A DNA stretch of 57,296 bases from Verrucomicrobiia bacterium (lineage in GTDB: Bacteria; Omnitrophota; Omnitrophia; Omnitrophales; Aquincolibacteriaceae): contig DATJFP010000035.1 of the NCBI GenBank assembly GCA_035495615.1, positions 1 to 57,296 on the forward strand, read 5' to 3'. This document shows, piece after piece, positions 1 through 57,296 of this stretch. Under the pieces are notes generated by a model. It saw only the letters and a list, made by a program, of their open reading frames with translations. It was not told where the DNA came from and did no database searches. A program made the translations under genes and the position numbers. Each line of letters opens with the position of its first letter. Positions within the stretch are counted from its first letter, which is position 1.

Positions 1-3000
1 GCGTTGCCCTGGATGAGCCAGCGTTTGCCAAACGTATCCACCTGCACAAGACGCGCCGTATCTTTCTTGCCCGCGGCATCCGTCAGTTCCAAAAGGACGC
101 TTGTCACATTCGGGCTATCGACCTGCAGCACAAGACCGCCCGGGAACGCCGTATTGAAATTGATCGCTTCAACTGTATTCGTCGTGTTCGGATTGTCGTA
201 GGCAATGAAAGCGCCGCCAAAAGCCGTGGCGTTGGCGCCGTTGTAATTGACCGTCGCAAAGGTCTGGCCGAGATTTGTGATCGTCGCCGTAGACCCCGTC
301 GACGAAAAAGCGTTGATCGAAGGTCTCTCTCCCGTCGAAAGAAGAGGAAGTTTCGTGATGTCCGCTTCTGTCTTCGTCGGATCAGGACCGATTTCTTTCG
401 TTACATCAAAATCGCCCCACTGGAGGGTTAATTGGGAATTACTTTCCTGTCCCAGCACCACAAGCGACATCGTAACGATGTCCGCGGCGTTCACTTCGTC
501 AAATTGCGAAGGCAAAACCTTCCAGCGTTGGCCGAAGCCCAGGATATTCGTGAGCTTCACGGAATCCACGTTCCCCTGCGAATCGGTGACTTCCATGACC
601 ACGTCCGTGATATTGGCGCCGGCGCTATCCAATTGAAAAATCAAACCATTCGGATACAGCGTATTCAGATTGATGGATTCGATGCTAAGCGTCGACGGAT
701 TATCGTAATTGACAAACATGCCGCCGAAAGAGTTGCCGTTGACGCCGTTGTAGGTCAGGCGCGCCAAAGTCTCGGAAAACATCTGGAGATTCGCCGTGCT
801 GCCGTCGCCGCTGGCAAAAGCGGAAAGCGTCGGCCTGGCGCCGGTGCTCGTCAGCGGAAGTTTCGTAATATCTTGCGGCTGGGAATTGGGATCGGGCGGA
901 ACGTTTGGCGTAAACGCAAAATTTCCCCAATCCAAAGTCAGCTTCGCGTTGGTTTTCTGGCCGAGGATCACGAGCGAAATAATGGAAATCTTGGTGCGGT
1001 CGACTTCGTCAAACTGTGTTGGAAGAATTTTCCAGCGCTGTCCAAACCCAAGAATATTGGTGAGCTGGACGGAATCCACCTTGCCCGTGGCATCGGTCAC
1101 TTCCAAAATAACATCGCTGATTCCCGTGCCGGGGCTGTCCAGCTGCAGGACAAGTCCGTTCGGAAAAAGCGTATTGAAGTTGACTCCCTCGACCGTACCG
1201 GTGCCGGGATTGTCATAGTTGATGTAAAGACCGCCGAAAGAGTTGGAGCCCGTGCCGTTATAGGTGACGCGGGAAAGCGTTTCAGAAAAAGTTTCGAGTG
1301 TGGAGGTGCTGCCGTCGGAGCTCGCGAACGTATTGAGCACCGGGCGCTTGCCCTGGCTATTTAAAGGAAGCTTCGTGATGTCCTGCGGCTGTGAGTTCGG
1401 ATCTGGCGGAATCGGAGGCGTAAAGGCAAAATCGCCCCAGTCGAGCGTTAGCTGCGCATTGGACTTTTGCCCGTGAATCACGAGCGAAATGACGGAAATT
1501 TTAGTGCGGTCGACGTCATCAAACTGTGATGCCAGGATTTTCCAGCGCTGGCCGAAGCCCAGGATGTTCGTAAGCTTTACGGAATCGACATTGCCCAGGG
1601 AATCGCTGACTTCGAGCTCGATCTCGTTAATCCCGGTTCCCGGGCTGTCCAACTGGAAGATGATCCCATTCGGAAATGTCGTATTAAGATTGATGGTTTC
1701 GATGGCGCCCGTGGAAGAATCATCATAATTAATGAAGGCTCCGCCAAACGCGTCACCATTAATACCATTGTAAGTAATGCGGGAAAGGGTCTGGGAAAAC
1801 TGCTGGAGCGTCGCAGTTGAACCGCCGCTCGCAAAAGTCGTAAGCGCCGGATGCTTGCCCTGGCTATTTAAAGGAAGCTTCGTAATGTCCTGCGGCTGCG
1901 AATTCGGATCGGGCGGGATCGAAGGAGTAAAAGCGAAATTACCCCATTTAACTTTGATGGCCTGATTGTTAGCCTGCCCTTTGACGACCAGGGAGAAAAT
2001 TACGGCCTTGGTCGGATCAATCTTCTCGAATTGATTCGGCCGAGCGACCCAGCGCCGGGCCGTCCCATCGATGCTGACGAAATTCACGAAGTCGCGGTTG
2101 CCGTTAACGTCGGTGATTTCCAAATTAACCGAAGTAAGAGAGCCTCCGCTATTGTCCATCTCGAGGATTATTCCGTTCGGGAAAAGAGTGTTCAAATTGA
2201 CGGTTTCAACGGTCCCGGTCGAAGGAAGGTCGTAGCTGAAGTACGCGCCGCCGAAAGAACCCGCGCCCGTTCCATTGTACTGGAGCGTCAAATCCTTAGA
2301 CGAAGTGAGGACAACGTTAGCGGAAGAACCGTCACTGCTGGCAAACGTATTGAGAATGGGTTTGGTCGCGTCCGCTTTCGCAGGCACAGGGGTCACGTCA
2401 TTGGTCGTTTTCGTGGGATCGGGCGCGAGGTTCGGCGTAAAGCTCATGCCGCCCGTCGTAATATCGAAATAACCCGTGCCCGGATGCGTGGGCTGCGTTT
2501 CGCCGATGAAAATAATTTCTTTGATCGCATTAAAATTAATGCCGGCCAATTCGGATTTGAGAATGGTGTAATCCTGGGGCGTCGAAGTGACGGCAATGAC
2601 TTTGGAAGCCGAATTGTTGTTCGTGTCTTTGAATTCGATCTTGATCGTCGTAAAGCAGGAAGCGCTGCAGCAAAAACCGTCGCAGCGCGGATTCGTGCTC
2701 ATGCGCCAGGTAAATTCCGTAAAACCGCTCAAATTCTGGGGGCCGTATTCGGAAGCGCCGAAATTTAAAACCGCGCCCTGGAAACCGCCGTTGGAAACGT
2801 CAAAATCAAAACGAAAATTGGAGGTTGATTGCGGCTGGTTGTTCCACTGCGACATGAACGGAGCTCCGCCGCCGTTGAAAAATCCAAGGACCGGAAATCC
2901 GGGAAAAACCGTCGGGCCCTGGGAGACGAGAGGCTCGGCATATTTTTTATCGAAATCGCGTTCGTTGTATTCGTCGACCGCCTTGATAAATTCGCTCAGG

Positions 3001-3797
3001 AGATTGCGCGTATCTTTCGTGGACTGGTCCGGCGAATAATACTTCTGGAACTGGCTGACAAGATAATCAAAACCAAAAGGCTCTTTTTCGTTCAGGACCG
3101 ATTTGCCGTCGTACTGATAGGCAAATTCATTTCCCTTGGCATCGATGCCATAACTATAAAAAAGAATATCGCCTCCGAATTGTGCGGCAGCCTGGATGTC
3201 CTCTAATCCCGGCTTCGGATCCTGTCCGAGCGGATGGTTATGGGCAATCATCGCCACGCGGCCTTCGGCGGCCGCCTTCTTAAGCATGTCTTTGGCGGCT
3301 GGATTAAGGAGCACTTCGCCTTGCCTGCCGGTCGTCAGAATGACGGCTTCGCCATCGACCACAAGAATCGCGTGCTCGACGTTCAAGTTCGCCGCGGTCC
3401 TGAGATCACGGGCTTCGGGTGCTTTTGCAAGAATGTTTGCCGCAGCATAATCAGTCGTGACATCGCTCAGCGCTTCCTCCATGTCGATGCGCTGACCGTA
3501 GTCCCGATATTCCGTGTTCCCTTCACGCGCCGTCTTTTCCGGATACAGAAGAAGATCGCGGGAGAGAAAATCTTCCGTGGTTTCCTTATAATTAGCGCTG
3601 CTTTCAGGCTTGGAAGGCGCCGCGGAATCCGCGGTTTTGGTGGCTATGTTCTGCTGAGCCGTGAGATCATCGAGAGGTGTAGCAGCATAAACGGGCACAA
3701 TCAGTTGCTGTGCGAAGAAAATGAAGGAAAGCGCGGCGGAAAGATATCTCTTCGATACTATATGAAGATGCCACCTTTGGAAGGGTTTACATCTCAT
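1..3797 (-). CDS. Giant exported protein: JAMM/RadC-like domain plus tandem ~170-residue repeats (partial, C-terminus beyond window)
   Basis: The reading frame is open from the ATG at 3797 to the window edge (1265 codons) with no stop. AGGAG lies 5 bases before the ATG. Residues 15-39 form a basic-then-hydrophobic signal peptide ending VYAA. Residues ~140-230 resemble the RadC/JAB metallo-domain: HNHPLGQDPKPGLED at 186-200 matches HxHP-x(n)-S-x2-D, with Gly in place of Ser and one extra residue. Residues ~260-460 are a unique region containing a Cys-rich patch (CDGFCCSASC). From ~470 on come five copies of a 169-171 residue repeat (the fifth cut by the edge). Each has FGG.F..YD.P, INLNT.FPNG, an LTNILGFGQRW block, a WG.FAFTP strand end and a PPDP linker ending DITKLPL. 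The repeat looks like an all-beta carbohydrate-binding-type fold, which is inference. It is probably a surface-exposed or secreted giant protein. A consensus promoter sits 75 bases upstream. Confidence 0.8.
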   Translation of the reverse strand, partial: MRCKPFQRWHLHIVSKRYLSAALSFIFFAQQLIVPVYAATPLDDLTAQQNIATKTADSAAPSKPESSANYKETTEDFLSRDLLLYPEKTAREGNTEYRDYGQRIDMEEALSDVTTDYAAANILAKAPEARDLRTAANLNVEHAILVVDGEAVILTTGRQGEVLLNPAAKDMLKKAAAEGRVAMIAHNHPLGQDPKPGLEDIQAAAQFGGDILFYSYGIDAKGNEFAYQYDGKSVLNEKEPFGFDYLVSQFQKYYSPDQSTKDTRNLLSEFIKAVDEYNERDFDKKYAEPLVSQGPTVFPGFPVLGFFNGGGAPFMSQWNNQPQSTSNFRFDFDVSNGGFQGAVLNFGASEYGPQNLSGFTEFTWRMSTNPRCDGFCCSASCFTTIKIEFKDTNNNSASKVIAVTSTPQDYTILKSELAGINFNAIKEIIFIGETQPTHPGTGYFDITTGGMSFTPNLAPDPTKTTNDVTPVPAKADATKPILNTFASSDGSSANVVLTSSKDLTLQYNGTGAGSFGGAYFSYDLPSTGTVETVNLNTLFPNGIILEMDNSGGSLTSVNLEITDVNGNRDFVNFVSIDGTARRWVARPNQFEKIDPTKAVIFSLVVKGQANNQAIKVKWGNFAFTPSIPPDPNSQPQDITKLPLNSQGKHPALTTFASGGSTATLQQFSQTLSRITYNGINGDAFGGAFINYDDSSTGAIETINLNTTFPNGIIFQLDSPGTGINEIELEVSDSLGNVDSVKLTNILGFGQRWKILASQFDDVDRTKISVISLVIHGQKSNAQLTLDWGDFAFTPPIPPDPNSQPQDITKLPLNSQGKRPVLNTFASSDGSTSTLETFSETLSRVTYNGTGSNSFGGLYINYDNPGTGTVEGVNFNTLFPNGLVLQLDSPGTGISDVILEVTDATGKVDSVQLTNILGFGQRWKILPTQFDEVDRTKISIISLVILGQKTNAKLTLDWGNFAFTPNVPPDPNSQPQDITKLPLTSTGARPTLSAFASGDGSTANLQMFSETLARLTYNGVNGNSFGGMFVNYDNPSTLSIESINLNTLYPNGLIFQLDSAGANITDVVMEVTDSQGNVDSVKLTNILGFGQRWKVLPSQFDEVNAADIVTMSLVVLGQESNSQLTLQWGDFDVTKEIGPDPTKTEADITKLPLLSTGERPSINAFSSTGSTATITNLGQTFATVNYNGANATAFGGAFIAYDNPNTTNTVEAINFNTAFPGGLVLQVDSPNVTSVLLELTDAAGKKDTARLVQVDTFGKRWLIQGN
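340..2400 (-). repeat. Tandem in-frame protein repeats, period 507-513 bp
   Basis: Equivalent positions of the LPL-x-S-x-G segment fall at about 347, 857, 1367, 1874 and 2391. This gives periods of 510, 510, 507 and about 513-520 bases. Copies 2-4 are close at DNA level: blocks around 1353-1375 and 1860-1880 are nearly identical over more than 20 bases. The first copy (nearest the N-terminus, around 1880-2400) is the most divergent. All length changes are multiples of three, so the frame is kept. This suggests growth by unequal recombination inside one gene. Confidence 0.85.
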
Positions 3798-3870
3798 ATG
3801 ATCTCCTGGATTACAAGGTTTTAAAATCCTTAAGATAAGCAGTTAAAAGAATTAGCCTGAAAGCGACAAA

Positions 3871-3899
3871 AGTATAACACTTAATTTTTTTTAAGTCAA
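3871..3899 (-). promoter_or_regulatory. Sigma70 promoter of the giant secreted protein gene
   Basis: On the minus strand TTGACT (3899-3894) is separated by exactly 17 bases from TATACT (3876-3871), about 75 bases before the start codon. The spacer is A-rich. An imperfect palindrome with arms CCTAAAT/ATTTAGG (3904-3924) lies directly upstream of the -35 and could be an operator. Apart from these, the stretch 3925-4074 up to the tRNA genes shows only a small inverted repeat GGTTTC/GAAACC near 4022-4042. Confidence 0.7.
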
Positions 3900-4074
3900 A
3901 CAACCTAAATTGATACGATTTAGGCAGTTACAACATATTTTCAAGAATATAATAACACACAACGCCTTTCTTGCCGTCGGGAGAAACCTGAAAAGAGCCC
4001 GGGATAGCGCTGGTAAAAAGAGGTTTCTTCTGTGGTAGAAACCCCGAGCGAGTCGGGAGAAGACTGAAAGAATA

Positions 4075-4162
4075 TGCCCGGAGCCAGACTTGAACTGGCA
4101 CGGGAGTTTAAATTCCCGACGGATTTTAAGTCCGTTGCGTCTGCCGATTCCGCCATCCGGGC
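4075..4162 (-). tRNA. tRNA-Leu (anticodon UAA)
   Basis: The minus strand folds as a class II tRNA of 88 nt. Acceptor arms are GCCCGGA (4162-4156) and TCCGGGC (4082-4076), followed by discriminator A (4075). The D-arm contains GGCGGAATCGGCAGACGC, the anticodon loop CTTAAAA gives UAA, there is a long variable arm, and the T-loop is GTTCAAGTC. CCA is not encoded. Confidence 0.95.
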
Positions 4163-4169
4163 ATAAAAA

Positions 4170-4244
4170 TGGAGGCGCGGGGCGGAATTGAACCGCCGTA
4201 TATCGGTTTTGCAGACCGATGCATTACCACTTTGCTACCGCGCC
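4170..4244 (-). tRNA. tRNA-Cys (anticodon GCA)
   Basis: Acceptor arms are GGCGCGG (4244-4238) and CCGCGCC (4180-4174). The anticodon loop CTGCAAA gives GCA and the T-arm contains GGTTCAATTCC. Discriminator U is followed by an encoded CCA (4172-4170), unlike the neighbouring tRNA-Leu. It lies 7 bases upstream of tRNA-Leu, so both are probably cut from one transcript. Confidence 0.95.
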
Positions 4245-4267
4245 GTTGAGAGCATGCGAAATGGAGG

Positions 4268-4292
4268 AAAAAACGGGGATCCAGACTCCCCG
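4268..4292 (-). terminator. Intrinsic terminator of the glycine-zipper lipoprotein gene
   Basis: On the minus strand a CGGGGA/TCCCCG stem with a 7-base loop is followed by six T (4273-4268). It sits 38 bases after the lipoprotein stop and ahead of tRNA-Cys. Confidence 0.75.
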
Positions 4293-4329
4293 CTCGAAGC
4301 GTGCTTGCGCGCGCCGTGTTACCCGAGCG

Positions 4330-4800
4330 TTAACGGAGATACTGTAATTCCTCGCCGGTATTCGGATCAAATTTGTACCGGTCCGGAAACGTCTGGCCAG
4401 TCCGGGGATTATATTTGGTATGCATTTCCTGCGTGGCCTGAGCAGGCGCAGCTTGCTGTTGCATCGGTTGCTGCTGAGCACCATAAGGCTGGGGCGCGTA
4501 CTGGCCTTGATACTGCTGCTGCATCATTTCCTGCCGCAATTCCCTTTTGGTCGCTTCTTTCTGGCGACGCGCAGTTTCACCTAAGAGGGCTCCACTCAAT
4601 GCGCCCGCGCCAGCTCCGATTGCGGTCCCGACGCCGGCATGTCCCGTCTGGCTGCCGATAATGGCTCCTAAACCTGCGCCCAAGCCGCTGCCTAACAAGG
4701 CCCCGCTTTCGCGCTCTGTGACTCCGCCCGACTCCGAGGCACAACCAGCAAAAACAAAAAGGACCATCAGGATCGCAAAATGACTCTTAATCTTTCTCAT
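4330..4800 (-). CDS. Glycine-zipper lipoprotein
   Basis: 156 residues. An N-terminal signal sequence with lipobox FAGC places the lipidated Cys at residue 20, so it should be anchored in the membrane, probably the outer one. Residues ~29-75 are a glycine zipper (repeated GxxxG: LLGSGLGAGLGAIIGSQTG and similar) of the kind found in Gly-zipper/YMGG and OmpA-linked lipoproteins. A basic helix follows (~76-92). Then comes a Gln/Ala/Pro-rich low-complexity linker (~93-125) and a short C-terminal module with YNPRTGQ and DPNTGEELQYL turns, like a degenerate zinc-ribbon hairpin. AGGAGG lies upstream of the ATG. The gene is monocistronic: -10 TATAAT at 4852-4847, terminator at 4268-4292. The precise role is unknown; envelope integrity is likely. 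Confidence 0.8.
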   Translation of the reverse strand: MRKIKSHFAILMVLFVFAGCASESGGVTERESGALLGSGLGAGLGAIIGSQTGHAGVGTAIGAGAGALSGALLGETARRQKEATKRELRQEMMQQQYQGQYAPQPYGAQQQPMQQQAAPAQATQEMHTKYNPRTGQTFPDRYKFDPNTGEELQYLR

Positions 4801-4846
4801 GGAATGACTACCCTCCTAGTTCACATTTGAAGACGTTTCGGGCAAC

Positions 4847-4852
4847 ATTATA
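4847..4852 (-). promoter_or_regulatory. Candidate -10 box upstream of lipoprotein gene
   Basis: A perfect TATAAT on the minus strand begins directly after the coaB stop codon and lies about 46 bases before the lipoprotein ATG. No good -35 is seen at 16-18 bases, so this may be weak or activator-dependent. Confidence 0.4.
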
Positions 4853-4853
4853 T

Positions 4854-5537
4854 TCACTTTTGGATATTCAGGTATGACTTTTTTGCCTTGGCTTCGACCC
4901 ATTCTATAAGGGCCTTGGCGATATGCGATTTAGGCTGTTTCCTATAGGTTTGGATCTGTCCGCCGGGAGAAAGGAACGCCGTATTGATCCGGCGGTCTCC
5001 GAACGGGATATGCGTTTTCGAATAATAATTTGCTACGATCCCATCGAGGTGTTTCCGCTTCAGTTTGGACCGCGCGTTACGGAGCCAATCTTCGGTCTCC
5101 AGGCAAAAGCCGATGACGATGCGGCCGCCTTTACGGCGCGCCAAGCCAGCCACGATATCGGGCGTCTGGACCAGCCGCACCTGCCTCATCTTCGTCCTGC
5201 GGATTTTATGCGCCTTCTTTTGCGGAAAGGTGAAATCGCATACGGCCGCGACCATGACCAAAACGTCGTGCCGGGGAAATGCCGTTTCGCATTTCTTTTT
5301 GAGCTCCGCCGCGCTGGTAATTGAAATAAACCGGGCACCGCGCGGCGCGGGCAATGCGGTAGGGCCGCTGATCAACGTAACATGGTGGCCTTTTTTCTGC
5401 GCCGCGCTGGCGAGAGCGTACCCCATCTCACCCGTGGAAACGTTGGAAAGAAAACGAACCGGATCGAGCATCTCTCTCGTGGGGCCGGCCGTGATGAGAA
5501 CTTTCAAGGAAGAAGGTTTTATTTTTTGCCTGCGCAT
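4854..5537 (-). CDS. coaB: Phosphopantothenate-cysteine ligase (CoaB half of CoaBC)
   Basis: 227 residues from the ATG at 5537. It joins 4'-phosphopantothenate to cysteine in coenzyme A synthesis. Seen are the CoaB signature ITAGPTREMLDPVRFLSNVS with STGEMGYALA (nucleotide-binding Rossmann start), VAAVCDFT, KIRR, QTPDIVAGL and IGFCLETED. The frame is -1 relative to coaC, and the two overlap by 19 bases. In most bacteria both are one bifunctional protein. Here a run of six A just before the coaC stop (GGC AAA AAA TAA) would let a -1 slip produce the normal CoaC-CoaB fusion without loss. The separate ATG at 5537 also allows translational coupling. The upstream in-frame ATG at 5600 lies inside coaC and is unlikely. 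Confidence 0.9.
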   Translation of the reverse strand: MRRQKIKPSSLKVLITAGPTREMLDPVRFLSNVSTGEMGYALASAAQKKGHHVTLISGPTALPAPRGARFISITSAAELKKKCETAFPRHDVLVMVAAVCDFTFPQKKAHKIRRTKMRQVRLVQTPDIVAGLARRKGGRIVIGFCLETEDWLRNARSKLKRKHLDGIVANYYSKTHIPFGDRRINTAFLSPGGQIQTYRKQPKSHIAKALIEWVEAKAKKSYLNIQK

Positions 5538-6103
5538 CGGGCGACGACTTCCAGAATCGCTTTCGTATCGGAAATATGGCCCATCGCGGTTCTGCCGCAA
5601 ACAAGGTCGCCCTGGATGGGATCGACGATTTCATACCCCACTTCCCGCAAAGTCGCCAAATTCTTCTGCGTGAGGGTATGATAGTACATCTGGTCGTTCA
5701 TGGCGGGAACGACGATCACCGGCTTCCGAGTGGCGAGCACAATGCAACTCGCCAGGTCATCGGCCATGCCTGCGGCAAGACGCGCGATGAAATTGGCTGA
5801 AGCAGGAGCAATGAGGACCGCGTCGGATTCTTCCGCCAGGGACGTATGGATCACATCGTACGGGGTATCCGCGGCGAAGAACTCCCCGTAAACAGGCTGT
5901 CCAGAAACGGCCCGCAAGGTCAAAGGGGTCACAAACTCCTGGGCCCCTTTAGTAAGCACACAAGTGACCTTGGCGCCAGCTTCGCGGAGTTCCTTGATCA
6001 CGTCCCCCGACTTATAAGCGGCAATACTTCCCGAAAGAATCAGAAGAAGGTTTTTACCCTTCAGTTTTTTCGGATTTTTTACCGCGGGTCTTGGGTTCTT
6101 CAT
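5519..6103 (-). CDS. coaC: Phosphopantothenoylcysteine decarboxylase (CoaC half of CoaBC)
   Basis: 194 residues from ATG 6103, a flavoprotein of the HFCD family. It decarboxylates phosphopantothenoylcysteine to phosphopantetheine. Seen are SGSIAAYK near the N-terminus, the catalytic-His region HTSLAEESDAVLIAPASANF, GMADDL, PAMNDQMYYH (the PAMN motif) and DLVCGRTAMGHIS carrying the active-site Cys. It ends ...CAGKK at a six-A run directly before the stop (see coaB). The start overlaps the end of rpoZ by 50 bases, and an alternative upstream start at 6139 adds 12 residues. The order yicC-gmk-rpoZ-coaBC is the common bacterial arrangement. Confidence 0.9.
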   Translation of the reverse strand: MKNPRPAVKNPKKLKGKNLLLILSGSIAAYKSGDVIKELREAGAKVTCVLTKGAQEFVTPLTLRAVSGQPVYGEFFAADTPYDVIHTSLAEESDAVLIAPASANFIARLAAGMADDLASCIVLATRKPVIVVPAMNDQMYYHTLTQKNLATLREVGYEIVDPIQGDLVCGRTAMGHISDTKAILEVVARCAGKK

Positions 6104-6284
6104 AGCGAACTTTTCCGCCTGCGATTTCCTGCAGAGCAATCACGGCAACCTTTTTGGAATCCGAAGCGACCAGTGTCTGTGCACCCTGGGTCAATTCGTT
6201 GGCGCGCTGTGCCGCCGCAAGTACGAGTTTATAAAAGCTGGGCTTTTCGTTCGTGACCAGCTTTTCAAGAGGAACGTATGGCAT
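6054..6284 (-). CDS. rpoZ: RNA polymerase omega subunit
   Basis: 76 residues. The start at 6284 is chosen because AAGGAG lies 12 bases upstream and the family begins close to this point. The upstream ATG at 6323 would add 13 basic residues inside gmk. Omega motifs are visible: SFYKLVLAAAQRANEL, then KKVAVIALQEIAGGKVRYEE, equivalent to the conserved 'A..E...GKI' segment. It assists assembly and stability of the beta' subunit. It overlaps the gmk 3' end by 20 bases, suggesting translational coupling. Confidence 0.88.
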   Translation of the reverse strand: MPYVPLEKLVTNEKPSFYKLVLAAAQRANELTQGAQTLVASDSKKVAVIALQEIAGGKVRYEEPKTRGKKSEKTEG

Positions 6285-6891
6285 GATTTTCAGTTCTCCT
6301 TTCCTTTTTTTTTTGGGATACAAACCCTTCGATCTCTAAAACAGTCTGCTCCAAATTTTTATTCATGACGGTAAAGTCATAAAGACGAGCATCTTTGATC
6401 TCTTCCTGGGCTGCGGTGATGCGCCGTTCGATCTCCTCGAGGCTGTCGGTCTTCCGCCCTTCGAGCCTGTCCCGCAAAACCTTGATCGACGGAGGCAGCA
6501 CGAAAATCGTGCAAAGCGGAACTCTTCCCTCCAGAACTTTTTTGATTTTGCGCATGCCCTGAACATCGATGGCCAGGACAAGCGTCTTTCCCTTTTTCAG
6601 GGAGTCGGTGATAAATTGTTTCGGCGTCCCATAGAAATAATCAAAAACCTTCGCCGATTCCAGAAGCTCCCCCCGCTCTTCCATGCCTTTAAAGGCTGCG
6701 GAGTCGACAAAAAAATAATCTTCGTCTTTCTTTTCGCCGGTACGGGGCGGGCGCGTCGTTGCCGAGATTGACCGGGACCAATCGGGATGCCTTTTGAGCA
6801 GGCGGTCAACGATCGTCGTCTTCCCGCATCCGGATGGGGCCGAAAGGATGATAAGGATGCCCTGCTGTTCGCTTCCCTTGGCCTTACTCAA
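6265..6891 (-). CDS. gmk: Guanylate kinase
   Basis: 208 residues, the usual size. It phosphorylates GMP to GDP with ATP. The P-loop SAPSGCGKTT lies at residues 17-26. The GMP-binding segment contains SATTRPPRTGEKKDEDYFFV, followed by YGTPKQF and the Walker B-like VLAIDVQG; the lid has RLEGRKTDSLEEIERR. The C-terminal tail is basic. It overlaps yicC by 8 bases. It works downstream of the guaB/guaA products encoded 25 kb away in this window. Confidence 0.95.
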   Translation of the reverse strand: MSKAKGSEQQGILIILSAPSGCGKTTIVDRLLKRHPDWSRSISATTRPPRTGEKKDEDYFFVDSAAFKGMEERGELLESAKVFDYFYGTPKQFITDSLKKGKTLVLAIDVQGMRKIKKVLEGRVPLCTIFVLPPSIKVLRDRLEGRKTDSLEEIERRITAAQEEIKDARLYDFTVMNKNLEQTVLEIEGFVSQKKKERRTENHAIRSS

Positions 6892-7765
6892 TGTTCTGCA
6901 CCTGCTCCCGGATTTTCTCGAGCTCTTTCTTGATGAAAATCACGTCGGACGAAATTTCAAACACCTGGGATTTGGAACCGATAGTATTGACTTCCCGGTT
7001 GATTTCCTGGCATAGGAAATCAAGCTCGCGCCCCATTTCACCTTCGCTTTTAAGGCGATCACGAAAAACGTCCAGATGCGCCTTCAGCCTCACGATTTCT
7101 TCGGTAATGTCGCAGCGCTCCGCTAAAAAAGCCACTTCCCTGCTGACCCGCTCCTGGTCGAGATCTTTTTCTTCGATAAGCTGTGCAAGCCTGGCGGTGA
7201 GCTTGCTGTGAAGCCGCTTGCTGCTGCCGACAGACTGCTTTTCAATTTTACGCACCGTTTTGCCTATTTGATCGAGGCGCTGAACCATGTCGGCTGCCAG
7301 GACTTCCCCTTCGGTCTCTTTGGCCTTGAGCAAAGCCTTCCGCGTTTTGATCAGAACCGGTTCCAAACGCTTCCAGATTTGTTCCTGATCGGCGCTCTTC
7401 TTGTCGGGCGAAAAAACCTTCGGTAATGCCAAAACATCCCGCAAGGAAAGATCGTCCTGCAGGTGATATTTTTTTCCTAATTCCCTGGCGGCGTTCAAAT
7501 AGAACTCGACGACGTTTTCATCAATATTCAGGACCTGTTCATTTTCGTCCTGATTCGCCTGGGAAATACAGACCGATACTTTCCCCCTCTGGATCTTTTC
7601 CTGAAAAAAATCCCGGATCCTCACTTCCAGAGGATAGATAAGCGATGGACTTTTAAGGGAAAATTCAAAAAAACGATGATTTAAGGAACGCGCTTCAACC
7701 AGCCAGTTTTCCTCTTCGCGCCCCGAACCGGTAATGCGCGCGAATGCTGTCATGCTTCTTATCAT
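6884..7765 (-). CDS. yicC: YicC/YloC-family endoribonuclease
   Basis: 293 residues from ATG 7765, where the family signature MIRSMTAFAR begins; an in-frame start at 7795 is less likely. YicC proteins have been described as RNases, and the C-terminal domain (DUF1732) carries the conserved acidic/His patch. Seen here are LNHRFFEFSLK, the charged coiled middle, and the C-terminal block EVAFLAERCDITEEIVRLKAHL followed by GRELDFLCQEINREVNTIGSK. First gene of the yicC-gmk-rpoZ-coaC-coaB operon, with a consensus promoter about 60 bases upstream. No clear ribosome-binding site is visible. Confidence 0.9.
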   Translation of the reverse strand: MIRSMTAFARITGSGREEENWLVEARSLNHRFFEFSLKSPSLIYPLEVRIRDFFQEKIQRGKVSVCISQANQDENEQVLNIDENVVEFYLNAARELGKKYHLQDDLSLRDVLALPKVFSPDKKSADQEQIWKRLEPVLIKTRKALLKAKETEGEVLAADMVQRLDQIGKTVRKIEKQSVGSSKRLHSKLTARLAQLIEEKDLDQERVSREVAFLAERCDITEEIVRLKAHLDVFRDRLKSEGEMGRELDFLCQEINREVNTIGSKSQVFEISSDVIFIKKELEKIREQVQNIE

Positions 7766-7822
7766 AGCGGGAAGTCCGTCGAGAACATGAACCAATGGCC
7801 AGATGAGGTTAGAAATTTTGAT

Positions 7823-7850
7823 ATTATAAGGACTTATGAAAATTTGTCAA
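7823..7850 (-). promoter_or_regulatory. Sigma70 promoter of the yicC-gmk-rpoZ-coaBC operon
   Basis: TTGACA (7850-7845) and TATAAT (7828-7823) on the minus strand are both perfect, separated by 16 bases. The predicted start near 7816 gives a leader of about 50 bases. Confidence 0.8.
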
Positions 7851-7937
7851 GGTCATGGGGTTAACGACGGATAAGACAGGAGGGAGGACCAAAATCCTTA
7901 AGCCAACCTTAAACATCGAAAAGAACTGGCAAAACGG

Positions 7938-8486
7938 CTAATTTTTAGCAGCCGCCATTTCGAGCCCATGGGCTAATTCAGGGATGGGCTTGTTGAACTG
8001 GACCCCGAACCGGGTGCGGCCTACGATTTCCGTGCGGACAATGCGTCCTTCGACTTCATATTCGGTCTTGGCATCCGGATGAAGAAGGACGCGGAGTTTG
8101 ATCGAAGCTTCTGGGTAGGCTCCCTCTTCGTAAAAAACGCCTTCTGACGCCTCAAAGAGCAATCCGTTTCCACTACAATTCAGGACCGTTCCATCCCCTA
8201 TCCAGGCCCCTTCTTTTCCTCGAGGAATAATGGCAAAACCCTGGACCATGCAACTTTGCCGCGCGGCATGACGGCGATCCTTACCTTGATAGGTGCGGGA
8301 AACAGGAACGGCTTTTCCCAGATAACGATCAATTTCGTCTTTATTGTAGCGCCATTGCTTTCCCACTTTGACCGACATGAGTTTGCCGGCCCTTGTCAGA
8401 TGATGAACCGTGGATAATGAGATCCTCAAATAATCGCTGACGTCATGGGCATTCATGAATTTTTTGCTTGGCTCACGCGTTTCCAT
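7938..8486 (-). CDS. Excisionase-type HTH plus PilZ c-di-GMP-binding protein
   Basis: 182 residues from ATG 8486, preceded by AAAGGGG; the upstream ATG at 8507 lacks a site. Residues ~10-56 are a MerR/excisionase-like HTH_17 domain (AHDVSDYLRISLSTVHHLTRAG, then KVGKQWRYNKDEIDRYL), which usually binds DNA. Residues ~70-175 are a PilZ domain with both c-di-GMP motifs intact: RxxxR at R72-R76 (RHAAR) and NxSxxG at N103-G108 (NCSGNG). A C-terminal beta-barrel ends RTRFGVQFNKP. I infer a DNA-binding protein whose activity responds to c-di-GMP. It stands alone between yicC and pyrF. The region 8487-8684 upstream holds a possible weak promoter, a TTGATCAA palindrome and AATAGTT/AACTATT arms. Confidence 0.8.
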   Translation of the reverse strand: METREPSKKFMNAHDVSDYLRISLSTVHHLTRAGKLMSVKVGKQWRYNKDEIDRYLGKAVPVSRTYQGKDRRHAARQSCMVQGFAIIPRGKEGAWIGDGTVLNCSGNGLLFEASEGVFYEEGAYPEASIKLRVLLHPDAKTEYEVEGRIVRTEIVGRTRFGVQFNKPIPELAHGLEMAAAKN

Positions 8487-8684
8487 ACATTTCCCCTTTT
8501 GCCTCACTCACTAACTCCGGCATCCATCGACGGCCCGCGGTTACCGGATGCTTAAAATCCTGAGCGGCTTCATAAAAAACATAACACGTTTGTAACTCCG
8601 ATACAATGTTCAAGATAGGATTATTTAAGGGATGAAATAAAGTGGGTAGAATAGTTATAAATTGATCAAGTTTGAACTATTATT

Positions 8685-9422
8685 TTACTGCCGCTGGGGA
8701 GGGGTGGCGACGGGTTTCATCGAGGCTAGAATCGTTTCCACCTCTTTGCGGGGGTCCGCAGCAGCGGTGATAGGCCGGCCGATCACCAGGTAATCCGAAC
8801 CCGCTTGAAGGGCTTGGTTCGGGGTAAAGGTACGCTTTTGATCGCTTTTTTCACTCCCCTCGGGCCTTACTCCGGGGGTCACGATCACAAACTTTTCCGG
8901 GAACTTCTGCCTCAGCATCACGATTTCTTGGGGAGAACTGACGACGCCATCTAAACCCGACTCCTGAACTAATGCCGCGAGGCTCAGAACCTCTTCATTC
9001 AAGGACCTCATGATGCCCAGTTCTTTCGACAACTCTTGCTCGGAATGACTCGTCAAGACCGTCACTCCAATGACAATCGGACGTTTCTTTCCCGCCTGAA
9101 CCTGTTGGTCCACGGTTTTGCGGGCGTTGACCATCATTTCTTTACCGCCCAAAGCATGGACGTTCACCATGTCGATCTCATGCTCGCAGACAACGGCCAT
9201 AGTCTTGGCCACCGTATTGGGAATGTCATGCAGCTTCAAATCTAAAAATACCTTTCCCCCAAAACGGCGGATGATGTCAACAGCCGCCCAGCCATGCGCG
9301 GTAAAAAACTCGAAGCCTACCTTATAAAAGGAAATCAGCCCCTCGAGGTCTTTGATGAGCCGTTCGGCAAAATCCAGGCTCGGCGTGTCAAGCGCGACGA
9401 TAATTTTATCGGCATTTTTCAT
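8685..9422 (-). CDS. pyrF: Orotidine 5'-phosphate decarboxylase
   Basis: 245 residues from ATG 9422, 11 bases after the pyrD stop. The longer in-frame start at 9515 would overlap pyrD. It carries out the last step of UMP synthesis. Residues 1-15 (MKNADKIIVALDTPS) begin the TIM barrel. The catalytic DLKLHDIPNT motif (Lys/Asp) lies near residues 59-68, and the phosphate loops TPGVRPEGSEKSDQKR and YLVIGRPIT are intact. Group I bacterial type. It is the last gene of the pyr operon. Confidence 0.95.
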   Translation of the reverse strand: MKNADKIIVALDTPSLDFAERLIKDLEGLISFYKVGFEFFTAHGWAAVDIIRRFGGKVFLDLKLHDIPNTVAKTMAVVCEHEIDMVNVHALGGKEMMVNARKTVDQQVQAGKKRPIVIGVTVLTSHSEQELSKELGIMRSLNEEVLSLAALVQESGLDGVVSSPQEIVMLRQKFPEKFVIVTPGVRPEGSEKSDQKRTFTPNQALQAGSDYLVIGRPITAAADPRKEVETILASMKPVATPPQRQ

Positions 9423-9433
9423 AAGTGTTCCGT

Positions 9434-10429
9434 TTATTGCCAGCAGCTTTGGCGCGGAGGAACGTGAAAGGTTCCCCGAATTTGTGAAAGAGACATGATT
9501 CCCTGGTTCCGGCAAAACGTCTCGATCCCGCGCAGCACATCCATGGTCGCGGTCGGATTGACGAAATTGGCCGTTCCTAATGCAATGAGGTCGGCTCCCA
9601 CGATGATGAACTCCATGGCATCGTCGGCCGTTAAAATTCCACCGGACGCGATCACTGGAACTTGGTAATTTTTTTTGACTTCATACACATAGCGCAGCGC
9701 CACGGGGCGTATCGCCGGCCCGCTCAAACCGCCGGTGACATTGGCAATCCGGGGCTGGCGCGTCCGGATATTAACGGCGAGCCCTTTGAGGGTATTGATA
9801 AGGCTGAGCCCGTCCGCCCCGGCCCGCAAGACTTCTCCCGCAATCTCGATCACGTCTCCCAGCTCCGGAGAAAGCTTGGCCACGATCGGCAGGTCGGTTT
9901 CGCCGCGTACCGTCTTGATGATTTTCTCGATCTTTTCCTTTTTCTTCATGCCGGAAACTCCGCCCGCTTCCACGTTCGGGCACGACAGATTGATTTCGAG
10001 GGCCTTCACGACCTTCTTGTGCGCATGCAGCGCTTTCACAAGGATTTCAAAGTCGTTCTCTTCTTCGCCGGCGATGTTCACGATAAGCGGCGTTTTGATG
10101 CCCGCGAAATAAGGAATTTTATTCTCGATGAAATCCTCGAGGCCTTTGTTCTGAAGGCCGATGGCATTCAGCATCCCGCTCGGCGTTTCGCAGATGCGCG
10201 GCATCGGATTTCCGCGGCGGGGCTTTACCGTGATGGTCTTCGTGATGACCGCGCCCAGCTTTTCATAATCCACGCAGGAAGTGTATTCGTCTTTGGTGCC
10301 GAACGTGCCGGAAGCCACCGTGACGGGATTTTTAAAAACAAGGTCCTTGATGCGGCAGGTCATGTCCACCGCGGCCGGAGTCTTGGCTTCCTTATTTTTT
10401 TGCTTCGGACGGTTCATCGTCATGGTCAT
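9434..10429 (-). CDS. pyrD: Dihydroorotate dehydrogenase B (NAD+), catalytic subunit
   Basis: 331 residues, class 1B. It oxidises dihydroorotate to orotate with FMN and passes electrons to PyrK. Seen are NPVTVASGTFG, the FMN/substrate segment TPSGMLNAIGLQNKG, and the catalytic base Cys in EINLSCPNVEAGG (class 1 enzymes use Cys, class 2 Ser). The FMN phosphate loop is ASGGILTADDA plus GTANFVNP. The C-terminus has a ~20-residue tail beyond the usual end (RGTFHVPPRQSCWQ). The start lies 5 bases after the pyrK stop. Pairing with PyrK supports NAD+ rather than fumarate or quinone as acceptor. Confidence 0.95.
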   Translation of the reverse strand: MTMTMNRPKQKNKEAKTPAAVDMTCRIKDLVFKNPVTVASGTFGTKDEYTSCVDYEKLGAVITKTITVKPRRGNPMPRICETPSGMLNAIGLQNKGLEDFIENKIPYFAGIKTPLIVNIAGEEENDFEILVKALHAHKKVVKALEINLSCPNVEAGGVSGMKKKEKIEKIIKTVRGETDLPIVAKLSPELGDVIEIAGEVLRAGADGLSLINTLKGLAVNIRTRQPRIANVTGGLSGPAIRPVALRYVYEVKKNYQVPVIASGGILTADDAMEFIIVGADLIALGTANFVNPTATMDVLRGIETFCRNQGIMSLSQIRGTFHVPPRQSCWQ

Positions 10430-10434
10430 ACCGT

Positions 10435-11205
10435 TTACACCAGAGACTGGCGGATCGAATCGAATGCGAAAACAGGGCCTTCGACGCAGGAAGGCACGAG
10501 TCCTTTATCGGTCTCGACCATGCATCCCAGGCAAGCGCCGACGCCGCAGCCCATCGTCTCATCGATCGAGGCCTCGCCGGGAATTTCATATTTCCGGGCC
10601 AGATCGATGACGGCCTGCATCATCACTTTCGGACCGCAGGTCTGCACAAATAAATTGCGAGGATCCTCTTGCTGGTGGATCAATTCATCCAGAAGGACGG
10701 TGACGAAGCCTTTTTTTCCGTAGCTGCCGTCGTTGGTCGCATACAGGACTTTGCCGCTGACTTTCGAGAGCTCGGACTTCGGAAGGACTTCGGCTTTGGA
10801 TTTACCCCCGATCAAGAGATAGTCCACTTTGTTTTTTTCCGCGAAAAAAACGAGCGGCGGCAGGCCGATGCCGCCCGCAACAAGGACCGTGGTCTTTTTT
10901 GCTTTAGGTTTGGAGAACGGATTACCCAGCGGCCCGAGAATCCGCACGCGGCTGCCCTTTCCCTTCTGGGAAAGAATGCCCGTGCCGCGCCCCAGGATTT
11001 CGTAAAGGACTTCGACGCGTTCGCCCTTGATGCGGTAATAGCTGAAGGGCCGGCGCAGGAGAGGATCGAACGTCGGCTGGATCTGGAGCTGCAGAAACTG
11101 GCCCGGGACTACGCCGCGGGACAACTTCTTCGATGCGAACGTCAGCTTGAAATACTTTTCGTTGATTTTGCGGTTGTCCAGAATGGTAACGACTTCGTCC
11201 TGCAT
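10435..11205 (-). CDS. pyrK: Dihydroorotate dehydrogenase B, electron-transfer subunit
   Basis: 256 residues. The start is set at ATG 11205, which has AGGAG five bases upstream; an in-frame TTG at 11226 overlaps carB but lacks this support. It is a ferredoxin-reductase-fold subunit carrying FAD and one 2Fe-2S cluster. Seen are the FAD motif RRPFSYY, the NAD-binding GGIGLPPLVF, and the C-terminal cluster ligands in MGCGVGACLGCMVE plus PSCVEGPVF (Cx4Cx2C...C). It transfers electrons from PyrD to NAD+. Confidence 0.95.
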   Translation of the reverse strand: MQDEVVTILDNRKINEKYFKLTFASKKLSRGVVPGQFLQLQIQPTFDPLLRRPFSYYRIKGERVEVLYEILGRGTGILSQKGKGSRVRILGPLGNPFSKPKAKKTTVLVAGGIGLPPLVFFAEKNKVDYLLIGGKSKAEVLPKSELSKVSGKVLYATNDGSYGKKGFVTVLLDELIHQQEDPRNLFVQTCGPKVMMQAVIDLARKYEIPGEASIDETMGCGVGACLGCMVETDKGLVPSCVEGPVFAFDSIRQSLV

Positions 11206-11222
11206 CTTGCTCCTGGCCGAGC

Positions 11223-14200
11223 TCAAACGGTAACCGGCTTCGCCGAGGAAGACTTCAGCCGGCTGTGATAATCCTGGATCGCCCTGACTTCAAAACCATG
11301 CCCCCGCACACCTTCCAGGGCCTTGACCGCGGCGCGCGCGGCATTGATGGTGGTGATACAGGGCACATTGAAAGAAACCGCCAGCGAACGGATCTTGGCT
11401 TCGTCGAGAACCGGACCTTTCCCGCTCGGGGTGTTCACGACGAGCTTCACCTGGTGGTTGCGGATGAGGTCCGCGACGTTCGGATGGCCTTCGGCGATTT
11501 TCAAAATTACTTCCGAATGGATGCCGTTCTTCTTCAGGACTTCCGCCGTGCCGCGCGTGGCGGTGATGGTATACCCCATGTCCTGAAAACTTTTGGCCAC
11601 GGGAATGATTTTTTCTTTGTCCTTGGCCTTCACGCTGATGAACACATTCCCCTCATGCGGAATGTGGCAGGACGCGCCGTCCTGCGATTTGTAGAACGCA
11701 TGCGCAAAATCCTCGTCGATGCCCATGACTTCGCCCGTCGATTTCATTTCCGGCGACAAAATGATGTCGACGCCCGGAAACTTCACGAACGGGAACACGG
11801 ATTCTTTCACGGCCGAATACGGGACGCTGACTTCCTGGGTGAATCCCAATTCCTTTAGCGTCTTGCCGCCCATGATTTTGGCCGCGAGTTTGGCCAAAGG
11901 CACGCCGATAGTCTTGCTCACGAATGGCACGGTGCGGGAAGCGCGCGGATTGACTTCCAGGCAATAAACTTCGCCCTGGAAAACGGCGTATTGCACGTTC
12001 ATGAGCCCGACGATCTTGAGCTCCTTGGCGATCTGCTTGGTCTTCGTGGAAATCTCCTCGATCAGCTCTTTGCTGAGAGAGAACGGCGGAATGGCCGACG
12101 CGCTGTCCCCTGAATGGATGCCCGCCTCTTCCACGTGCTCCATCACCGAGCCGATCACGGAAGTCTCACCGTCCGAAATAAGGTCCACGTCAACTTCGAT
12201 CGCGTCTTCCAGATACTTGTCGATCAGCACCGGATGCTCATCGCTCGCTTCGACCGCCGTGACCATGTACTTTTTCAGGAACGCTTCATCGTACACAATT
12301 TCCATGGCGCGGCCGCCGAGAACGTACGAAGGACGGATCACGATCGGGTATCCGATGTCTTTTGAAATGCGGATGGCGTCATTCAAATTATAGGCGATCC
12401 CGTTGGCCGGCTGCTTCAGCTTGATCTTTTCGAGCAGCTTCTTGAACTTGTCTCGGTCCTCGGCAATATCGATCGCTTCCGCCGAAGTGCCCAGGATTTT
12501 AATGCCATTGGCGGCAAGCCCCTTGGCGAGGTTCAGGGGAGTTTGTCCGCCGAGCTGCACGATGGCTCCCACCGGTTTTTCCCGCTCATAAATATTGAGC
12601 ACGTCTTCCAGCGTCAGCGGCTCGAAGAAAAGTTTGTCGGAGGTATCGTAGTCCGTGCTCACGGTCTCGGGATTGGAATTGACCATGATCGTTTCGAACC
12701 CGAGCTCTTTGAGCGCGAAGGCCGCGTGCACGCAGCAATAATCGAACTCGATGCCCTGGCCGATACGGTTGGGTCCGCCTCCCAGGATCATGATTTTGGG
12801 CTTCGCGGACGGGATGGTTTCGTCCTCTTCTTCGTAAGTCGAGTAAAAGTACGGCGTGAACGCCTTGAATTCCGCGGCGCAGGTATCGACGAGCTTGAAA
12901 ACCGCTTCCACCCCGAGTTTTTTGCGGAGCGCGCGGACTTCGTCTTCTTTCATGTTCCAGAGGAAAGCAAGCTGCCGGTCGGAAAACCCCATGCGCTTCG
13001 CATCGCGGAGGATTTCCGCCTGGGCCTGCGTTTTCCCCGTCGCCTCGACCAGCTCTTTTTCCATTTCCACGATTTGCTGCATCTGCGCGAGGAACCAGGG
13101 ATCGACGAAAGAACGGCGGTAAATTTCGTCGATGGTGATGCCGGCCATCATGGCGTACTTGATGTAGAAAATCCGGTCTTCCATCGGCTTGCCGATGCGG
13201 TGCTGGATTTTTTCCATCAGGTCTTTCTTGGAAGGCAGCTCTTTGAAAAAGCTCAGGTATTCTTCCCGCGTCTTCAGCGCCGTGTCGAAAACCTTGTCCT
13301 TGCCGTCGGCGCCAAGCCCGAAGCGCTTGGTCTCGAGCGAACGGAGGCCCTTTTGCAGAGCTTCTTTAAACGTGCGGCCGATGGCCATGGCTTCGCCGAC
13401 CGATTTCATCTGGGAATTGAGGTTCGCATCCACGCCTTCAAACTTTTCGAAAGCAAAGCGAGGCACTTTTACCACGCAATAATCGATCGACGGCTCGAAC
13501 GACGCCGGCGTGTATTTCGTAATGTCGTTCGGGATTTCGTTCAGCGTATAGCCGACGGCAAGCTTCGCCGCGAACTTCGCGATCGGAAAGCCCGTGGCCT
13601 TGGAGGCAAGCGCGGAGGAACGCGACACGCGCGGGTTCATTTCAATGACGACAATCCTGCCGTCTTTGGGGTTGATGGCGAACTGGATGTTCGAGCCGCC
13701 GGTTTCGACGCCGATCTCAGAAATGATCTTGCGGCCGGCGTCACGCATGCGCTGGTATTCCTTGTCCGTCAGCGTCTGGGCCGGGGCCACTGTGATGGAA
13801 TCGCCCGTGTGCACGCCGAGCGGGTCGAAGTTTTCGATGGAGCAGATGACGACATAGTTGTCCTTGATGTCGCGCATGACTTCGAGCTCGAATTCCTTCC
13901 AGCCGAGAATGGATTCTTCGACCAGGATCTCTTTCACCATGCTGTACTCGAGGCCGAGGCGCGACGTGCGTTCGAGTTCTTCGCGGTTGTAGCAGATGCC
14001 GCTGCCGGAGCCGCCGAGCGTAAAACTGGGCCTGACGATCACGGGATAGCCGATCTTGTCCGCGACGCGGAGGGCTTCGTCGACCGTGTAAGCGAAATCG
14101 CTGCGCGGAAGATCGAGGCCGATTTTCTGCATGGCCGTCTTGAACTGCTCGCGGTTCTCGGCCTTTTTGATGGCTTCGTATTTGGCGCCGATCAGCTCGA

Positions 14201-14537
14201 CGCCGTATTTCTGGAAAATTCCTTTTTCATACGCCTGGACCGTGAGGTTCAGCGCGGTCTGGCCGCCCATCGTGGGCAGGCAGGCATCCGGACGCTCCTT
14301 GATGATGACTTTCTCGAGGAATTCCAGCCGGAGAGGCTCGATGTAAATGCGGTCCGCCGTCTCGGGGTCGGTCATGATGGTCGCCGGATTGGGATTGATG
14401 AGGACGACGCTGTAGCCTTCCTCGCGCAGGGCCTTGCAGGCCTGGGTTCCGGAATAGTCGAATTCGCAGGCCTGACCGATGATGATGGGGCCAGAGCCGA
14501 TGATCAGGATCTTCTTGAGGTCTTCACGTTTTGGCAT
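11223..14537 (-). CDS. carB: Carbamoyl-phosphate synthase large subunit
   Basis: 1104 residues, slightly longer than the usual ~1070. It makes carbamoyl phosphate from bicarbonate, ATP and ammonia supplied by CarA. Two ATP-grasp halves are visible: the first starts [19 protein letters not shown] with [13 protein letters not shown], the second [19 protein letters not shown] with [14 protein letters not shown]. Both have [13 protein letters not shown] metal-binding ends. An MGS-like C-terminal regulatory domain ([29 protein letters not shown]) is the usual site of UMP/ornithine/IMP control. A short charged tail follows. The start is 18 bases after carA. Confidence 0.97.
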
Positions 14538-14555
14538 ACCGTCTCCCGGCGAATT

Positions 14556-15683
14556 TTAGTGGGATTTATCCACGAGTTCATAAAAGCGTTCAAAGAGATA
14601 ATCGCTGTCGTGCGGTCCCGGAGAATTTTCAGGGTGATACTGGACGGAGAAGACAGGGTGCTTTTTGTGGCGCATCCCTTCGACCGTCTTGTCGTTCAGG
14701 TTCACGTGGGTCAATTCGACTTCATCTTTCGGAAGCGACTCCAGGTCCACGACAAAACCGTGATTCTGCGACGTGATTTCCACGGTACCGGTCTTGAGGT
14801 CCATGACCGGATGATTGCCGCCGCGGTGTCCGAACTTCAGCTTGGAAGTCGTCCCGCCGAGCGCGAGCCCGAGAATCTGGTGCCCCAGGCAGATGCCGAA
14901 GACCGGCTTCTTGCCGATCAAGCCGCGTACGGTTTCCACGACATAGGGTACGGCCGAAGGATCGCCCGGGCCGTTCGAGAGGAAAACGCCGTCCGGATTT
15001 TTCGCGAGGATCTCCGATGCCTTGGTGGACGCGGGAACCACGTCGACCTCGAATCCATGCTGCACCAGCTTGCGCAGGATGTTCGTCTTGATGCCGCAGT
15101 CGAGCGCCACTACTTTATAGGCTTTGCGGCCCGCCGGATTCCCCCATTCGAAACCTTTGAGCGGCGGCTCGCGGAAGGAATACGGCTTCGGGCACGTCAC
15201 ATCCTTCACGAGATCGACGCCCACGATGCTGGGAGATTCTTTCGCCTTTTTGACAAGGCTTTCTTTGTTGGAATCGATCGTGGAAAGCACGCCTTTTTTG
15301 GCGCCGTGGTCGCGGAGATGCTTCACCAGCTTGCGCGTGTCGATTTCCTGGATGCCGATCTTGTTGTTCTTTTTCAGGTATTCATCAAGCGACATTTCCG
15401 AACGGTAATTGCTGAGCACCGGGCTGAGTTCCCGGATGATAAAGCCTTCAGCCCAGCAATGCGTGGATTCTTCGTCCGCCCGGTTGATACCGTAGTTGCC
15501 GATGTGCGGGTAGGTCATGGTGACGATCTGTCCTTTATAGGAAGGGTCGGTCAAGATTTCCTGATAGCCCGTCAGCGACGTGTTGAAAACGACCTCGCCG
15601 TAGATTTCGCCCTCGGCGCCAAACGCCTTTCCTTCGAAAACCAGTCCGTCTTCCAATGCCAAGAAGGCTTTTTTTGCTTTCAT
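14556..15683 (-). CDS. carA: Carbamoyl-phosphate synthase small (glutaminase) subunit
   Basis: 375 residues. The N-terminal CPSase domain ([35 protein letters not shown]) is followed by a class I glutamine amidotransferase domain with nucleophile Cys in [20 protein letters not shown], and catalytic His/Glu in [14 protein letters not shown]. It hydrolyses glutamine and channels ammonia to CarB. It lies 16 bases after pyrC and ahead of carB, as in Bacillus pyrAA-pyrAB. Confidence 0.97.
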
Positions 15684-15699
15684 GATGACTCCTCTTAAA

Positions 15700-16974
15700 T
15701 TAAAAACGCCACAATTTTCCGCCGCAGAACGTCATGGCAACGCGGCCTTTGAGCTGCTTCTTCATGAAGCAGGAATTTCTCGATTTGGAACGAAGCTCTT
15801 CCGGCAGCACGGTCCATCCCCGCTCCAGGTCCACAAGCGTCAGGTTGGCCGTCATGCCTTCGCGGACCCCGCCGAAGTCGGACTGGATGCCCAGGATTTC
15901 CGCCGGACGCGTGGACATCATCCGCACGATTTCCTTCAAGGTCCATTTTTCCTCGTGATAAAGCGTGGTGAGGACCACTCCAAGCGCGGTCTCGAGACCG
16001 ATCGTGCCGAACGGCGCTTCGTCGAACTGCGCCATTTTTTCTTCCTGCGTGTGTGGCGCATGATCGGTGGAGATGCAGTCGATGGTGCCGTCTTTCAGCG
16101 CCTTGCGGATGACCTTCACGTCTTCTTCGGTCCGGAGCGGCGGATACATTTTGCAGTTCGTATTATAGCCCTCAAGCTCCTCGTCCGTGAGCGTTAAATT
16201 ATGCGGCGTGACTTCGGTCGTCACCGGGATGCCTTCGGACTTGGCCCGCCGGATCAACTCCACGGAGCGGGCCGTGGAGACGTGACAGACGTGAAGACGA
16301 GCGCCGGTGTAACGCGCGAGCTCGATGTCGCGCGCCACGGCAATCTCTTCGCTGGCCGGCGGAATCCCGCGCAGCCCGAGCTTCGTCGAGCTCAGGCCTT
16401 CGTTCATGACGCCTTTGGCCGAAAGCCGGCGGTCTTCGCAGTGGCTCATGACGATGAGGCCCAGCATCGACGCGTATTCCATGGCCCGGCGCATGAGGAG
16501 CGAGTCCGCGACCCAGTCGCCGTCGTCGGTGACCGCCACGATGCCGGCGCGCTTTAAATCCGCCATTTCCGTCAGCTCTTTTCCGAGGCGGCCCTTGCTG
16601 ATCGTGCCCGAAGGAAAGATGTGATACCCGACTTCGCGGGCCTTGCGCAGGATGTTATCCACCACGCTTTGCTGGTCGCAGGGCGGATCCGTGTTCGGCA
16701 TGGAAACCGATGCGACATAACCGCCTTTCAGCGCGGCCATGGCTCCGGTTTGAATGGTTTCCTTGGCCTCAAAACCCGGCTCGCGGAAATGGGTGTGGAG
16801 GTCGATGAAGCCGGGAAACAAATGCTGCCCTTTGCCCTCGATCACTTCCGCCCCTTGGGCTTCGAGCGTCTTGGCGATCTTCACAATCTTTCCATTTTGG
16901 ACCTGGATGTCCATCACGCCATCAAGTTTGGAAGCGGGATCCACCACGTGAGCGCCCCGGATCAGGAAGTTCAT
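15700..16974 (-). CDS. pyrC: Dihydroorotase
   Basis: 424 residues, class I dihydroorotase. It cyclises carbamoyl aspartate to dihydroorotate. Zinc ligands are in [13 protein letters not shown] (HxH). [10 protein letters not shown] and the [13 protein letters not shown] segment (bridging His) follow, with the catalytic Asp in [11 protein letters not shown]. The C-terminal part contains [14 protein letters not shown], normal for the amidohydrolase composite domain. The start overlaps pyrB by 4 bases (ATGA). Confidence 0.96.
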
Positions 16975-17927
16975 GCGGCCTCCTTAACGACGGGCTCAGC
17001 CGAAGCACCGCAGATCAGGTAGAGAATGGCCATGCGGACGGAAAGGCCGTTCGTGACCTGGTCCAGAATCACTGAATACGGCCCGTCCACAACCTCGCTT
17101 GTGATTTCGATACCACGGTTCACGGGGCCCGGATGCATGATCAGAACGTCGGGCTTGGCTTTCTTCAAAATCTCGCTGCTGATTTGATAGGCGGTCACGT
17201 ATTCCCGGATGCTCGGGAAATAGGATTCCTCCTGGCGCTCGAGCTGGATCCGAAGCAGGTTGATCACGTCCGCGTCTTTGACCGCTTCCTGCAGGTTGGT
17301 CGTCGCGCGCACGCCGAGTTTTTCCACGTCGCGCGGCAGAAGTGTCTTCGGCGCGCAGACCGTGACTTCCGCGCCCAGCTTCGTGAGCCCCCAGATGTTG
17401 GAGCGCGCGACCCGGCTGTGCAGAATGTCGCCGATGAAGCTGATGCGGATGCCTTTGATTTTCTTTTTCTTTTCGAGCACGGTGAACATGTCGATCAGCG
17501 CCTGCGACGGATGCTCGTTGATGCCGTCTCCAGCGTTGATCACGTTCGCCTTGAGGTAATTGGCGATGCGGTGCGGCGCGCCGGAAGAAGGATGGCGCAT
17601 GATAATGACGTCCACTTTAAGCGCTTCGATGTTTTTCGCGGCATCTTTCAGCGTCTCGCCTTTCACGAAGCTGGACGTCTGCGCCGCGATGTGCAGCGTG
17701 TCCGCGCTGAGGCGTTTTTCCGCCAGCTCAAACGAGATGCGGGTCCGCGTGCTCGGCTCAAAGAACAGATTGGCGATCGTTTTGCCCTGGAGCGCCGGCA
17801 CCTTCTTGACCGAGCGCAGAGAAACTTCCTGGAAGGATTTCGCCGTGTCCAAGATGAGCTGGATCTCCGCGGCGCTCAGATCGCGCAGTCCGAGCAGGTC
17901 TTTTCTCTCCCATTTTTTCATGGTCAT
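16971..17927 (-). CDS. pyrB: Aspartate carbamoyltransferase catalytic subunit
   Basis: 318 residues. It condenses carbamoyl phosphate and aspartate. The carbamoyl-phosphate-binding motif [13 protein letters not shown] is present, as are [39 protein letters not shown] and [11 protein letters not shown]. No pyrI is seen; in pyrR-headed operons PyrB is usually unregulated. It overlaps pyrR by 4 bases. A second ATG (17921) two codons inside is an alternative start. Confidence 0.97.
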
Positions 17928-18469
17928 GCCTCTTTGCTCCTGACGATCACGTCGTCCAAGCCGTCCTTTTCACGCAGATGCAGGATCACTTCCTGCTCGC
18001 GCGAGGTCGGGATGTTTTTCCCCACGTAATCCGCCTTGATCGGCAGCTCGCGGTGCCCGCGGTCGATGAGAGCCGCAAGCTGGATGAGAAGAGGCCGCCC
18101 GTAATCGGTCAGCGCGTCGAGCGCGGCCCTGACGGTCCTGCCGGTATACAGCACGTCGTCCACCAGCACCACCTTTTGTCCGGTAATGTTGAAAGGAATT
18201 TCGGTTTGGCGCACTTCCGGGCGCGGGCCGATCTCCCGCAGGTCGTCACGGTAAAGGGTAATGTCCAGGAGGCCCAAGGGAAGCATCACGCCTTCGATGG
18301 TTTGAATCTGCTTTTGAAGGCGCTCGGCCAAGTGGACGCCGCGGGTGCGGATCCCGACGAGGGCCAGGTCCTGGGTGCCGTGATGGAATTCCAGGATTTC
18401 GTGGGCGATGCGGATGATGGCCCGCTGGATGCCTTCCGCGTCGAGAACAACTTTTTCAGTGGCGCTCAT
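17924..18469 (-). CDS. pyrR: PyrR regulator / uracil phosphoribosyltransferase
   Basis: 181 residues. PyrR proteins bind pyr leader RNA in a UMP-dependent way to promote termination, and many also convert uracil and PRPP to UMP. The PRPP-binding motif [18 protein letters not shown] is intact. Other family blocks are [15 protein letters not shown], the LDITLYRDD hood, [12 protein letters not shown] and YVGKNIPTS. It is the first gene of the operon, directly behind a GC-rich terminator whose T-run ends only 15 bases before the ATG. This arrangement points to attenuation of the whole operon. Confidence 0.96.
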
Positions 18470-18545
18470 GGCTCACCCGCGGGCAAAAAAAAACCCCGCC
18501 CCGGCTGGGGAAGGGTTGAAGAGAAATTAAGTTTAAAGACTTCAC
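18456..18545 (-). other. Possible leader ORF crossing the pyr attenuator
   Basis: A 29-codon reading frame begins at GTG 18545, preceded by AAAGGAG with a 6-base gap. It runs through a pyrimidine-rich tract and the terminator hairpin and stops at 18456, overlapping the pyrR start by 14 bases. Its position resembles the pyrBI leader peptide of enterics, where translation linked to UTP-dependent pausing controls the terminator. It is not established that it is translated. Confidence 0.35.
18485..18510 (-). terminator. Leader attenuator terminator upstream of pyrR
   Basis: On the minus strand a C4...G4 stem with inner GCC/GGC-type pairing (18510-18494) is followed by nine T (18493-18485). It lies between the pyr promoter and pyrR, so it must be read through for operon expression. 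It fits PyrR-type or leader-peptide attenuation. It could not serve rnpB, which ends upstream of the promoter. Confidence 0.85.
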
Positions 18546-18559
18546 TTAAGACTCCTTTT

Positions 18560-18611
18560 TTGATGTCTCAGCATCAATTTAAAAGGATTTCGACTGCCAA
18601 AATTTGTCGAA
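18560..18611 (-). promoter_or_regulatory. Stem-loops in the pyr leader RNA
   Basis: Two perfect 6-bp hairpins lie between the promoter and the attenuator. The first has arms TTCGAC/GTCGAA (18611-18589); its first base falls in the -10 box, so only part may be transcribed. The second has TTGATG/CATCAA (18577-18560) with loop CTGAGA. Either could be a PyrR-binding or antitermination element, but the classical PyrR-binding consensus is not clearly present. Confidence 0.45.
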
Positions 18612-18639
18612 GTTTAGACAGTTTTGGGCAGGGTGTCAA
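18611..18639 (-). promoter_or_regulatory. Sigma70 promoter of the pyr operon
   Basis: TTGACA (18639-18634) is followed after 17 bases by TAAACT (18616-18611). Transcription should start near 18604, giving a leader of about 135 bases. The -35 box begins 10 bases after the RNase P RNA 3' end. Confidence 0.75.
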
Positions 18640-18648
18640 GAAAGAATT

Positions 18649-19050
18649 GGGGCCCTCTCTATAAGCCGAGTTCTGTCCACCGGATATGACTCCGGATGGA
18701 TGATCATCTATCTAGGACCTTGATTGCTCAAGGCCTCCTGCGGCCTACCCTGTGAAGCGCTGCCTTGCGGCGGCTGGAAGCGGGAACTTCCCCCGAAGGA
18801 CTTCACTCTATTTGGCCTTTCTTCTCGTAGAGATTGCCGCGTTTCACCCCCGGGCACTTTCGCGCCCGAGACTCGTCTCTGTGGCTCTGATCCGTCCCCC
18901 GCCGTAAAAGGCGTTGGAGATGGGCGTTACCCATTACGATTCCCTGCGAAGCTCGGACTTTCCTCTCCGTTCCTTAGCCGAAAAAAAGCAACTCAAGACG
19001 ACGACGAGTATTCGGCAGCGGTTTTCGGAGCGATCATCCGAGAGGGCCCC
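18649..19050 (-). ncRNA. rnpB: RNase P RNA, bacterial type A
   Basis: About 402 nt. The ends pair as P1: GGGGCCCTCTC (19050-19040) with GAGAGGGCCCC (18659-18649). Conserved blocks are GAGGAAAGTCCG near the 5' side (around 18981-18970), the GGGTAACGCCC helix, and the 3' conserved region read as CCTACCC, GATCATC and AGCCGAGTTCTGTCC on the complementary strand (18660-18780). It is the catalytic RNA of tRNA 5' processing. No clear intrinsic terminator separates it from the pyr promoter. Confidence 0.95.
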
Positions 19051-19125
19051 AATGTCAAAAAGCTAATCTAATCTTAAAGGAAAAAAAGGACGGGTTCAAG
19101 ACGGGAAAAATCAGGGCTCAGCTTC

Positions 19126-19482
19126 TCAGGCTGCGGGAGCGGCCGTCTCCAGCTCTTTGAGCTGGGTATTCGAAAAATTCGCCCACACCAGGTCGGGATG
19201 CTTTTGGGCGATTTCCTGATAATACTTGCGGGCATCGTCTTTCTTGCCCAGGGCCTGATAGCTTTTAGCCATGTAATACTCGGCGATCACCGCGAGATTT
19301 CCCTCGGGGTTTTCGTCCCGGTAGGCCTGGTATTTCTCAATGGCCTTTTCGTATTGCCCTTTGCTATAAAGCCGTTCGGCTTCGGAGTAATTCCCGAAAT
19401 AGAAGTTTTGCGCTTTGTGGGCGCAGGCAGCGGAGGAGGTCAGGAAGAACACTCCCAGGAGTAAAATTGCGTAACGTCGCAT
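19126..19482 (-). CDS. Small TPR lipoprotein
   Basis: 118 residues. The signal sequence RRYAILLLGVFFLTSSAAC has a plausible lipobox (SAAC, Cys at ~20), and the rest should face the periplasm. Residues ~34-105 contain about two TPR units (AERLYSKGQYEKAIEKYQAY, EYYMAKSYQALGKKDDARKYYQEI), similar to YbgF/BamD-like lipoproteins. It probably mediates protein contacts in the envelope; the partner is unknown. An AGGCAGG-like site precedes the ATG. It sits between rnpB and the porin terminator and seems to be transcribed alone. Confidence 0.75.
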   Translation of the reverse strand: MRRYAILLLGVFFLTSSAACAHKAQNFYFGNYSEAERLYSKGQYEKAIEKYQAYRDENPEGNLAVIAEYYMAKSYQALGKKDDARKYYQEIAQKHPDLVWANFSNTQLKELETAAPAA

Positions 19483-19543
19483 GCTGCCTGCCTTTCAGAG
19501 GATTTTTGAGGATTCAGTCTACTTGCCGAGGGGGGAATGTCAA

Positions 19544-19596
19544 GACAAAACCGCACTGGCCAGTCCAAGGGAGAAGGCGGCCAGTGCGGTTTTGTC
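19544..19596 (-). terminator. Strong terminator after the porin gene
   Basis: A perfect 18-bp stem (19544-19561 paired with 19579-19596) encloses a 17-base loop. The descending arm ends GCGGTTTTGTC on either strand, so it could work in both directions. It begins 11 bases past the porin stop. Confidence 0.85.
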
Positions 19597-19606
19597 TCGG
19601 TAAAAC

Positions 19607-20887
19607 TTAGATCACGTACACCATTTCAGCTGAAATGGTCTGCATATCATTATTGGTGCCACCGCCGTACGGAGCCGGATCCTGCGCATGATCATAGCGG
19701 TATTCCGCGCGGGACAGGAGGTTGTCGCTCAGCTTGCGCTCATACGTAATCGTATGGCCCCAAAGCTTGCTGCTGATGCCCGAAATGAACGCGTCCGAAT
19801 CGTGGAAAATCTCGAAACGATAAGCGAGCGCATCCTTCGGCGTAAGCTGGTAACGGCCGTAGAAGTTGTTCGAAACCCACGTGGCCTCGTCCGTAAGTGT
19901 CGCGCCGGCGATCTGATTGCCGATGTTGAGTTCGTACATGAACGCGAGCTTGTCCGTGGCTTCGAACTTCACCACGTTGCTGGAGAGAAAACGCGCTCCG
20001 CCAACACCATAACCTGTAGACGCATTTTCATTCCCCCAATAAAGGGAGTGGAAAACCGAGACCTTTTCGATGGGGCTGTAGCCGAGACCAAACTCCCAGG
20101 TCTTGGCGCTGTTGTTATCCACCGCGTTGCCCCAGCCGTTATTGACGCCGGCATAGACATCGAAGAAATCTTTCCACAGTTTAAAGTTGGTACGAACGCC
20201 CGTATGGACGAAAGGAATCGCCAGACCGAACGCGAACGAACGGCTGAGGTTCCAGTTGTCCTGCGGCTCGATCACTTCAGCACCCGCCAGCGTCACGAAA
20301 CGGCCGGCCTTCAGGCTTACGGAGCTGGGAAGAACTTCGTTGCCTTCCCAAAAGCTGAGAGGCTGGACATATTCCAGATAGCCCTGCTGAAGATCGATGT
20401 TGTCTCCGGCAAAACCGTCGGCAGCAACCACGCCGGCATCTTCGCCCATGGACAGGTCCACGCGGAAGCCCGCGCCGCCTTCGGGATTGGCGTCATGACG
20501 GAAATTGAGCTCCGCCTGATTGAGGGTGAAGGACTGGCGGTCGGTATCAAAAATACGGCCCGTATTGCCGCCCGTGATCGCATTGTCTCTGCGCGTCAGG
20601 TTCTGGTTATACTGCACGTCGATTTGTCCGCCGACCTGAATATCTTCGGCAGCTTTCAAGAGCCCGTTGCCCTGCGCGGCAGCCGGAGCCACGTAGCCGG
20701 ACTGCTGAGCACCCACGGAGCCGCTGGCAATGGCATCCGAAAGTTTCTTTTCAACATCAGCAAGCTGCTGATTGAGCGTGCGGATCTGATCCTGCATCGC
20801 GTTGAAAGCTCCATCATCAGCGAATGACGTACCCGTTACGGAAAAGAGCACCGCTAAGAACAGCGCTCCTGCTTTTATCCTCGTCAT
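19607..20887 (-). CDS. Outer-membrane beta-barrel porin (BBP2/OmpL-like)
   Basis: 426 residues from ATG 20887, which follows GGGAGGA; an earlier in-frame ATG at 20941 is poorer. A Sec signal peptide ends TSFA-DD. Residues ~27-55 form a heptad coiled coil (MQDQIRTLNQQLADVEKKL), typical of porins anchored to the wall or forming trimers. Residues ~80-426 are alternating beta-strands with many Asn/Gly turns and aromatic girdle residues, e.g. GGQIDVQYNQN, FAFGLAIPFVHTGVRTNFKLW, WEFGLGYSPIEKVSVFHSLYWGNE. The final strand ends ISAEMVYVI. It probably forms a channel in the outer membrane for small solutes; the substrate cannot be told. Confidence 0.8.
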   Translation of the reverse strand: MTRIKAGALFLAVLFSVTGTSFADDGAFNAMQDQIRTLNQQLADVEKKLSDAIASGSVGAQQSGYVAPAAAQGNGLLKAAEDIQVGGQIDVQYNQNLTRRDNAITGGNTGRIFDTDRQSFTLNQAELNFRHDANPEGGAGFRVDLSMGEDAGVVAADGFAGDNIDLQQGYLEYVQPLSFWEGNEVLPSSVSLKAGRFVTLAGAEVIEPQDNWNLSRSFAFGLAIPFVHTGVRTNFKLWKDFFDVYAGVNNGWGNAVDNNSAKTWEFGLGYSPIEKVSVFHSLYWGNENASTGYGVGGARFLSSNVVKFEATDKLAFMYELNIGNQIAGATLTDEATWVSNNFYGRYQLTPKDALAYRFEIFHDSDAFISGISSKLWGHTITYERKLSDNLLSRAEYRYDHAQDPAPYGGGTNNDMQTISAEMVYVI

Positions 20888-21236
20888 AGTTCCTCCCTTT
20901 TGGGTGATGTTAAAAAAGAAAACTTTAAAGTTGTTTCCCATTTTACAAATTACGTGCCAACGTTTTCAGCGTTGAACGTGGATAGAATATTAGGAAAATT
21001 AAAAAATTTAAAGTTTTTTTTGTACAGAAATGTACTACAGACACAAAAATGTTGTCGGGCCGAATGGAAAACCAGCTCTGTTAGATTCGGCTTTTCGCGA
21101 AAAATCCTGAAGTTTTTTTTGCATCGATCTAGACTCGTCTTGACGGGTGTGGGTTTTCGCCGGACCCGGCTTCCTTATAAAGGAGCCTCACAGGAGGTTC
21201 AGAGCGGAGGGTTTAAGTTCAGACAGGAATAAGTAT
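20888..21236 (-). other. 349-base intergenic region upstream of the porin gene
   Basis: No gene is seen. The porin-proximal 150 bases are very AT-rich, with several T-runs. A candidate promoter is TTGTGT followed after 16 bases by TACAAA (~21046-21019), with TGTA/TACA arms around it. A short hairpin CAACG/CGTTG lies in the likely 5' leader (~20957-20973). Further up are a 12-bp perfect palindrome TTTTCGCGAAAA (~21092-21103) and a GGCTCCTT/AAGGAAGCC hairpin (~21168-21188) close to the tRNA 3' side. Confidence 0.45.
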
Positions 21237-21311
21237 TGGGCCTGCCTGGACTTGAACCAGGGACCAAGCGATTATGAGTCGCCTGCTCTAACCAGACTGA
21301 GCTACAGGCCC
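21237..21311 (-). tRNA. tRNA-Ile2 (anticodon CAU, lysidine-modified)
   Basis: Acceptor arms are GGGCCTG (21311-21305) and CAGGCCC (21244-21238), with discriminator A (21237). The anticodon loop CTCATAA gives CAU. The stem GGCGACTCATAATCGCTT and the adjoining region match the E. coli ileX pattern rather than elongator or initiator Met, so C34 is expected to be changed to lysidine by TilS for AUA reading. CCA is not encoded. Confidence 0.85.
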
Positions 21312-21419
21312 GGAATAAAAAAAGGGATGAAAAAAAGAGACGGGTGGATTCTAAGGAGTTGCGCGATTGATTGCAATATCAATAGAAGAGACGGGACCGC
21401 GCGGCCCCGGAGAGAAATC

Positions 21420-23165
<1,746 letters not shown>

Positions 23166-23174
23166 AAAGTTGCT

Positions 23175-23203
23175 ATTATAGCAATGGAAACGAAAGATGC
23201 CAG
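23175..23203 (-). promoter_or_regulatory. Candidate promoter directly upstream of rpoD
   Basis: A perfect TATAAT (23180-23175) is embedded in the palindrome TTGCTATAATAGCAA (23185-23171), with a 4/6 match CTGGCA (23203-23198) after a 17-base spacer. Start of transcription would fall only a few bases before the ATG at 23165, giving a nearly leaderless rpoD mRNA besides the dnaG-rpoD transcript. Confidence 0.5.
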
Positions 23204-23220
23204 GGAAACTTTTTATTTTC

Positions 23221-24999
23221 TTATCTCGTTTGCTGTAAAAGGGTTTGATACTCCTTGGTACAGGCCAGAACGCGCTGCTGGTCCCCCTTTTTCTCCGCTT
23301 CGACGATTTCCCGCCGCAAGTGTTCCATTTTCCGGGCCGCCGTCTTCTTTTTGATGGAGCGCAGGCAATCCTGGAGCGCCTTTTCTTTTTCCGCATCGCT
23401 CCATTCCGCCGAGGCCACTTCCGTAAATTTGCGGCGTGTTTCCGGATCTTCCAGGCGCGTGAGGATTTGCGGGAGCGAAAGATGCTGTCTGCTCGAAAGA
23501 GCTCCCGTGATTTGGCGGAAAAGGGCGCGGGAAGCCTCGCTGCCGAAATCCTCTTCCGAGAGTTCTGCCGCGGCGGCAGGCGCGTCTGCGGGATTTTCGA
23601 AAAGCAGCGCCAAAAGCATCATCTCGTCGTTTGCCAGCACCGTAACCGGCCTTGCCGGAACTTCCGCGGCGGGCTTCTTGCCCTGGAATGCCGGCGTGGT
23701 TTTATTTTTTAATTTTCTCAATTCCGTGCGGAGGGAATTTTCGTCCACACCCAGCGCTTCTGAAAGCCGCCTGAAGTAACGGTCGAGCAGAATCGTGTTC
23801 TGCACTTTGAGAAGCGTTTCGAGGCATTCGTTGATGATTTTGACGAGCCCCATGGAATCGGAACGGTTGTAGCGGCGCATGAGGACGGACAATTTGTAAT
23901 CAAAGAAATCCTGAGCGGAATCGACAAGCTTCTGAAAGGCCTCTTTGCCGAACTGCTTGAGATAATCGTCCGGGTCGTGGCCTTCCGGCATGCGCACGAG
24001 CTTCACGTTCATGCCGCCTTCCAGCATGACTTCCAGCCCTCGCAGCGAAGCGGCTTCCCCGGCCTTGTCACCGTCATAGACCACGACCACTTCTTCGCAA
24101 AAGCGTTTGAGAATCGTCACATGGTCTTCGGTCAATGACGTGCCGAGCGTGGCGACGGACGCCTTGAAGCCTTCTTCGTAGAGCCGCAGGAAATCGAGAT
24201 AGCCTTCGCATACGAAGATGCGCGGAAAATCGCGGTCGGTAAAACGCTTGGCAAGATGCAGCCCGAACAATTCGCGCCTTTTCTGAAAGACGGGATTCTC
24301 GGGCGAATTCAGATATTTGGGGCCGTCTTCGCCGGCAAGGACGCGCCCGCCGAAGGCGATGATCTTGCCCTGCAGGTTGTGAATGGGAAACATCAGGCGC
24401 CCGCGGAAAACGTCGTAGCACGTCCCCTTTTCCGACTTGTTGATCAAGCGGCTTTTGAGCAGCAAGGATTCGGGCACGCCTTTTCGAGCGAGATATTCAT
24501 ACAATCCTTTCCAGCCCGCGGCCGCCCAGCCCAGGCCGAATTCCTGCGCGGATTCGAGGCGGAATCCCCGTTTGACGAGATAATCCCGCGCCGCCTTTCC
24601 TTCCTGCGGGTGCTGAAACAGCTTTCGATAATAGTCCGCGGCCAGCCCGTAGATCTCGTAAATCTTCTCGTTTTCCGAGCGGTCTTTTCTCTCGTGGGAA
24701 GTGCCTCTTTCGGGCAGCGTGATGTTCGCCCTCTCGGCCAGGCGCCGCAAAGCCTCGGGAAAGCTCAGGTTTTCGTACTGCATCAGAAAACCGAAGACGT
24801 TGCCGCCCGCGCCGCAGCCGAAGCAATGATAAATCTGTTTTTCGGAGTTCACCATGAAAGACGGCGTCTTTTCCTGATGGAAGGGGCAGCAGGCCTTGAA
24901 ATTGCGTCCGGATTTTTTGAGCGGCACGTACTGGCCGATGACGTCCACGATGTTGCTGACGCCCTGCACCTGGTCGATGACGTTGTCTTCGTAGCGCAT
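23221..24999 (-). CDS. dnaG: DNA primase
   Basis: 592 residues. It makes RNA primers at the replication fork. The N-terminal CHC2 zinc domain has [13 protein letters not shown] and [13 protein letters not shown] (C-x2-H...C-x2-C, residues ~37-65). The RNA polymerase core has [22 protein letters not shown]. The TOPRIM acidic residues are in FVCEGYLDF and [15 protein letters not shown]-terminal helicase-interacting domain starts around residue 440 and is weakly conserved. The start is 3 bases after the cvpA stop. It is followed by rpoD. Confidence 0.96.
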
Positions 25000-25002
25000 G
25001 GG

Positions 25003-25587
25003 TTATTTGTCTTCCTTCATGGCCTCGACGGGCTTATAGATCATGTCATGAATCTTTGGGGCGAGCTCCGCCACGTATTTTCCCGAATACGACGTCCCGG
25101 CCGGCGTCAGAGGCTTTTTCAAATGCGGAAACGGCAGCAGCAGGATGGCCTGGCAAAAAAGGCTGAAGATCATGAGAAGATGAACGCCGCCCAAAAGCGC
25201 TCCGCCCGCGAGCTTGACCGGCGCGGGCATCTGGGTATGGAAAAATTTGCTGAGATATTTATAAAGGAAAGCCAGCGGCACCCAGACCATCAGGATGGCG
25301 ACGATAAAGCAAACGCCGGGCACGTATTCGGGGGGGAACACGCCTTGGGAATGATGGAGGACAAAGTCGGCTAATTTGTCGTAATGGCCGAGAACGACAA
25401 AAATCACAATCATGATCTGGGCGATTTCCGCGATCTCGGCGATAAAACCGTTCTGCAGGCCGTAGATGATTCCCAGAATGATGAAGAGAGCCGCAAACCA
25501 ATCGACCCATTGCACATGATCGAGAACGACTTTCAGCGCGACGTTCTGCGTGATCTTGTCGAAAAATTGAAAAACGGATTCCAGCAT
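25003..25587 (-). CDS. CvpA family membrane protein
   Basis: 194 residues with four or so membrane segments (~28-48, 55-72, 88-112, 122-150). The N-terminal segment WVDWFAALFIILGIIYGLQNGF carries the CvpA pattern D...G...G..GF. The family is named for colicin V production; its general role is unsettled and probably envelope-related. The C-terminal ~45 residues are soluble and charged. It lies between mtaB (17-base gap) and dnaG (3-base gap), so it is co-transcribed with replication and tRNA-modification genes. Confidence 0.8.
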   Translation of the reverse strand: MLESVFQFFDKITQNVALKVVLDHVQWVDWFAALFIILGIIYGLQNGFIAEIAEIAQIMIVIFVVLGHYDKLADFVLHHSQGVFPPEYVPGVCFIVAILMVWVPLAFLYKYLSKFFHTQMPAPVKLAGGALLGGVHLLMIFSLFCQAILLLPFPHLKKPLTPAGTSYSGKYVAELAPKIHDMIYKPVEAMKEDK

Positions 25588-25604
25588 TTTGGCCTCGTCT
25601 CAGG

Positions 25605-26921
25605 TTAAAGGGCGTCGCCGCAGCGGCGCCCCAAAAAGGAATCGGCTTCGAGATCGAGCAGCTCCACAGGAACGATGCTGCCCACGTTCTCTTCCCGGCC
25701 CTGAAAAAAAACTTTCAGATAATGCGGGGTCAGGCCCTGAACAAGACCGCCCGCAGCCTTTTTTTCCACGAGCACGGGAAAAGTTCTTCCGACGTACGCC
25801 AGCCTTTCCCGGCGGCCCAGCTCCTCGCCAAGCGCGATCAGGAATTTCACCCGTTCGTGCACCGTGGCGGGCGGCAGGTCGGAATAGGCCGCGGCCCGCG
25901 TGCCGTCGCGGCGGCTGTAGGGAAACACGTGACACTTGAGCGGCCTGACGTCACGCAGAAGCGCGCGCGTGTTCTCAAAAGATTCTTCAGTTTCCCCGGG
26001 AAAACCGGCCATGACGTCCAGCGTCAGTGAAAAATCCGTCAGCTTCGCCTTCAATTCGCGCACGAGATCGATATAAAAATCGCGGCCGTATCGGCGGTTC
26101 ATGCCGGCAAGCACCGCGTCATCGCCGCTTTGGAGCGGAATGTGGAGATGAGGGCAGCATTTCGGAAGCGCGCGCAGGGTTTCGATGAGCTCGGGCCTGA
26201 CATCCGTCGGTTCGATGGAGCTGAGCCGCAGCCTCTCGATGCCTTCGATTTCCGAGCACTCTTCGAGCACTTCGCACAAAGCGTTCTGCTTGCCCTGATC
26301 AAGGCCGTAAGCGCCGAGCTGGATGCCCGCGAAAACGATTTCGCGGTAGCCCGCATCGCGCAGGCGCCGCGCCTCTTCCACCACGTCGGCAAGCTCGCGG
26401 CTGCGCGAACGGCCGCGCACGAGCACGACCTTGCAGAAAGAGCATGCATGATTGCATCCGTCCTGGATTTTGAGAAAGGCGCGGCCCTTGCCCTGGAATG
26501 AGGAGATCTTGAGAGGCGTGAACGTTCGCCGCTTCAAACGGACGGCTTCGGCGTCCTGCGCCGCGGGCGCGCCGCAGCCGGCGGAAAGCCGGTCCGCGAT
26601 TTCGTCTTTGTCGTAATTCGAAAGCACGAGATCGACTTCCGGCATCGCTTCGATCTCGGAGCGGTTTTTTTCCACGTAGCAGCCGGTGACGACGATCCGG
26701 GCTTCCGGATTTTCCCGCCGCATGCGGCGGATCCAGTACCGGTTTTCGCGGTCCGCTCCGGAGGTCACGGTGCAGGTATTGATCACCACGAAATCGCAGC
26801 CGCTTTCCTGCGTCTCAAGGAAGCCGCGCGCGTCGAGGGCTTCGCGCATGCCCTGGGTCTCGTATTGGTTGACCTTGCAGCCGAGCGTGACGAATTTGAC
26901 TCTTTTCGATGTCGGGATCAT
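25605..26921 (-). CDS. mtaB: tRNA t6A37 methylthiotransferase MtaB
   Basis: 438 residues. It is a radical SAM enzyme that adds a methylthio group to t6A37, making ms2t6A. The N-terminal UPF0004 domain has three cluster Cys in TLGCKVNQYE, VINTCTVT and VTGCYVEK. The radical SAM motif is CNHACSFC (Cx3Cx2C), and later blocks include RLSSIEPTDVRPEL, HIPLQSGDDAVLAGMNRRYGR and DVMAGFPGETEESF. A C-terminal TRAM domain (~375-438, GRTFPVLVEKKAAGGLVQGLTPHY) binds tRNA. The CKVNQYE form of the first motif favours MtaB over MiaB or RimO. It overlaps rsmE by 4 bases. TsaE, encoded in the same window, acts in the preceding t6A step. Confidence 0.93.
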   Translation of the reverse strand: MIPTSKRVKFVTLGCKVNQYETQGMREALDARGFLETQESGCDFVVINTCTVTSGADRENRYWIRRMRRENPEARIVVTGCYVEKNRSEIEAMPEVDLVLSNYDKDEIADRLSAGCGAPAAQDAEAVRLKRRTFTPLKISSFQGKGRAFLKIQDGCNHACSFCKVVLVRGRSRSRELADVVEEARRLRDAGYREIVFAGIQLGAYGLDQGKQNALCEVLEECSEIEGIERLRLSSIEPTDVRPELIETLRALPKCCPHLHIPLQSGDDAVLAGMNRRYGRDFYIDLVRELKAKLTDFSLTLDVMAGFPGETEESFENTRALLRDVRPLKCHVFPYSRRDGTRAAAYSDLPPATVHERVKFLIALGEELGRRERLAYVGRTFPVLVEKKAAGGLVQGLTPHYLKVFFQGREENVGSIVPVELLDLEADSFLGRRCGDAL

Positions 26922-27727
26922 GAATCCTTTTCTTCTTGGGCCCCGGAACTCAGCACGAGCCTGAGCGCCGCGGCCGCGGCAATAAAGGCTGTGTCGCTTT
27001 TCAAAATCGTATCCCCAAGGCCCACCATCGCGAAAATCCAGCCCCGGTTTTGGGCCTCGCGCTCCAGGCGCGAAACCTCTTTTTCCGAAAATCCGCCTTC
27101 CGGCCCCAGGAAAAGATGCAGGGGTCCGCCGTCTTGATCCTCGCGATAGGCATCGAGCCAGCGGCGGAAAGGGACGGCCTTTTTATGGGGATGAAACAAG
27201 AGAACGATTCCGCCGGCCGGGATCAGGCGTTCCGCCTCTTCCAGCGTGACCGGTGGTTTTATTTCGGTAAGCCGCAGGACTCCGGATTGCTTGGCCGCTT
27301 CGGCGGCTATTTTATGCCATCGCGCCAGTTTTGAGGACTTCTTTTTTTCCTCGATTTTGACGACGGTGCGTTCGCTGTGGAGCGGGACGAGTTCCTGGAC
27401 GCCGAGCTCCTGCGCCTTCTGGATGATGTCTTCGAATTTGTCATGGCGAGGAAGCGCTTGGAACACTTTGAGGACGGGGTGAAGTCCGTCGGAAACGGCC
27501 AGAGATTTTTCCACGACCAGCCGGGCGCTGCCGTCCGGCGGGAAAACCTCGACGCGGGCCACAGCCTCTTTTCCCGTGCCGTCCGCCACGAGGCAGGAAT
27601 CTCCCTCTTTGAGACGGATGATGGTTTTGAGATGGCGGGCTTCGTCAGGCGGAATAGAGAAAGACGCCCCGCTGGCGGGTAAGGGAGCGGAAGAAAAAAA
27701 ACGACGCAAGCGCCGTTTCGACTTCAT
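26918..27727 (-). CDS. rsmE: 16S rRNA m3U1498 methyltransferase
   Basis: 269 residues, a SPOUT-fold methyltransferase. The N-terminal PUA-like domain (HLKTIIRLKEGDSCLVADGTGKEA) is followed by the SPOUT domain with QALPRHDKFEDIIQKAQELGV, AAEAAKQSGVLRL, the SAM-knot LFLGPEGGFSEKEV and VGLGDTILKSDTAFIAAAAAL. The usual 'LG..ILRtETA' motif reads LGDTILKSDTA, a mild change. It uses SAM to methylate U1498 of 16S rRNA. First gene of the rsmE-mtaB-cvpA-dnaG group. Confidence 0.92.
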   Translation of the reverse strand: MKSKRRLRRFFSSAPLPASGASFSIPPDEARHLKTIIRLKEGDSCLVADGTGKEAVARVEVFPPDGSARLVVEKSLAVSDGLHPVLKVFQALPRHDKFEDIIQKAQELGVQELVPLHSERTVVKIEEKKKSSKLARWHKIAAEAAKQSGVLRLTEIKPPVTLEEAERLIPAGGIVLLFHPHKKAVPFRRWLDAYREDQDGGPLHLFLGPEGGFSEKEVSRLEREAQNRGWIFAMVGLGDTILKSDTAFIAAAAALRLVLSSGAQEEKDS

Positions 27728-27782
27728 GGGGAATGCTTTCCGAAATCACGAGCAGCTTGTTGAAAATCGAAGAGCGGGAAGC

Positions 27783-28055
27783 TCAGGCTTTTTTGGCCGG
27801 TTCTTTACCCGGCGCTGCGCCCTGTCCTTCGGCCGCGGCTTTGGGCTTTTTAGTGCGGACGAGATTGGCGGCCTGCGGGCCCCGTTCACCCTCAACGACA
27901 TCAAAGGTAACTTCTTCGCCCTGCTCTAAGGTTTTGTAACCTTCGGACTGGATGGCGGAATAATGAATGAAGATGTCCTTATCGCCGCCATCTTTTTCCA
28001 GAAATCCGTACCCCTTCACATTGGAGAACCACTTCACTTTACCTTTTTCCGGCAT
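27783..28055 (-). CDS. Cold-shock domain protein
   Basis: 90 residues: a 67-residue CSD plus a basic Ala/Lys/Gly tail. RNP1 reads KGYGFL and RNP2 DIFIHYS, after the usual [14 protein letters not shown] start. It is a cytoplasmic single-stranded RNA/DNA-binding chaperone. GGGAGGAAG precedes the ATG. In the upstream 118 bases an AAATCCC/GGGATTT palindrome (28140-28154) lies close to the HU stop; no cold-box is recognised. Confidence 0.93.
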
Positions 28056-28173
28056 TACTTCCTCCCTGTGTTGCCCGCGGCATGGCTAGCCGCCTTGGGT
28101 CCGGATTCAAAGCAAACCCGGAGAAACGATGTTAACGCTAAATCCCCGGGATTTCAAGCGCCAATCGGGTCGC

Positions 28174-28446
28174 TTATTTCACTTTGCTTTTTAAAATCAA
28201 ACCCGGTTTAAAAACAACGACGCTTTTTTCAGGCACGGTCACTTCTTCGCCGGTCCGCGGATTGCGTCCCACGCGTCCCCGCCTGTTCTTCACCTTGAAG
28301 ACGCCGAAGTTCCTGAGCTCGACGGTTTCACCGCGCTCGAGACTCTCGACGATCACGTCCAAAGTGCGCTGGACAATTTTTTTTACATCAATCTGGGTGA
28401 GATTGGTCTCATTCGAGACTTTCATCACGATATCTTTTTTTGTCAC
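28174..28446 (-). CDS. HU/IHF-family DNA-binding protein
   Basis: 90 residues, starting with GTG at 28446 and AGGAGG six bases upstream. The family pattern is TKKDIVMKVSNETNLTQIDV (helical dimer body) followed by FGVFKVKNRRGRVGRNPRTGEEVTVPEKSVVVFKPG, with the DNA-intercalating NP of the beta-arm (GRNPRTGE). It forms dimers that bend and compact DNA. HU and IHF cannot be told apart with confidence from sequence alone. Confidence 0.93.
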   Translation of the reverse strand: MTKKDIVMKVSNETNLTQIDVKKIVQRTLDVIVESLERGETVELRNFGVFKVKNRRGRVGRNPRTGEEVTVPEKSVVVFKPGLILKSKVK

Positions 28447-28516
28447 GCCTCACCTCCTGTTGGGCCCGGTATTTTCTGCATCCTTAAATGTTTGCTAATA
28501 TTGCAGATGCGCAAAA

Positions 28517-28545
28517 AAGCTAACAGATGCGCCGGGGTGTGTCAA
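28517..28545 (-). promoter_or_regulatory. Sigma70 promoter of the HU-like gene
   Basis: TTGACA (28545-28540) and TAGCTT (28522-28517) are separated by 17 bases. The leader is about 65 bases. A perfect 10-bp inverted repeat lies 11 bases upstream of the -35 (28557-28587). Confidence 0.65.
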
Positions 28546-28556
28546 GAAATTTCGAG

Positions 28557-28587
28557 ATATAACTTATGGTACGGCACTAAGTTATAT
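28557..28587. repeat. Perfect 10-bp inverted repeat between dnaE and the HU promoter
   Basis: ATATAACTTA (28557-28566) pairs with TAAGTTATAT (28578-28587) across an 11-base gap. It has no T-run on the minus strand, so it is a poor terminator for dnaE. Its place just upstream of the HU-gene -35 suggests a protein-binding site. Confidence 0.6.
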
Positions 28588-28648
28588 AAATTGAGGAGAA
28601 CTTTTGGGAAGGCCTGAAGCGGGAAATTGCTTTTCGTAAGTCATTATT

Positions 28649-31600
28649 CTATCTAATCTTAACTGCACCTTCACCCACCAGGCGATGCAGTTCTGTGAAC
28701 AGTTCCTCGGAGGTTTCGACCTTCAGTTCTTCGCCCGAATGAAGAACCGCCATTTGTCCCTTGGGATCGCGGAACCGCAAGTATACCGGTGTCATGCCTT
28801 TATGGCGCATGAGAAGGAGTTTGATGTCTTTCAGCGTCTCGGGTTCGAGTCCCGTCGTCACCAAATCGATGGAAACCATTTTCGTGAAACGCTTTTGCAC
28901 TTCGTTGAGCGAAACAATTTCTTCGGCAAGGATCTTGGGCGTATCGTCCCGCAGGTTGATCTTGCCCCGCACAAAAATCGCCGCGTCTTTATTGATGAGG
29001 CTCTGCGAATTTTTGTAAGTTTCGGGAAACACAACCACTTCGCAGGAACCGCTCAGATCCTGCATGTTCACGAATGCCATTTTGTCGCCCTTTTTCGTCA
29101 GGATTTCCTTGATGGAATCGACAATGCCGCCGAGCGTGACTTCTTCCTGGTCTTTGAACTGGCTCAGATTTTCCGTGGAAGCCGTCGCGTACGTGTCGAG
29201 CTGCTTCGCGTACTTCGAAAGCGGATGGGCGGTGACGTAAAAGCCCAGCAGTTCCCGTTCGTAGGCCAGCATCTGCGCTTCCGGCCATTCCGGAATGTCG
29301 GGCACGTCGTTCACCTGCTGTTCGAAATTCCCGTTTTCCTGCGCCCCGCCCGCCCCCGCCTGAAAAAAGGAAAGCTGGCCGAGAGTCTTGTCTTTTTGCG
29401 CGCTGGATCCCATTTGCAGGGCCCTGTCAATCAGCGCCATGAGCTGGGAACGTTTAAGCTTCCAGGCATCGAACGCGCCGGATTTGATCAGGCTTTCAAG
29501 CACCTTGCGGTTGCAGACGCGCAAATCGACGCGGCCCGTGAAATCAAAAAAGTTTTTGAACGGTCCGTCCTTTTCGCGGGCCGCGACGACGGAATCAATC
29601 GCGGTGGCGCCCACGTTCTTGACGGCCGCCAGCCCGAAGCGGATGTACGTCCCCGCGCAGGTGAATTCCGACCGGCTTTCATTCACCGACGGCGGCAGCA
29701 CGCTGATGCCCATTTTTTTACATTCCTCGATATAGCGCACGACCTTGTCCGTGTTGCCCATTTCCGAAGTAAGCAGCGCGGTCATGAATTCCACGGGATA
29801 ATGCGCCTTGAGGTACGCGGTCTGGTAAGAAATCAGCGCATACGCCGTCGAGTGGGATTTGTTGAAGCCGTAACCGGAAAAGTAATCGATCAGGTTCCAG
29901 ATTTTTTCCGCGATAGGTTTTTTGACGTCATGCTTCATCGCGCCTTCCAAAAAACCCTGTTTTTCCTTTTCCATGACCTCGGGAATCTTCTTACCGATGG
30001 CGCGGCGCAGGCTGTCGGCTTGCGCCAGCGAGAACCCGGCCATGTCGCTCACGATTTTCATGACCTGTTCCTGGTAAAGGATGACGCCGTAGGTCTCTTT
30101 CAGCGCGGACTCGAGAAGCGGATGGTCGTATTTGATGAGCGACGGCTTGTGCATGCGCTGGATGAAATCGTCCACCATGCCGCTGCCCAGAGGACCGGGA
30201 CGGTAGAGCGCCAAAAGCGCAACGATATGATCGAAGCAGGACGGCTTCATTTTTTTGAGCAGATCGCGCATGCCTGAACTTTCAAGCTGGAACACGCCCG
30301 CGGAAGTCGCCCGGCACAGCATCTCGTAGGTTTCCTTGTCGTCCCAGGAAAGCTCTTCGATCTTGAGCTCGATGCCGCGGGTCCTTTTCAAAATCTTGAT
30401 GGTCTGGTCGATCATGGTCAGCGTTTTCAGGCCGAGGAAGTCCATTTTGAGCAGGCCGATCTTTTCCAGATCTTTCATCGTGAATTGCGTGGAGACCTGC
30501 TCGTTGGCCTTGAAAAGCGGCACGTATTCGGTCAGGGGCCGGTCCGAGATGACGACGCCGGCCGCATGAGTCGACGCATGGCGGGCCAGGCCTTCGAGAG
30601 CCTTGGAGGTTTCGATCAGCTGATTCACGCGGCTGTCGGTTTCCATGAGCTCTTTGAGCTTGGGTTCTTTCTGGATGGCCTGGTTCAGCGTGATGTTGAG
30701 TTCCATGGGGATGAGCTTCGCGATCTTGTCCGTATCGGGAAAAGAAAATCCCATCACGCGGCCCACGTCGCGGACGGCAGCTTTTGCCGCCATGGTTCCG
30801 AACGTGATGATCTGCGCGACGTTGTCCGAGCCGTAACGGCGGCGCACGTAGTCGATGACCTCGTCGCGGCGCTCGTAGCAGAAGTCGATGTCGATATCGG
30901 GCATGCTGACGCGGTCGGGATTCAGGAAGCGCTCGAAGATCAGCCCGTTCTGGATGGGATCGACGTCCGTAATGCCGAGCACGTAGGCCACGAGGCTTCC
31001 CGCGGCCGATCCGCGGCCCGGGCCCACGGGAATGCCGTGATCTTTGGCGAAACGGATAAAGTCCCACACGATCAGGAAGTAGCCCGTATAGCCCATCTTG
31101 TTGATGACGCCCAGCTCATAGACCAGGCGGGCTTCATAACCGTCCGGGATTTTGCCGCCCGTGCGTTTGACGAGAAATTCCGCGCACAGTTCCTTTAAAT
31201 AGCCTTCCAGCGTCTTTCCGTCCGGCGGCTGGAAATGCGGCAGGTGGATTTTTTTGAAATCCAGCTCCAGGTTGCAGCGGTTGGCGATCTCGACCGTGTT
31301 CCTCAGCGCTTCGGGCATGTCCTTGAACAGCTTTTCCATTTCCTGTTCGGTTTTCAGGTAATACTGGTCGCCGGGATAGCGGAAACGGTTCGGCTCTTCG
31401 AGCGTGGCGCCGATGCCGATGCAGATCAGCGCGTCGTGGGCGCCGGCATCCTGGCGGTTGACGTAGTGGACTTCGTTGGTGGCCACAATGCCGATCTCCA
31501 TGGCCTTGGATAATTTCTGGTAGGCGGGCGCGAGCCGGAGCTCCGGGTCGAGGTTGTGGTTCATGAGCTCGAGAAAGAAATTTTCTTTTCCGAAAATGTC

Positions 31601-32098
31601 GCGGTATTCGCCGATTGCACGCGCAGCCTCGTCCGGCTGCTCATGCAGCACATAATGCGCGATTTCGCCGCGCAGGCCGCCGCTTAAGCCGATGAGGCCT
31701 TTGGAATGCTGCGCGAGCACGTCCTTGTCAATGCGGGGGCGGTAGTAAAAGCCTTCGAGGTAACCAATGCTGGAAAGTTTGAGAAGGTTTTTATAGCCTT
31801 CCATGTCGCGCGCAAGAAGCGTCAGAAAAAAGGAAGCTTCCTTGATGCCGTGCGTCTGTTTTTCGAAGCGGGACCCGGGCGCGACGTAGCCCGCCATGCC
31901 GATGACAGGCTTGACGCCCTGCTTCATGCACTGCGAATAAAAGTCGATGGCGCCGAAGAGGTTGCCGTTGTCGGTCATGGCCAGCGCGGGAAATTTCAGC
32001 TCCACGGCGCGGTGGACGAGGTCCGAGACCTTGCAGGTGGAATCCAGGAGGCTGTATTGCGTGTGGCAGTTTAAATGGACGAAATTCGCGTGCGGCAT
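28649..32098 (-). CDS. dnaE: DNA polymerase III alpha subunit (DnaE type)
   Basis: 1149 residues, the replicative polymerase. The N-terminal PHP domain has HLNCHTQYSLLDSTC. Polymerase motifs are VGPGRGSAAGSLVAYVLGIT and the catalytic MPDIDIDFCYERRDEVI, then ARHASTHAAGVVI, and the fingers/thumb including YQEQVMKIVSDMAGFSLAQAD and SGYGFNKSHSTAYALISYQTAYLKAHYPVEFM. A helix-hairpin-helix region, an OB fold (VTLGGIVDSIKEILTKKGDKMAFVNM) and a C-terminal tau-binding domain follow. GGAG precedes the ATG. It lies 67 bases after guaA, so replication and GMP synthesis are probably co-transcribed. Confidence 0.97.
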   Translation of the reverse strand: MPHANFVHLNCHTQYSLLDSTCKVSDLVHRAVELKFPALAMTDNGNLFGAIDFYSQCMKQGVKPVIGMAGYVAPGSRFEKQTHGIKEASFFLTLLARDMEGYKNLLKLSSIGYLEGFYYRPRIDKDVLAQHSKGLIGLSGGLRGEIAHYVLHEQPDEAARAIGEYRDIFGKENFFLELMNHNLDPELRLAPAYQKLSKAMEIGIVATNEVHYVNRQDAGAHDALICIGIGATLEEPNRFRYPGDQYYLKTEQEMEKLFKDMPEALRNTVEIANRCNLELDFKKIHLPHFQPPDGKTLEGYLKELCAEFLVKRTGGKIPDGYEARLVYELGVINKMGYTGYFLIVWDFIRFAKDHGIPVGPGRGSAAGSLVAYVLGITDVDPIQNGLIFERFLNPDRVSMPDIDIDFCYERRDEVIDYVRRRYGSDNVAQIITFGTMAAKAAVRDVGRVMGFSFPDTDKIAKLIPMELNITLNQAIQKEPKLKELMETDSRVNQLIETSKALEGLARHASTHAAGVVISDRPLTEYVPLFKANEQVSTQFTMKDLEKIGLLKMDFLGLKTLTMIDQTIKILKRTRGIELKIEELSWDDKETYEMLCRATSAGVFQLESSGMRDLLKKMKPSCFDHIVALLALYRPGPLGSGMVDDFIQRMHKPSLIKYDHPLLESALKETYGVILYQEQVMKIVSDMAGFSLAQADSLRRAIGKKIPEVMEKEKQGFLEGAMKHDVKKPIAEKIWNLIDYFSGYGFNKSHSTAYALISYQTAYLKAHYPVEFMTALLTSEMGNTDKVVRYIEECKKMGISVLPPSVNESRSEFTCAGTYIRFGLAAVKNVGATAIDSVVAAREKDGPFKNFFDFTGRVDLRVCNRKVLESLIKSGAFDAWKLKRSQLMALIDRALQMGSSAQKDKTLGQLSFFQAGAGGAQENGNFEQQVNDVPDIPEWPEAQMLAYERELLGFYVTAHPLSKYAKQLDTYATASTENLSQFKDQEEVTLGGIVDSIKEILTKKGDKMAFVNMQDLSGSCEVVVFPETYKNSQSLINKDAAIFVRGKINLRDDTPKILAEEIVSLNEVQKRFTKMVSIDLVTTGLEPETLKDIKLLLMRHKGMTPVYLRFRDPKGQMAVLHSGEELKVETSEELFTELHRLVGEGAVKIR

Positions 32099-32165
32099 AA
32101 AGCTCCGCTAAGGTCTGGATTTTTTGGAACTTACCTCAAGAGCCGGCGATTAGGATGGCCGGGGC

Positions 32166-33704
32166 TTACTCCCACTCGATCGTGGCCGGGGGTTTGCTCG
32201 AGATATCATAACACACCCGGTTGATGCCGCGCACCTCGTTGATGATGCCGTTGGAGATGCGGGTCAAGACGTTGTCCGGCAGGCGCGCCCAATCCGCGGT
32301 CATGCCGTCCAGCGAGGTCACGGCGCGGACGGCCGCGACGTTCTCATACGTGCGCTCGTCCCCCATCACGCCGACGCTCTTGATGGGAAGGAGGACAGCG
32401 AAAGCCTGCCAGGTCTTGCGGTAAAGCCCGGCACGCTTGATCTCGTCCATGACGATGCGGTCGGCCTGGCGCAGGACGTCGAGCCTTTCTTTCGTGACGT
32501 CACCGATGATGCGCACGGCAAGGCCGGGCCCGGGAAACGGCTGACGGTCCACGATTTCGGACTGCAGGCCGAGCGCGCGCCCGACTTCTCTCACTTCGTC
32601 TTTGAAGAGTTCGCGCAGCGGCTCGACAAGCTTGAACTTCATGTTGAGCGGAAGCCCGCCCACGTTGTGATGGCTCTTGATCATGCTGGTCGGGCCGCCG
32701 TGCACGGAAACGGATTCGATGACGTCCGGATACAACGTGCCCTGCGCGAGGAATGGCACCTTGCCCAGCTTCCTGGCTTCCTTCTGGAAAACCTCGATGA
32801 ACACGCGGCCGATGATCTTGCGCTTTTTTTCCGGGTCTTCGATGCCTGCGAGTTCGTTCAAGAAAGGCTTGGTCGCGTCCACGAAATGCAGGTTCATCTT
32901 GAAATGCTTCTGGAACGTATCGCGCACGCGCTGGGCCTCGCCCATGCGCAAGAGGCCATTGTCCACGAAGATACAGGTCAGCTGCTTGCCGATGGCCTTG
33001 TGGATGAGCACCGCGGCGACAGAAGAATCCACGCCGCCGGAAAGGCCGAGCACCACGCGCTCCTTGCCTACCTGCTGGCGGATGCGCGCGACGGACGACT
33101 TGATAAATGATTCCGCGGTCCAATCGCCTTTGAATTTGCAGATGCGGAAAAGGAAATTGGCCAGGAGCTTGGAGCCGAGCGGCGTATGCACGACTTCGGG
33201 ATGAAACTGAACGCCGTAAATCTTGCGCTGCGGGTTCGCGATGGCCGCGATCGGCGCGCTGGAGGTATGCGCGACGCGCACGAAATCCTTGGGAAGCCTG
33301 TCCAGCTTGTCGCCGTGGCTCATCCAGCAGGTCATCTTCTTCGGAAGCCCGTGGAAGAAATCTCCTTTGGAATCGATCGTGAGCTCGGCAAAACCGTATT
33401 CGCGCTTGGTCGACTTATGGACCTTCCCCTTCAACAGATGCGCGATGAGCTGCAGCCCGTAGCAAATGCCGAGGATCGGAATGCCGCCGTCAAAAATACG
33501 CGGGTCCGGCAGCGGCGCGTCCTTGGCATAAACGTTTGAAGGCGAGCCCGAAAGGATGATCGCGACGGGCTGATGGGAAAAGATCTGCTCGTACGAGGCG
33601 TGATACGGCAGGATGATGCAGAACACCTTGAGCTCGCGCACGCGGCGCGCAATGAGCTGGGTGTACTGCGAGCCAAAATCGAGGATGATCAGCGTCTGGT
33701 TCAT
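32166..33704 (-). CDS. guaA: GMP synthase (glutamine-hydrolysing)
   Basis: 512 residues, the usual length. It converts XMP to GMP. The N-terminal class I amidotransferase has nucleophile Cys in [14 protein letters not shown] and the His/Glu pair in [10 protein letters not shown]. The ATP-pyrophosphatase P-loop is [13 protein letters not shown]. The dimerisation domain ends PPATIEWE, the invariant C-terminus. The start lies 13 bases after guaB. Confidence 0.97.
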
Positions 33705-33717
33705 CGATTCGGTAAAA

Positions 33718-34878
33718 CTATTTGCCCATGCCCACGCGCTGCGCGGCCTGGAAGAGCTTGCCTTCGGTCCGGATCGCGGGGGCGATGACGATTTCGGTTA
33801 ACTGCATTTCGCGGATATTGTGAGCGCCGACATTGCCCATGCACGTGCGAAGGGCGCCGACGAGGTTCTGCGTGCCGTCATCCAGTTTCGCAGGACCGTA
33901 AAGAATTTCTTCGAGCGAGCCCGTCGTGCCGACCCGGATGCGCGTCCCGCGCGGCAGGTTGGCGTGCGGCGTGGCCATGCCCCAGTGGAAACCCTTGCCC
34001 GGAGCTTCCTTGGCGCGCGCAAAAGCGGAACCGACCATGACGGCGTCCGCGCCGCAGGCGAACGATTTGCAGATGTCGCCGCCGGTGGACATACCGCCGT
34101 CACCGATGATAGCGACGTAGCGGCGGGTCTTTTTAAAGTAAACTTCGCGGGCCGCCGCGCAGTCCGCAATGGAAGTGACCTGCGGGATGCCGAGGCCGAG
34201 CACGCCGCGGGAAGTGCATGCGGAACCGGGCCCAAGGCCGACGAGAATGCCCGCGCAGCCCGTTTCCATGAGTTCCAACGCCACGGTATACGTCACGCAG
34301 TTCCCGAGGATGACGGGAATCTTCATATATTTGCAGAACTTCTTGAAATCGATCGTCTTGTAGGCCTTGGATTCGTGCTTGGTGGTGGTCACGGTGGACT
34401 GCACCACGAAGATGTCCGCGCCTGAGTCCATGGCGATCTTGCCGTACTCTTCCGCGCGCTGTGGAATGCTGCTTACGACGCACGGGACTTTCGCCTTTTT
34501 GATTTCCTTGATGCGCTTGGAGATCAGATCTTTTTTAATCGGCTCGACATAGAGCTTCTGCACGAGGCGCGTGGCTTCTTCCGGCGAGGCCTTGGCGATG
34601 TTCGCCAGAATTTTTTCGCAGTTCTCGTAGCGCACGTAAATGCCTTCGAGGTTCAGCACCGCGATGCCGCCGAGCTTGCCCATGGCGACCGCGAACTTGG
34701 GGTCCACGACGCCGTCCATGGCCGAAGCGAAGAAAGGAATTTCGAATTTGCGGTCTCCCAGCTTGAAGCTGATGTCCACTTCGTCGGGATTGATGGTGAG
34801 GTCCCCGGGGACAAGGGCGATTTCGTCAAACCCGTAAGCGCGGCGGGCTTTGCGGTCGCGGCCAATAAAGACAGACAT
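33718..34878 (-). CDS. guaB: IMP dehydrogenase, GuaB3 type (no CBS domains)
   Basis: 386 residues, much shorter than classical IMPDH (~490) because the two CBS domains are missing. It converts IMP to XMP with NAD+, feeding guaA directly downstream. Seen are [21 protein letters not shown] near the N-terminus and the catalytic Cys loop [21 protein letters not shown] (classical GPGSICTTR). The phosphate-binding [27 protein letters not shown] and the flap region around [17 protein letters not shown] follow. The sequence type agrees with GuaB3 proteins of Actinobacteria and cyanobacteria. AGGAG precedes the ATG. No second guaB is seen here, so it may be the working IMPDH; this is inference. Confidence 0.88.
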
Positions 34879-35016
34879 GCCTTACTCCTTTTCTAAAATG
34901 GGTTGAAGCGTGTTGACGGGAGCATGCGGTTGAATGCGGGGGAGAAGGGCCCCGAAAACTTCAGAAACGGGGCTGCAAAAAGTGCTTTTTCGAACCGAAG
35001 GTGTTTCCATTGCCGT

Positions 35017-35045
35017 ATATTACAGAAACACTTTTTGCGTGTCAA
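35017..35045 (-). promoter_or_regulatory. Sigma70 promoter of guaB-guaA-dnaE with inverted repeats
   Basis: TTGACA (35045-35040), a 17-base spacer and TAATAT (35022-35017). The start near 35010 leaves a ~130-base leader. Two inverted repeats involve this site: GCAAAAAGTG/CACTTTTTGC (34975-34984 and 35029-35038) and GTGTTTC/GAAACAC (35001-35007 and 35024-35030), whose right arms fill the spacer. A C4G/CG4 hairpin lies in the leader (~34951-34973). These suggest a purine- or growth-linked repressor, not identified. Confidence 0.65.
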
Positions 35046-35093
35046 TCCCGCAGACAAGCGGATTTCGGCCGGGTTCGAGCCCGCAGTTGAGAC

Positions 35094-35122
35094 TTGAGAC
35101 GGGAAGGTTTTCGTGCTAGCTT
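35094..35122 (+). promoter_or_regulatory. Candidate promoter of the SurA-like gene
   Basis: TTGAGA (35094-35099), a 17-base spacer and TAGCTT (35117-35122) preceded by TGC as an extended -10. It is divergent from the guaB promoter. The same -10 hexamer occurs at the HU gene. Confidence 0.5.
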
Positions 35123-35143
35123 AGGCGCCTCGAAAGGTGGCTC

Positions 35144-36097
35144 ATGCTCGACATTTTACGGAAAAATACCAAGTCCATCATCTGGGTCGTGGTCGGCTCG
35201 TTCGTCCTCTGGGGCGCTTTCTCCGTCGGTTCCCAGTTCAGCAAGAAAGGCCGTTACGCGGGCCAGGTCTTCGGCAAGTCCGTCAGTTTCCAGGAGTTCA
35301 ATTCCTTTTTCCAGGCCGCCCAGACCTTCTCGTATTCCGAAGACCGCAGCCAGGATCCGGAGGTCCTCCGTCACAAGGCCTGGCAGAACCTCATTTATTC
35401 GCGCGAGGCCAAGCGCGAGCACATCAGCGTTTCCGATGATGAAGTGCGCCAGGAGCTCCAGCAGCTGCTCGCGGTGCACGGCCTGCAGAATCCTACCCCG
35501 CAGATGTACCGCCGCTGGCTCAAGGCCACGCTGCGCCTCGAGCCCCGTCAGTTCGAAAGCCAGCTGCGCGAAATGATCCGCGTCCAGAAACTGGTCAGCC
35601 GCGTCATGCAGCAGCCGGTCAAAGAGCCTTCGGAACAGGACCTGCACGACCTATACCTCATGGACGAGCAGCACCTGACGGGCGAAGCCGTTCTTTTCAA
35701 CACGCTCGAAGAAGCCCAGACTTTCCAATCCCAGGCCGTGGACGAGACGGGCTGGCAGAAAGTCGTGAAGGACCATTCGTACGTCGTGGTGCCCGCCAAA
35801 AACCTGCCGCTCACCGAGCTCAACCGCCTGTGGCAGATTCCGAAAGAAAATGTCCTGGCGCTTTTCGCCCTTCCCAAAGGAAGCGTTTCCGATCCCCTTC
35901 CGGTGGAAGGCAAGTATGCGGTTTTCCTGGTTCAGGACAAAGTCGCCGTGGATCCTTCGGCCCTGACGCCGGAAAAGCAGGCCGAAACCAAAGAGAAGGC
36001 CCTGAAGATCCTGAAAAAGCAGGTTTTTTTCGCGTGGCACCTGAACCTCATGCAGCGGGCCAAGCTCCGGGATTTCGCTCACGACGAAACGGAATAA
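35144..36097 (+). CDS. SurA/PpiD-like membrane-anchored periplasmic chaperone
   Basis: 317 residues. A short basic N-terminus and one membrane segment (residues ~11-30, SIIWVVVGSFVLWGAFSVG) anchor it with the rest outside. Residues ~35-165 match the SurA N-terminal/PpiD chaperone domain (GQVFGKSVSFQEFNSFFQAA, a helical region with DDEVRQEL and a long helix). The C-terminal half (~175-300) looks like a degenerate parvulin PPIase region (FNTLEEAQTFQSQ, FALPKGSVSDPLPVEGKYAVFLVQDK), with the substrate-pocket motif not clear. It probably helps envelope proteins fold. AGGTGG lies upstream of the ATG. It is one of only two plus-strand genes here. Confidence 0.8.
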   Translation: MLDILRKNTKSIIWVVVGSFVLWGAFSVGSQFSKKGRYAGQVFGKSVSFQEFNSFFQAAQTFSYSEDRSQDPEVLRHKAWQNLIYSREAKREHISVSDDEVRQELQQLLAVHGLQNPTPQMYRRWLKATLRLEPRQFESQLREMIRVQKLVSRVMQQPVKEPSEQDLHDLYLMDEQHLTGEAVLFNTLEEAQTFQSQAVDETGWQKVVKDHSYVVVPAKNLPLTELNRLWQIPKENVLALFALPKGSVSDPLPVEGKYAVFLVQDKVAVDPSALTPEKQAETKEKALKILKKQVFFAWHLNLMQRAKLRDFAHDETE

Positions 36098-36172
36098 CCG
36101 TTAAGTTCGCGTCCGCCGGGCCGATCTTAAACAAAAATTATTTATCCGATCTGCCAACGTTGAGGAGTCCTC

Positions 36173-36493
36173 ATGAGACTATTCGCCCTTCTTCTCTGCG
36201 TCCTTCTAACTGTCGCGGGCTGCGGTAAAACCAAAGAAAACCATCCGGACAACGGCGTCAAGACCACGTACTTCTTCAAAGGCGGGCCCATGAAGTCCGA
36301 ACAGACTTATAAAAACGGACAGCTGAACGGCGTGAGCACCACGTATTACAAATCGGGTGTCGTGCGAAGCGAGACGGAATACAAAGATGGGCAGATCCAC
36401 GGGACCGTCAAGCGGTATGCGGTCAATGGACAATTGGCCGGAGAGGCCAAGTGGGAAAACGGCAAGCAGGTTTCTGAGAAACGTTACCAGTAG
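36173..36493 (+). CDS. YwqK/MORN-like repeat lipoprotein
   Basis: 106 residues. The signal peptide ends in a lipobox VAGC with Cys at 17. The remainder has four imperfect YxNGxxxGxxxxY units (FKGGPMKSEQTY, YKNGQLNGVSTTY, YKSGVVRSETEYKDG, GQIHGTVKRYAVNGQLAGE), the MORN_2 / YwqK pattern. The YwqK label 'antitoxin' in databases is not evidence of a toxin-antitoxin role, and no toxin partner is seen. GAGGAG precedes the ATG. It follows the SurA-like gene by 75 bases and ends at a hairpin. Confidence 0.75.
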   Translation: MRLFALLLCVLLTVAGCGKTKENHPDNGVKTTYFFKGGPMKSEQTYKNGQLNGVSTTYYKSGVVRSETEYKDGQIHGTVKRYAVNGQLAGEAKWENGKQVSEKRYQ

Positions 36494-36518
36494 GGGGCAG
36501 CAAGCTTCGCTTGTCCCC
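36493..36518. terminator. Hairpin between convergent lipoprotein and suf genes
   Basis: GGGG (from 36493) pairs with CCCC (36515-36518), with inner CAAGC/GCTTG around a TTC loop. It is followed on the plus strand by TGTTTAAAT. The T-run is weak, but its place between convergent genes suits a bidirectional terminator. Confidence 0.55.
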
Positions 36519-36521
36519 TGT

Positions 36522-37565
36522 TTAAATCGAAATCACTTCCCTGATTTCGGGAATGACTTGTTTCAGGCGATTCTCGATCCCCATCTTCAGCGTCATGATC
36601 GAGCTGGGACATGAGCTGCACGCGCCCCGAAGCAAAAGCCTGACCACCCCATTGTCGTAGCTGTCGAAAACAATATCCCCGCCGTCGCGCGCGACCGCCG
36701 GACGGATTTCGTCGTCGATGATCTGCTTGATCTTCTGGTCGATCTCGCTGCCCGCGCCCGGACCAAAAGTTTCGGCCGCGGCCGAAGGCTCGACGATCTC
36801 GCGCCCGGAAGCCAGGAAGGCCTTGAACGTGTCCACGACTTTCGGGACCAGCGGCGGCCATTCGTCTTCGGCTTTCTTCGTGACCGTGATGAAATTCTTG
36901 CCGATCAAAACTCCCGCGACACCCTGACCAAAAAGCTCGGCGGCCAGTTTGGAATGCTTGGCGCTGTCCGGCGTGGAAAAGTTGTAAGTCCCCTCGTCCA
37001 CCAGCTCGCGGCTCACGAGAAACTGCAGCGAGTTCGGGTTGGGCGTCACCTGCACGGAAATATGCAGGTCATGATCGTCCATCGTGGTCTTCACGCCTTT
37101 GAACGACGTCTTCCCTCCCTGCTCCGCGTCTTTCAGCGCGTCCTGCAGCGCGTGCCAGATCAGCGTGGCGCATTTGACGCGCACGGGAAATTCCTTCACG
37201 CCTTCGAAAATGCTCATGCGGTCCACGCTCTTGCGCAGCGTGTCACCCACGCGGTCCTGCGTCATGAGGGCGAGAAAGTTATCCGCCAGCTGCTGGACCT
37301 CTTCCATGGCTTTGCCCTTGACGAGCGTCGTCATGATCGAGGCGCTGGATTTCGAAATGGCGCAGCCCGCGCCGACAAAACCCAGGTCCTGCACGATGCC
37401 GTCCGCGTCCATTTTCAGGTAGAGATGATAATCGTCGCCGCAAAGCGGGTTCACGCCGTGCGAATACTGCGTGGCGTCCGGGACTTCGCGGAAATTTCTC
37501 GGACGGCGGTTGTGGTCCAGGATGACTTCCTGATACAGCCCCTGAAGCTTCGGTTCCGGAATCAT
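36522..37565 (-). CDS. Fused Fe-S scaffold/carrier: SufU + Nfu_N + Nfu_C
   Basis: 347 residues with three domains. Residues 1-150 are a SufU/IscU-type scaffold with conserved Cys at 42 (PLCGDDY), 68 (GAGCAISKSSAS) and 132 (VKCATLIWHAL), with the insertion between Cys 2 and 3 typical of SufU. Residues ~168-258 match the Nfu N-terminal domain (VTPNPNSLQFLVSRELVDEGTY, LFGQGVAGVLIGKNFITVTK, W..LVPKVVDTF). Residues ~273-347 are the NifU C-terminal domain with C316-x2-C319 (GACSSCPSS). It should accept sulfur from SufS, build a cluster and deliver it onward. This is not the NifU order (IscU-ferredoxin-Nfu). It overlaps sufS by 4 bases. Confidence 0.88.
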   Translation of the reverse strand: MIPEPKLQGLYQEVILDHNRRPRNFREVPDATQYSHGVNPLCGDDYHLYLKMDADGIVQDLGFVGAGCAISKSSASIMTTLVKGKAMEEVQQLADNFLALMTQDRVGDTLRKSVDRMSIFEGVKEFPVRVKCATLIWHALQDALKDAEQGGKTSFKGVKTTMDDHDLHISVQVTPNPNSLQFLVSRELVDEGTYNFSTPDSAKHSKLAAELFGQGVAGVLIGKNFITVTKKAEDEWPPLVPKVVDTFKAFLASGREIVEPSAAAETFGPGAGSEIDQKIKQIIDDEIRPAVARDGGDIVFDSYDNGVVRLLLRGACSSCPSSIMTLKMGIENRLKQVIPEIREVISI

Positions 37566-38803
37566 TTAAAGACCTCCCTGACTTTTTCGAGCGCGGCCGC
37601 CAGCTTGCGGACTTCGCCGTGAGTATTGTAAAAGGCAAGCGACGCACGCGCTGTCGCCGGCACGCTGAAACGCTTCATGACCGGCTGGGCGCAGTGATGG
37701 CCCGTGCGGATTGCGATGCCCTGCTGGTCCAGAATCGTGCCCATGTCGTGCGGGTGCACGCCGTCCATGACGAATGAAATGACCGCGGCTTTTTCCGCGG
37801 CCGTGCCGATGATGTGGACGCCGGGGACCGCCGAAAGCGCCTGGGTGGCCGTATCCAGCAATTCCTTTTCGTAGGCGTGGATTTTATCGAGGCCGGTTTT
37901 CTCGAGATACTCCAGCGCCGCGCCGAGGCCCACGATTTCCGCAATGGCCGGAGTGCCCGCCTCGAATTTATAGGGCGGCTTTGCGAACGTCGTTTTTTCG
38001 TAGGTCACCGATTCGATCATGTCCCCGCCCGTCATGAACGGATCCATGGCTTCCAGATGCCGTGACTTGCCGTACAGCACGCCAATGCCCGTGGGCCCAT
38101 AGATCTTATGGCTCGAGAAGCAGTAGAAATCGCAGCCGAGGTCGTGCACGTCCACTTTTCCATGCACCACACCCTGCGCGCCGTCGACCAAAACGACCGC
38201 GCCGGCCTCGTGCGCCCACTGGGTGATCTGTTTCACGGGATTGACCGTGCCGAGCACGTTCGAAATGTGCGTGACGGCCACGATCTTCGTCCTGTCTGAA
38301 AGCATTTTGCGGTATTCTTCCAAGATCAATTCGCCGCGGTCGTTGACCGGTACCACCCGGAGCACCAGGCCCTTTTCCTCGCAGAGCCGCTGCCACGGCA
38401 CCGTGTTCGCATGATGCTCGAGCTGCGTGATGATGACCTCGTCTTCGGCCTGGCAGAATTTCCGGCCGTAGGCGAACGCCACGAGATTGATGGCCTCGGT
38501 GGCGCCGCGCACGAAGACGATCTCCGCGGATTTTTTCGCATTGAGGAAACGGCGGCATTTTTCCCGCACCTTCTCGCATTCGGACGTGGCCGTCTGGCTC
38601 AGCGTGTACACGCCGCGGTGCACGTTCGCGTATTCCTCGCGGTAGAAACGGTCCATGCGCTCGATGACGGCCAGCGGTTTCTGAGCCGTTGCCGCATTGT
38701 CCAGATAAACGAGGGGATGCCCGTTCATCTTCGTCCCGAGGATGGGAAAGTCTTTCCTGATTTTTTCCACGTCAAATGACGCCGCCGCCACAAGAGGCTC
38801 CAT
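37562..38803 (-). CDS. sufS: Cysteine desulfurase SufS
   Basis: 413 residues, group II desulfurase. It takes sulfur from cysteine as a persulfide. The N-terminus has YLDNAATAQKPLAV. The PLP-binding Lys is K233 in SSHKIYGPTG, the catalytic Cys is C371 in RTGHHCAQPVM, and the PLP contacts include QLEHHANTVPW and VDGAQG. It lies 3 bases after sufD and overlaps the SufU-Nfu gene, consistent with a direct partnership. Confidence 0.96.
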   Translation of the reverse strand: MEPLVAAASFDVEKIRKDFPILGTKMNGHPLVYLDNAATAQKPLAVIERMDRFYREEYANVHRGVYTLSQTATSECEKVREKCRRFLNAKKSAEIVFVRGATEAINLVAFAYGRKFCQAEDEVIITQLEHHANTVPWQRLCEEKGLVLRVVPVNDRGELILEEYRKMLSDRTKIVAVTHISNVLGTVNPVKQITQWAHEAGAVVLVDGAQGVVHGKVDVHDLGCDFYCFSSHKIYGPTGIGVLYGKSRHLEAMDPFMTGGDMIESVTYEKTTFAKPPYKFEAGTPAIAEIVGLGAALEYLEKTGLDKIHAYEKELLDTATQALSAVPGVHIIGTAAEKAAVISFVMDGVHPHDMGTILDQQGIAIRTGHHCAQPVMKRFSVPATARASLAFYNTHGEVRKLAAALEKVREVFK

Positions 38804-38806
38804 TTC

Positions 38807-40093
38807 TTAATCCACCATCTTTTGCAATTCGCGCCGCAGGTCGCGCCCGATCTCGCCGCCCGCCGCGGGCATGTCCGCTTTGTCCAAAACCTCGCGGGCA
38901 AAACCTTCGGCCAGCATGAGCCGCGCGGCTTTGGGGTCCAGGCCGCGGCTGCGCAGATAAAACAGCTCCCGCTCCTGCGTGGGCCCGTTCGCGGACCCGT
39001 GATTGGCCGACACGTCGTCGGTATAAATCTTCAGCTTCGGCCGGGAATACACGCGCGCGTCGTCGGACAAAAGCAGGTTCTTGTTGAGCTGCTGCGTGTC
39101 GGACTTCACGGCGTCGCGGAAAACGTACGAAAGGCTGTTGAACTCCGCCTGCGCTTCATCATCAAGGATGTTCTTGTAAAACTGGCGGCTCAGCGTCAGC
39201 GGCGCGCGGTGGTTCACGGTGAGCTCATGAAACGCCTGCGCTGCGCCTCCCAGGATGGAAAGGCCGTTCAGCCGGCAGGTCGCGCCCTCGCCTTCCAGCT
39301 CCACGCGCGTGTCGAGCTTGGTCATTTTTCCGCCGCGGCAGTAAACAAGCTGTTCGGCCGAGCTGCCTGCTTTCAGATAAAAACGCGCCGCCGCGAAAGG
39401 ATAATGCGGGCCGTCCTGCAAAATCACCTGCGCCAGCTTGAGCGAAGCGCCCTGTTCGAGAAAAACTTCGAACACGGCATTGGTCACCGACCCCTGGCCC
39501 GCGCCTCCCAGCATGCGGCACACGACCTGGGCCTTAGCGCCCTCTTCGAGGATGATCGAAACGCGCGGCATGGCCAGCGAAGGCGCGCCGCCCGCGTCCA
39601 GGAAAAGCAGATTCAAAGGCTGGTGGTTGTCCCAGGATTTCGGAACGCGGAGCAGCAGCCCTTCGGTAAAGGAAAACGTGTTGATCAGGACGAACGGATT
39701 TTCCTCGCTGTCCAGGTCCCGCGCGAAAAAAGCAAGCGGCGCCGTTTCCGAAGCCAGGGCGGTCATGAGCGGCTTGGCTTCGAGTCCCGAGCCCGGCTTG
39801 GACGAAAGGTCGGACAGGTAATAACCGCCCGAGAAAACCCACTGGAGCGCGTCCCGGGACAATTTCTGCGTTCGCGCGGACTCGAGCGCGGCTTCGCGTT
39901 GGGCCTGGTGAAAAGGCGCGTCCAGCACCGGAAACAGGTTCATGTACTTCCACGCTTCCCATTGCCGCGTGGGAAATCCCATGGACTGGAAACGCGAGAA
40001 CGCTTTTTCACGGACAGGCGCGAGCCATGCCGGCCCTTGCGAGGCCATGCTTGCTTTGTCCGCCAGTTTTTCCCGCATCGCAATCGCGGCCAT
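38807..40093 (-). CDS. sufD: Fe-S assembly protein SufD
   Basis: 428 residues. It is a beta-helix protein that partners SufB in the SufBC2D scaffold. Diagnostic blocks are QPLNLLFLDAGG, VSIILEEGAKAQVVCRMLGG, the core ending LNKNLLLSDDARVYSRPKLKIYTDDVSANHGSANG, and FYLRSRGLDPKAARLMLAEGFAREVL. The position-specific His in SANHGS is present. The N-terminal helical part includes FPTRQWEAWKYMNL. It starts 12 bases after sufC. Confidence 0.95.
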   Translation of the reverse strand: MAAIAMREKLADKASMASQGPAWLAPVREKAFSRFQSMGFPTRQWEAWKYMNLFPVLDAPFHQAQREAALESARTQKLSRDALQWVFSGGYYLSDLSSKPGSGLEAKPLMTALASETAPLAFFARDLDSEENPFVLINTFSFTEGLLLRVPKSWDNHQPLNLLFLDAGGAPSLAMPRVSIILEEGAKAQVVCRMLGGAGQGSVTNAVFEVFLEQGASLKLAQVILQDGPHYPFAAARFYLKAGSSAEQLVYCRGGKMTKLDTRVELEGEGATCRLNGLSILGGAAQAFHELTVNHRAPLTLSRQFYKNILDDEAQAEFNSLSYVFRDAVKSDTQQLNKNLLLSDDARVYSRPKLKIYTDDVSANHGSANGPTQERELFYLRSRGLDPKAARLMLAEGFAREVLDKADMPAAGGEIGRDLRRELQKMVD

Positions 40094-40105
40094 GGAATCT
40101 CTCTC

Positions 40106-40864
40106 CTATTTCCGAAGGCCCTGGCCTTCGGTGAGCCAGTCGTAGCCTTTTTCCTCGACTTCGAGCGCCAGGTCTTTTCCGCCCGAACGCACGATGCGCC
40201 CGCCGGAAAGGATGTGCACGTAATCGGGAACAATGTAATTGAGAAGACGCTGATAATGCGTGACGAGAATCATGGCATTGTCCGGTCTTTTCAGCCGGGT
40301 CACGCCGGTCGCCACGATGCGGAGCGCGTCCACGTCGAGGCCGGAATCGGTTTCGTCGAGCACGGCAAGGCGGGGTTCCAGAACGGCCATCTGCAGGATC
40401 TCGTTGCGCTTTTTCTCGCCGCCGGAAAATCCCTGGTTCACGGAGCGGTTCAGGAAATCCTCGGGAATTTCCACGACCTTCCTTTTTTCCTGGAGAATGG
40501 CGTCGAATTCCAGCGGGTCGACCTCGTCTTTTTTCTGCGCCTTGCGCTTGGCGTTGTAGGCCATTCTTAGAAAAGCCGCGTTGTTCACGCCCGGGATTTC
40601 CACGGGATACTGGAACGCCATGAAGACGCCCGCGAGCGCGCGCTCTTCCGGCGGCAGCTCCATCAGGTTTTTGCCCTCGAACAGCACTTCCCCGCCCGTC
40701 ACTTCGGCCACGGGATCGCCGGCCAGGACTTTGGCCAGCGTGCTTTTCCCGGAACCGTTCGGCCCCATGATCGCATGCACTTCTCCGGCTTTGACTTCCA
40801 GATCAATGCCTTTCAGGATGTCGTTGCCCGCGATCCGCGCTTTCAATTGTTTGATTTTCAACAT
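40106..40864 (-). CDS. sufC: Fe-S assembly ATPase SufC
   Basis: 252 residues from ATG 40864 (GGGAG upstream); an earlier in-frame ATG at 40942 lies in sufB. ABC-type ATPase: Walker A GPNGSGKST, Q-loop FQYPVEIPGV, signature FSGGEKKRNEILQ, Walker B AVLDETDSGLD, and the switch His in VTHYQRLL. It drives conformational change of SufB-SufD during cluster assembly. No membrane partner is present, as expected. Confidence 0.97.
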   Translation of the reverse strand: MLKIKQLKARIAGNDILKGIDLEVKAGEVHAIMGPNGSGKSTLAKVLAGDPVAEVTGGEVLFEGKNLMELPPEERALAGVFMAFQYPVEIPGVNNAAFLRMAYNAKRKAQKKDEVDPLEFDAILQEKRKVVEIPEDFLNRSVNQGFSGGEKKRNEILQMAVLEPRLAVLDETDSGLDVDALRIVATGVTRLKRPDNAMILVTHYQRLLNYIVPDYVHILSGGRIVRSGGKDLALEVEEKGYDWLTEGQGLRK

Positions 40865-40886
40865 CGAATTTCTCCCTCGCTTTGAA

Positions 40887-42338
40887 TTAACCCACGGCGC
40901 CTTCGAGCTTGAGCCCGAGAAGCTGCGTGGCCTCCACGGCAAATTCGCCGGGCAGCTCGCGGAACACTTCCTTGCAGAAGCCGTTGATGATGGAGCTCAT
41001 GGCGTCTTCGGTGGAAATGCCGCGGGAACGGAAATAAAAAAGCTGGTCGTCGCTCACGCGCGAGATCGAGGCTTCGTGCTCGGCCTGCGACGACGCGTTC
41101 TGCAGGTCCACGTATGGAAACGTGTTCGCGTTGCATTTCTTCCCGATCAGCAGCGAATCGCATTGCGTGAAGTTGCGGCTGTTGGACGCGCCCTTGGTCA
41201 TCTGCACCAGGCCGCGGTAATTGTTGTTCGACTCTCCGGCGGAAATGCCCTTGGAAATGATCGTGCTGCGCGTGTTCTTGCCGATGTGAATCATCTTCGT
41301 TCCCGTGTCGGCCTGCTGTTTTCCCGCGGTGAGCGCCACGGAATAAAATTCGCCCACGGAGTTGTCGCCGATCAAAAGGCAGCTCGGGTACTTCCAGGTG
41401 ATGGCCGAACCGGTTTCCACCTGCGTCCACGAAATCTTGGAATTTTTGCCCTGGCATTTGCCGCGCTTGGTCACAAAATTGTAAATGCCGCCCTTGCCCG
41501 TCTTCGGGTCGCCCGCGTACCAGTTCTGCACGGTCGAATATTTGATTTCCGCATTGTCCAGCGCGACCAGCTCGACAACCGCCGCGTGAAGCTGGTTCGT
41601 GTCGAACTTCGGCGCGGTGCAGCCTTCGAGGTAACTCACGTAGCTGTTGTCTTCGCAGATGATGAGCGTGCGCTCGAACTGGCCCGAATTTTCCGTGTTG
41701 ATACGGAAATAGCTGGAAAGCTCCATGGGGCAGCGCGTGTTTTTCGGGATGTAAACGAACGAACCATCCGTGAACACCGCGGAATTGAGCGCCGCGAAAA
41801 AGTTGTCGCCGATGGGCACGACGGACGCGAGGTACTTCTCGATCAGCTCCGGATGCTCCTGCACGGCTTCGGAAAACGAGCAGAAGATCACGCCGGCTTC
41901 GCGCAGCTTCTCTTTGAACGTCGTAGCCACGGACACACTGTCGAAGATGGCATCGACCGCGACGCCCGCGAGTTTTTTCTGTTCGGTCAGCGGAATGCCG
42001 AGTTTTTCGAACGTCCGCAGCAGCTCGGGATCGACTTCTTCGAGGCTTTTCAGCTTTTTCTGCGCGGCCTTGGGCTCGGAGTAATAAATGATGTTCTGGT
42101 AATCGATCTTGTTATAAAAGACATGCGCCCATGCCGGCTCTTTCATCTTCTGCCACTGGCGGTAGGCCTTGAGGCGAAACTCCAGCATGAACGGCGGCTC
42201 TTTTTTGTGCGCGGAGATCAGCCGGATCGTGTCCTCGTTCAGGCCGGACACAGTCATCCCCGGCTCCAGTTCGGTCTTGAAACCGTACTGGTATTCGCGG
42301 TTGACCAGATCCTCGATGCGGATCGTTTTCTCGTTCAT
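40887..42338 (-). CDS. sufB: Fe-S assembly protein SufB
   Basis: 483 residues. It is the main scaffold subunit of SufBC2D. Strong family blocks are [87 protein letters not shown] (conserved Cys), [26 protein letters not shown], and near the end [34 protein letters not shown]. The start is 7 bases after the regulator gene. Confidence 0.97.
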
Positions 42339-42345
42339 GGTTTCC

Positions 42346-42792
42346 TTACGACGCCTGCGAAAGCGCCGGGCCTAATTTATTATTCGCGATCATTTCGAGC
42401 GTGATGCCCTGGTACAGATGGTCGAGCATGCCCTTGGTTTTTTCCCACACGGGTTTGACGCCGCACATGGGAAAATGGGTGCAGATGATCTCTTCGCGCA
42501 CGCCCGGCGCGCAAAAGATCTCGAACGTGCTGCCTTCCAGCGCCTCGACGATTTCCTTGAGCGTGATTTGGGAGGGACCGCGCGCCAGCGAATAGCCCCC
42601 CTGATTGCCGTGCTGCGCGCGGACAATGTCCGCATTCCTCAGGCTTTGCATGATCTTTTCCGTGTACGCCTGGGAAAACTGCTCGGCCCGGACCAGCTCT
42701 TTAATGGTAATGGGGTCAAATTTCATTTCCGAGTGCTTGGCCATATAAATGAGGCAGACCAGGCCGTACTCGGTTTTGGTTGTAAATCTCAT
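42346..42792 (-). CDS. Rrf2-family Fe-S-responsive regulator of the suf operon
   Basis: 148 residues. The N-terminal winged helix ([50 protein letters not shown]) is typical Rrf2. Three Cys near the C-terminal part (94, 104, 110) match the cluster-binding layout of IscR-like members. The usual helix [13 protein letters not shown] precedes them. First gene of the suf operon, so it most likely senses cluster supply and represses its own operon; an inverted repeat overlaps the promoter. CAGGAGAG precedes the ATG. Confidence 0.9.
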
Positions 42793-42812
42793 AACTCTCC
42801 TGTCTGCTTATA

Positions 42813-42841
42813 ATTGTAACTAATCAGACTAAAATGGTCTA
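42813..42841 (-). promoter_or_regulatory. suf operon promoter with overlapping Rrf2-type operator
   Basis: TAGACC (42841-42836), a 17-base spacer and TACAAT (42818-42813). A dyad AGACCATTTTAGTCT (42840-42826; arms AGACnA/TnGTCT) covers most of the -35 and spacer, placed so a bound Rrf2 protein would block polymerase. The leader is about 15 bases. Confidence 0.65.
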
Positions 42842-42907
42842 GTTTAAATTTTAAATGAAATCTCGAGCTTAACCTTAGGAAATAAAAGGGGTTACAGCAG
42901 AGGGCGG

Positions 42908-43309
42908 TTAATCTTTGCGGCTGCGGCTTCGCGCCTGGACCATCTCCCGGATCAATTCCCGGTTTTCATCGGAAATGTCCAGGTACTGCACGCCGGCCAG
43001 GTAAACACCGCGGCGCATTTTGTCTTTCCGCACCCAGACCAGCTTTCCCTTCACCGGGACTTCCTTATTCGCGTGGGGAATGCTGATCAGCATGCGGATC
43101 ATTTGATCGGGCAGGAGATGTTCGTAACAGGTAAATTGAAGGCCGCTTTCCGAGATGTTGACCACGTTGGAAAGGCTTTCGTACTGCGTGCCGTCTGAGA
43201 GCGTGAACTTGATGAGGTTAAAGGCCTTGAGGCGCGGGTGCTTGCGCGAGCCCATATCCCCTTTGGACTTGCCGAATCCCAGATATTGGAGCAGCGATTT
43301 TTTAGCCAT
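42908..43309 (-). CDS. PilZ-domain c-di-GMP-binding protein
   Basis: 133 residues from ATG 43309 (an in-frame TTG at 43357 would add 16). It is a single PilZ domain with both ligand motifs intact: RxxxR at R22-R26 (RKHPR) and NxSxxG at N51-G56 (NISESG). The C-terminal strand GVYLAGVQYLDI precedes a helical tail ending in RSRSRKD. A c-di-GMP receptor with unknown output. It follows the M16 gene by 52 bases and may be the last gene of that operon; the SD is weak. A second PilZ protein is at 7938. Confidence 0.85.
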   Translation of the reverse strand: MAKKSLLQYLGFGKSKGDMGSRKHPRLKAFNLIKFTLSDGTQYESLSNVVNISESGLQFTCYEHLLPDQMIRMLISIPHANKEVPVKGKLVWVRKDKMRRGVYLAGVQYLDISDENRELIREMVQARSRSRKD

Positions 43310-43361
43310 GGCTTTCGGTATCTTTGAAATCTTAACCCGTCCCCGCCCAAAACGCAAAAGG

Positions 43362-46043
43362 TCAGGCGACGTCGCCCGCCACCACGCATTGCAGGCCGTC
43401 AGGATTATAGTAACGGCGGATGGCCTGGTTTACTTGATCAAGGCTGAGGCTGCCGATGAGCTTGGAATAATCGTCCAGATAGCCGTACCCCAGCCCCAGT
43501 TCCTCGCAATGCCGGATCTGGTCCGCGAGCCCGAGCGTCGTGGCCAACCCCACTTTGAATTTGCCCGCGGCCATTTTCTTGCGCTCTTCCAGTTCCTTGG
43601 CGGAAATGCCTTCCCGAAAGAAAAGATCCAGCTGCTCGCGCGTTTTTTCCAGGCCCTTTTCCAAGAGCGGCGGATTCACGATCATGTGGACCATCCACGC
43701 GCCGTAGACATCCTGCGTCACGCCCGCGAGGCCGGAACGGATGCCGTAGGTCAGGCCATGGATGTCACGCACGGTCATGGAAAGCCGCGCGGAAAAATCC
43801 CCGCCCAGAATCGTGTTGGCCATGGCCGCGGCAAGATAGTTGGGATCGCTGCGCAGCAGCGGAAACGCGCGGCCGAGCAGCACGTCCATCTTCACCTTGC
43901 CCGGCACCTTTACGGGCACGCGCCGGTTGACCGGGGCCGGCACCGGCGGCACCGCGGGCCTCGACACTTCTTTCACGGGCCAATCGCCGAACGCCTTGCG
44001 CATCGCGTCTTCGATTTCCGCCGGGTCGAAATCTCCGGCTGTCACGATCAAAAGCCCTTTGGCCCCATAATGGCGTTCATGAAAATTCCGGAGATCGTCC
44101 GCGCGGGTTTTTTCGAGCCACGTCATCTGGTCTTCGAAGCGCGGCGCCGCGTGCGGGTGGCCTTCCGGGAACGCGGCGCGAAAAAAAGCGTTGAAGCCCA
44201 TGCTGCCGGTATTGGTCATGGCGTAGCGCAGGTTCACGGTTTCCTGTTTGACGAGCGTTTGGAATTCGCCATCGTCGAAACGGGGCTCGCGGATCTGCTC
44301 CGCCAGAAGTCCGGCCACGAAAGCCGCATCTTTTTTCAGGCAGCGCGCGTGAAAGCGGAGGTATTCGTGATCCACACCGAAATGAATCTGCGCGCCCCGG
44401 TCTTCCAGGAGCGACGCGATCTCGAGCTTGGTGCGGCGCGCCGTGCCCTTGTCCAGCATCTGCCCCGCGAGACGCGCCACGGTCGTATTTCCCGCGTAGG
44501 CCGTACCGGCCCCGCGCAGCGAGCCGGAAATCGTGACCACATCCTGCACCCGGGTCTTCAGCGTAAGCAGTTTGAAATTCTTCGCATCCGAGACGCGCAC
44601 CCGTTCCCGGTAACCCGGCCCCGCAGCTGCCGTGACCGGCGGCTCCAAAAGCTGCCGGACTTTTTCGGGCAGCGCTACGGCTCCCGGAGGAGGCGGCTCG
44701 CTCGTGCGGCCATGCGTTCCGGCCGCGCTTCCCGCGGCGTCTCGCCCGGCCCCGGCGGCCGAGGATACGACAAGGCCCGTCGTCATGGCGCTTTCCGTAA
44801 AATAGCGCCGCGCAATTTGCCTCAGCTCTTCAGGTTTGTAACTTTCCATCCTTTCGACATGGTCCGCGAAATAAGTCCAATCGCCCATGGCGATCGCATG
44901 CGCGATTTCGCTGGCCATGGAAAGCGCGCCGTCGCGCGAGTACGCGCTGTCCGCGCGGATCTGGGTGAGCGTCCTGTCCAACTCTTCCTGCGTCACGCCG
45001 TTTTGGGCGACCTCTTCATAGACCTCGAGGACTTTGCGTTTCACGTCTTCGTGTTTGACCTGCGGCCCGAGCGTGACCGCGGTGGTAAAAAGCCCCGGGT
45101 CCCGGGTCCCGGACGTACCCGCGCCCACATCCACGGCCAATCCGGTTTGCACGAGAGCCTGATAAAGCCGGCTCGTCTTGCCGTGGCTCAGGATGCCGGA
45201 CAAAAGTTCGAGGCCGAGCGCGTCCCGGTGCAGGCCTTCGGGAATCTTATGCGCCAGCATCAGGAATTCGGCGCCGGTCGTCCTCTCCAGCTTCACGGAT
45301 TTCGGGCCCTGCTGCGGGGGTTCCTTTTCCCGGATGGCCGGCGGCGCGGAGGGCGCGGCAGGCACGCGCGAAAATTTTTCCGCCACCAGTTTCAGCACGT
45401 CCGCCGAATCAAAATCGCCGATGAGTGTCAGCGTGGCATTGCCCGGCCAATAATAAAGATCGTAGAACTCCTTCAACTTCGCCGCGGGCATGCCGCGCAC
45501 GTCGTCGCGCCATCCGATGACCGGATGATGGTAAGGATGCTCGGAAAACGCCGTCTCCCAGACCGCCTGGCTGAGCGAGGCTTCGGACGAATCGTAAAAG
45601 CGTTCCAGCTCGTTCAGGACCACGTTTTTTTCCGCCTCGAACTCCGCCTCTTCGAGCAGCGCGCCGCGCATGCGCTCGGATTCGATGTCCAGCGCCAGCG
45701 CGAGCCTGTCGGACGGAAGCAGCTCGTAATAATTCGTGCCGTCCTGACCGGTGTTCGCGTTGAGCTGCGCGCCCGCGCTTTCGAGCAGAAAGAAGATCGG
45801 CGTGCCGCGGCGTTTGTGGTAAGTCTCTGTGCCCTTGAACAGCATGTGCTCGAGCATGTGCGCGAGGCCCGTATGCCCCGGCTTTTCGTTGCGGCCGCCC
45901 ACGCCGTAGCTCACCATGACCGCGGCAACGGGCGCGGACCGGTCTTCCATAATGAGGACACGCAGTCCGTTCGCATCCAGACGGTATTCGTGGATGCCGC
46001 CTTTTTCTTTCACGTACGTGAATCCCGGCGCCGCGATTTTCAT
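43362..46043 (-). CDS. M16 family zinc metallopeptidase (two-half, pitrilysin-like)
   Basis: 893 residues with two M16 halves in one chain. The active N-terminal half has the inverted zinc motif H62-x2-E65-H66 (HMLEHMLFKGT). The distal acidic ligands are in EEAEFEAEKNVVLNELERF. The second half (~460-893) keeps the fold (TTVARLAGQMLDKGTARRTKLE, LIVTAGDFDPAEIEDAMRKAFGDW) but has no HxxEH, the normal inactive partner half. No signal peptide is visible, unlike many periplasmic M16 enzymes, so it may act in the cytoplasm or use another start. An Ala/Gly-rich hinge separates the halves. It overlaps tsaE by 4 bases. Confidence 0.92.
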   Translation of the reverse strand: MKIAAPGFTYVKEKGGIHEYRLDANGLRVLIMEDRSAPVAAVMVSYGVGGRNEKPGHTGLAHMLEHMLFKGTETYHKRRGTPIFFLLESAGAQLNANTGQDGTNYYELLPSDRLALALDIESERMRGALLEEAEFEAEKNVVLNELERFYDSSEASLSQAVWETAFSEHPYHHPVIGWRDDVRGMPAAKLKEFYDLYYWPGNATLTLIGDFDSADVLKLVAEKFSRVPAAPSAPPAIREKEPPQQGPKSVKLERTTGAEFLMLAHKIPEGLHRDALGLELLSGILSHGKTSRLYQALVQTGLAVDVGAGTSGTRDPGLFTTAVTLGPQVKHEDVKRKVLEVYEEVAQNGVTQEELDRTLTQIRADSAYSRDGALSMASEIAHAIAMGDWTYFADHVERMESYKPEELRQIARRYFTESAMTTGLVVSSAAGAGRDAAGSAAGTHGRTSEPPPPGAVALPEKVRQLLEPPVTAAAGPGYRERVRVSDAKNFKLLTLKTRVQDVVTISGSLRGAGTAYAGNTTVARLAGQMLDKGTARRTKLEIASLLEDRGAQIHFGVDHEYLRFHARCLKKDAAFVAGLLAEQIREPRFDDGEFQTLVKQETVNLRYAMTNTGSMGFNAFFRAAFPEGHPHAAPRFEDQMTWLEKTRADDLRNFHERHYGAKGLLIVTAGDFDPAEIEDAMRKAFGDWPVKEVSRPAVPPVPAPVNRRVPVKVPGKVKMDVLLGRAFPLLRSDPNYLAAAMANTILGGDFSARLSMTVRDIHGLTYGIRSGLAGVTQDVYGAWMVHMIVNPPLLEKGLEKTREQLDLFFREGISAKELEERKKMAAGKFKVGLATTLGLADQIRHCEELGLGYGYLDDYSKLIGSLSLDQVNQAIRRYYNPDGLQCVVAGDVA

Positions 46044-46513
46044 GCCTTGCTCCGCGCGCCCTTTTGGGAGGGCTCAGAACTGCCCTGCGTGATCGTGATC
46101 TTGCGCGCCGTGTCTCCGGAAAAAAGGATCTGCACACGATAGCTCGCCTTGGGGAAAAAATCTTCGGCTCGCTCGGCCCATTCCACGCAGGAAATGGCGC
46201 CGGGATCGTTCATGAAGTCCTCGAACCCGATGGCCGCGATTTCCCCCGCGCCTTCGAGCCGGTAAAGATCGAAGTGATACAGCGGGATGCGGCAGGGATA
46301 AATGTGCATGATGACAAAAGTCGGGCTTTTGACGTCGTCCTGGTCCGCAAGGCCGAGTCCCGAGGCCAGGCCTTTGACGAAAGTCGTCTTGCCCGCGCCC
46401 AGGTCGCCTTCGAGCCGCACGACGTCGCCGGCCTTCAACTTGCCGGCGAAGGCTTTGGCAATGCGGATCGTATCTTTCGGGCTTTTGCTTGGAAACGTTT
46501 CAGCTTCAGAAAT
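46040..46513 (-). CDS. tsaE: tRNA t6A synthesis ATPase TsaE
   Basis: About 157 residues. It is the P-loop ATPase that, with TsaD and TsaB, makes t6A37 on tRNA. Seen are SKSPKDTIRIAKAF, the P-loop GDLGAGKTTFVKGLASGLG, SPTFVIMHIYP, YHFDLYRLEG and CVEWAERAEDFFP. No ATG or TTG is available at a sensible place. The best start by length and spacing is ATT at 46513, with AAGGAAGGG upstream and an 8-base overlap with the thiL stop. GTG at 46564 gives 174 residues and is the alternative. AUU as a start is rare (known in infC). Confidence 0.82.
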   Translation of the reverse strand: MSEAETFPSKSPKDTIRIAKAFAGKLKAGDVVRLEGDLGAGKTTFVKGLASGLGLADQDDVKSPTFVIMHIYPCRIPLYHFDLYRLEGAGEIAAIGFEDFMNDPGAISCVEWAERAEDFFPKASYRVQILFSGDTARKITITQGSSEPSQKGARSKA

Positions 46514-47429
46514 GGCGGTACCCTTCCTTTTCGAGCCGGAATCCCGGCAGCGGTTTTCCCTCACGCCGCCACTCGATTCCGGATTTTTTTCTTCTTTTGA
46601 CGATGCGGCCGATCCACGAAAGGCGCGTGCGCGGGAAAAGCCGCTTCCATTTTTTTTCGAGGTTCCGTTTTCCCGCGCCGGAAACCGTGAACACCAGCTC
46701 AAAGTCTTCGCCGTCGGACAGCGCGCGCATAAGCGCCTTGCCGCGGTTTCCTTTCGCAAGCTTCAGCGCGTCGCGCGACACCGGAATTTTATCAAGCTCC
46801 ACGGCCGCGGAAACGCGCGAGGCTTTGAGCACGTGGCCCAGGTCCTGCGCCAGCCCGTCCGAAACGTCGATCATGGCCTTCGCGCCGAGCCTTGCCAGCG
46901 CGGCGCCTTCACTCAAGCGCGGCTCGAATTCATGATGATGGCGCAGGATCGAGCCGCCCAGATTTCCCGTGACGCCGATCCAATGGCCCGGCCTTGCGCC
47001 GCTGCGCGGGACAGGCCTTGCCGCGCGGCCCCAAAGCGTCACCGAAGCGAAGAATTGCCGCGCGCGGCTCACATCCCCGCCCACGCAGATCACGCCATGA
47101 CGCCGCGCCAAAGCCAGCATGCCGTCGTAAAACCGGTTGAGCCAGGCCTCGCGTACGTCCGCGGGAATGCCGAGCGTCACGACAAAAGATTCGGGCCGTC
47201 CGCCCATAGCCGCGATATCGCTGAGATTCACGGCCAGGGCCTTGCGTCCGATTTTTTCGGGCGTGAGCCGGGCGAGATAAAAATCCACGCCGTCCACGAT
47301 GGCGTCCGTCGTGCACAGGATTTTGCCGCGGCCCGCGGGAAATACGGCCGCATCGTCGCCGATGCCGACTGTTCCCGGCTTACGCGGCACTTTTCGTTTC
47401 AACGACTCGATCCACCGGAACTCGTTCAT
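46506..47429 (-). CDS. thiL: Thiamine-monophosphate kinase
   Basis: 307 residues from ATG 47429, overlapping the M50 gene by 4 bases. It phosphorylates TMP to the cofactor TPP. PurM-like fold motifs are VGIGDDAAVF, TTDAIVDGVDF, KALAVNLSDIAAMGG, CVGGDVSRA, GVTGNLGGS, MIDVSDGLAQDLGHV and LSDGEDFELVFT. The last ~40 residues are unusually basic. No other thiamine genes are near, so its place reflects operon packing. Confidence 0.94.
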   Translation of the reverse strand: MNEFRWIESLKRKVPRKPGTVGIGDDAAVFPAGRGKILCTTDAIVDGVDFYLARLTPEKIGRKALAVNLSDIAAMGGRPESFVVTLGIPADVREAWLNRFYDGMLALARRHGVICVGGDVSRARQFFASVTLWGRAARPVPRSGARPGHWIGVTGNLGGSILRHHHEFEPRLSEGAALARLGAKAMIDVSDGLAQDLGHVLKASRVSAAVELDKIPVSRDALKLAKGNRGKALMRALSDGEDFELVFTVSGAGKRNLEKKWKRLFPRTRLSWIGRIVKRRKKSGIEWRREGKPLPGFRLEKEGYRHF

Positions 47430-48046
47430 GTGCTCCACGCGATCACGTCTCTCAGCCGCGGCAGGCCGAGCAAATGGCAGAACAGGTCCATGCCGGGGAT
47501 CACCCAGTATACCAGAACGCCGGACAGGTAGAGCGCAAACACAATCCAGATGCCCGCCCTTTCGAGAGACATGTAGACCCGCGCCGCGGAAACCGGCAGC
47601 AGGCCCGCCGCCACGCGCGAGCCGTCCAGCGGCGGCACGGGAAGCAGATTGAAAACCGCGACGCCGAGATTGAAATAGATGGCCAGCAGCGCGATCTCGC
47701 TGCCGGTCGCCTTCCACACGGCTCTCAGGACCGCGGCCAGGACTAAATTCGCGGCCGGGCCGGCCAGCGCCACCCCGATCATGCCGCGGCGCGGATAGCG
47801 CAGGCGGTTGAAATTGACGGGCACGGGTTTGGCCATGCCGAACGCAAACCGGCCGTGCGTGGAAAAGAAAAGCAGCGCGGGAAAGAGCACGGTCCAGAAA
47901 AGGTCCACATGCTTCAGCGGATTGAGCGTCAGGCGGCCGGCATCGCGCGCGGTCGTGTCACCCAGCGCCAGCGCTGCCAGGCCGTGGCAGACCTCATGAA
48001 AAATGACGGTGACGAGAAAGATCGTGATCCACACGGCCCATTCCAT
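47426..48046 (-). CDS. Site-2 protease family (M50) membrane metalloprotease
   Basis: 206 residues with about five membrane segments, starting at ATG 48046. The zinc motif H17-E18-V-C-H21 lies in the first segment, NPLKHVD follows, and the third ligand is D141 in NLLPVPPLDGSR. This is the short YwhC/Rip-like form without a PDZ domain. Such enzymes cut transmembrane substrates; the target is unknown. It starts 8 bases after the CPBP gene and overlaps thiL. In the cluster it pairs with another membrane protease-like protein (CPBP). Confidence 0.9.
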   Translation of the reverse strand: MEWAVWITIFLVTVIFHEVCHGLAALALGDTTARDAGRLTLNPLKHVDLFWTVLFPALLFFSTHGRFAFGMAKPVPVNFNRLRYPRRGMIGVALAGPAANLVLAAVLRAVWKATGSEIALLAIYFNLGVAVFNLLPVPPLDGSRVAAGLLPVSAARVYMSLERAGIWIVFALYLSGVLVYWVIPGMDLFCHLLGLPRLRDVIAWST

Positions 48047-48054
48047 GAGACGCC

Positions 48055-49149
48055 TCAGACGCTGACGAGAGCCTGCTTGGCCAGGAAGAAATACCCGATG
48101 AAAATCGTGTTGTGGATGAGATGGAGCGTCATGGGCGCGATGAGGGATCGCCGTTTCTCGTACATGTACGCCAGCGCCATGCCCAGGACGAAGATCGGCC
48201 AGAACGCGAAGGTGTTGTTGTGAATGATCGCGAAAAACGAAGACGTGATGATCATGCCCGCGTTCTTGCCCCATTTCTTTTTGAAGATCGGGTAACAGAA
48301 GCCTCGAAAAAAAATCTCTTCCAGGATCGGCGCGATGAACGTGGCCAGAAGCACCGAGTAGACCACGATCCACGGCGAGCGCTGTTCCTCTTCCAGCAGC
48401 ACGTTCACGATCGGATGCGCGGGCGGCTCGTAGTGGAACAGATGCGCGATGAAGACGAGAAAGATCAGGATACCGATGAAGATCGGGAACACGCCCATAT
48501 AGCCGACGATGCCCATGACGACTTCGGAAAAAAAGCCGCGCGGCGGCACACGCAGTCCGATGTCCTTCAAACCGCCGCCGTGCCGGCGCACGATCAGGAA
48601 GATGAAATAGACGCAGAGAATGTCCGCGCCGGTGGTCTGGAACAGCAGCCAGAAATTCACGGGGACAGACCTCAGGACGTAATTACCGAGCGCGCCCAGG
48701 ACAAGGCTGAGTCCAAAGCTCGCGGCCACGAAAAGCAGCGCCACTTTGAAGATCATGGACGGTTTCCAGTCGGTCTTGTCCTTGTCGAAGGGCTCCATGG
48801 CCCAGCTCTGCCGCCAGGCGGGATTGAACATGAAGGCGATCAGGATCACGATGCCCAGGCTGAACATTCCGGACACGAAAAACAGAATGAACGTGAACGC
48901 GCCGGCGAATTCCGGCTTGTCCTTCAGAAAGTTCTGAAGCGAGCCTGCCTGCTCCACGCTTTGCACCACCCGGCTTTCCGCGTCTTCGAGATTTTGCAGG
49001 GCCTCGGCCGCGGCCGGTGAAGCCGTCTGTTCTTTCTGAGGCGCACGGCGCTCATAAAACTGGATGGCCCCGAACGCCAGGATCAGGCCGAGGAACAAAG
49101 CCGTGTATTTTTTCTCTTTGACGAAGAATTGAAGGATGTCGTGGATCAT
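48055..49149 (-). CDS. CPBP-family (CAAX-protease-like) membrane protein
   Basis: 364 residues from ATG 49149, with seven or eight membrane segments. The Abi/CPBP signature is present: APILEEIFFRGF (EExxxR), FFAIIHNN (FxxxH) and HLIHNT (HxxxN). The N-terminal third (residues ~10-110) is an extra part with two membrane helices separated by a soluble loop (APQKEQTASPAAAEALQNLEDAESRVV). Likely an intramembrane protease; substrate unknown. It overlaps tatD by 4 bases. Confidence 0.88.
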   Translation of the reverse strand: MIHDILQFFVKEKKYTALFLGLILAFGAIQFYERRAPQKEQTASPAAAEALQNLEDAESRVVQSVEQAGSLQNFLKDKPEFAGAFTFILFFVSGMFSLGIVILIAFMFNPAWRQSWAMEPFDKDKTDWKPSMIFKVALLFVAASFGLSLVLGALGNYVLRSVPVNFWLLFQTTGADILCVYFIFLIVRRHGGGLKDIGLRVPPRGFFSEVVMGIVGYMGVFPIFIGILIFLVFIAHLFHYEPPAHPIVNVLLEEEQRSPWIVVYSVLLATFIAPILEEIFFRGFCYPIFKKKWGKNAGMIITSSFFAIIHNNTFAFWPIFVLGMALAYMYEKRRSLIAPMTLHLIHNTIFIGYFFLAKQALVSV

Positions 49150-49913
49150 AGGGAAAACAGCGCCTTTGCGTTGGCCGTCGTTTGCTCGCCGAGCGCCTGC
49201 ACGCTCAGGCTGTGAAGGCCCGCGGCCACGCCCGCGGTTTCGAGCATGTAAGCGGGCTCGTTGCGTTTTCCCCGCACGGATTGCGGCGGGAGAAACGGCG
49301 CGTCGGTTTCGAGCAGCAGCCGGTCTTTCGGGCATTGCCGGCACGCGTCGCGCAGCTCGTCGTTTTTCTTGTACGTCAGCGGCCCGGCAAAGGAAATGTA
49401 AAAGCCCAGGTCGAGAAGCCTCTTCATGCGGGGCGCGTCCGAAGAAAAGCAGTGGATGACGCCGCGGTAGGGCGCGCCGCCTTCTTCCGCGAAAAGCTGC
49501 GCCAGGTCTTCGTAGGCATCGCGGCAGTGGATGATGAGCGGCCGGCCGACTTCCCTGGCCAGGCGCACGAAAGCGCGCAGGACTTCCTTCTGCTTTTCAT
49601 GCGGCGAATGGTCGCGAAAAAAATCCAGGCCCACTTCCCCCACGGCCACCATTTTCTTTTCCGAAAAAAGTTTGCGGATCTCCGCGATCACGGCCTCGTC
49701 CGCGTCTTTGGCGTCGTGCGGGTGCACGCCGGCCGAGGCGTAAATGTTGTCGTGAGCCTTGGCCAGCTCCAGGCATTTGCGCGAGCTCTCCAGGTCGGTC
49801 CCCACGTTGATGAAAGTTTCCAGGCCCGCTTCGGAGGCGCGGCGCATCACGTCGGCGCGGTCTTGGTCGTAATCCGGGAAGTGAAGGTGCGCGTGCGTGT
49901 CGATGAATCCCAT
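49146..49913 (-). CDS. tatD: TatD-family metal-dependent hydrolase / DNase
   Basis: 255 residues, TIM-barrel amidohydrolase fold. Metal ligands are in DTHAHLHF (HxH), the bridging Glu in GEVGLDFFRDHSP, His in IIHCRDA and VIHCFSSD, and Asp in LLETDAPFLPP. Members are 3'-5' exonucleases or metal-dependent DNases. The start is one base after the metG stop (TGACATG). The metG-tatD pair is common in bacteria. Confidence 0.93.
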   Translation of the reverse strand: MGFIDTHAHLHFPDYDQDRADVMRRASEAGLETFINVGTDLESSRKCLELAKAHDNIYASAGVHPHDAKDADEAVIAEIRKLFSEKKMVAVGEVGLDFFRDHSPHEKQKEVLRAFVRLAREVGRPLIIHCRDAYEDLAQLFAEEGGAPYRGVIHCFSSDAPRMKRLLDLGFYISFAGPLTYKKNDELRDACRQCPKDRLLLETDAPFLPPQSVRGKRNEPAYMLETAGVAAGLHSLSVQALGEQTTANAKALFSL

Positions 49914-49914
49914 G

Positions 49915-51483
49915 TCATCCCTTCGCGGCCGGGGCGGAGGGAGCTTTTTCCTCGTCTTCGAGTCTGGGGAACAGCGCTTCCCCGCGGTCGACAAGCGTCC
50001 CCGGCTTGAGCCACGCCGTGCGGAAAAACGCGGCTTCGGAAAAATTCGTCTGGGGGGAAAGCTTGAGGCGTTCGAGGATCTTCCGCGCGGTGTCCGGCAG
50101 GAACGGCAGCAGGATGGCCCCGATGTGCGCGAGCACCTCCGACAGCACCGCGAGCGCGCGCGCCAGCTCCGGCCGCTTTTGCGGGTCCTTGGCCAGCACC
50201 CACGGCTTTTTTTCTTCCACGAACTGGTTGGAGGCCACGATGACAGCCCAAATCGCGTCCAGCGCCGTGCGCGGGTCATAGCGGTTCATAGGCACGCTGA
50301 CTTTTTCGAGCAGGGCAAACGCCTGCTGCAGGAGATTCTCCGATTCGACGCCCTGCGCTTCGGGCACGGCGCCGTCAAAATACTTTTCCAGCATGGACGC
50401 CATGCGGAACCACAGGTTGCCCAGGTCGTTGGCCAGATCGCTCGTGTAGCGTTCGCGCAAAAGATCTTCCGAGTACGCGCCGTCGAGTCCCAGCGTCACT
50501 TCCCGGAGGAGAAAATAACGGAACGCGTCCACGCTGTAGACTTTCGCGAGCACGGCCGGGTCCACGATGTTGCCGCGGGACTTGGAGACTTTCGCGCCGC
50601 CCAGCGTCCACCAGCCGTGCGCGAGGACAGTCTTGGGCATTTCCACGCCGCAGGCTTTCAGCATGATGGGCCAGTACACCGCGTGCTGGCGCAGGATGTC
50701 TTTCCCTACCAGGTGAAGGTCCGCGGGCCAGTACGTGAGAAATTTTTTGTGGTCGACCGTCATGCCGATCGCGCTGACGTAATTGATCAGCGCGTCGAAC
50801 CACACATAGACCACGTGGTCTTTCGAATTGGGGTACTCGATGCCCCAGGAAAGCCGCGACTTGGGCCGCGTGATGGAAAGGTCTTCGAGCGGCTCTTTCA
50901 AAAAAGCCAGGATTTCGTTGCGCCGCATTTCCGGCCGGACGAAATCCGGGTGCTCGTTGATGTACTGAATGAGCCAGTCCTGGTATTTGGACAGCTTGAA
51001 AAAGTAATTGTCCTCGGAAAGCTCCTGCACTTCGCGGCCGCAGTCCGGGCATTTGCCCTGCGCGAGCTGCAATTTCGTCCAGAACGATTCGCACGGCGTG
51101 CAGTACCAGCCCGTGTAGCTGGATTTGTAGATGTCGCCTTCGGCTTCAAGCTTGAGCAGCACGTTCTGCACGATCTTCTTGTGTTCTTCGTCGGTCGTGC
51201 GGATGAAATAATCGTACTGGATGCCGAGCACGCGCCACAATTCCTTGAACTGCGGCACCATGCGGTCCACGTAATCGCGCGGCTCTTCTTTGTGCTCGCG
51301 CGCGGTCTTCTCGATTTTCGTGCCATGCTCGTCGGTGCCGGTCAAAAAGAAAACTTTCTTGCCGTGCCAGCGGAAAAACCGCGTGAACGTGTCGCAGAGG
51401 ATATTCGTGTACGCGTGTCCGATGTGAGGCTTGGCGTTGACGTAATACAAAGGCGTGGTGATGTAAAGGAAGTTTTCGCTCAT
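49915..51483 (-). CDS. metG: Methionyl-tRNA synthetase
   Basis: 522 residues, class I. The HIGH motif is HIGH in NAKPHIGHAYTN. The zinc knuckle has CTPCESFW and CPDCGREV (C-x2-C twice). WFDALINYVSAIG and the KMSKS equivalent KVSKSRGN follow, then the helical anticodon-binding domain with NLWFRMASM and WVLAK. The C-terminal tRNA-binding (EMAP-II-like) domain is absent, as in monomeric forms. It overlaps holB by 4 bases. Confidence 0.97.
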   Translation of the reverse strand: MSENFLYITTPLYYVNAKPHIGHAYTNILCDTFTRFFRWHGKKVFFLTGTDEHGTKIEKTAREHKEEPRDYVDRMVPQFKELWRVLGIQYDYFIRTTDEEHKKIVQNVLLKLEAEGDIYKSSYTGWYCTPCESFWTKLQLAQGKCPDCGREVQELSEDNYFFKLSKYQDWLIQYINEHPDFVRPEMRRNEILAFLKEPLEDLSITRPKSRLSWGIEYPNSKDHVVYVWFDALINYVSAIGMTVDHKKFLTYWPADLHLVGKDILRQHAVYWPIMLKACGVEMPKTVLAHGWWTLGGAKVSKSRGNIVDPAVLAKVYSVDAFRYFLLREVTLGLDGAYSEDLLRERYTSDLANDLGNLWFRMASMLEKYFDGAVPEAQGVESENLLQQAFALLEKVSVPMNRYDPRTALDAIWAVIVASNQFVEEKKPWVLAKDPQKRPELARALAVLSEVLAHIGAILLPFLPDTARKILERLKLSPQTNFSEAAFFRTAWLKPGTLVDRGEALFPRLEDEEKAPSAPAAKG

Positions 51484-52331
51484 GCTGTTACCGCTTCGGG
51501 CTCCGGGGGTTTGATCATCTGCACGCTCGGCAAAAGCCGTTTCAGATGCATGGCCAGCCGCGTGAGCGCCAGTTTCTGGTTGGCGTTCGCGTCCAGCGCG
51601 TCTTTGGTTTCGTAAAAAAGAGCAATCGCTCTCAGCCATTCCTGGCGGTACGCTTTGATTTCCGGTTTCGCCGCGCTTTCCTTCAACAGGTCGCGGAAAT
51701 AGGCCATGAGCTCGTCCATGAAGACCAGCGTCTCGAACCGCGACGCGCTTTGATAATCTTCCAGCAGGTCTTCCCATTTTTTCTGTCCCACGCCTTCGGG
51801 CGGCCGCAGTTCTTCAGGGACGGCTTCGTCCGGGCTCATCCTTATATGGAAGGCGCGCGAGCGGATGGTTTCGAGCAGGTTGTCCGTGCTTTCCACCAGC
51901 AGGCAGAACAGCGTTTGCGCGGGCGGTTCCTCGAGCGTCTTCAGGAAGGCGTTCTGCGCGTCCACGGTCAGGCGCTCCGCGCCTTCGACGATCACCACTT
52001 TCCACGGGCCTTCGTACGGCTTCAGCGCGCACCAGGAAATCACTTCCCGGACTTCCGCGATTTTCAGCGAGCGGACCTTCTCGTCTTCGCCGAGCCACAG
52101 CACGTCCGGATGATTACGGTCGCGGATCCTCTTCGCGGTCCGCGTTTCCATGTCGCCCATTTTCGCGTTCGCGTCGCCGTTGAGCAGCGCGGCAAAACAG
52201 AGCGCGAGCGAAGCCTGCGCGCGCGGCGAAGAGCCGGAAAAAAGATACGTGTGCGCGAGCCGGCCCCGGCGCACGTGCGCTTCGAGCACACGCAGCGAAA
52301 ATTCCTGTTTTTTCAATTCGTCAGGCAACAC
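51480..52331 (-). CDS. holB: DNA polymerase III delta' subunit
   Basis: 283 residues. It is a clamp-loader subunit. RLAHTYLFSG starts the AAA+ domain. The Walker A is not functional by sequence (SGSSPRAQAS), as in E. coli delta'. NHPDVLWL, WKVVIVEGAERLTVDAQNAFLKTLEEPP and the sensor-1/SRC region TIRSRAF are present. The zinc-finger Cys of many homologues are missing. It lies between tmk and metG, a usual place. It overlaps tmk by 11 bases. Confidence 0.88.
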   Translation of the reverse strand: MLPDELKKQEFSLRVLEAHVRRGRLAHTYLFSGSSPRAQASLALCFAALLNGDANAKMGDMETRTAKRIRDRNHPDVLWLGEDEKVRSLKIAEVREVISWCALKPYEGPWKVVIVEGAERLTVDAQNAFLKTLEEPPAQTLFCLLVESTDNLLETIRSRAFHIRMSPDEAVPEELRPPEGVGQKKWEDLLEDYQSASRFETLVFMDELMAYFRDLLKESAAKPEIKAYRQEWLRAIALFYETKDALDANANQKLALTRLAMHLKRLLPSVQMIKPPEPEAVTA

Positions 52332-52935
52332 GTCCGAGCCTTTCCCTGATTTGTTTCGCGGTCAATTCCCAGTCCTGCCTCGTGTTGATCACGAGATAGC
52401 GGCGCGGTTCGCGCTTGGCCAGCGCCAGGAACCCCCGCCTCACCTTGCGGTGGAAGACAAGCGACTGCTTTTCCATCCTGTCGTGCCGTCCGCCGCGCTT
52501 CAGGCCGAGGGCCGGGTCCACGTCCAGGAGAATCGTAAGCCGGGGTTTCAACGTTCCGCGCACGAGTTTTTGGCTGACCGCCTCGATGTCCTTCATGGAA
52601 AACCCGCGTCCGTACCCTTGGTAAGCCAGGGTCGAATCCTCGAAGCGGTCGCAAATGACGATCGTGCCCGCTTTCAGCGCCGGAAGGATTTTCTCGTTCA
52701 CGATCTGGGCCCGGGCCGCGAGATACAGCAGGAGTTCCGCCGAAGGCGCCATGGCCGCATGTTTATTGTCCAGCAGCACGTTACGGATGGCTTCCCCGAC
52801 TCCCGTGCCTCCGGGTTCCCGGAGAATTAAAACACGCCGCCCCTTTTTCCGCAAGAACGAAGCCGCCCGCTTGATTTGCGTGCTTTTCCCGCTGCCTTCC
52901 GTGCCTTCGAAGGTAATGAAAATTCCTTTTTTCAT
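52321..52935 (-). CDS. tmk: Thymidylate kinase
   Basis: 204 residues from ATG 52935. It phosphorylates dTMP to dTDP. P-loop FEGTEGSGKST, the DR-type motif VICDRFEDSTLAYQGYGRG, LREPGGTGVGE and LLDVDPALGLKR are present. A longer frame upstream reads only through the palindromic repeat at 52951-53002 and is not the real start. Confidence 0.96.
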   Translation of the reverse strand: MKKGIFITFEGTEGSGKSTQIKRAASFLRKKGRRVLILREPGGTGVGEAIRNVLLDNKHAAMAPSAELLLYLAARAQIVNEKILPALKAGTIVICDRFEDSTLAYQGYGRGFSMKDIEAVSQKLVRGTLKPRLTILLDVDPALGLKRGGRHDRMEKQSLVFHRKVRRGFLALAKREPRRYLVINTRQDWELTAKQIRERLGRVA

Positions 52936-52950
52936 CGGACGAGTCCTCTT

Positions 52951-53002
52951 CCCCTCACCCCTCCCTCTCCCCGCGATGCGGGGAGAGGGTAAGGGAGAGG
53001 GG
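52951..53002. repeat. Palindromic repeat copy A (CCCTCTCCCCGC type)
   Basis: A 12-base arm CCCTCTCCCCGC is followed by GAT and the complementary GCGGGGAGAGGG, flanked by CCCCTCACCC and AAGGGAGAGGGG. It forms the 3' end of the DUF559 reading frame. A second copy in the same orientation lies at 53337-53380. This sequence type recurs around DUF559 genes in many bacteria (recalled, not searched). Confidence 0.75.
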
Positions 53003-53332
53003 CTGTGTTTTTTCACATTCAGTCAGTATTTGTTGCATCACCGCATCAATCGACGCAAGCGCTTCATGGTTCCAAAATCTAAGGACCCGCCAACCGCGTT
53101 TCCCAAGCTCCCGGGAACGATGCTCATCTTCGTTTTTCCGCGCGGCGTGCTGGCCGCCGTCGATTTCAATCGCAAGTTTTAATTGAGGACATGCAAAATC
53201 CAGAATCCAAACGTCAACAGGATGCTGCCGTCTAAATTTAAAACCATTTAGGCGGTTAGCTCGAAGGTTGTTCCATAATAGCTTTTCAGCATCCGTCACA
53301 TTTTTTCTCAATATCTTGGCTCTATCGTTCAT
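52955..53332 (-). CDS. DUF559 (Vsr-like) endonuclease-domain protein
   Basis: 125 residues from ATG 53332. The body matches DUF559: AKILRKNVTDAEKLLWNNLR, FKFRRQHPVDVWILDFACPQLKLAIEIDGGQH, then GWRVLRFWNHEAL. DF, EID and the final fold agree with a PD-(D/E)XK-like Vsr nuclease core. The last ~18 residues (LSLTLSPHRGEREG) are encoded by the palindromic repeat. It sits between cysS and tmk in an otherwise tightly packed operon, with flanking direct repeats, so it looks like an inserted cassette. Biochemical role unknown. Confidence 0.85.
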   Translation of the reverse strand: MNDRAKILRKNVTDAEKLLWNNLRANRLNGFKFRRQHPVDVWILDFACPQLKLAIEIDGGQHAARKNEDEHRSRELGKRGWRVLRFWNHEALASIDAVMQQILTECEKTQPLSLTLSPHRGEREG

Positions 53333-53336
53333 ATTA

Positions 53337-53380
53337 CCCCTCACCCTTCCCTCTCCCCGCAAGCGAGGAGAGGGTAAAAA
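53337..53380. repeat. Palindromic repeat copy B
   Basis: Starts CCCCTCACCCTTCCCTCTCC, then CCGC-AA-GCGAGGAGAGGG. It has the same orientation as copy A and about the same first 30 bases, with an imperfect second arm. It ends a few bases before the cysS stop. Confidence 0.75.
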
Positions 53381-53384
53381 GGGA

Positions 53385-54821
53385 TCAATCCCACTTCCGT
53401 CTTTTTTTCTTCAACGTTGAGAGCTCGCCGGGCTTGCCGTCTTTGACCAGCCAGCCGAGTTTCTGGATTTCGTCGCGCAGCGCGTCGGATTTCGCCCAGA
53501 GGCTTTTGTCGTTTTTCACCTGCAGGCGGACTTCCGAACGCTGCTTCATGAGGAATTGCACTTCCGCCGGAACCTGGTCCACGGCAGTCACGTCAAATCC
53601 GAACAGGCGGTCGATGCTTTTCAAAAACTGGACGAAAGCGCGCAAGCCTTCGTCTTTCGCCTGGGCCGCGTCTTTGTTGATTTCCGTAACGGCGCCGGAA
53701 AGTTCCGCCAGGGCGCCCGAAACGTTCAGGTCGTCGGCCAGCCAAGCGGTCATCTTATCCAGCGACTTGTCGAGCTTTTCGCGCGCGGCTGTTTCGTCTT
53801 TTCCCTGCGGCTGCTGCCCGAGCCGCGTGGCGCAGTTCCAATAGCATTCGTCCAGCTTTTTGATGACCTCCGACGCCTCTTTCAAATGCTCCATCGTGAA
53901 ATTCATCTGCTGGCGGTAATGCACGGAAAGCAGCGCGTAGCGGATGGCCATGGGATCGTGGCCTTTGGCGATGAGGTCGCGCAGGGTGTAGAAATTGCCT
54001 TTGGACTTGGACATTTTCTCGCCGTCGACAAGCAGGTGCTTGGAATGCAGCCAGTATTTTACAAAGAGCTGCCCCGTCGCGGCTTCGGATTGGGCGATTT
54101 CGTTTTCGTGATGCGGGAAAATCAGGTCTTCGCCGCCCGCATGAATGTCGAAAGTGTCGCCGAGGTAGCGGAGGCTCATGGCCGAGCACTCAATGTGCCA
54201 GCCCGGACGGCCGTTCCCCCACGGTGAAGACCAGAACGGTTCGCCTTCCTTGGCGCCTTTCCAGAGCACGAAATCCGTGACTTCCTCTTTGTCGTATTCG
54301 TCCGCGTCCACGCGCTCAGACGCGCCGGCGATGTTCATGTGCAGTTTTTTCTTGGACAGCTTGCCGTAGCCGGGAAATTTCGAGACGCGGTAATAGACCG
54401 AGCCTTCGCTTTGATACGCGATGCCTTTGTCCAGCAGCTTCTGGATCAGCGCCAGCATGCCGTCGATTTCCTTCGTGGCGCGCGGCTGGCGCGTGGGCGC
54501 GAGGCAGTTCAGCGCCGCCATGTCCTCGTTGAAGGCCTGCGTGAATTTTTCCGTGTATTCGAGGAGCGGTTTTTTTTCGCGCACGGCGCCGGCAATGGTC
54601 TTGTCGTCCACGTCCGTGATGTTCATGACGTGCTCGACCTTCAGCCCCGAGAATTCCAGGAAGCGGCGCAGCAAATCCTCGAAGACGAACGTCCGGAAGT
54701 TGCCGATGTGCGCGTAATCGTAAACTGTGGGCCCGCAGGTGTAGAGCTGAGCCTCGCCCGCCTTGCGCGGCACGAAAGGCTCCTGTTTTCCCGAAAGCGT
54801 GTTAAAAAATTGGATGACCAT
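53385..54821 (-). CDS. cysS: Cysteinyl-tRNA synthetase
   Basis: 478 residues, class I. TCGPTVYDYAHIGNFRTF gives the zinc Cys and the HIGH-like HIGN. WHIECSAMSLRYLG carries another Cys/zinc ligand, with GGEDLIFPHHENEIAQSEA, and KMSKSKGNF is intact. The C-terminal helical anticodon domain and a basic end (KKKRRKWD) follow. The start is one base after the membrane-protein stop. Confidence 0.97.
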   Translation of the reverse strand: MVIQFFNTLSGKQEPFVPRKAGEAQLYTCGPTVYDYAHIGNFRTFVFEDLLRRFLEFSGLKVEHVMNITDVDDKTIAGAVREKKPLLEYTEKFTQAFNEDMAALNCLAPTRQPRATKEIDGMLALIQKLLDKGIAYQSEGSVYYRVSKFPGYGKLSKKKLHMNIAGASERVDADEYDKEEVTDFVLWKGAKEGEPFWSSPWGNGRPGWHIECSAMSLRYLGDTFDIHAGGEDLIFPHHENEIAQSEAATGQLFVKYWLHSKHLLVDGEKMSKSKGNFYTLRDLIAKGHDPMAIRYALLSVHYRQQMNFTMEHLKEASEVIKKLDECYWNCATRLGQQPQGKDETAAREKLDKSLDKMTAWLADDLNVSGALAELSGAVTEINKDAAQAKDEGLRAFVQFLKSIDRLFGFDVTAVDQVPAEVQFLMKQRSEVRLQVKNDKSLWAKSDALRDEIQKLGWLVKDGKPGELSTLKKKRRKWD

Positions 54822-54822
54822 G

Positions 54823-56454
54823 TCAGCTCTTCTGATTAAAAATCGTAAGCTTCAATTCTCTCAGCACCGGCACCAGGCGCCGCACGTGCGGCCTGTGCCT
54901 GTAATACAACTTGTCGATGGCATTGTCATCGAGATAAGGCGCGGTAATGTCCACGCTGCGGACACTTTCCCCGACCTTCTTGAGCTCCCGCAGGCCGGCC
55001 CAGGACTCCCGCGCCGCGCTGACGAGGAAAAGGCCCAGGGCTCCCGCGGCCGCGGCCTTGACCAAGGCGCCGCGAAAATCGGCCCAAGACTGCTCCTGCC
55101 CCACCAAAACAACGAGCCCCGTAAGGCCCGCCCAGAAAAAATAAGTCAGGATGACGTACTGATAATTCAGCGCGGTCCCGATCCCGAAGAAGGCGCGGTT
55201 CACCGAAATCATGAACGCGGCTCCCAGCCCCCAAAGGCAAAGCCCGGAAAAAAAGACCGCCAGAGGGCGAGATCTCCGGCTCAATCCATAGGCCGCGAGG
55301 CCGGGAAACAAAAGAACTCCGGCCGCGCCTTTGAGAACCGCGGTCGGCTCCGTGTCCAGGAGCCCGCCGAGCGCGGCGAGAAACGATTCCAGCATCCGGC
55401 CCGGATGCTGCCGGGCAAAAGGCGCGTATGTCGTTTCATAATCAAGCCAGTAAACAAAATTGGCGGCCGCGCACGCTGCGGCCCAAATCGCGAACGCCGC
55501 GATTTTCTGTGACGGACTTTCGTAACGCAGAAACGCCAGCATCCAGAATCCCACGGCCCAGGCCAGGGTCCCGGCCGCAAAGGAATAATGCGAAACAAGC
55601 GCGGCCGCGAGCGCTCCCGCGAAAATTTTCCAGCGGAAGTCCGGGCCCTTCAAAAGCCTTAGGCAGACGGCCGCGGCAAAAACGCTCATGTAATTGCACG
55701 TCTTTTCTCCCCAGATCCAGGCGGCCTGCTGGCGCCCGGAAAAAACGATCAGCGCAAAAAGAGGCAGAAAAAAAAACGCGGTGCGTCCCGGAAGCAAATC
55801 CCGATGCTTGAAAACCGCGGTTACCAGCGCCGCGCACGTTCCGAGCGAAAAAAGAAAATTGACCGCCACTTCCCAGCGCATGTTCCAATGCGTGAGCCTC
55901 GCCAGGATCACCATGACGAGCCGCGGAAAAGGGCTGTGGTGGTCGCCGATCCGCAGCCACAAATCTCCCCACGTCAGGGTGCCGTGAAAAACTTTCTGGA
56001 TGCGCCAGACCTGGACCCATTCATCCTGGTACGGCACCAGGATCGCGTAGCGCATGGCATGATAAAAAATCACGGCCGCCGGAACCGCGGCCAATATCCC
56101 GCAAAGCCATCCGGCCTGCGCGTCCGTCACGCGCGGCAGAACCGGCGCCGGCAACGACGCGGCCTTATGCGCCAGAAAAGCCATGAGAAAGACCGCATTG
56201 ATGAATGCCACGGCGGACCAGAAATAAAGGTCCGCGACGCTTTCATAATAAGAAACCGGAAAAGCGCCGCGCCAATGCAGGCACGCATTGAGCCAGGGCC
56301 AGGCCCGCTCATCGTACATGGCCCGAAGAAGCGCATGGCCCCAGGCGGCGTAGGCCAGAAGCGCCGCCGCATTCACCGCCCCTAAAAAAAGCGCGGCTTT
56401 GACCGCGGCCGGATTTTTTCTTCCAGCCTTTTGCTGGAGCAAAGCTTGATTCAA
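54823..56454 (-). CDS. Polytopic membrane protein, possible GT-C-type glycosyltransferase
   Basis: 543 residues, about 12 membrane segments (first ~20-40, then ~80-95, ~118-135, and a dense set from ~200 to ~475). A loop after the third segment has PYQDEWVQVWRIQKVFHG, an acidic DE pair in the position of the catalytic loop of GT-C enzymes, followed by GDHHSPFPRLVM. The C-terminal ~70 residues are soluble (DITAPYLDDNAIDKLYYRHRPHVRRLVPVL). I do not recognise a specific family. It overlaps gltX by 4 bases and precedes cysS by 1, so it is co-expressed with tRNA synthetases. Confidence 0.6.
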   Translation of the reverse strand: MNQALLQQKAGRKNPAAVKAALFLGAVNAAALLAYAAWGHALLRAMYDERAWPWLNACLHWRGAFPVSYYESVADLYFWSAVAFINAVFLMAFLAHKAASLPAPVLPRVTDAQAGWLCGILAAVPAAVIFYHAMRYAILVPYQDEWVQVWRIQKVFHGTLTWGDLWLRIGDHHSPFPRLVMVILARLTHWNMRWEVAVNFLFSLGTCAALVTAVFKHRDLLPGRTAFFFLPLFALIVFSGRQQAAWIWGEKTCNYMSVFAAAVCLRLLKGPDFRWKIFAGALAAALVSHYSFAAGTLAWAVGFWMLAFLRYESPSQKIAAFAIWAAACAAANFVYWLDYETTYAPFARQHPGRMLESFLAALGGLLDTEPTAVLKGAAGVLLFPGLAAYGLSRRSRPLAVFFSGLCLWGLGAAFMISVNRAFFGIGTALNYQYVILTYFFWAGLTGLVVLVGQEQSWADFRGALVKAAAAGALGLFLVSAARESWAGLRELKKVGESVRSVDITAPYLDDNAIDKLYYRHRPHVRRLVPVLRELKLTIFNQKS

Positions 56455-57296
56455 CCCAGCGTCCTCTGAAAGCGCCGCTTGATGCGGTCCATGCCCAGCG
56501 CCGGAAAAAGACGCTTCAGCTCCGGCCCATGCTCGCGGCCTGTCAGCGCCACGCGCAGCGGCATGAAAAGGTTTTTGCCTTTGGCTTTCACGCGCGGCTT
56601 CAGGGCGTTCAGGAAATTATCGTAGAGCGTTTCCGCCGCGCCCGTGACGCCGGGCAGGACTTGCAGCGCCTGCTCGAAAATCTCGCGCGCTTCCGCGCTT
56701 TTCACAAGACCTTCGTTCTCGTAACCAAAATCATCTTTCAGGAACGTCAGCCGGTCGCCGAGCTGCTCGAATCGCTCGATGTTGTCCTGCAGCACCGGTA
56801 AAATCGCGAGGACCAGCTTCTCATCCAGGCCTTCCATCATCTTCTGTTCCTTGAGGTAGGCAAAGGCGCGTTTCACGAATTCTTCCGTCGGCATATGGCG
56901 GAAATGCTGGCCGTTCACCCAGTCGAGTTTCTGATCGTCGTAATTGGAGGACGACTTGCTCACGCGAGAGATGTCGAAAATTTTCTGCAATTCGTCCCAG
57001 CCCACGATCTCGCGGTTCTCGCCCGGCGACCAGCCGAGCAGCGCGATGTAGTTGGCGAGCGCCTCGGGCATGTAACCGCGGCGGCGGAACATGTGAATGG
57101 AAATGGAATCCAGGCGCTTGGAAAGCGGCTCCCCGCCCTTTCCGTGAACAAGCGACAGATGCCCGTACTGCGGCGGCGTGTAGCCCATGGCTTTGAGCAG
57201 GAGGATGTGCTTGGGGGTATTGGAAAGATGGTCTTCGCCGCGCACGACATGCGTGACCTTCATGAGCGCGTCGTCCACGCACACGGCCAGATGGAA
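56451..57296 (-). CDS. gltX: Glutamyl-tRNA synthetase (C-terminal part, partial)
   Basis: The last 281 codons; the N-terminal HIGH region lies beyond the window edge. VTHVVRGEDHLSNTPKHILLLKAMGY, the HLSLVHGKGG stretch and the KMSKS equivalent PLSKR are class I GluRS motifs. RGYMPEALANYIALLGWSPGENREI starts the anticodon-binding part. FDISRVSKSSSNYDDQKLDWVNGQHFRHM and the helical C-terminus follow. First visible gene of the 15-gene minus-strand run. Confidence 0.93.
   Translation of the reverse strand, partial: FHLAVCVDDALMKVTHVVRGEDHLSNTPKHILLLKAMGYTPPQYGHLSLVHGKGGEPLSKRLDSISIHMFRRRGYMPEALANYIALLGWSPGENREIVGWDELQKIFDISRVSKSSSNYDDQKLDWVNGQHFRHMPTEEFVKRAFAYLKEQKMMEGLDEKLVLAILPVLQDNIERFEQLGDRLTFLKDDFGYENEGLVKSAEAREIFEQALQVLPGVTGAAETLYDNFLNALKPRVKAKGKNLFMPLRVALTGREHGPELKRLFPALGMDRIKRRFQRTLG

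Follow-up and report, generated by a model that had tools for sequence, protein, structure and literature searches.

The window analyzed here, a stretch of 57,296 nucleotides (contig C35 of genome G000), begins with the 5′ part of a gene for an apparently exported protein of 2773 residues, which combines an N-terminal JAMM/MPN-like module with a C-terminal glycanase-like domain. In at least six genomes this gene immediately precedes a conserved exopolysaccharide operon (FecR-like, BBP2 porin, Wza, Wzc, Wzy). We consider it probable, at roughly 0.55, that this protein is a Sec-exported, exopolysaccharide-associated glycanase scaffold encoded by the first gene of a Wza/Wzc-type operon, in which the JAMM module would act as a peptidase that processes exported proteins. 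An earlier note on this DNA had recognized an exported JAMM repeat protein, which stands, but had missed the CBM11/30-like repeat, the GH-S-like domain and the exopolysaccharide operon. The gene is composed of the following parts:

3..3797, minus strand: 5′ part (1265 of 2773 residues) of the JAMM-CBM-glycanase protein gene, ATG start, frame open at the window edge
1..141, unstranded: exact overlap of 141 bases, identical to the start of contig C39 of the same genome
C39:142-4666 (L006), plus strand: 3′ part of the gene, continuing the window frame

Within the window, the exported frame is as the earlier note had described it, running without a stop to the edge. A stop shortly beyond this edge was not found; instead, the recovered contig C39 adds 1508 residues, with the stop codon at C39:4666. 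The full protein consists of signal peptide, linker, JAMM/MPN-like module, 11 β-sandwich repeats, a GH-S-related domain and a terminal domain of ~160 residues. Its gene spans 8.3 kb and is thus smaller than the giant ORF class of Omnitrophota, defined as >20 kb (PMC10066038). The protein proposed to be giant is therefore large, but not giant by the standard of its phylum; the same genome also encodes a 23,964-aa frame. That C35 and C39 were wrongly joined through a repeat, with JAMM and glycanase belonging to two proteins, is highly improbable. The assembly did break within the repeat array, and 141 bases correspond to a k-mer length of assemblers; however, the overlap is exact, preserves the frame and occurs at a single location in a check of the whole genome. 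Moreover, five other genomes carry JAMM and glycanase in one unbroken frame on single contigs (e.g., JAJDCD010000008.1, 466 kb), and two further genomes show a break of this frame within the repeats.

The N-terminal region comprises two short elements:

3684..3797, minus strand: Sec signal peptide, aa 1-38 (...FIFFAQQLIVPVYA/ATP), recognized by eye; relatives have a hydrophobic segment at the same place
3537..3569, minus strand: linker motif FLSRDLLLYPE, a relaxed match to the family pattern FLx(2-6)PLS

The signal peptide, ending VYA/ATP, makes the protein look like a Sec substrate. In most family members FLx(2-6)PLS lies ~40 residues past the signal peptide within an otherwise variable linker, and its strict form occurs in 17 of 33 family linkers (0.56 expected from shuffles). 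This position could suggest a self-processing peptidase, cutting the linker at FL...PLS so that the giant chain is released or re-anchored after export. We regard this as improbable, since a G007 protein and two secreted repeat proteins of the same genome also have the motif but no JAMM module, and since the linker does not fold confidently in a 432-residue model (pLDDT <50). Furthermore, known JAMM enzymes mostly cleave isopeptide or ubiquitin-tail bonds. A genome-wide sorting signal was rejected as an explanation of the motif, which was found in 2 of 64 JAMM-less ORFs with signal-peptide-like starts (1.5 expected). FL...PLS stays a feature of the JAMM family, plus two suggestive proteins.

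Downstream of the linker, the module and its signature residues were located as follows:

2946..3524, minus strand: JAMM/MPN-like module, aa 92-284 (signature residues, model and profile-profile match)
3375-3377, minus strand: JAMM residue E141 (DNA read)
3240-3242, minus strand: JAMM residue H186 (DNA read)
3234-3236, minus strand: JAMM residue H188 (DNA read)
3207-3209, minus strand: JAMM residue G197, codon gga, Ser in nearly all relatives (DNA read)
3198-3200, minus strand: JAMM residue D200 (DNA read)

The HNHP...D domain noticed earlier (HNHP at aa 186-189, D200) is accompanied by E141, so that the Glu and H-x-H...D signature is complete in the window copy. Since the Foldseek matches of the 432-residue model mostly concerned a CBM fold, the JAMM region was modeled separately. 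The model of aa 92-300 (pLDDT 91, pTM 0.89) shows the strand and helix order of JAB domains, in agreement with the predicted JAB fold. Its top Foldseek matches were BRCC36/KIAA0157, BubCD, EMC, CSN5, Npl4-MPN, the proteasome lid and Cap3; the best matches were nearly all MPN/JAB, but at weak significance (best E 0.011, none below 1e-3) and with low TM-scores. Profile-profile comparison of the family gave a probability of 79 and a score of 37 for RadC (40 column shuffles ≤5.3) and a probability of 68 and a score of 35 for Prok-JAB (40 column shuffles ≤1.5), with HxH and PS..D in register with both profiles. Nevertheless, the family remains below the cut-offs of both. The suggested RadC likeness did not hold as membership (TIGR00608 15 bits, cut-off 133.85): Pfam RadC was not among the matches of the window protein and reached one of 31 family members at E 0.016. 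Likewise, the window protein had no match to Prok-JAB PF14464 (curated cut-off 25 bits), and nine of 31 family members matched it weakly (best E 4.4e-4; 14.1 bits for L071). An ordinary RadC (C69) and a Prok-JAB (C74) are encoded as separate genes in G000.

With the JAMM/MPN+ metalloproteases BRCC36, CSN5, Rpn11, BubCD and Cap3, the module shares Glu, HxH, Asp, the PS..D spacing of the family and the order of strands and helices. In contrast to these cytoplasmic or nuclear proteins, it appears to be exported and precedes putatively sugar-binding repeats, no ubiquitin-like partner was detected, and the window copy has Gly instead of Ser. A candidate for such a partner came from phmmer, in which polyubiquitin chains matched a type-B repeat with E-values as low as 1.6e-18. 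We judged this match to be chance, because its score sums nine weak matches of 7-9 bits each over tandem ubiquitins, single ubiquitins reach only E ~0.1-1, and the matching region is an ordinary repeat common to sister copies.

Whether the module is catalytic was weighed against the conservation of its active site. In the window copy Gly197 takes the place of the oxyanion-aiding Ser between HxH and Asp, hence this copy may be weakened or only structural. Together with the loss of the second His in a G002 copy (HFQ; L031) and the strong conservation of R, L, F and I outside the active site, in the C-terminal helices, this would fit a pseudo-enzyme, namely a structural or zinc-binding cap without catalytic activity, placed at the base of surface proteins. 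We consider such a cap unlikely, albeit worth keeping in view: E, HxH and D are near-invariant and Ser is present in >90% of relatives, even though identity to the window copy is mostly 20-40%, which suggests a conserved chemistry.

The module is followed by the repeat array, the first six copies of which lie in the window:

2391..2900, minus strand: β-sandwich repeat 1, aa 300-469, CBM11/CBM30 fold, diverged copy (HMMER; model and Foldseek)
1878..2372, minus strand: β-sandwich repeat 2, aa 476-640 (HMMER reference copy)
1371..1862, minus strand: β-sandwich repeat 3, aa 646-809 (HMMER)
861..1355, minus strand: β-sandwich repeat 4, aa 815-979 (HMMER)
351..845, minus strand: β-sandwich repeat 5, aa 985-1149 (HMMER)
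3..335, minus strand: β-sandwich repeat 6, aa 1155-1265, cut by the edge, to 1316 in the full protein (HMMER)

At least five tandem repeats of ~170 residues had been predicted, and HMMER confirmed five complete copies plus a sixth truncated by the window edge, repeats 3-6 matching the reference copy at i-E 1e-35 to 1e-58. The HMMER matches themselves span aa 476-640, 649-809, 817-979, 987-1149 and 1158-1316, and ~300-469 for the diverged first copy. Repeat 1 adopts in its model the β-jelly-roll fold of CBM11/CBM30 (1v0a, 1wzx; E 1.9e-5, prob 1.00), the other repeats being grouped by mutual sequence similarity only. In the overall reading, the array would form a polysaccharide-binding stalk.

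Judged by alignment, the C-terminal domain is related to the clan GH-S β-1,2-glucanases, which are (alpha/alpha)6-barrel enzymes. It matches the nearest of them, EeSGL1 (GH192, 8XUJ), at E 8e-18 over ~400 residues, at low identity. The EeSGL1 catalytic residues are D149 and E221 (PMC12102758), and their counterparts are kept in 37/37 and 36/37 domains, respectively. Both the acidic base position and the GH-S Glu, Phe and Tyr align in this protein. Across the 37 relatives the clan positions are occupied by D in 37, E in 36, F in 36 and Y in 17, so that EeSGL1 and this family have both catalytic acids (Asp, Glu) and the clan Phe in common, while the clan-defining Tyr varies and the substrate may not be β-1,2-glucan. 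A further difference from EeSGL1 is the fusion to a very long exported chain.

The genomic context was evaluated downstream as well as upstream of the gene:

3871..3899, minus strand: promoter-like site with TTGACT-17-TATACT and TG, ~74 bases upstream of the ATG (pattern match only)
4020-4045 and 4076-4089: terminator-like stems upstream of the promoter-like site (pattern match only)

Transcription of the exopolysaccharide unit may begin from the site at 3871..3899. On C39, Pfam matches to Poly_export/SLBB (Wza), to Wzz and a kinase-type ATPase (Wzc) and to a barrel porin occur in one run, identifying a Wza/Wzc operon. In a comparison of the neighboring genes for exopolysaccharide functions, the order GH, FecR-like, BBP2, Wza, Wzc, Wzy was shared by G000, G003, G008, G010, G014 and G015; a second JAMM protein is inserted into the same order in G002, whereas G004 deviates slightly from it and G013 keeps it in part. 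Glycanases encoded within exopolysaccharide operons are known from other systems, e.g., BcsZ and PelA. Here, likewise, a glycanase gene accompanies polysaccharide synthesis and export, yet its product is far larger and additionally carries the CBM-like stalk and the JAMM module.

In the glycanase-scaffold reading, the protein would be exported via Sec from the gene heading the operon, and its 11 repeats would build a long stalk binding polysaccharide. The C-terminal glycanase would then trim or free the polymer produced by the operon, as its counterparts do in other exopolysaccharide systems. The JAMM module would represent a zinc peptidase-like unit common to many exported giants of the lineage, most likely cleaving exported polypeptides (itself or neighboring surface proteins) during maturation or release.

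Alternatively, the protein could serve predation, its stalk binding the surface of another cell, the glycanase opening the capsule and JAMM cutting target proteins. Giant ORFs of Omnitrophota were proposed to help in attaching to target cells and degrading their surfaces (PMC10066038), JAMM modules are found in ORFs of very large size, one JAMM protein of G025 bears RHS repeats, and polymorphic toxins contain Tox-JAB domains (PMC3482391). Tox-JAB-1/2 are also exported JAB domains in repeat proteins; as potential toxin modules they differ from the present module, which is located at the N-terminus (aa 92-284 of 2773), ahead of CBM-like repeats and glycanase, and not as a toxin tip at the C-terminus. 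Considering also the gene's place within a conserved exopolysaccharide synthesis and export operon, we rate predation as rather unlikely. The CBM11/30-like repeat, the glycanase-like domain and the operon together favor a role on the cell's own polysaccharide over the predation or protein release suggested in the earlier note.

The distribution of the module was examined beyond this operon. All named relatives of the window protein are Omnitrophota, in line with the source presumed from the letters; their database scan used a narrower alignment, the broad one lacking a sufficiently conserved block. No member of the JAMM family was found outside this phylum; nearly all belong to one order, and most genera of one uncultured family are represented. 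Some relatives, such as the G007 protein with its signal peptide and linker motif, possess the glycanase without JAMM. JAMM was further detected in ORFs between 11,896 and 39,033 aa long, where its position varies, which marks it as a mobile module among the giant proteins of the phylum. Inside giant Omnitrophota ORFs there was likewise a GH-S-like match, albeit a weaker one. Although the window gene is below the >20 kb class and tied to an exopolysaccharide operon, it shares phylum and JAMM module with these giants. In several of them JAMM lies deep inside the chain, which fits poorly with a purely N-terminal processing role. More speculatively, and only tentatively, the family could constitute a dedicated extracellular JAMM peptidase class, maturing or releasing the giant surface proteins of this Omnitrophota order without a ubiquitin-like partner and with polysaccharide trimming in the same polypeptide.

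Our literature search of open-licence papers retrieved none naming this JAMM family, and the module, which recurs in other giant surface proteins of the order, appears to be undescribed. Bacterial JAMM/JAB domains have long been considered intracellular (PMC3482391), and the functions of giant Omnitrophota ORFs have been hard to assess (PMC10066038). The present family, which Pfam models barely detect, appears to be exported, retains the signature of metalloproteases and occurs in ORFs of up to 39,033 aa. Its fusion to a glycanase in a conserved exopolysaccharide operon provides a concrete and testable tie of such putatively exported proteins to a pathway.

The earlier note had taken the left end of the window for an exported reading frame with an HNHP...D signature and repeats, and this was borne out: positions 3..3797 (-) form a single frame of 1265 aa, in which an ATG, a hydrophobic signal peptide, the HNHP...D stretch (residues 186-200) and the repeats follow one another by sequence reading. 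Contig C39 of the same genome begins with 141 bases identical with the left edge of the window (contig C35). This overlap, of a length typical for an assembler k-mer, has no further occurrence in the genome. The frame runs on into C39 to a stop at 4666, giving 2773 aa in total; the contig break apparently fell within the array of repeats. With signal peptides called from hydrophobicity alone, the joined protein (- strand in the window) comprises:

Residues 1-38 of 2773, signal peptide (hydrophobicity)
Residues 39-91, linker, variable except for a single conserved motif
Residues 92-284, JAMM module
Residues 300-1476, seven repeats of ~165 residues each
Residues ~1485-2175, second repeat type, four copies
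Residues 2180-2612, glycanase domain
Residues 2612-2773, terminal domain of ~160 residues

Pattern matching placed a promoter-like site ~74 bases upstream of the ATG and terminator-like stems further upstream. A frame at 4854-5600 (-) carries a DNA/pantothenate flavoprotein C-terminal (DFP) domain and is overlapped by a separate frame at 5519-6139 (-), apparently the flavoprotein half (CoaC); together they look like a split CoaBC.

The combination of JAMM and glycanase was found in a single unbroken frame in five other genomes:

One-frame fusions: L098/L071 (2175 aa, JAJDCD010000008.1); L072; L097/L074; L110/L085; L109

All genomes used are metagenome-assembled and fragmented. As in the window's genome, the two parts are split over separate contigs in G009, G010, G014, G015, G016, and G018, contig ends cutting several of these frames. 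G028 shows a frame change at a repeat boundary between the two parts and G033 has N runs at their junction; in each case a single gene seems to have been broken up by the assembly.

Alignment of 31 JAMM family members revealed near-invariant E, H, H, and D and a Ser in >90%, while one member (L031) has lost the second His. An AlphaFold2 model of residues 92-300 from 22 sequences (pLDDT 91, pTM 0.89) places, in order, a helix, a strand with the Glu at its start, a strand, a helix, a strand ending in HxH, and a helix with the Asp. Its best Foldseek matches are almost all MPN/JAB proteins (BRCC36/KIAA0157, BubCD, EMC, CSN5, Npl4, proteasome lid, Cap3), none reaching E 1e-3 and with low TM-scores. 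Profile-profile comparison with RadC and Prok-JAB, both profiles drawn from the same genome group, gave probabilities of 79 and 68, whereas column-shuffled controls peaked at 5.3 and 1.5 and reversed profiles at 0.2. Weak Pfam Prok-JAB matches occur in 9/31 members. Signature, model, and profile matches taken together, the module very likely represents a divergent JAMM family; its enzymatic activity is a prediction. The window copy has Gly197 (codon gga) at the Ser position and may therefore be weak or structural.

A scan with one genome per species returned 23 JAMM loci, all from Omnitrophota according to record titles. Within this phylum, the module is present in 31/193 genomes: 20/27 of the window's family, 10/20 others of its order, and one elsewhere. 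JAMM-bearing giant frames measure 11,896, 14,636, 17,962, and 21,284 aa, besides the following:

G021:C47 (L112), 39,033 aa
G099:C3 (L113), 37,731 aa
G039:C4 (L080), 23,704 aa, two matches

The module lies close to the N-terminus in L080 (residues 328-513) and far inside the chain in L081, L086, and L112. It is followed by CBM-like repeats, laminin-G-like lectin domains, Ig-like plus RHS repeats, or stretches that look coiled-coil by reading, without a significant family match. Given these varied positions and partners, JAMM is a mobile module of exported giant proteins, not private to one enzyme. In the window's genome, contig C38 (L069:3-12008, -) encodes a further JAMM protein, at least 4002 aa long, with a signal peptide, an FLQD motif, and JAMM at frame residues 561-729. 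In a different genome, a JAMM protein of 4811 aa (G025:C14, L083:536-14968, -) carries Ig-like and RHS repeats and is reminiscent of polymorphic toxin scaffolds.

The otherwise variable linker holds the family motif (S/T)xxFLx(2-6)PLSxxTP ~40 residues past the signal peptide, its strict form occurring in 17/33 linkers versus 0.56 expected. Locations of the motif, which is a relaxed match in the window copy:

Window 3537-3569 (-), and linkers of L010-L038, L084, L099, L104, L107, L114, L115

A role in docking, sorting, or cleavage is conceivable. FL...PLS was also seen, equally far from the signal peptide, in two divergent JAMM-less secreted repeat proteins on contig C23 of the window's genome, one of which shares the CBM-like repeats; adjoining genes are sugar-nucleotide and glycosyltransferase-like:

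L007:8045-11290 (-), JAMM-less FL...PLS protein
L007:11521-14082 (+), JAMM-less FL...PLS protein

The first repeat was modelled as a CBM11/CBM30 fold (1v0a, 1wzx; E 1.9e-5, prob 1.00). For the C-terminal domain, the match is EeSGL1 (8XUJ; E 8e-18), a GH192 beta-1,2-glucanase of clan GH-S (PMC12102758). Relatives conserve the positions matching its catalytic D149 (37/37) and E221 (36/37) as well as the clan Phe (36/37), whereas only 17/37 have the clan Tyr. This pattern makes an acid/base glycanase likely, on a substrate that may differ from beta-1,2-glucan. In the window's genome, GH-S-like domains also occur in a 23,964-aa frame that is complete and starts with a signal peptide-like segment (G000:C88; L176, L175, L070, L159-L161; joined-stretch 8417-80308, -), at ~residues 9461-9864 (E 8e-29), and in an adjoining 2729-aa frame. 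The glycanase protein of L054 (G007:C119) has a signal peptide and the FL motif but lacks JAMM; the module was not found anywhere in that genome (82% complete).

Downstream on C39 follow a FecR-like small exported protein, a BBP2 barrel porin, Wza (Poly_export/SLBB), Wzc (Wzz plus ATPase/kinase-type domain), and Wzy-like and TPR-like proteins, the labels FecR-like, Wzy-like, and TPR-like being assigned by reading, without significant family matches. G003, G008, G010, G014, and G015 share the gene order glycanase, FecR-like, BBP2, Wza, Wzc, Wzy, which is nearly identical in G004 and partial in G013; G002 has the corresponding run with a 3064-aa JAMM protein between its glycanase and FecR-like genes. 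A predatory role of the window protein is possible in view of the known biology of Omnitrophota (PMC10066038), although the gene's setting offers no pointer to it. Most likely, the protein takes part in exopolysaccharide handling: it would be exported via Sec, its repeats would bind the polysaccharide made by the operon, and the glycanase would trim or release it. Since otherwise unrelated exported giants share JAMM, the likelier target of the module would be exported polypeptides rather than sugar.
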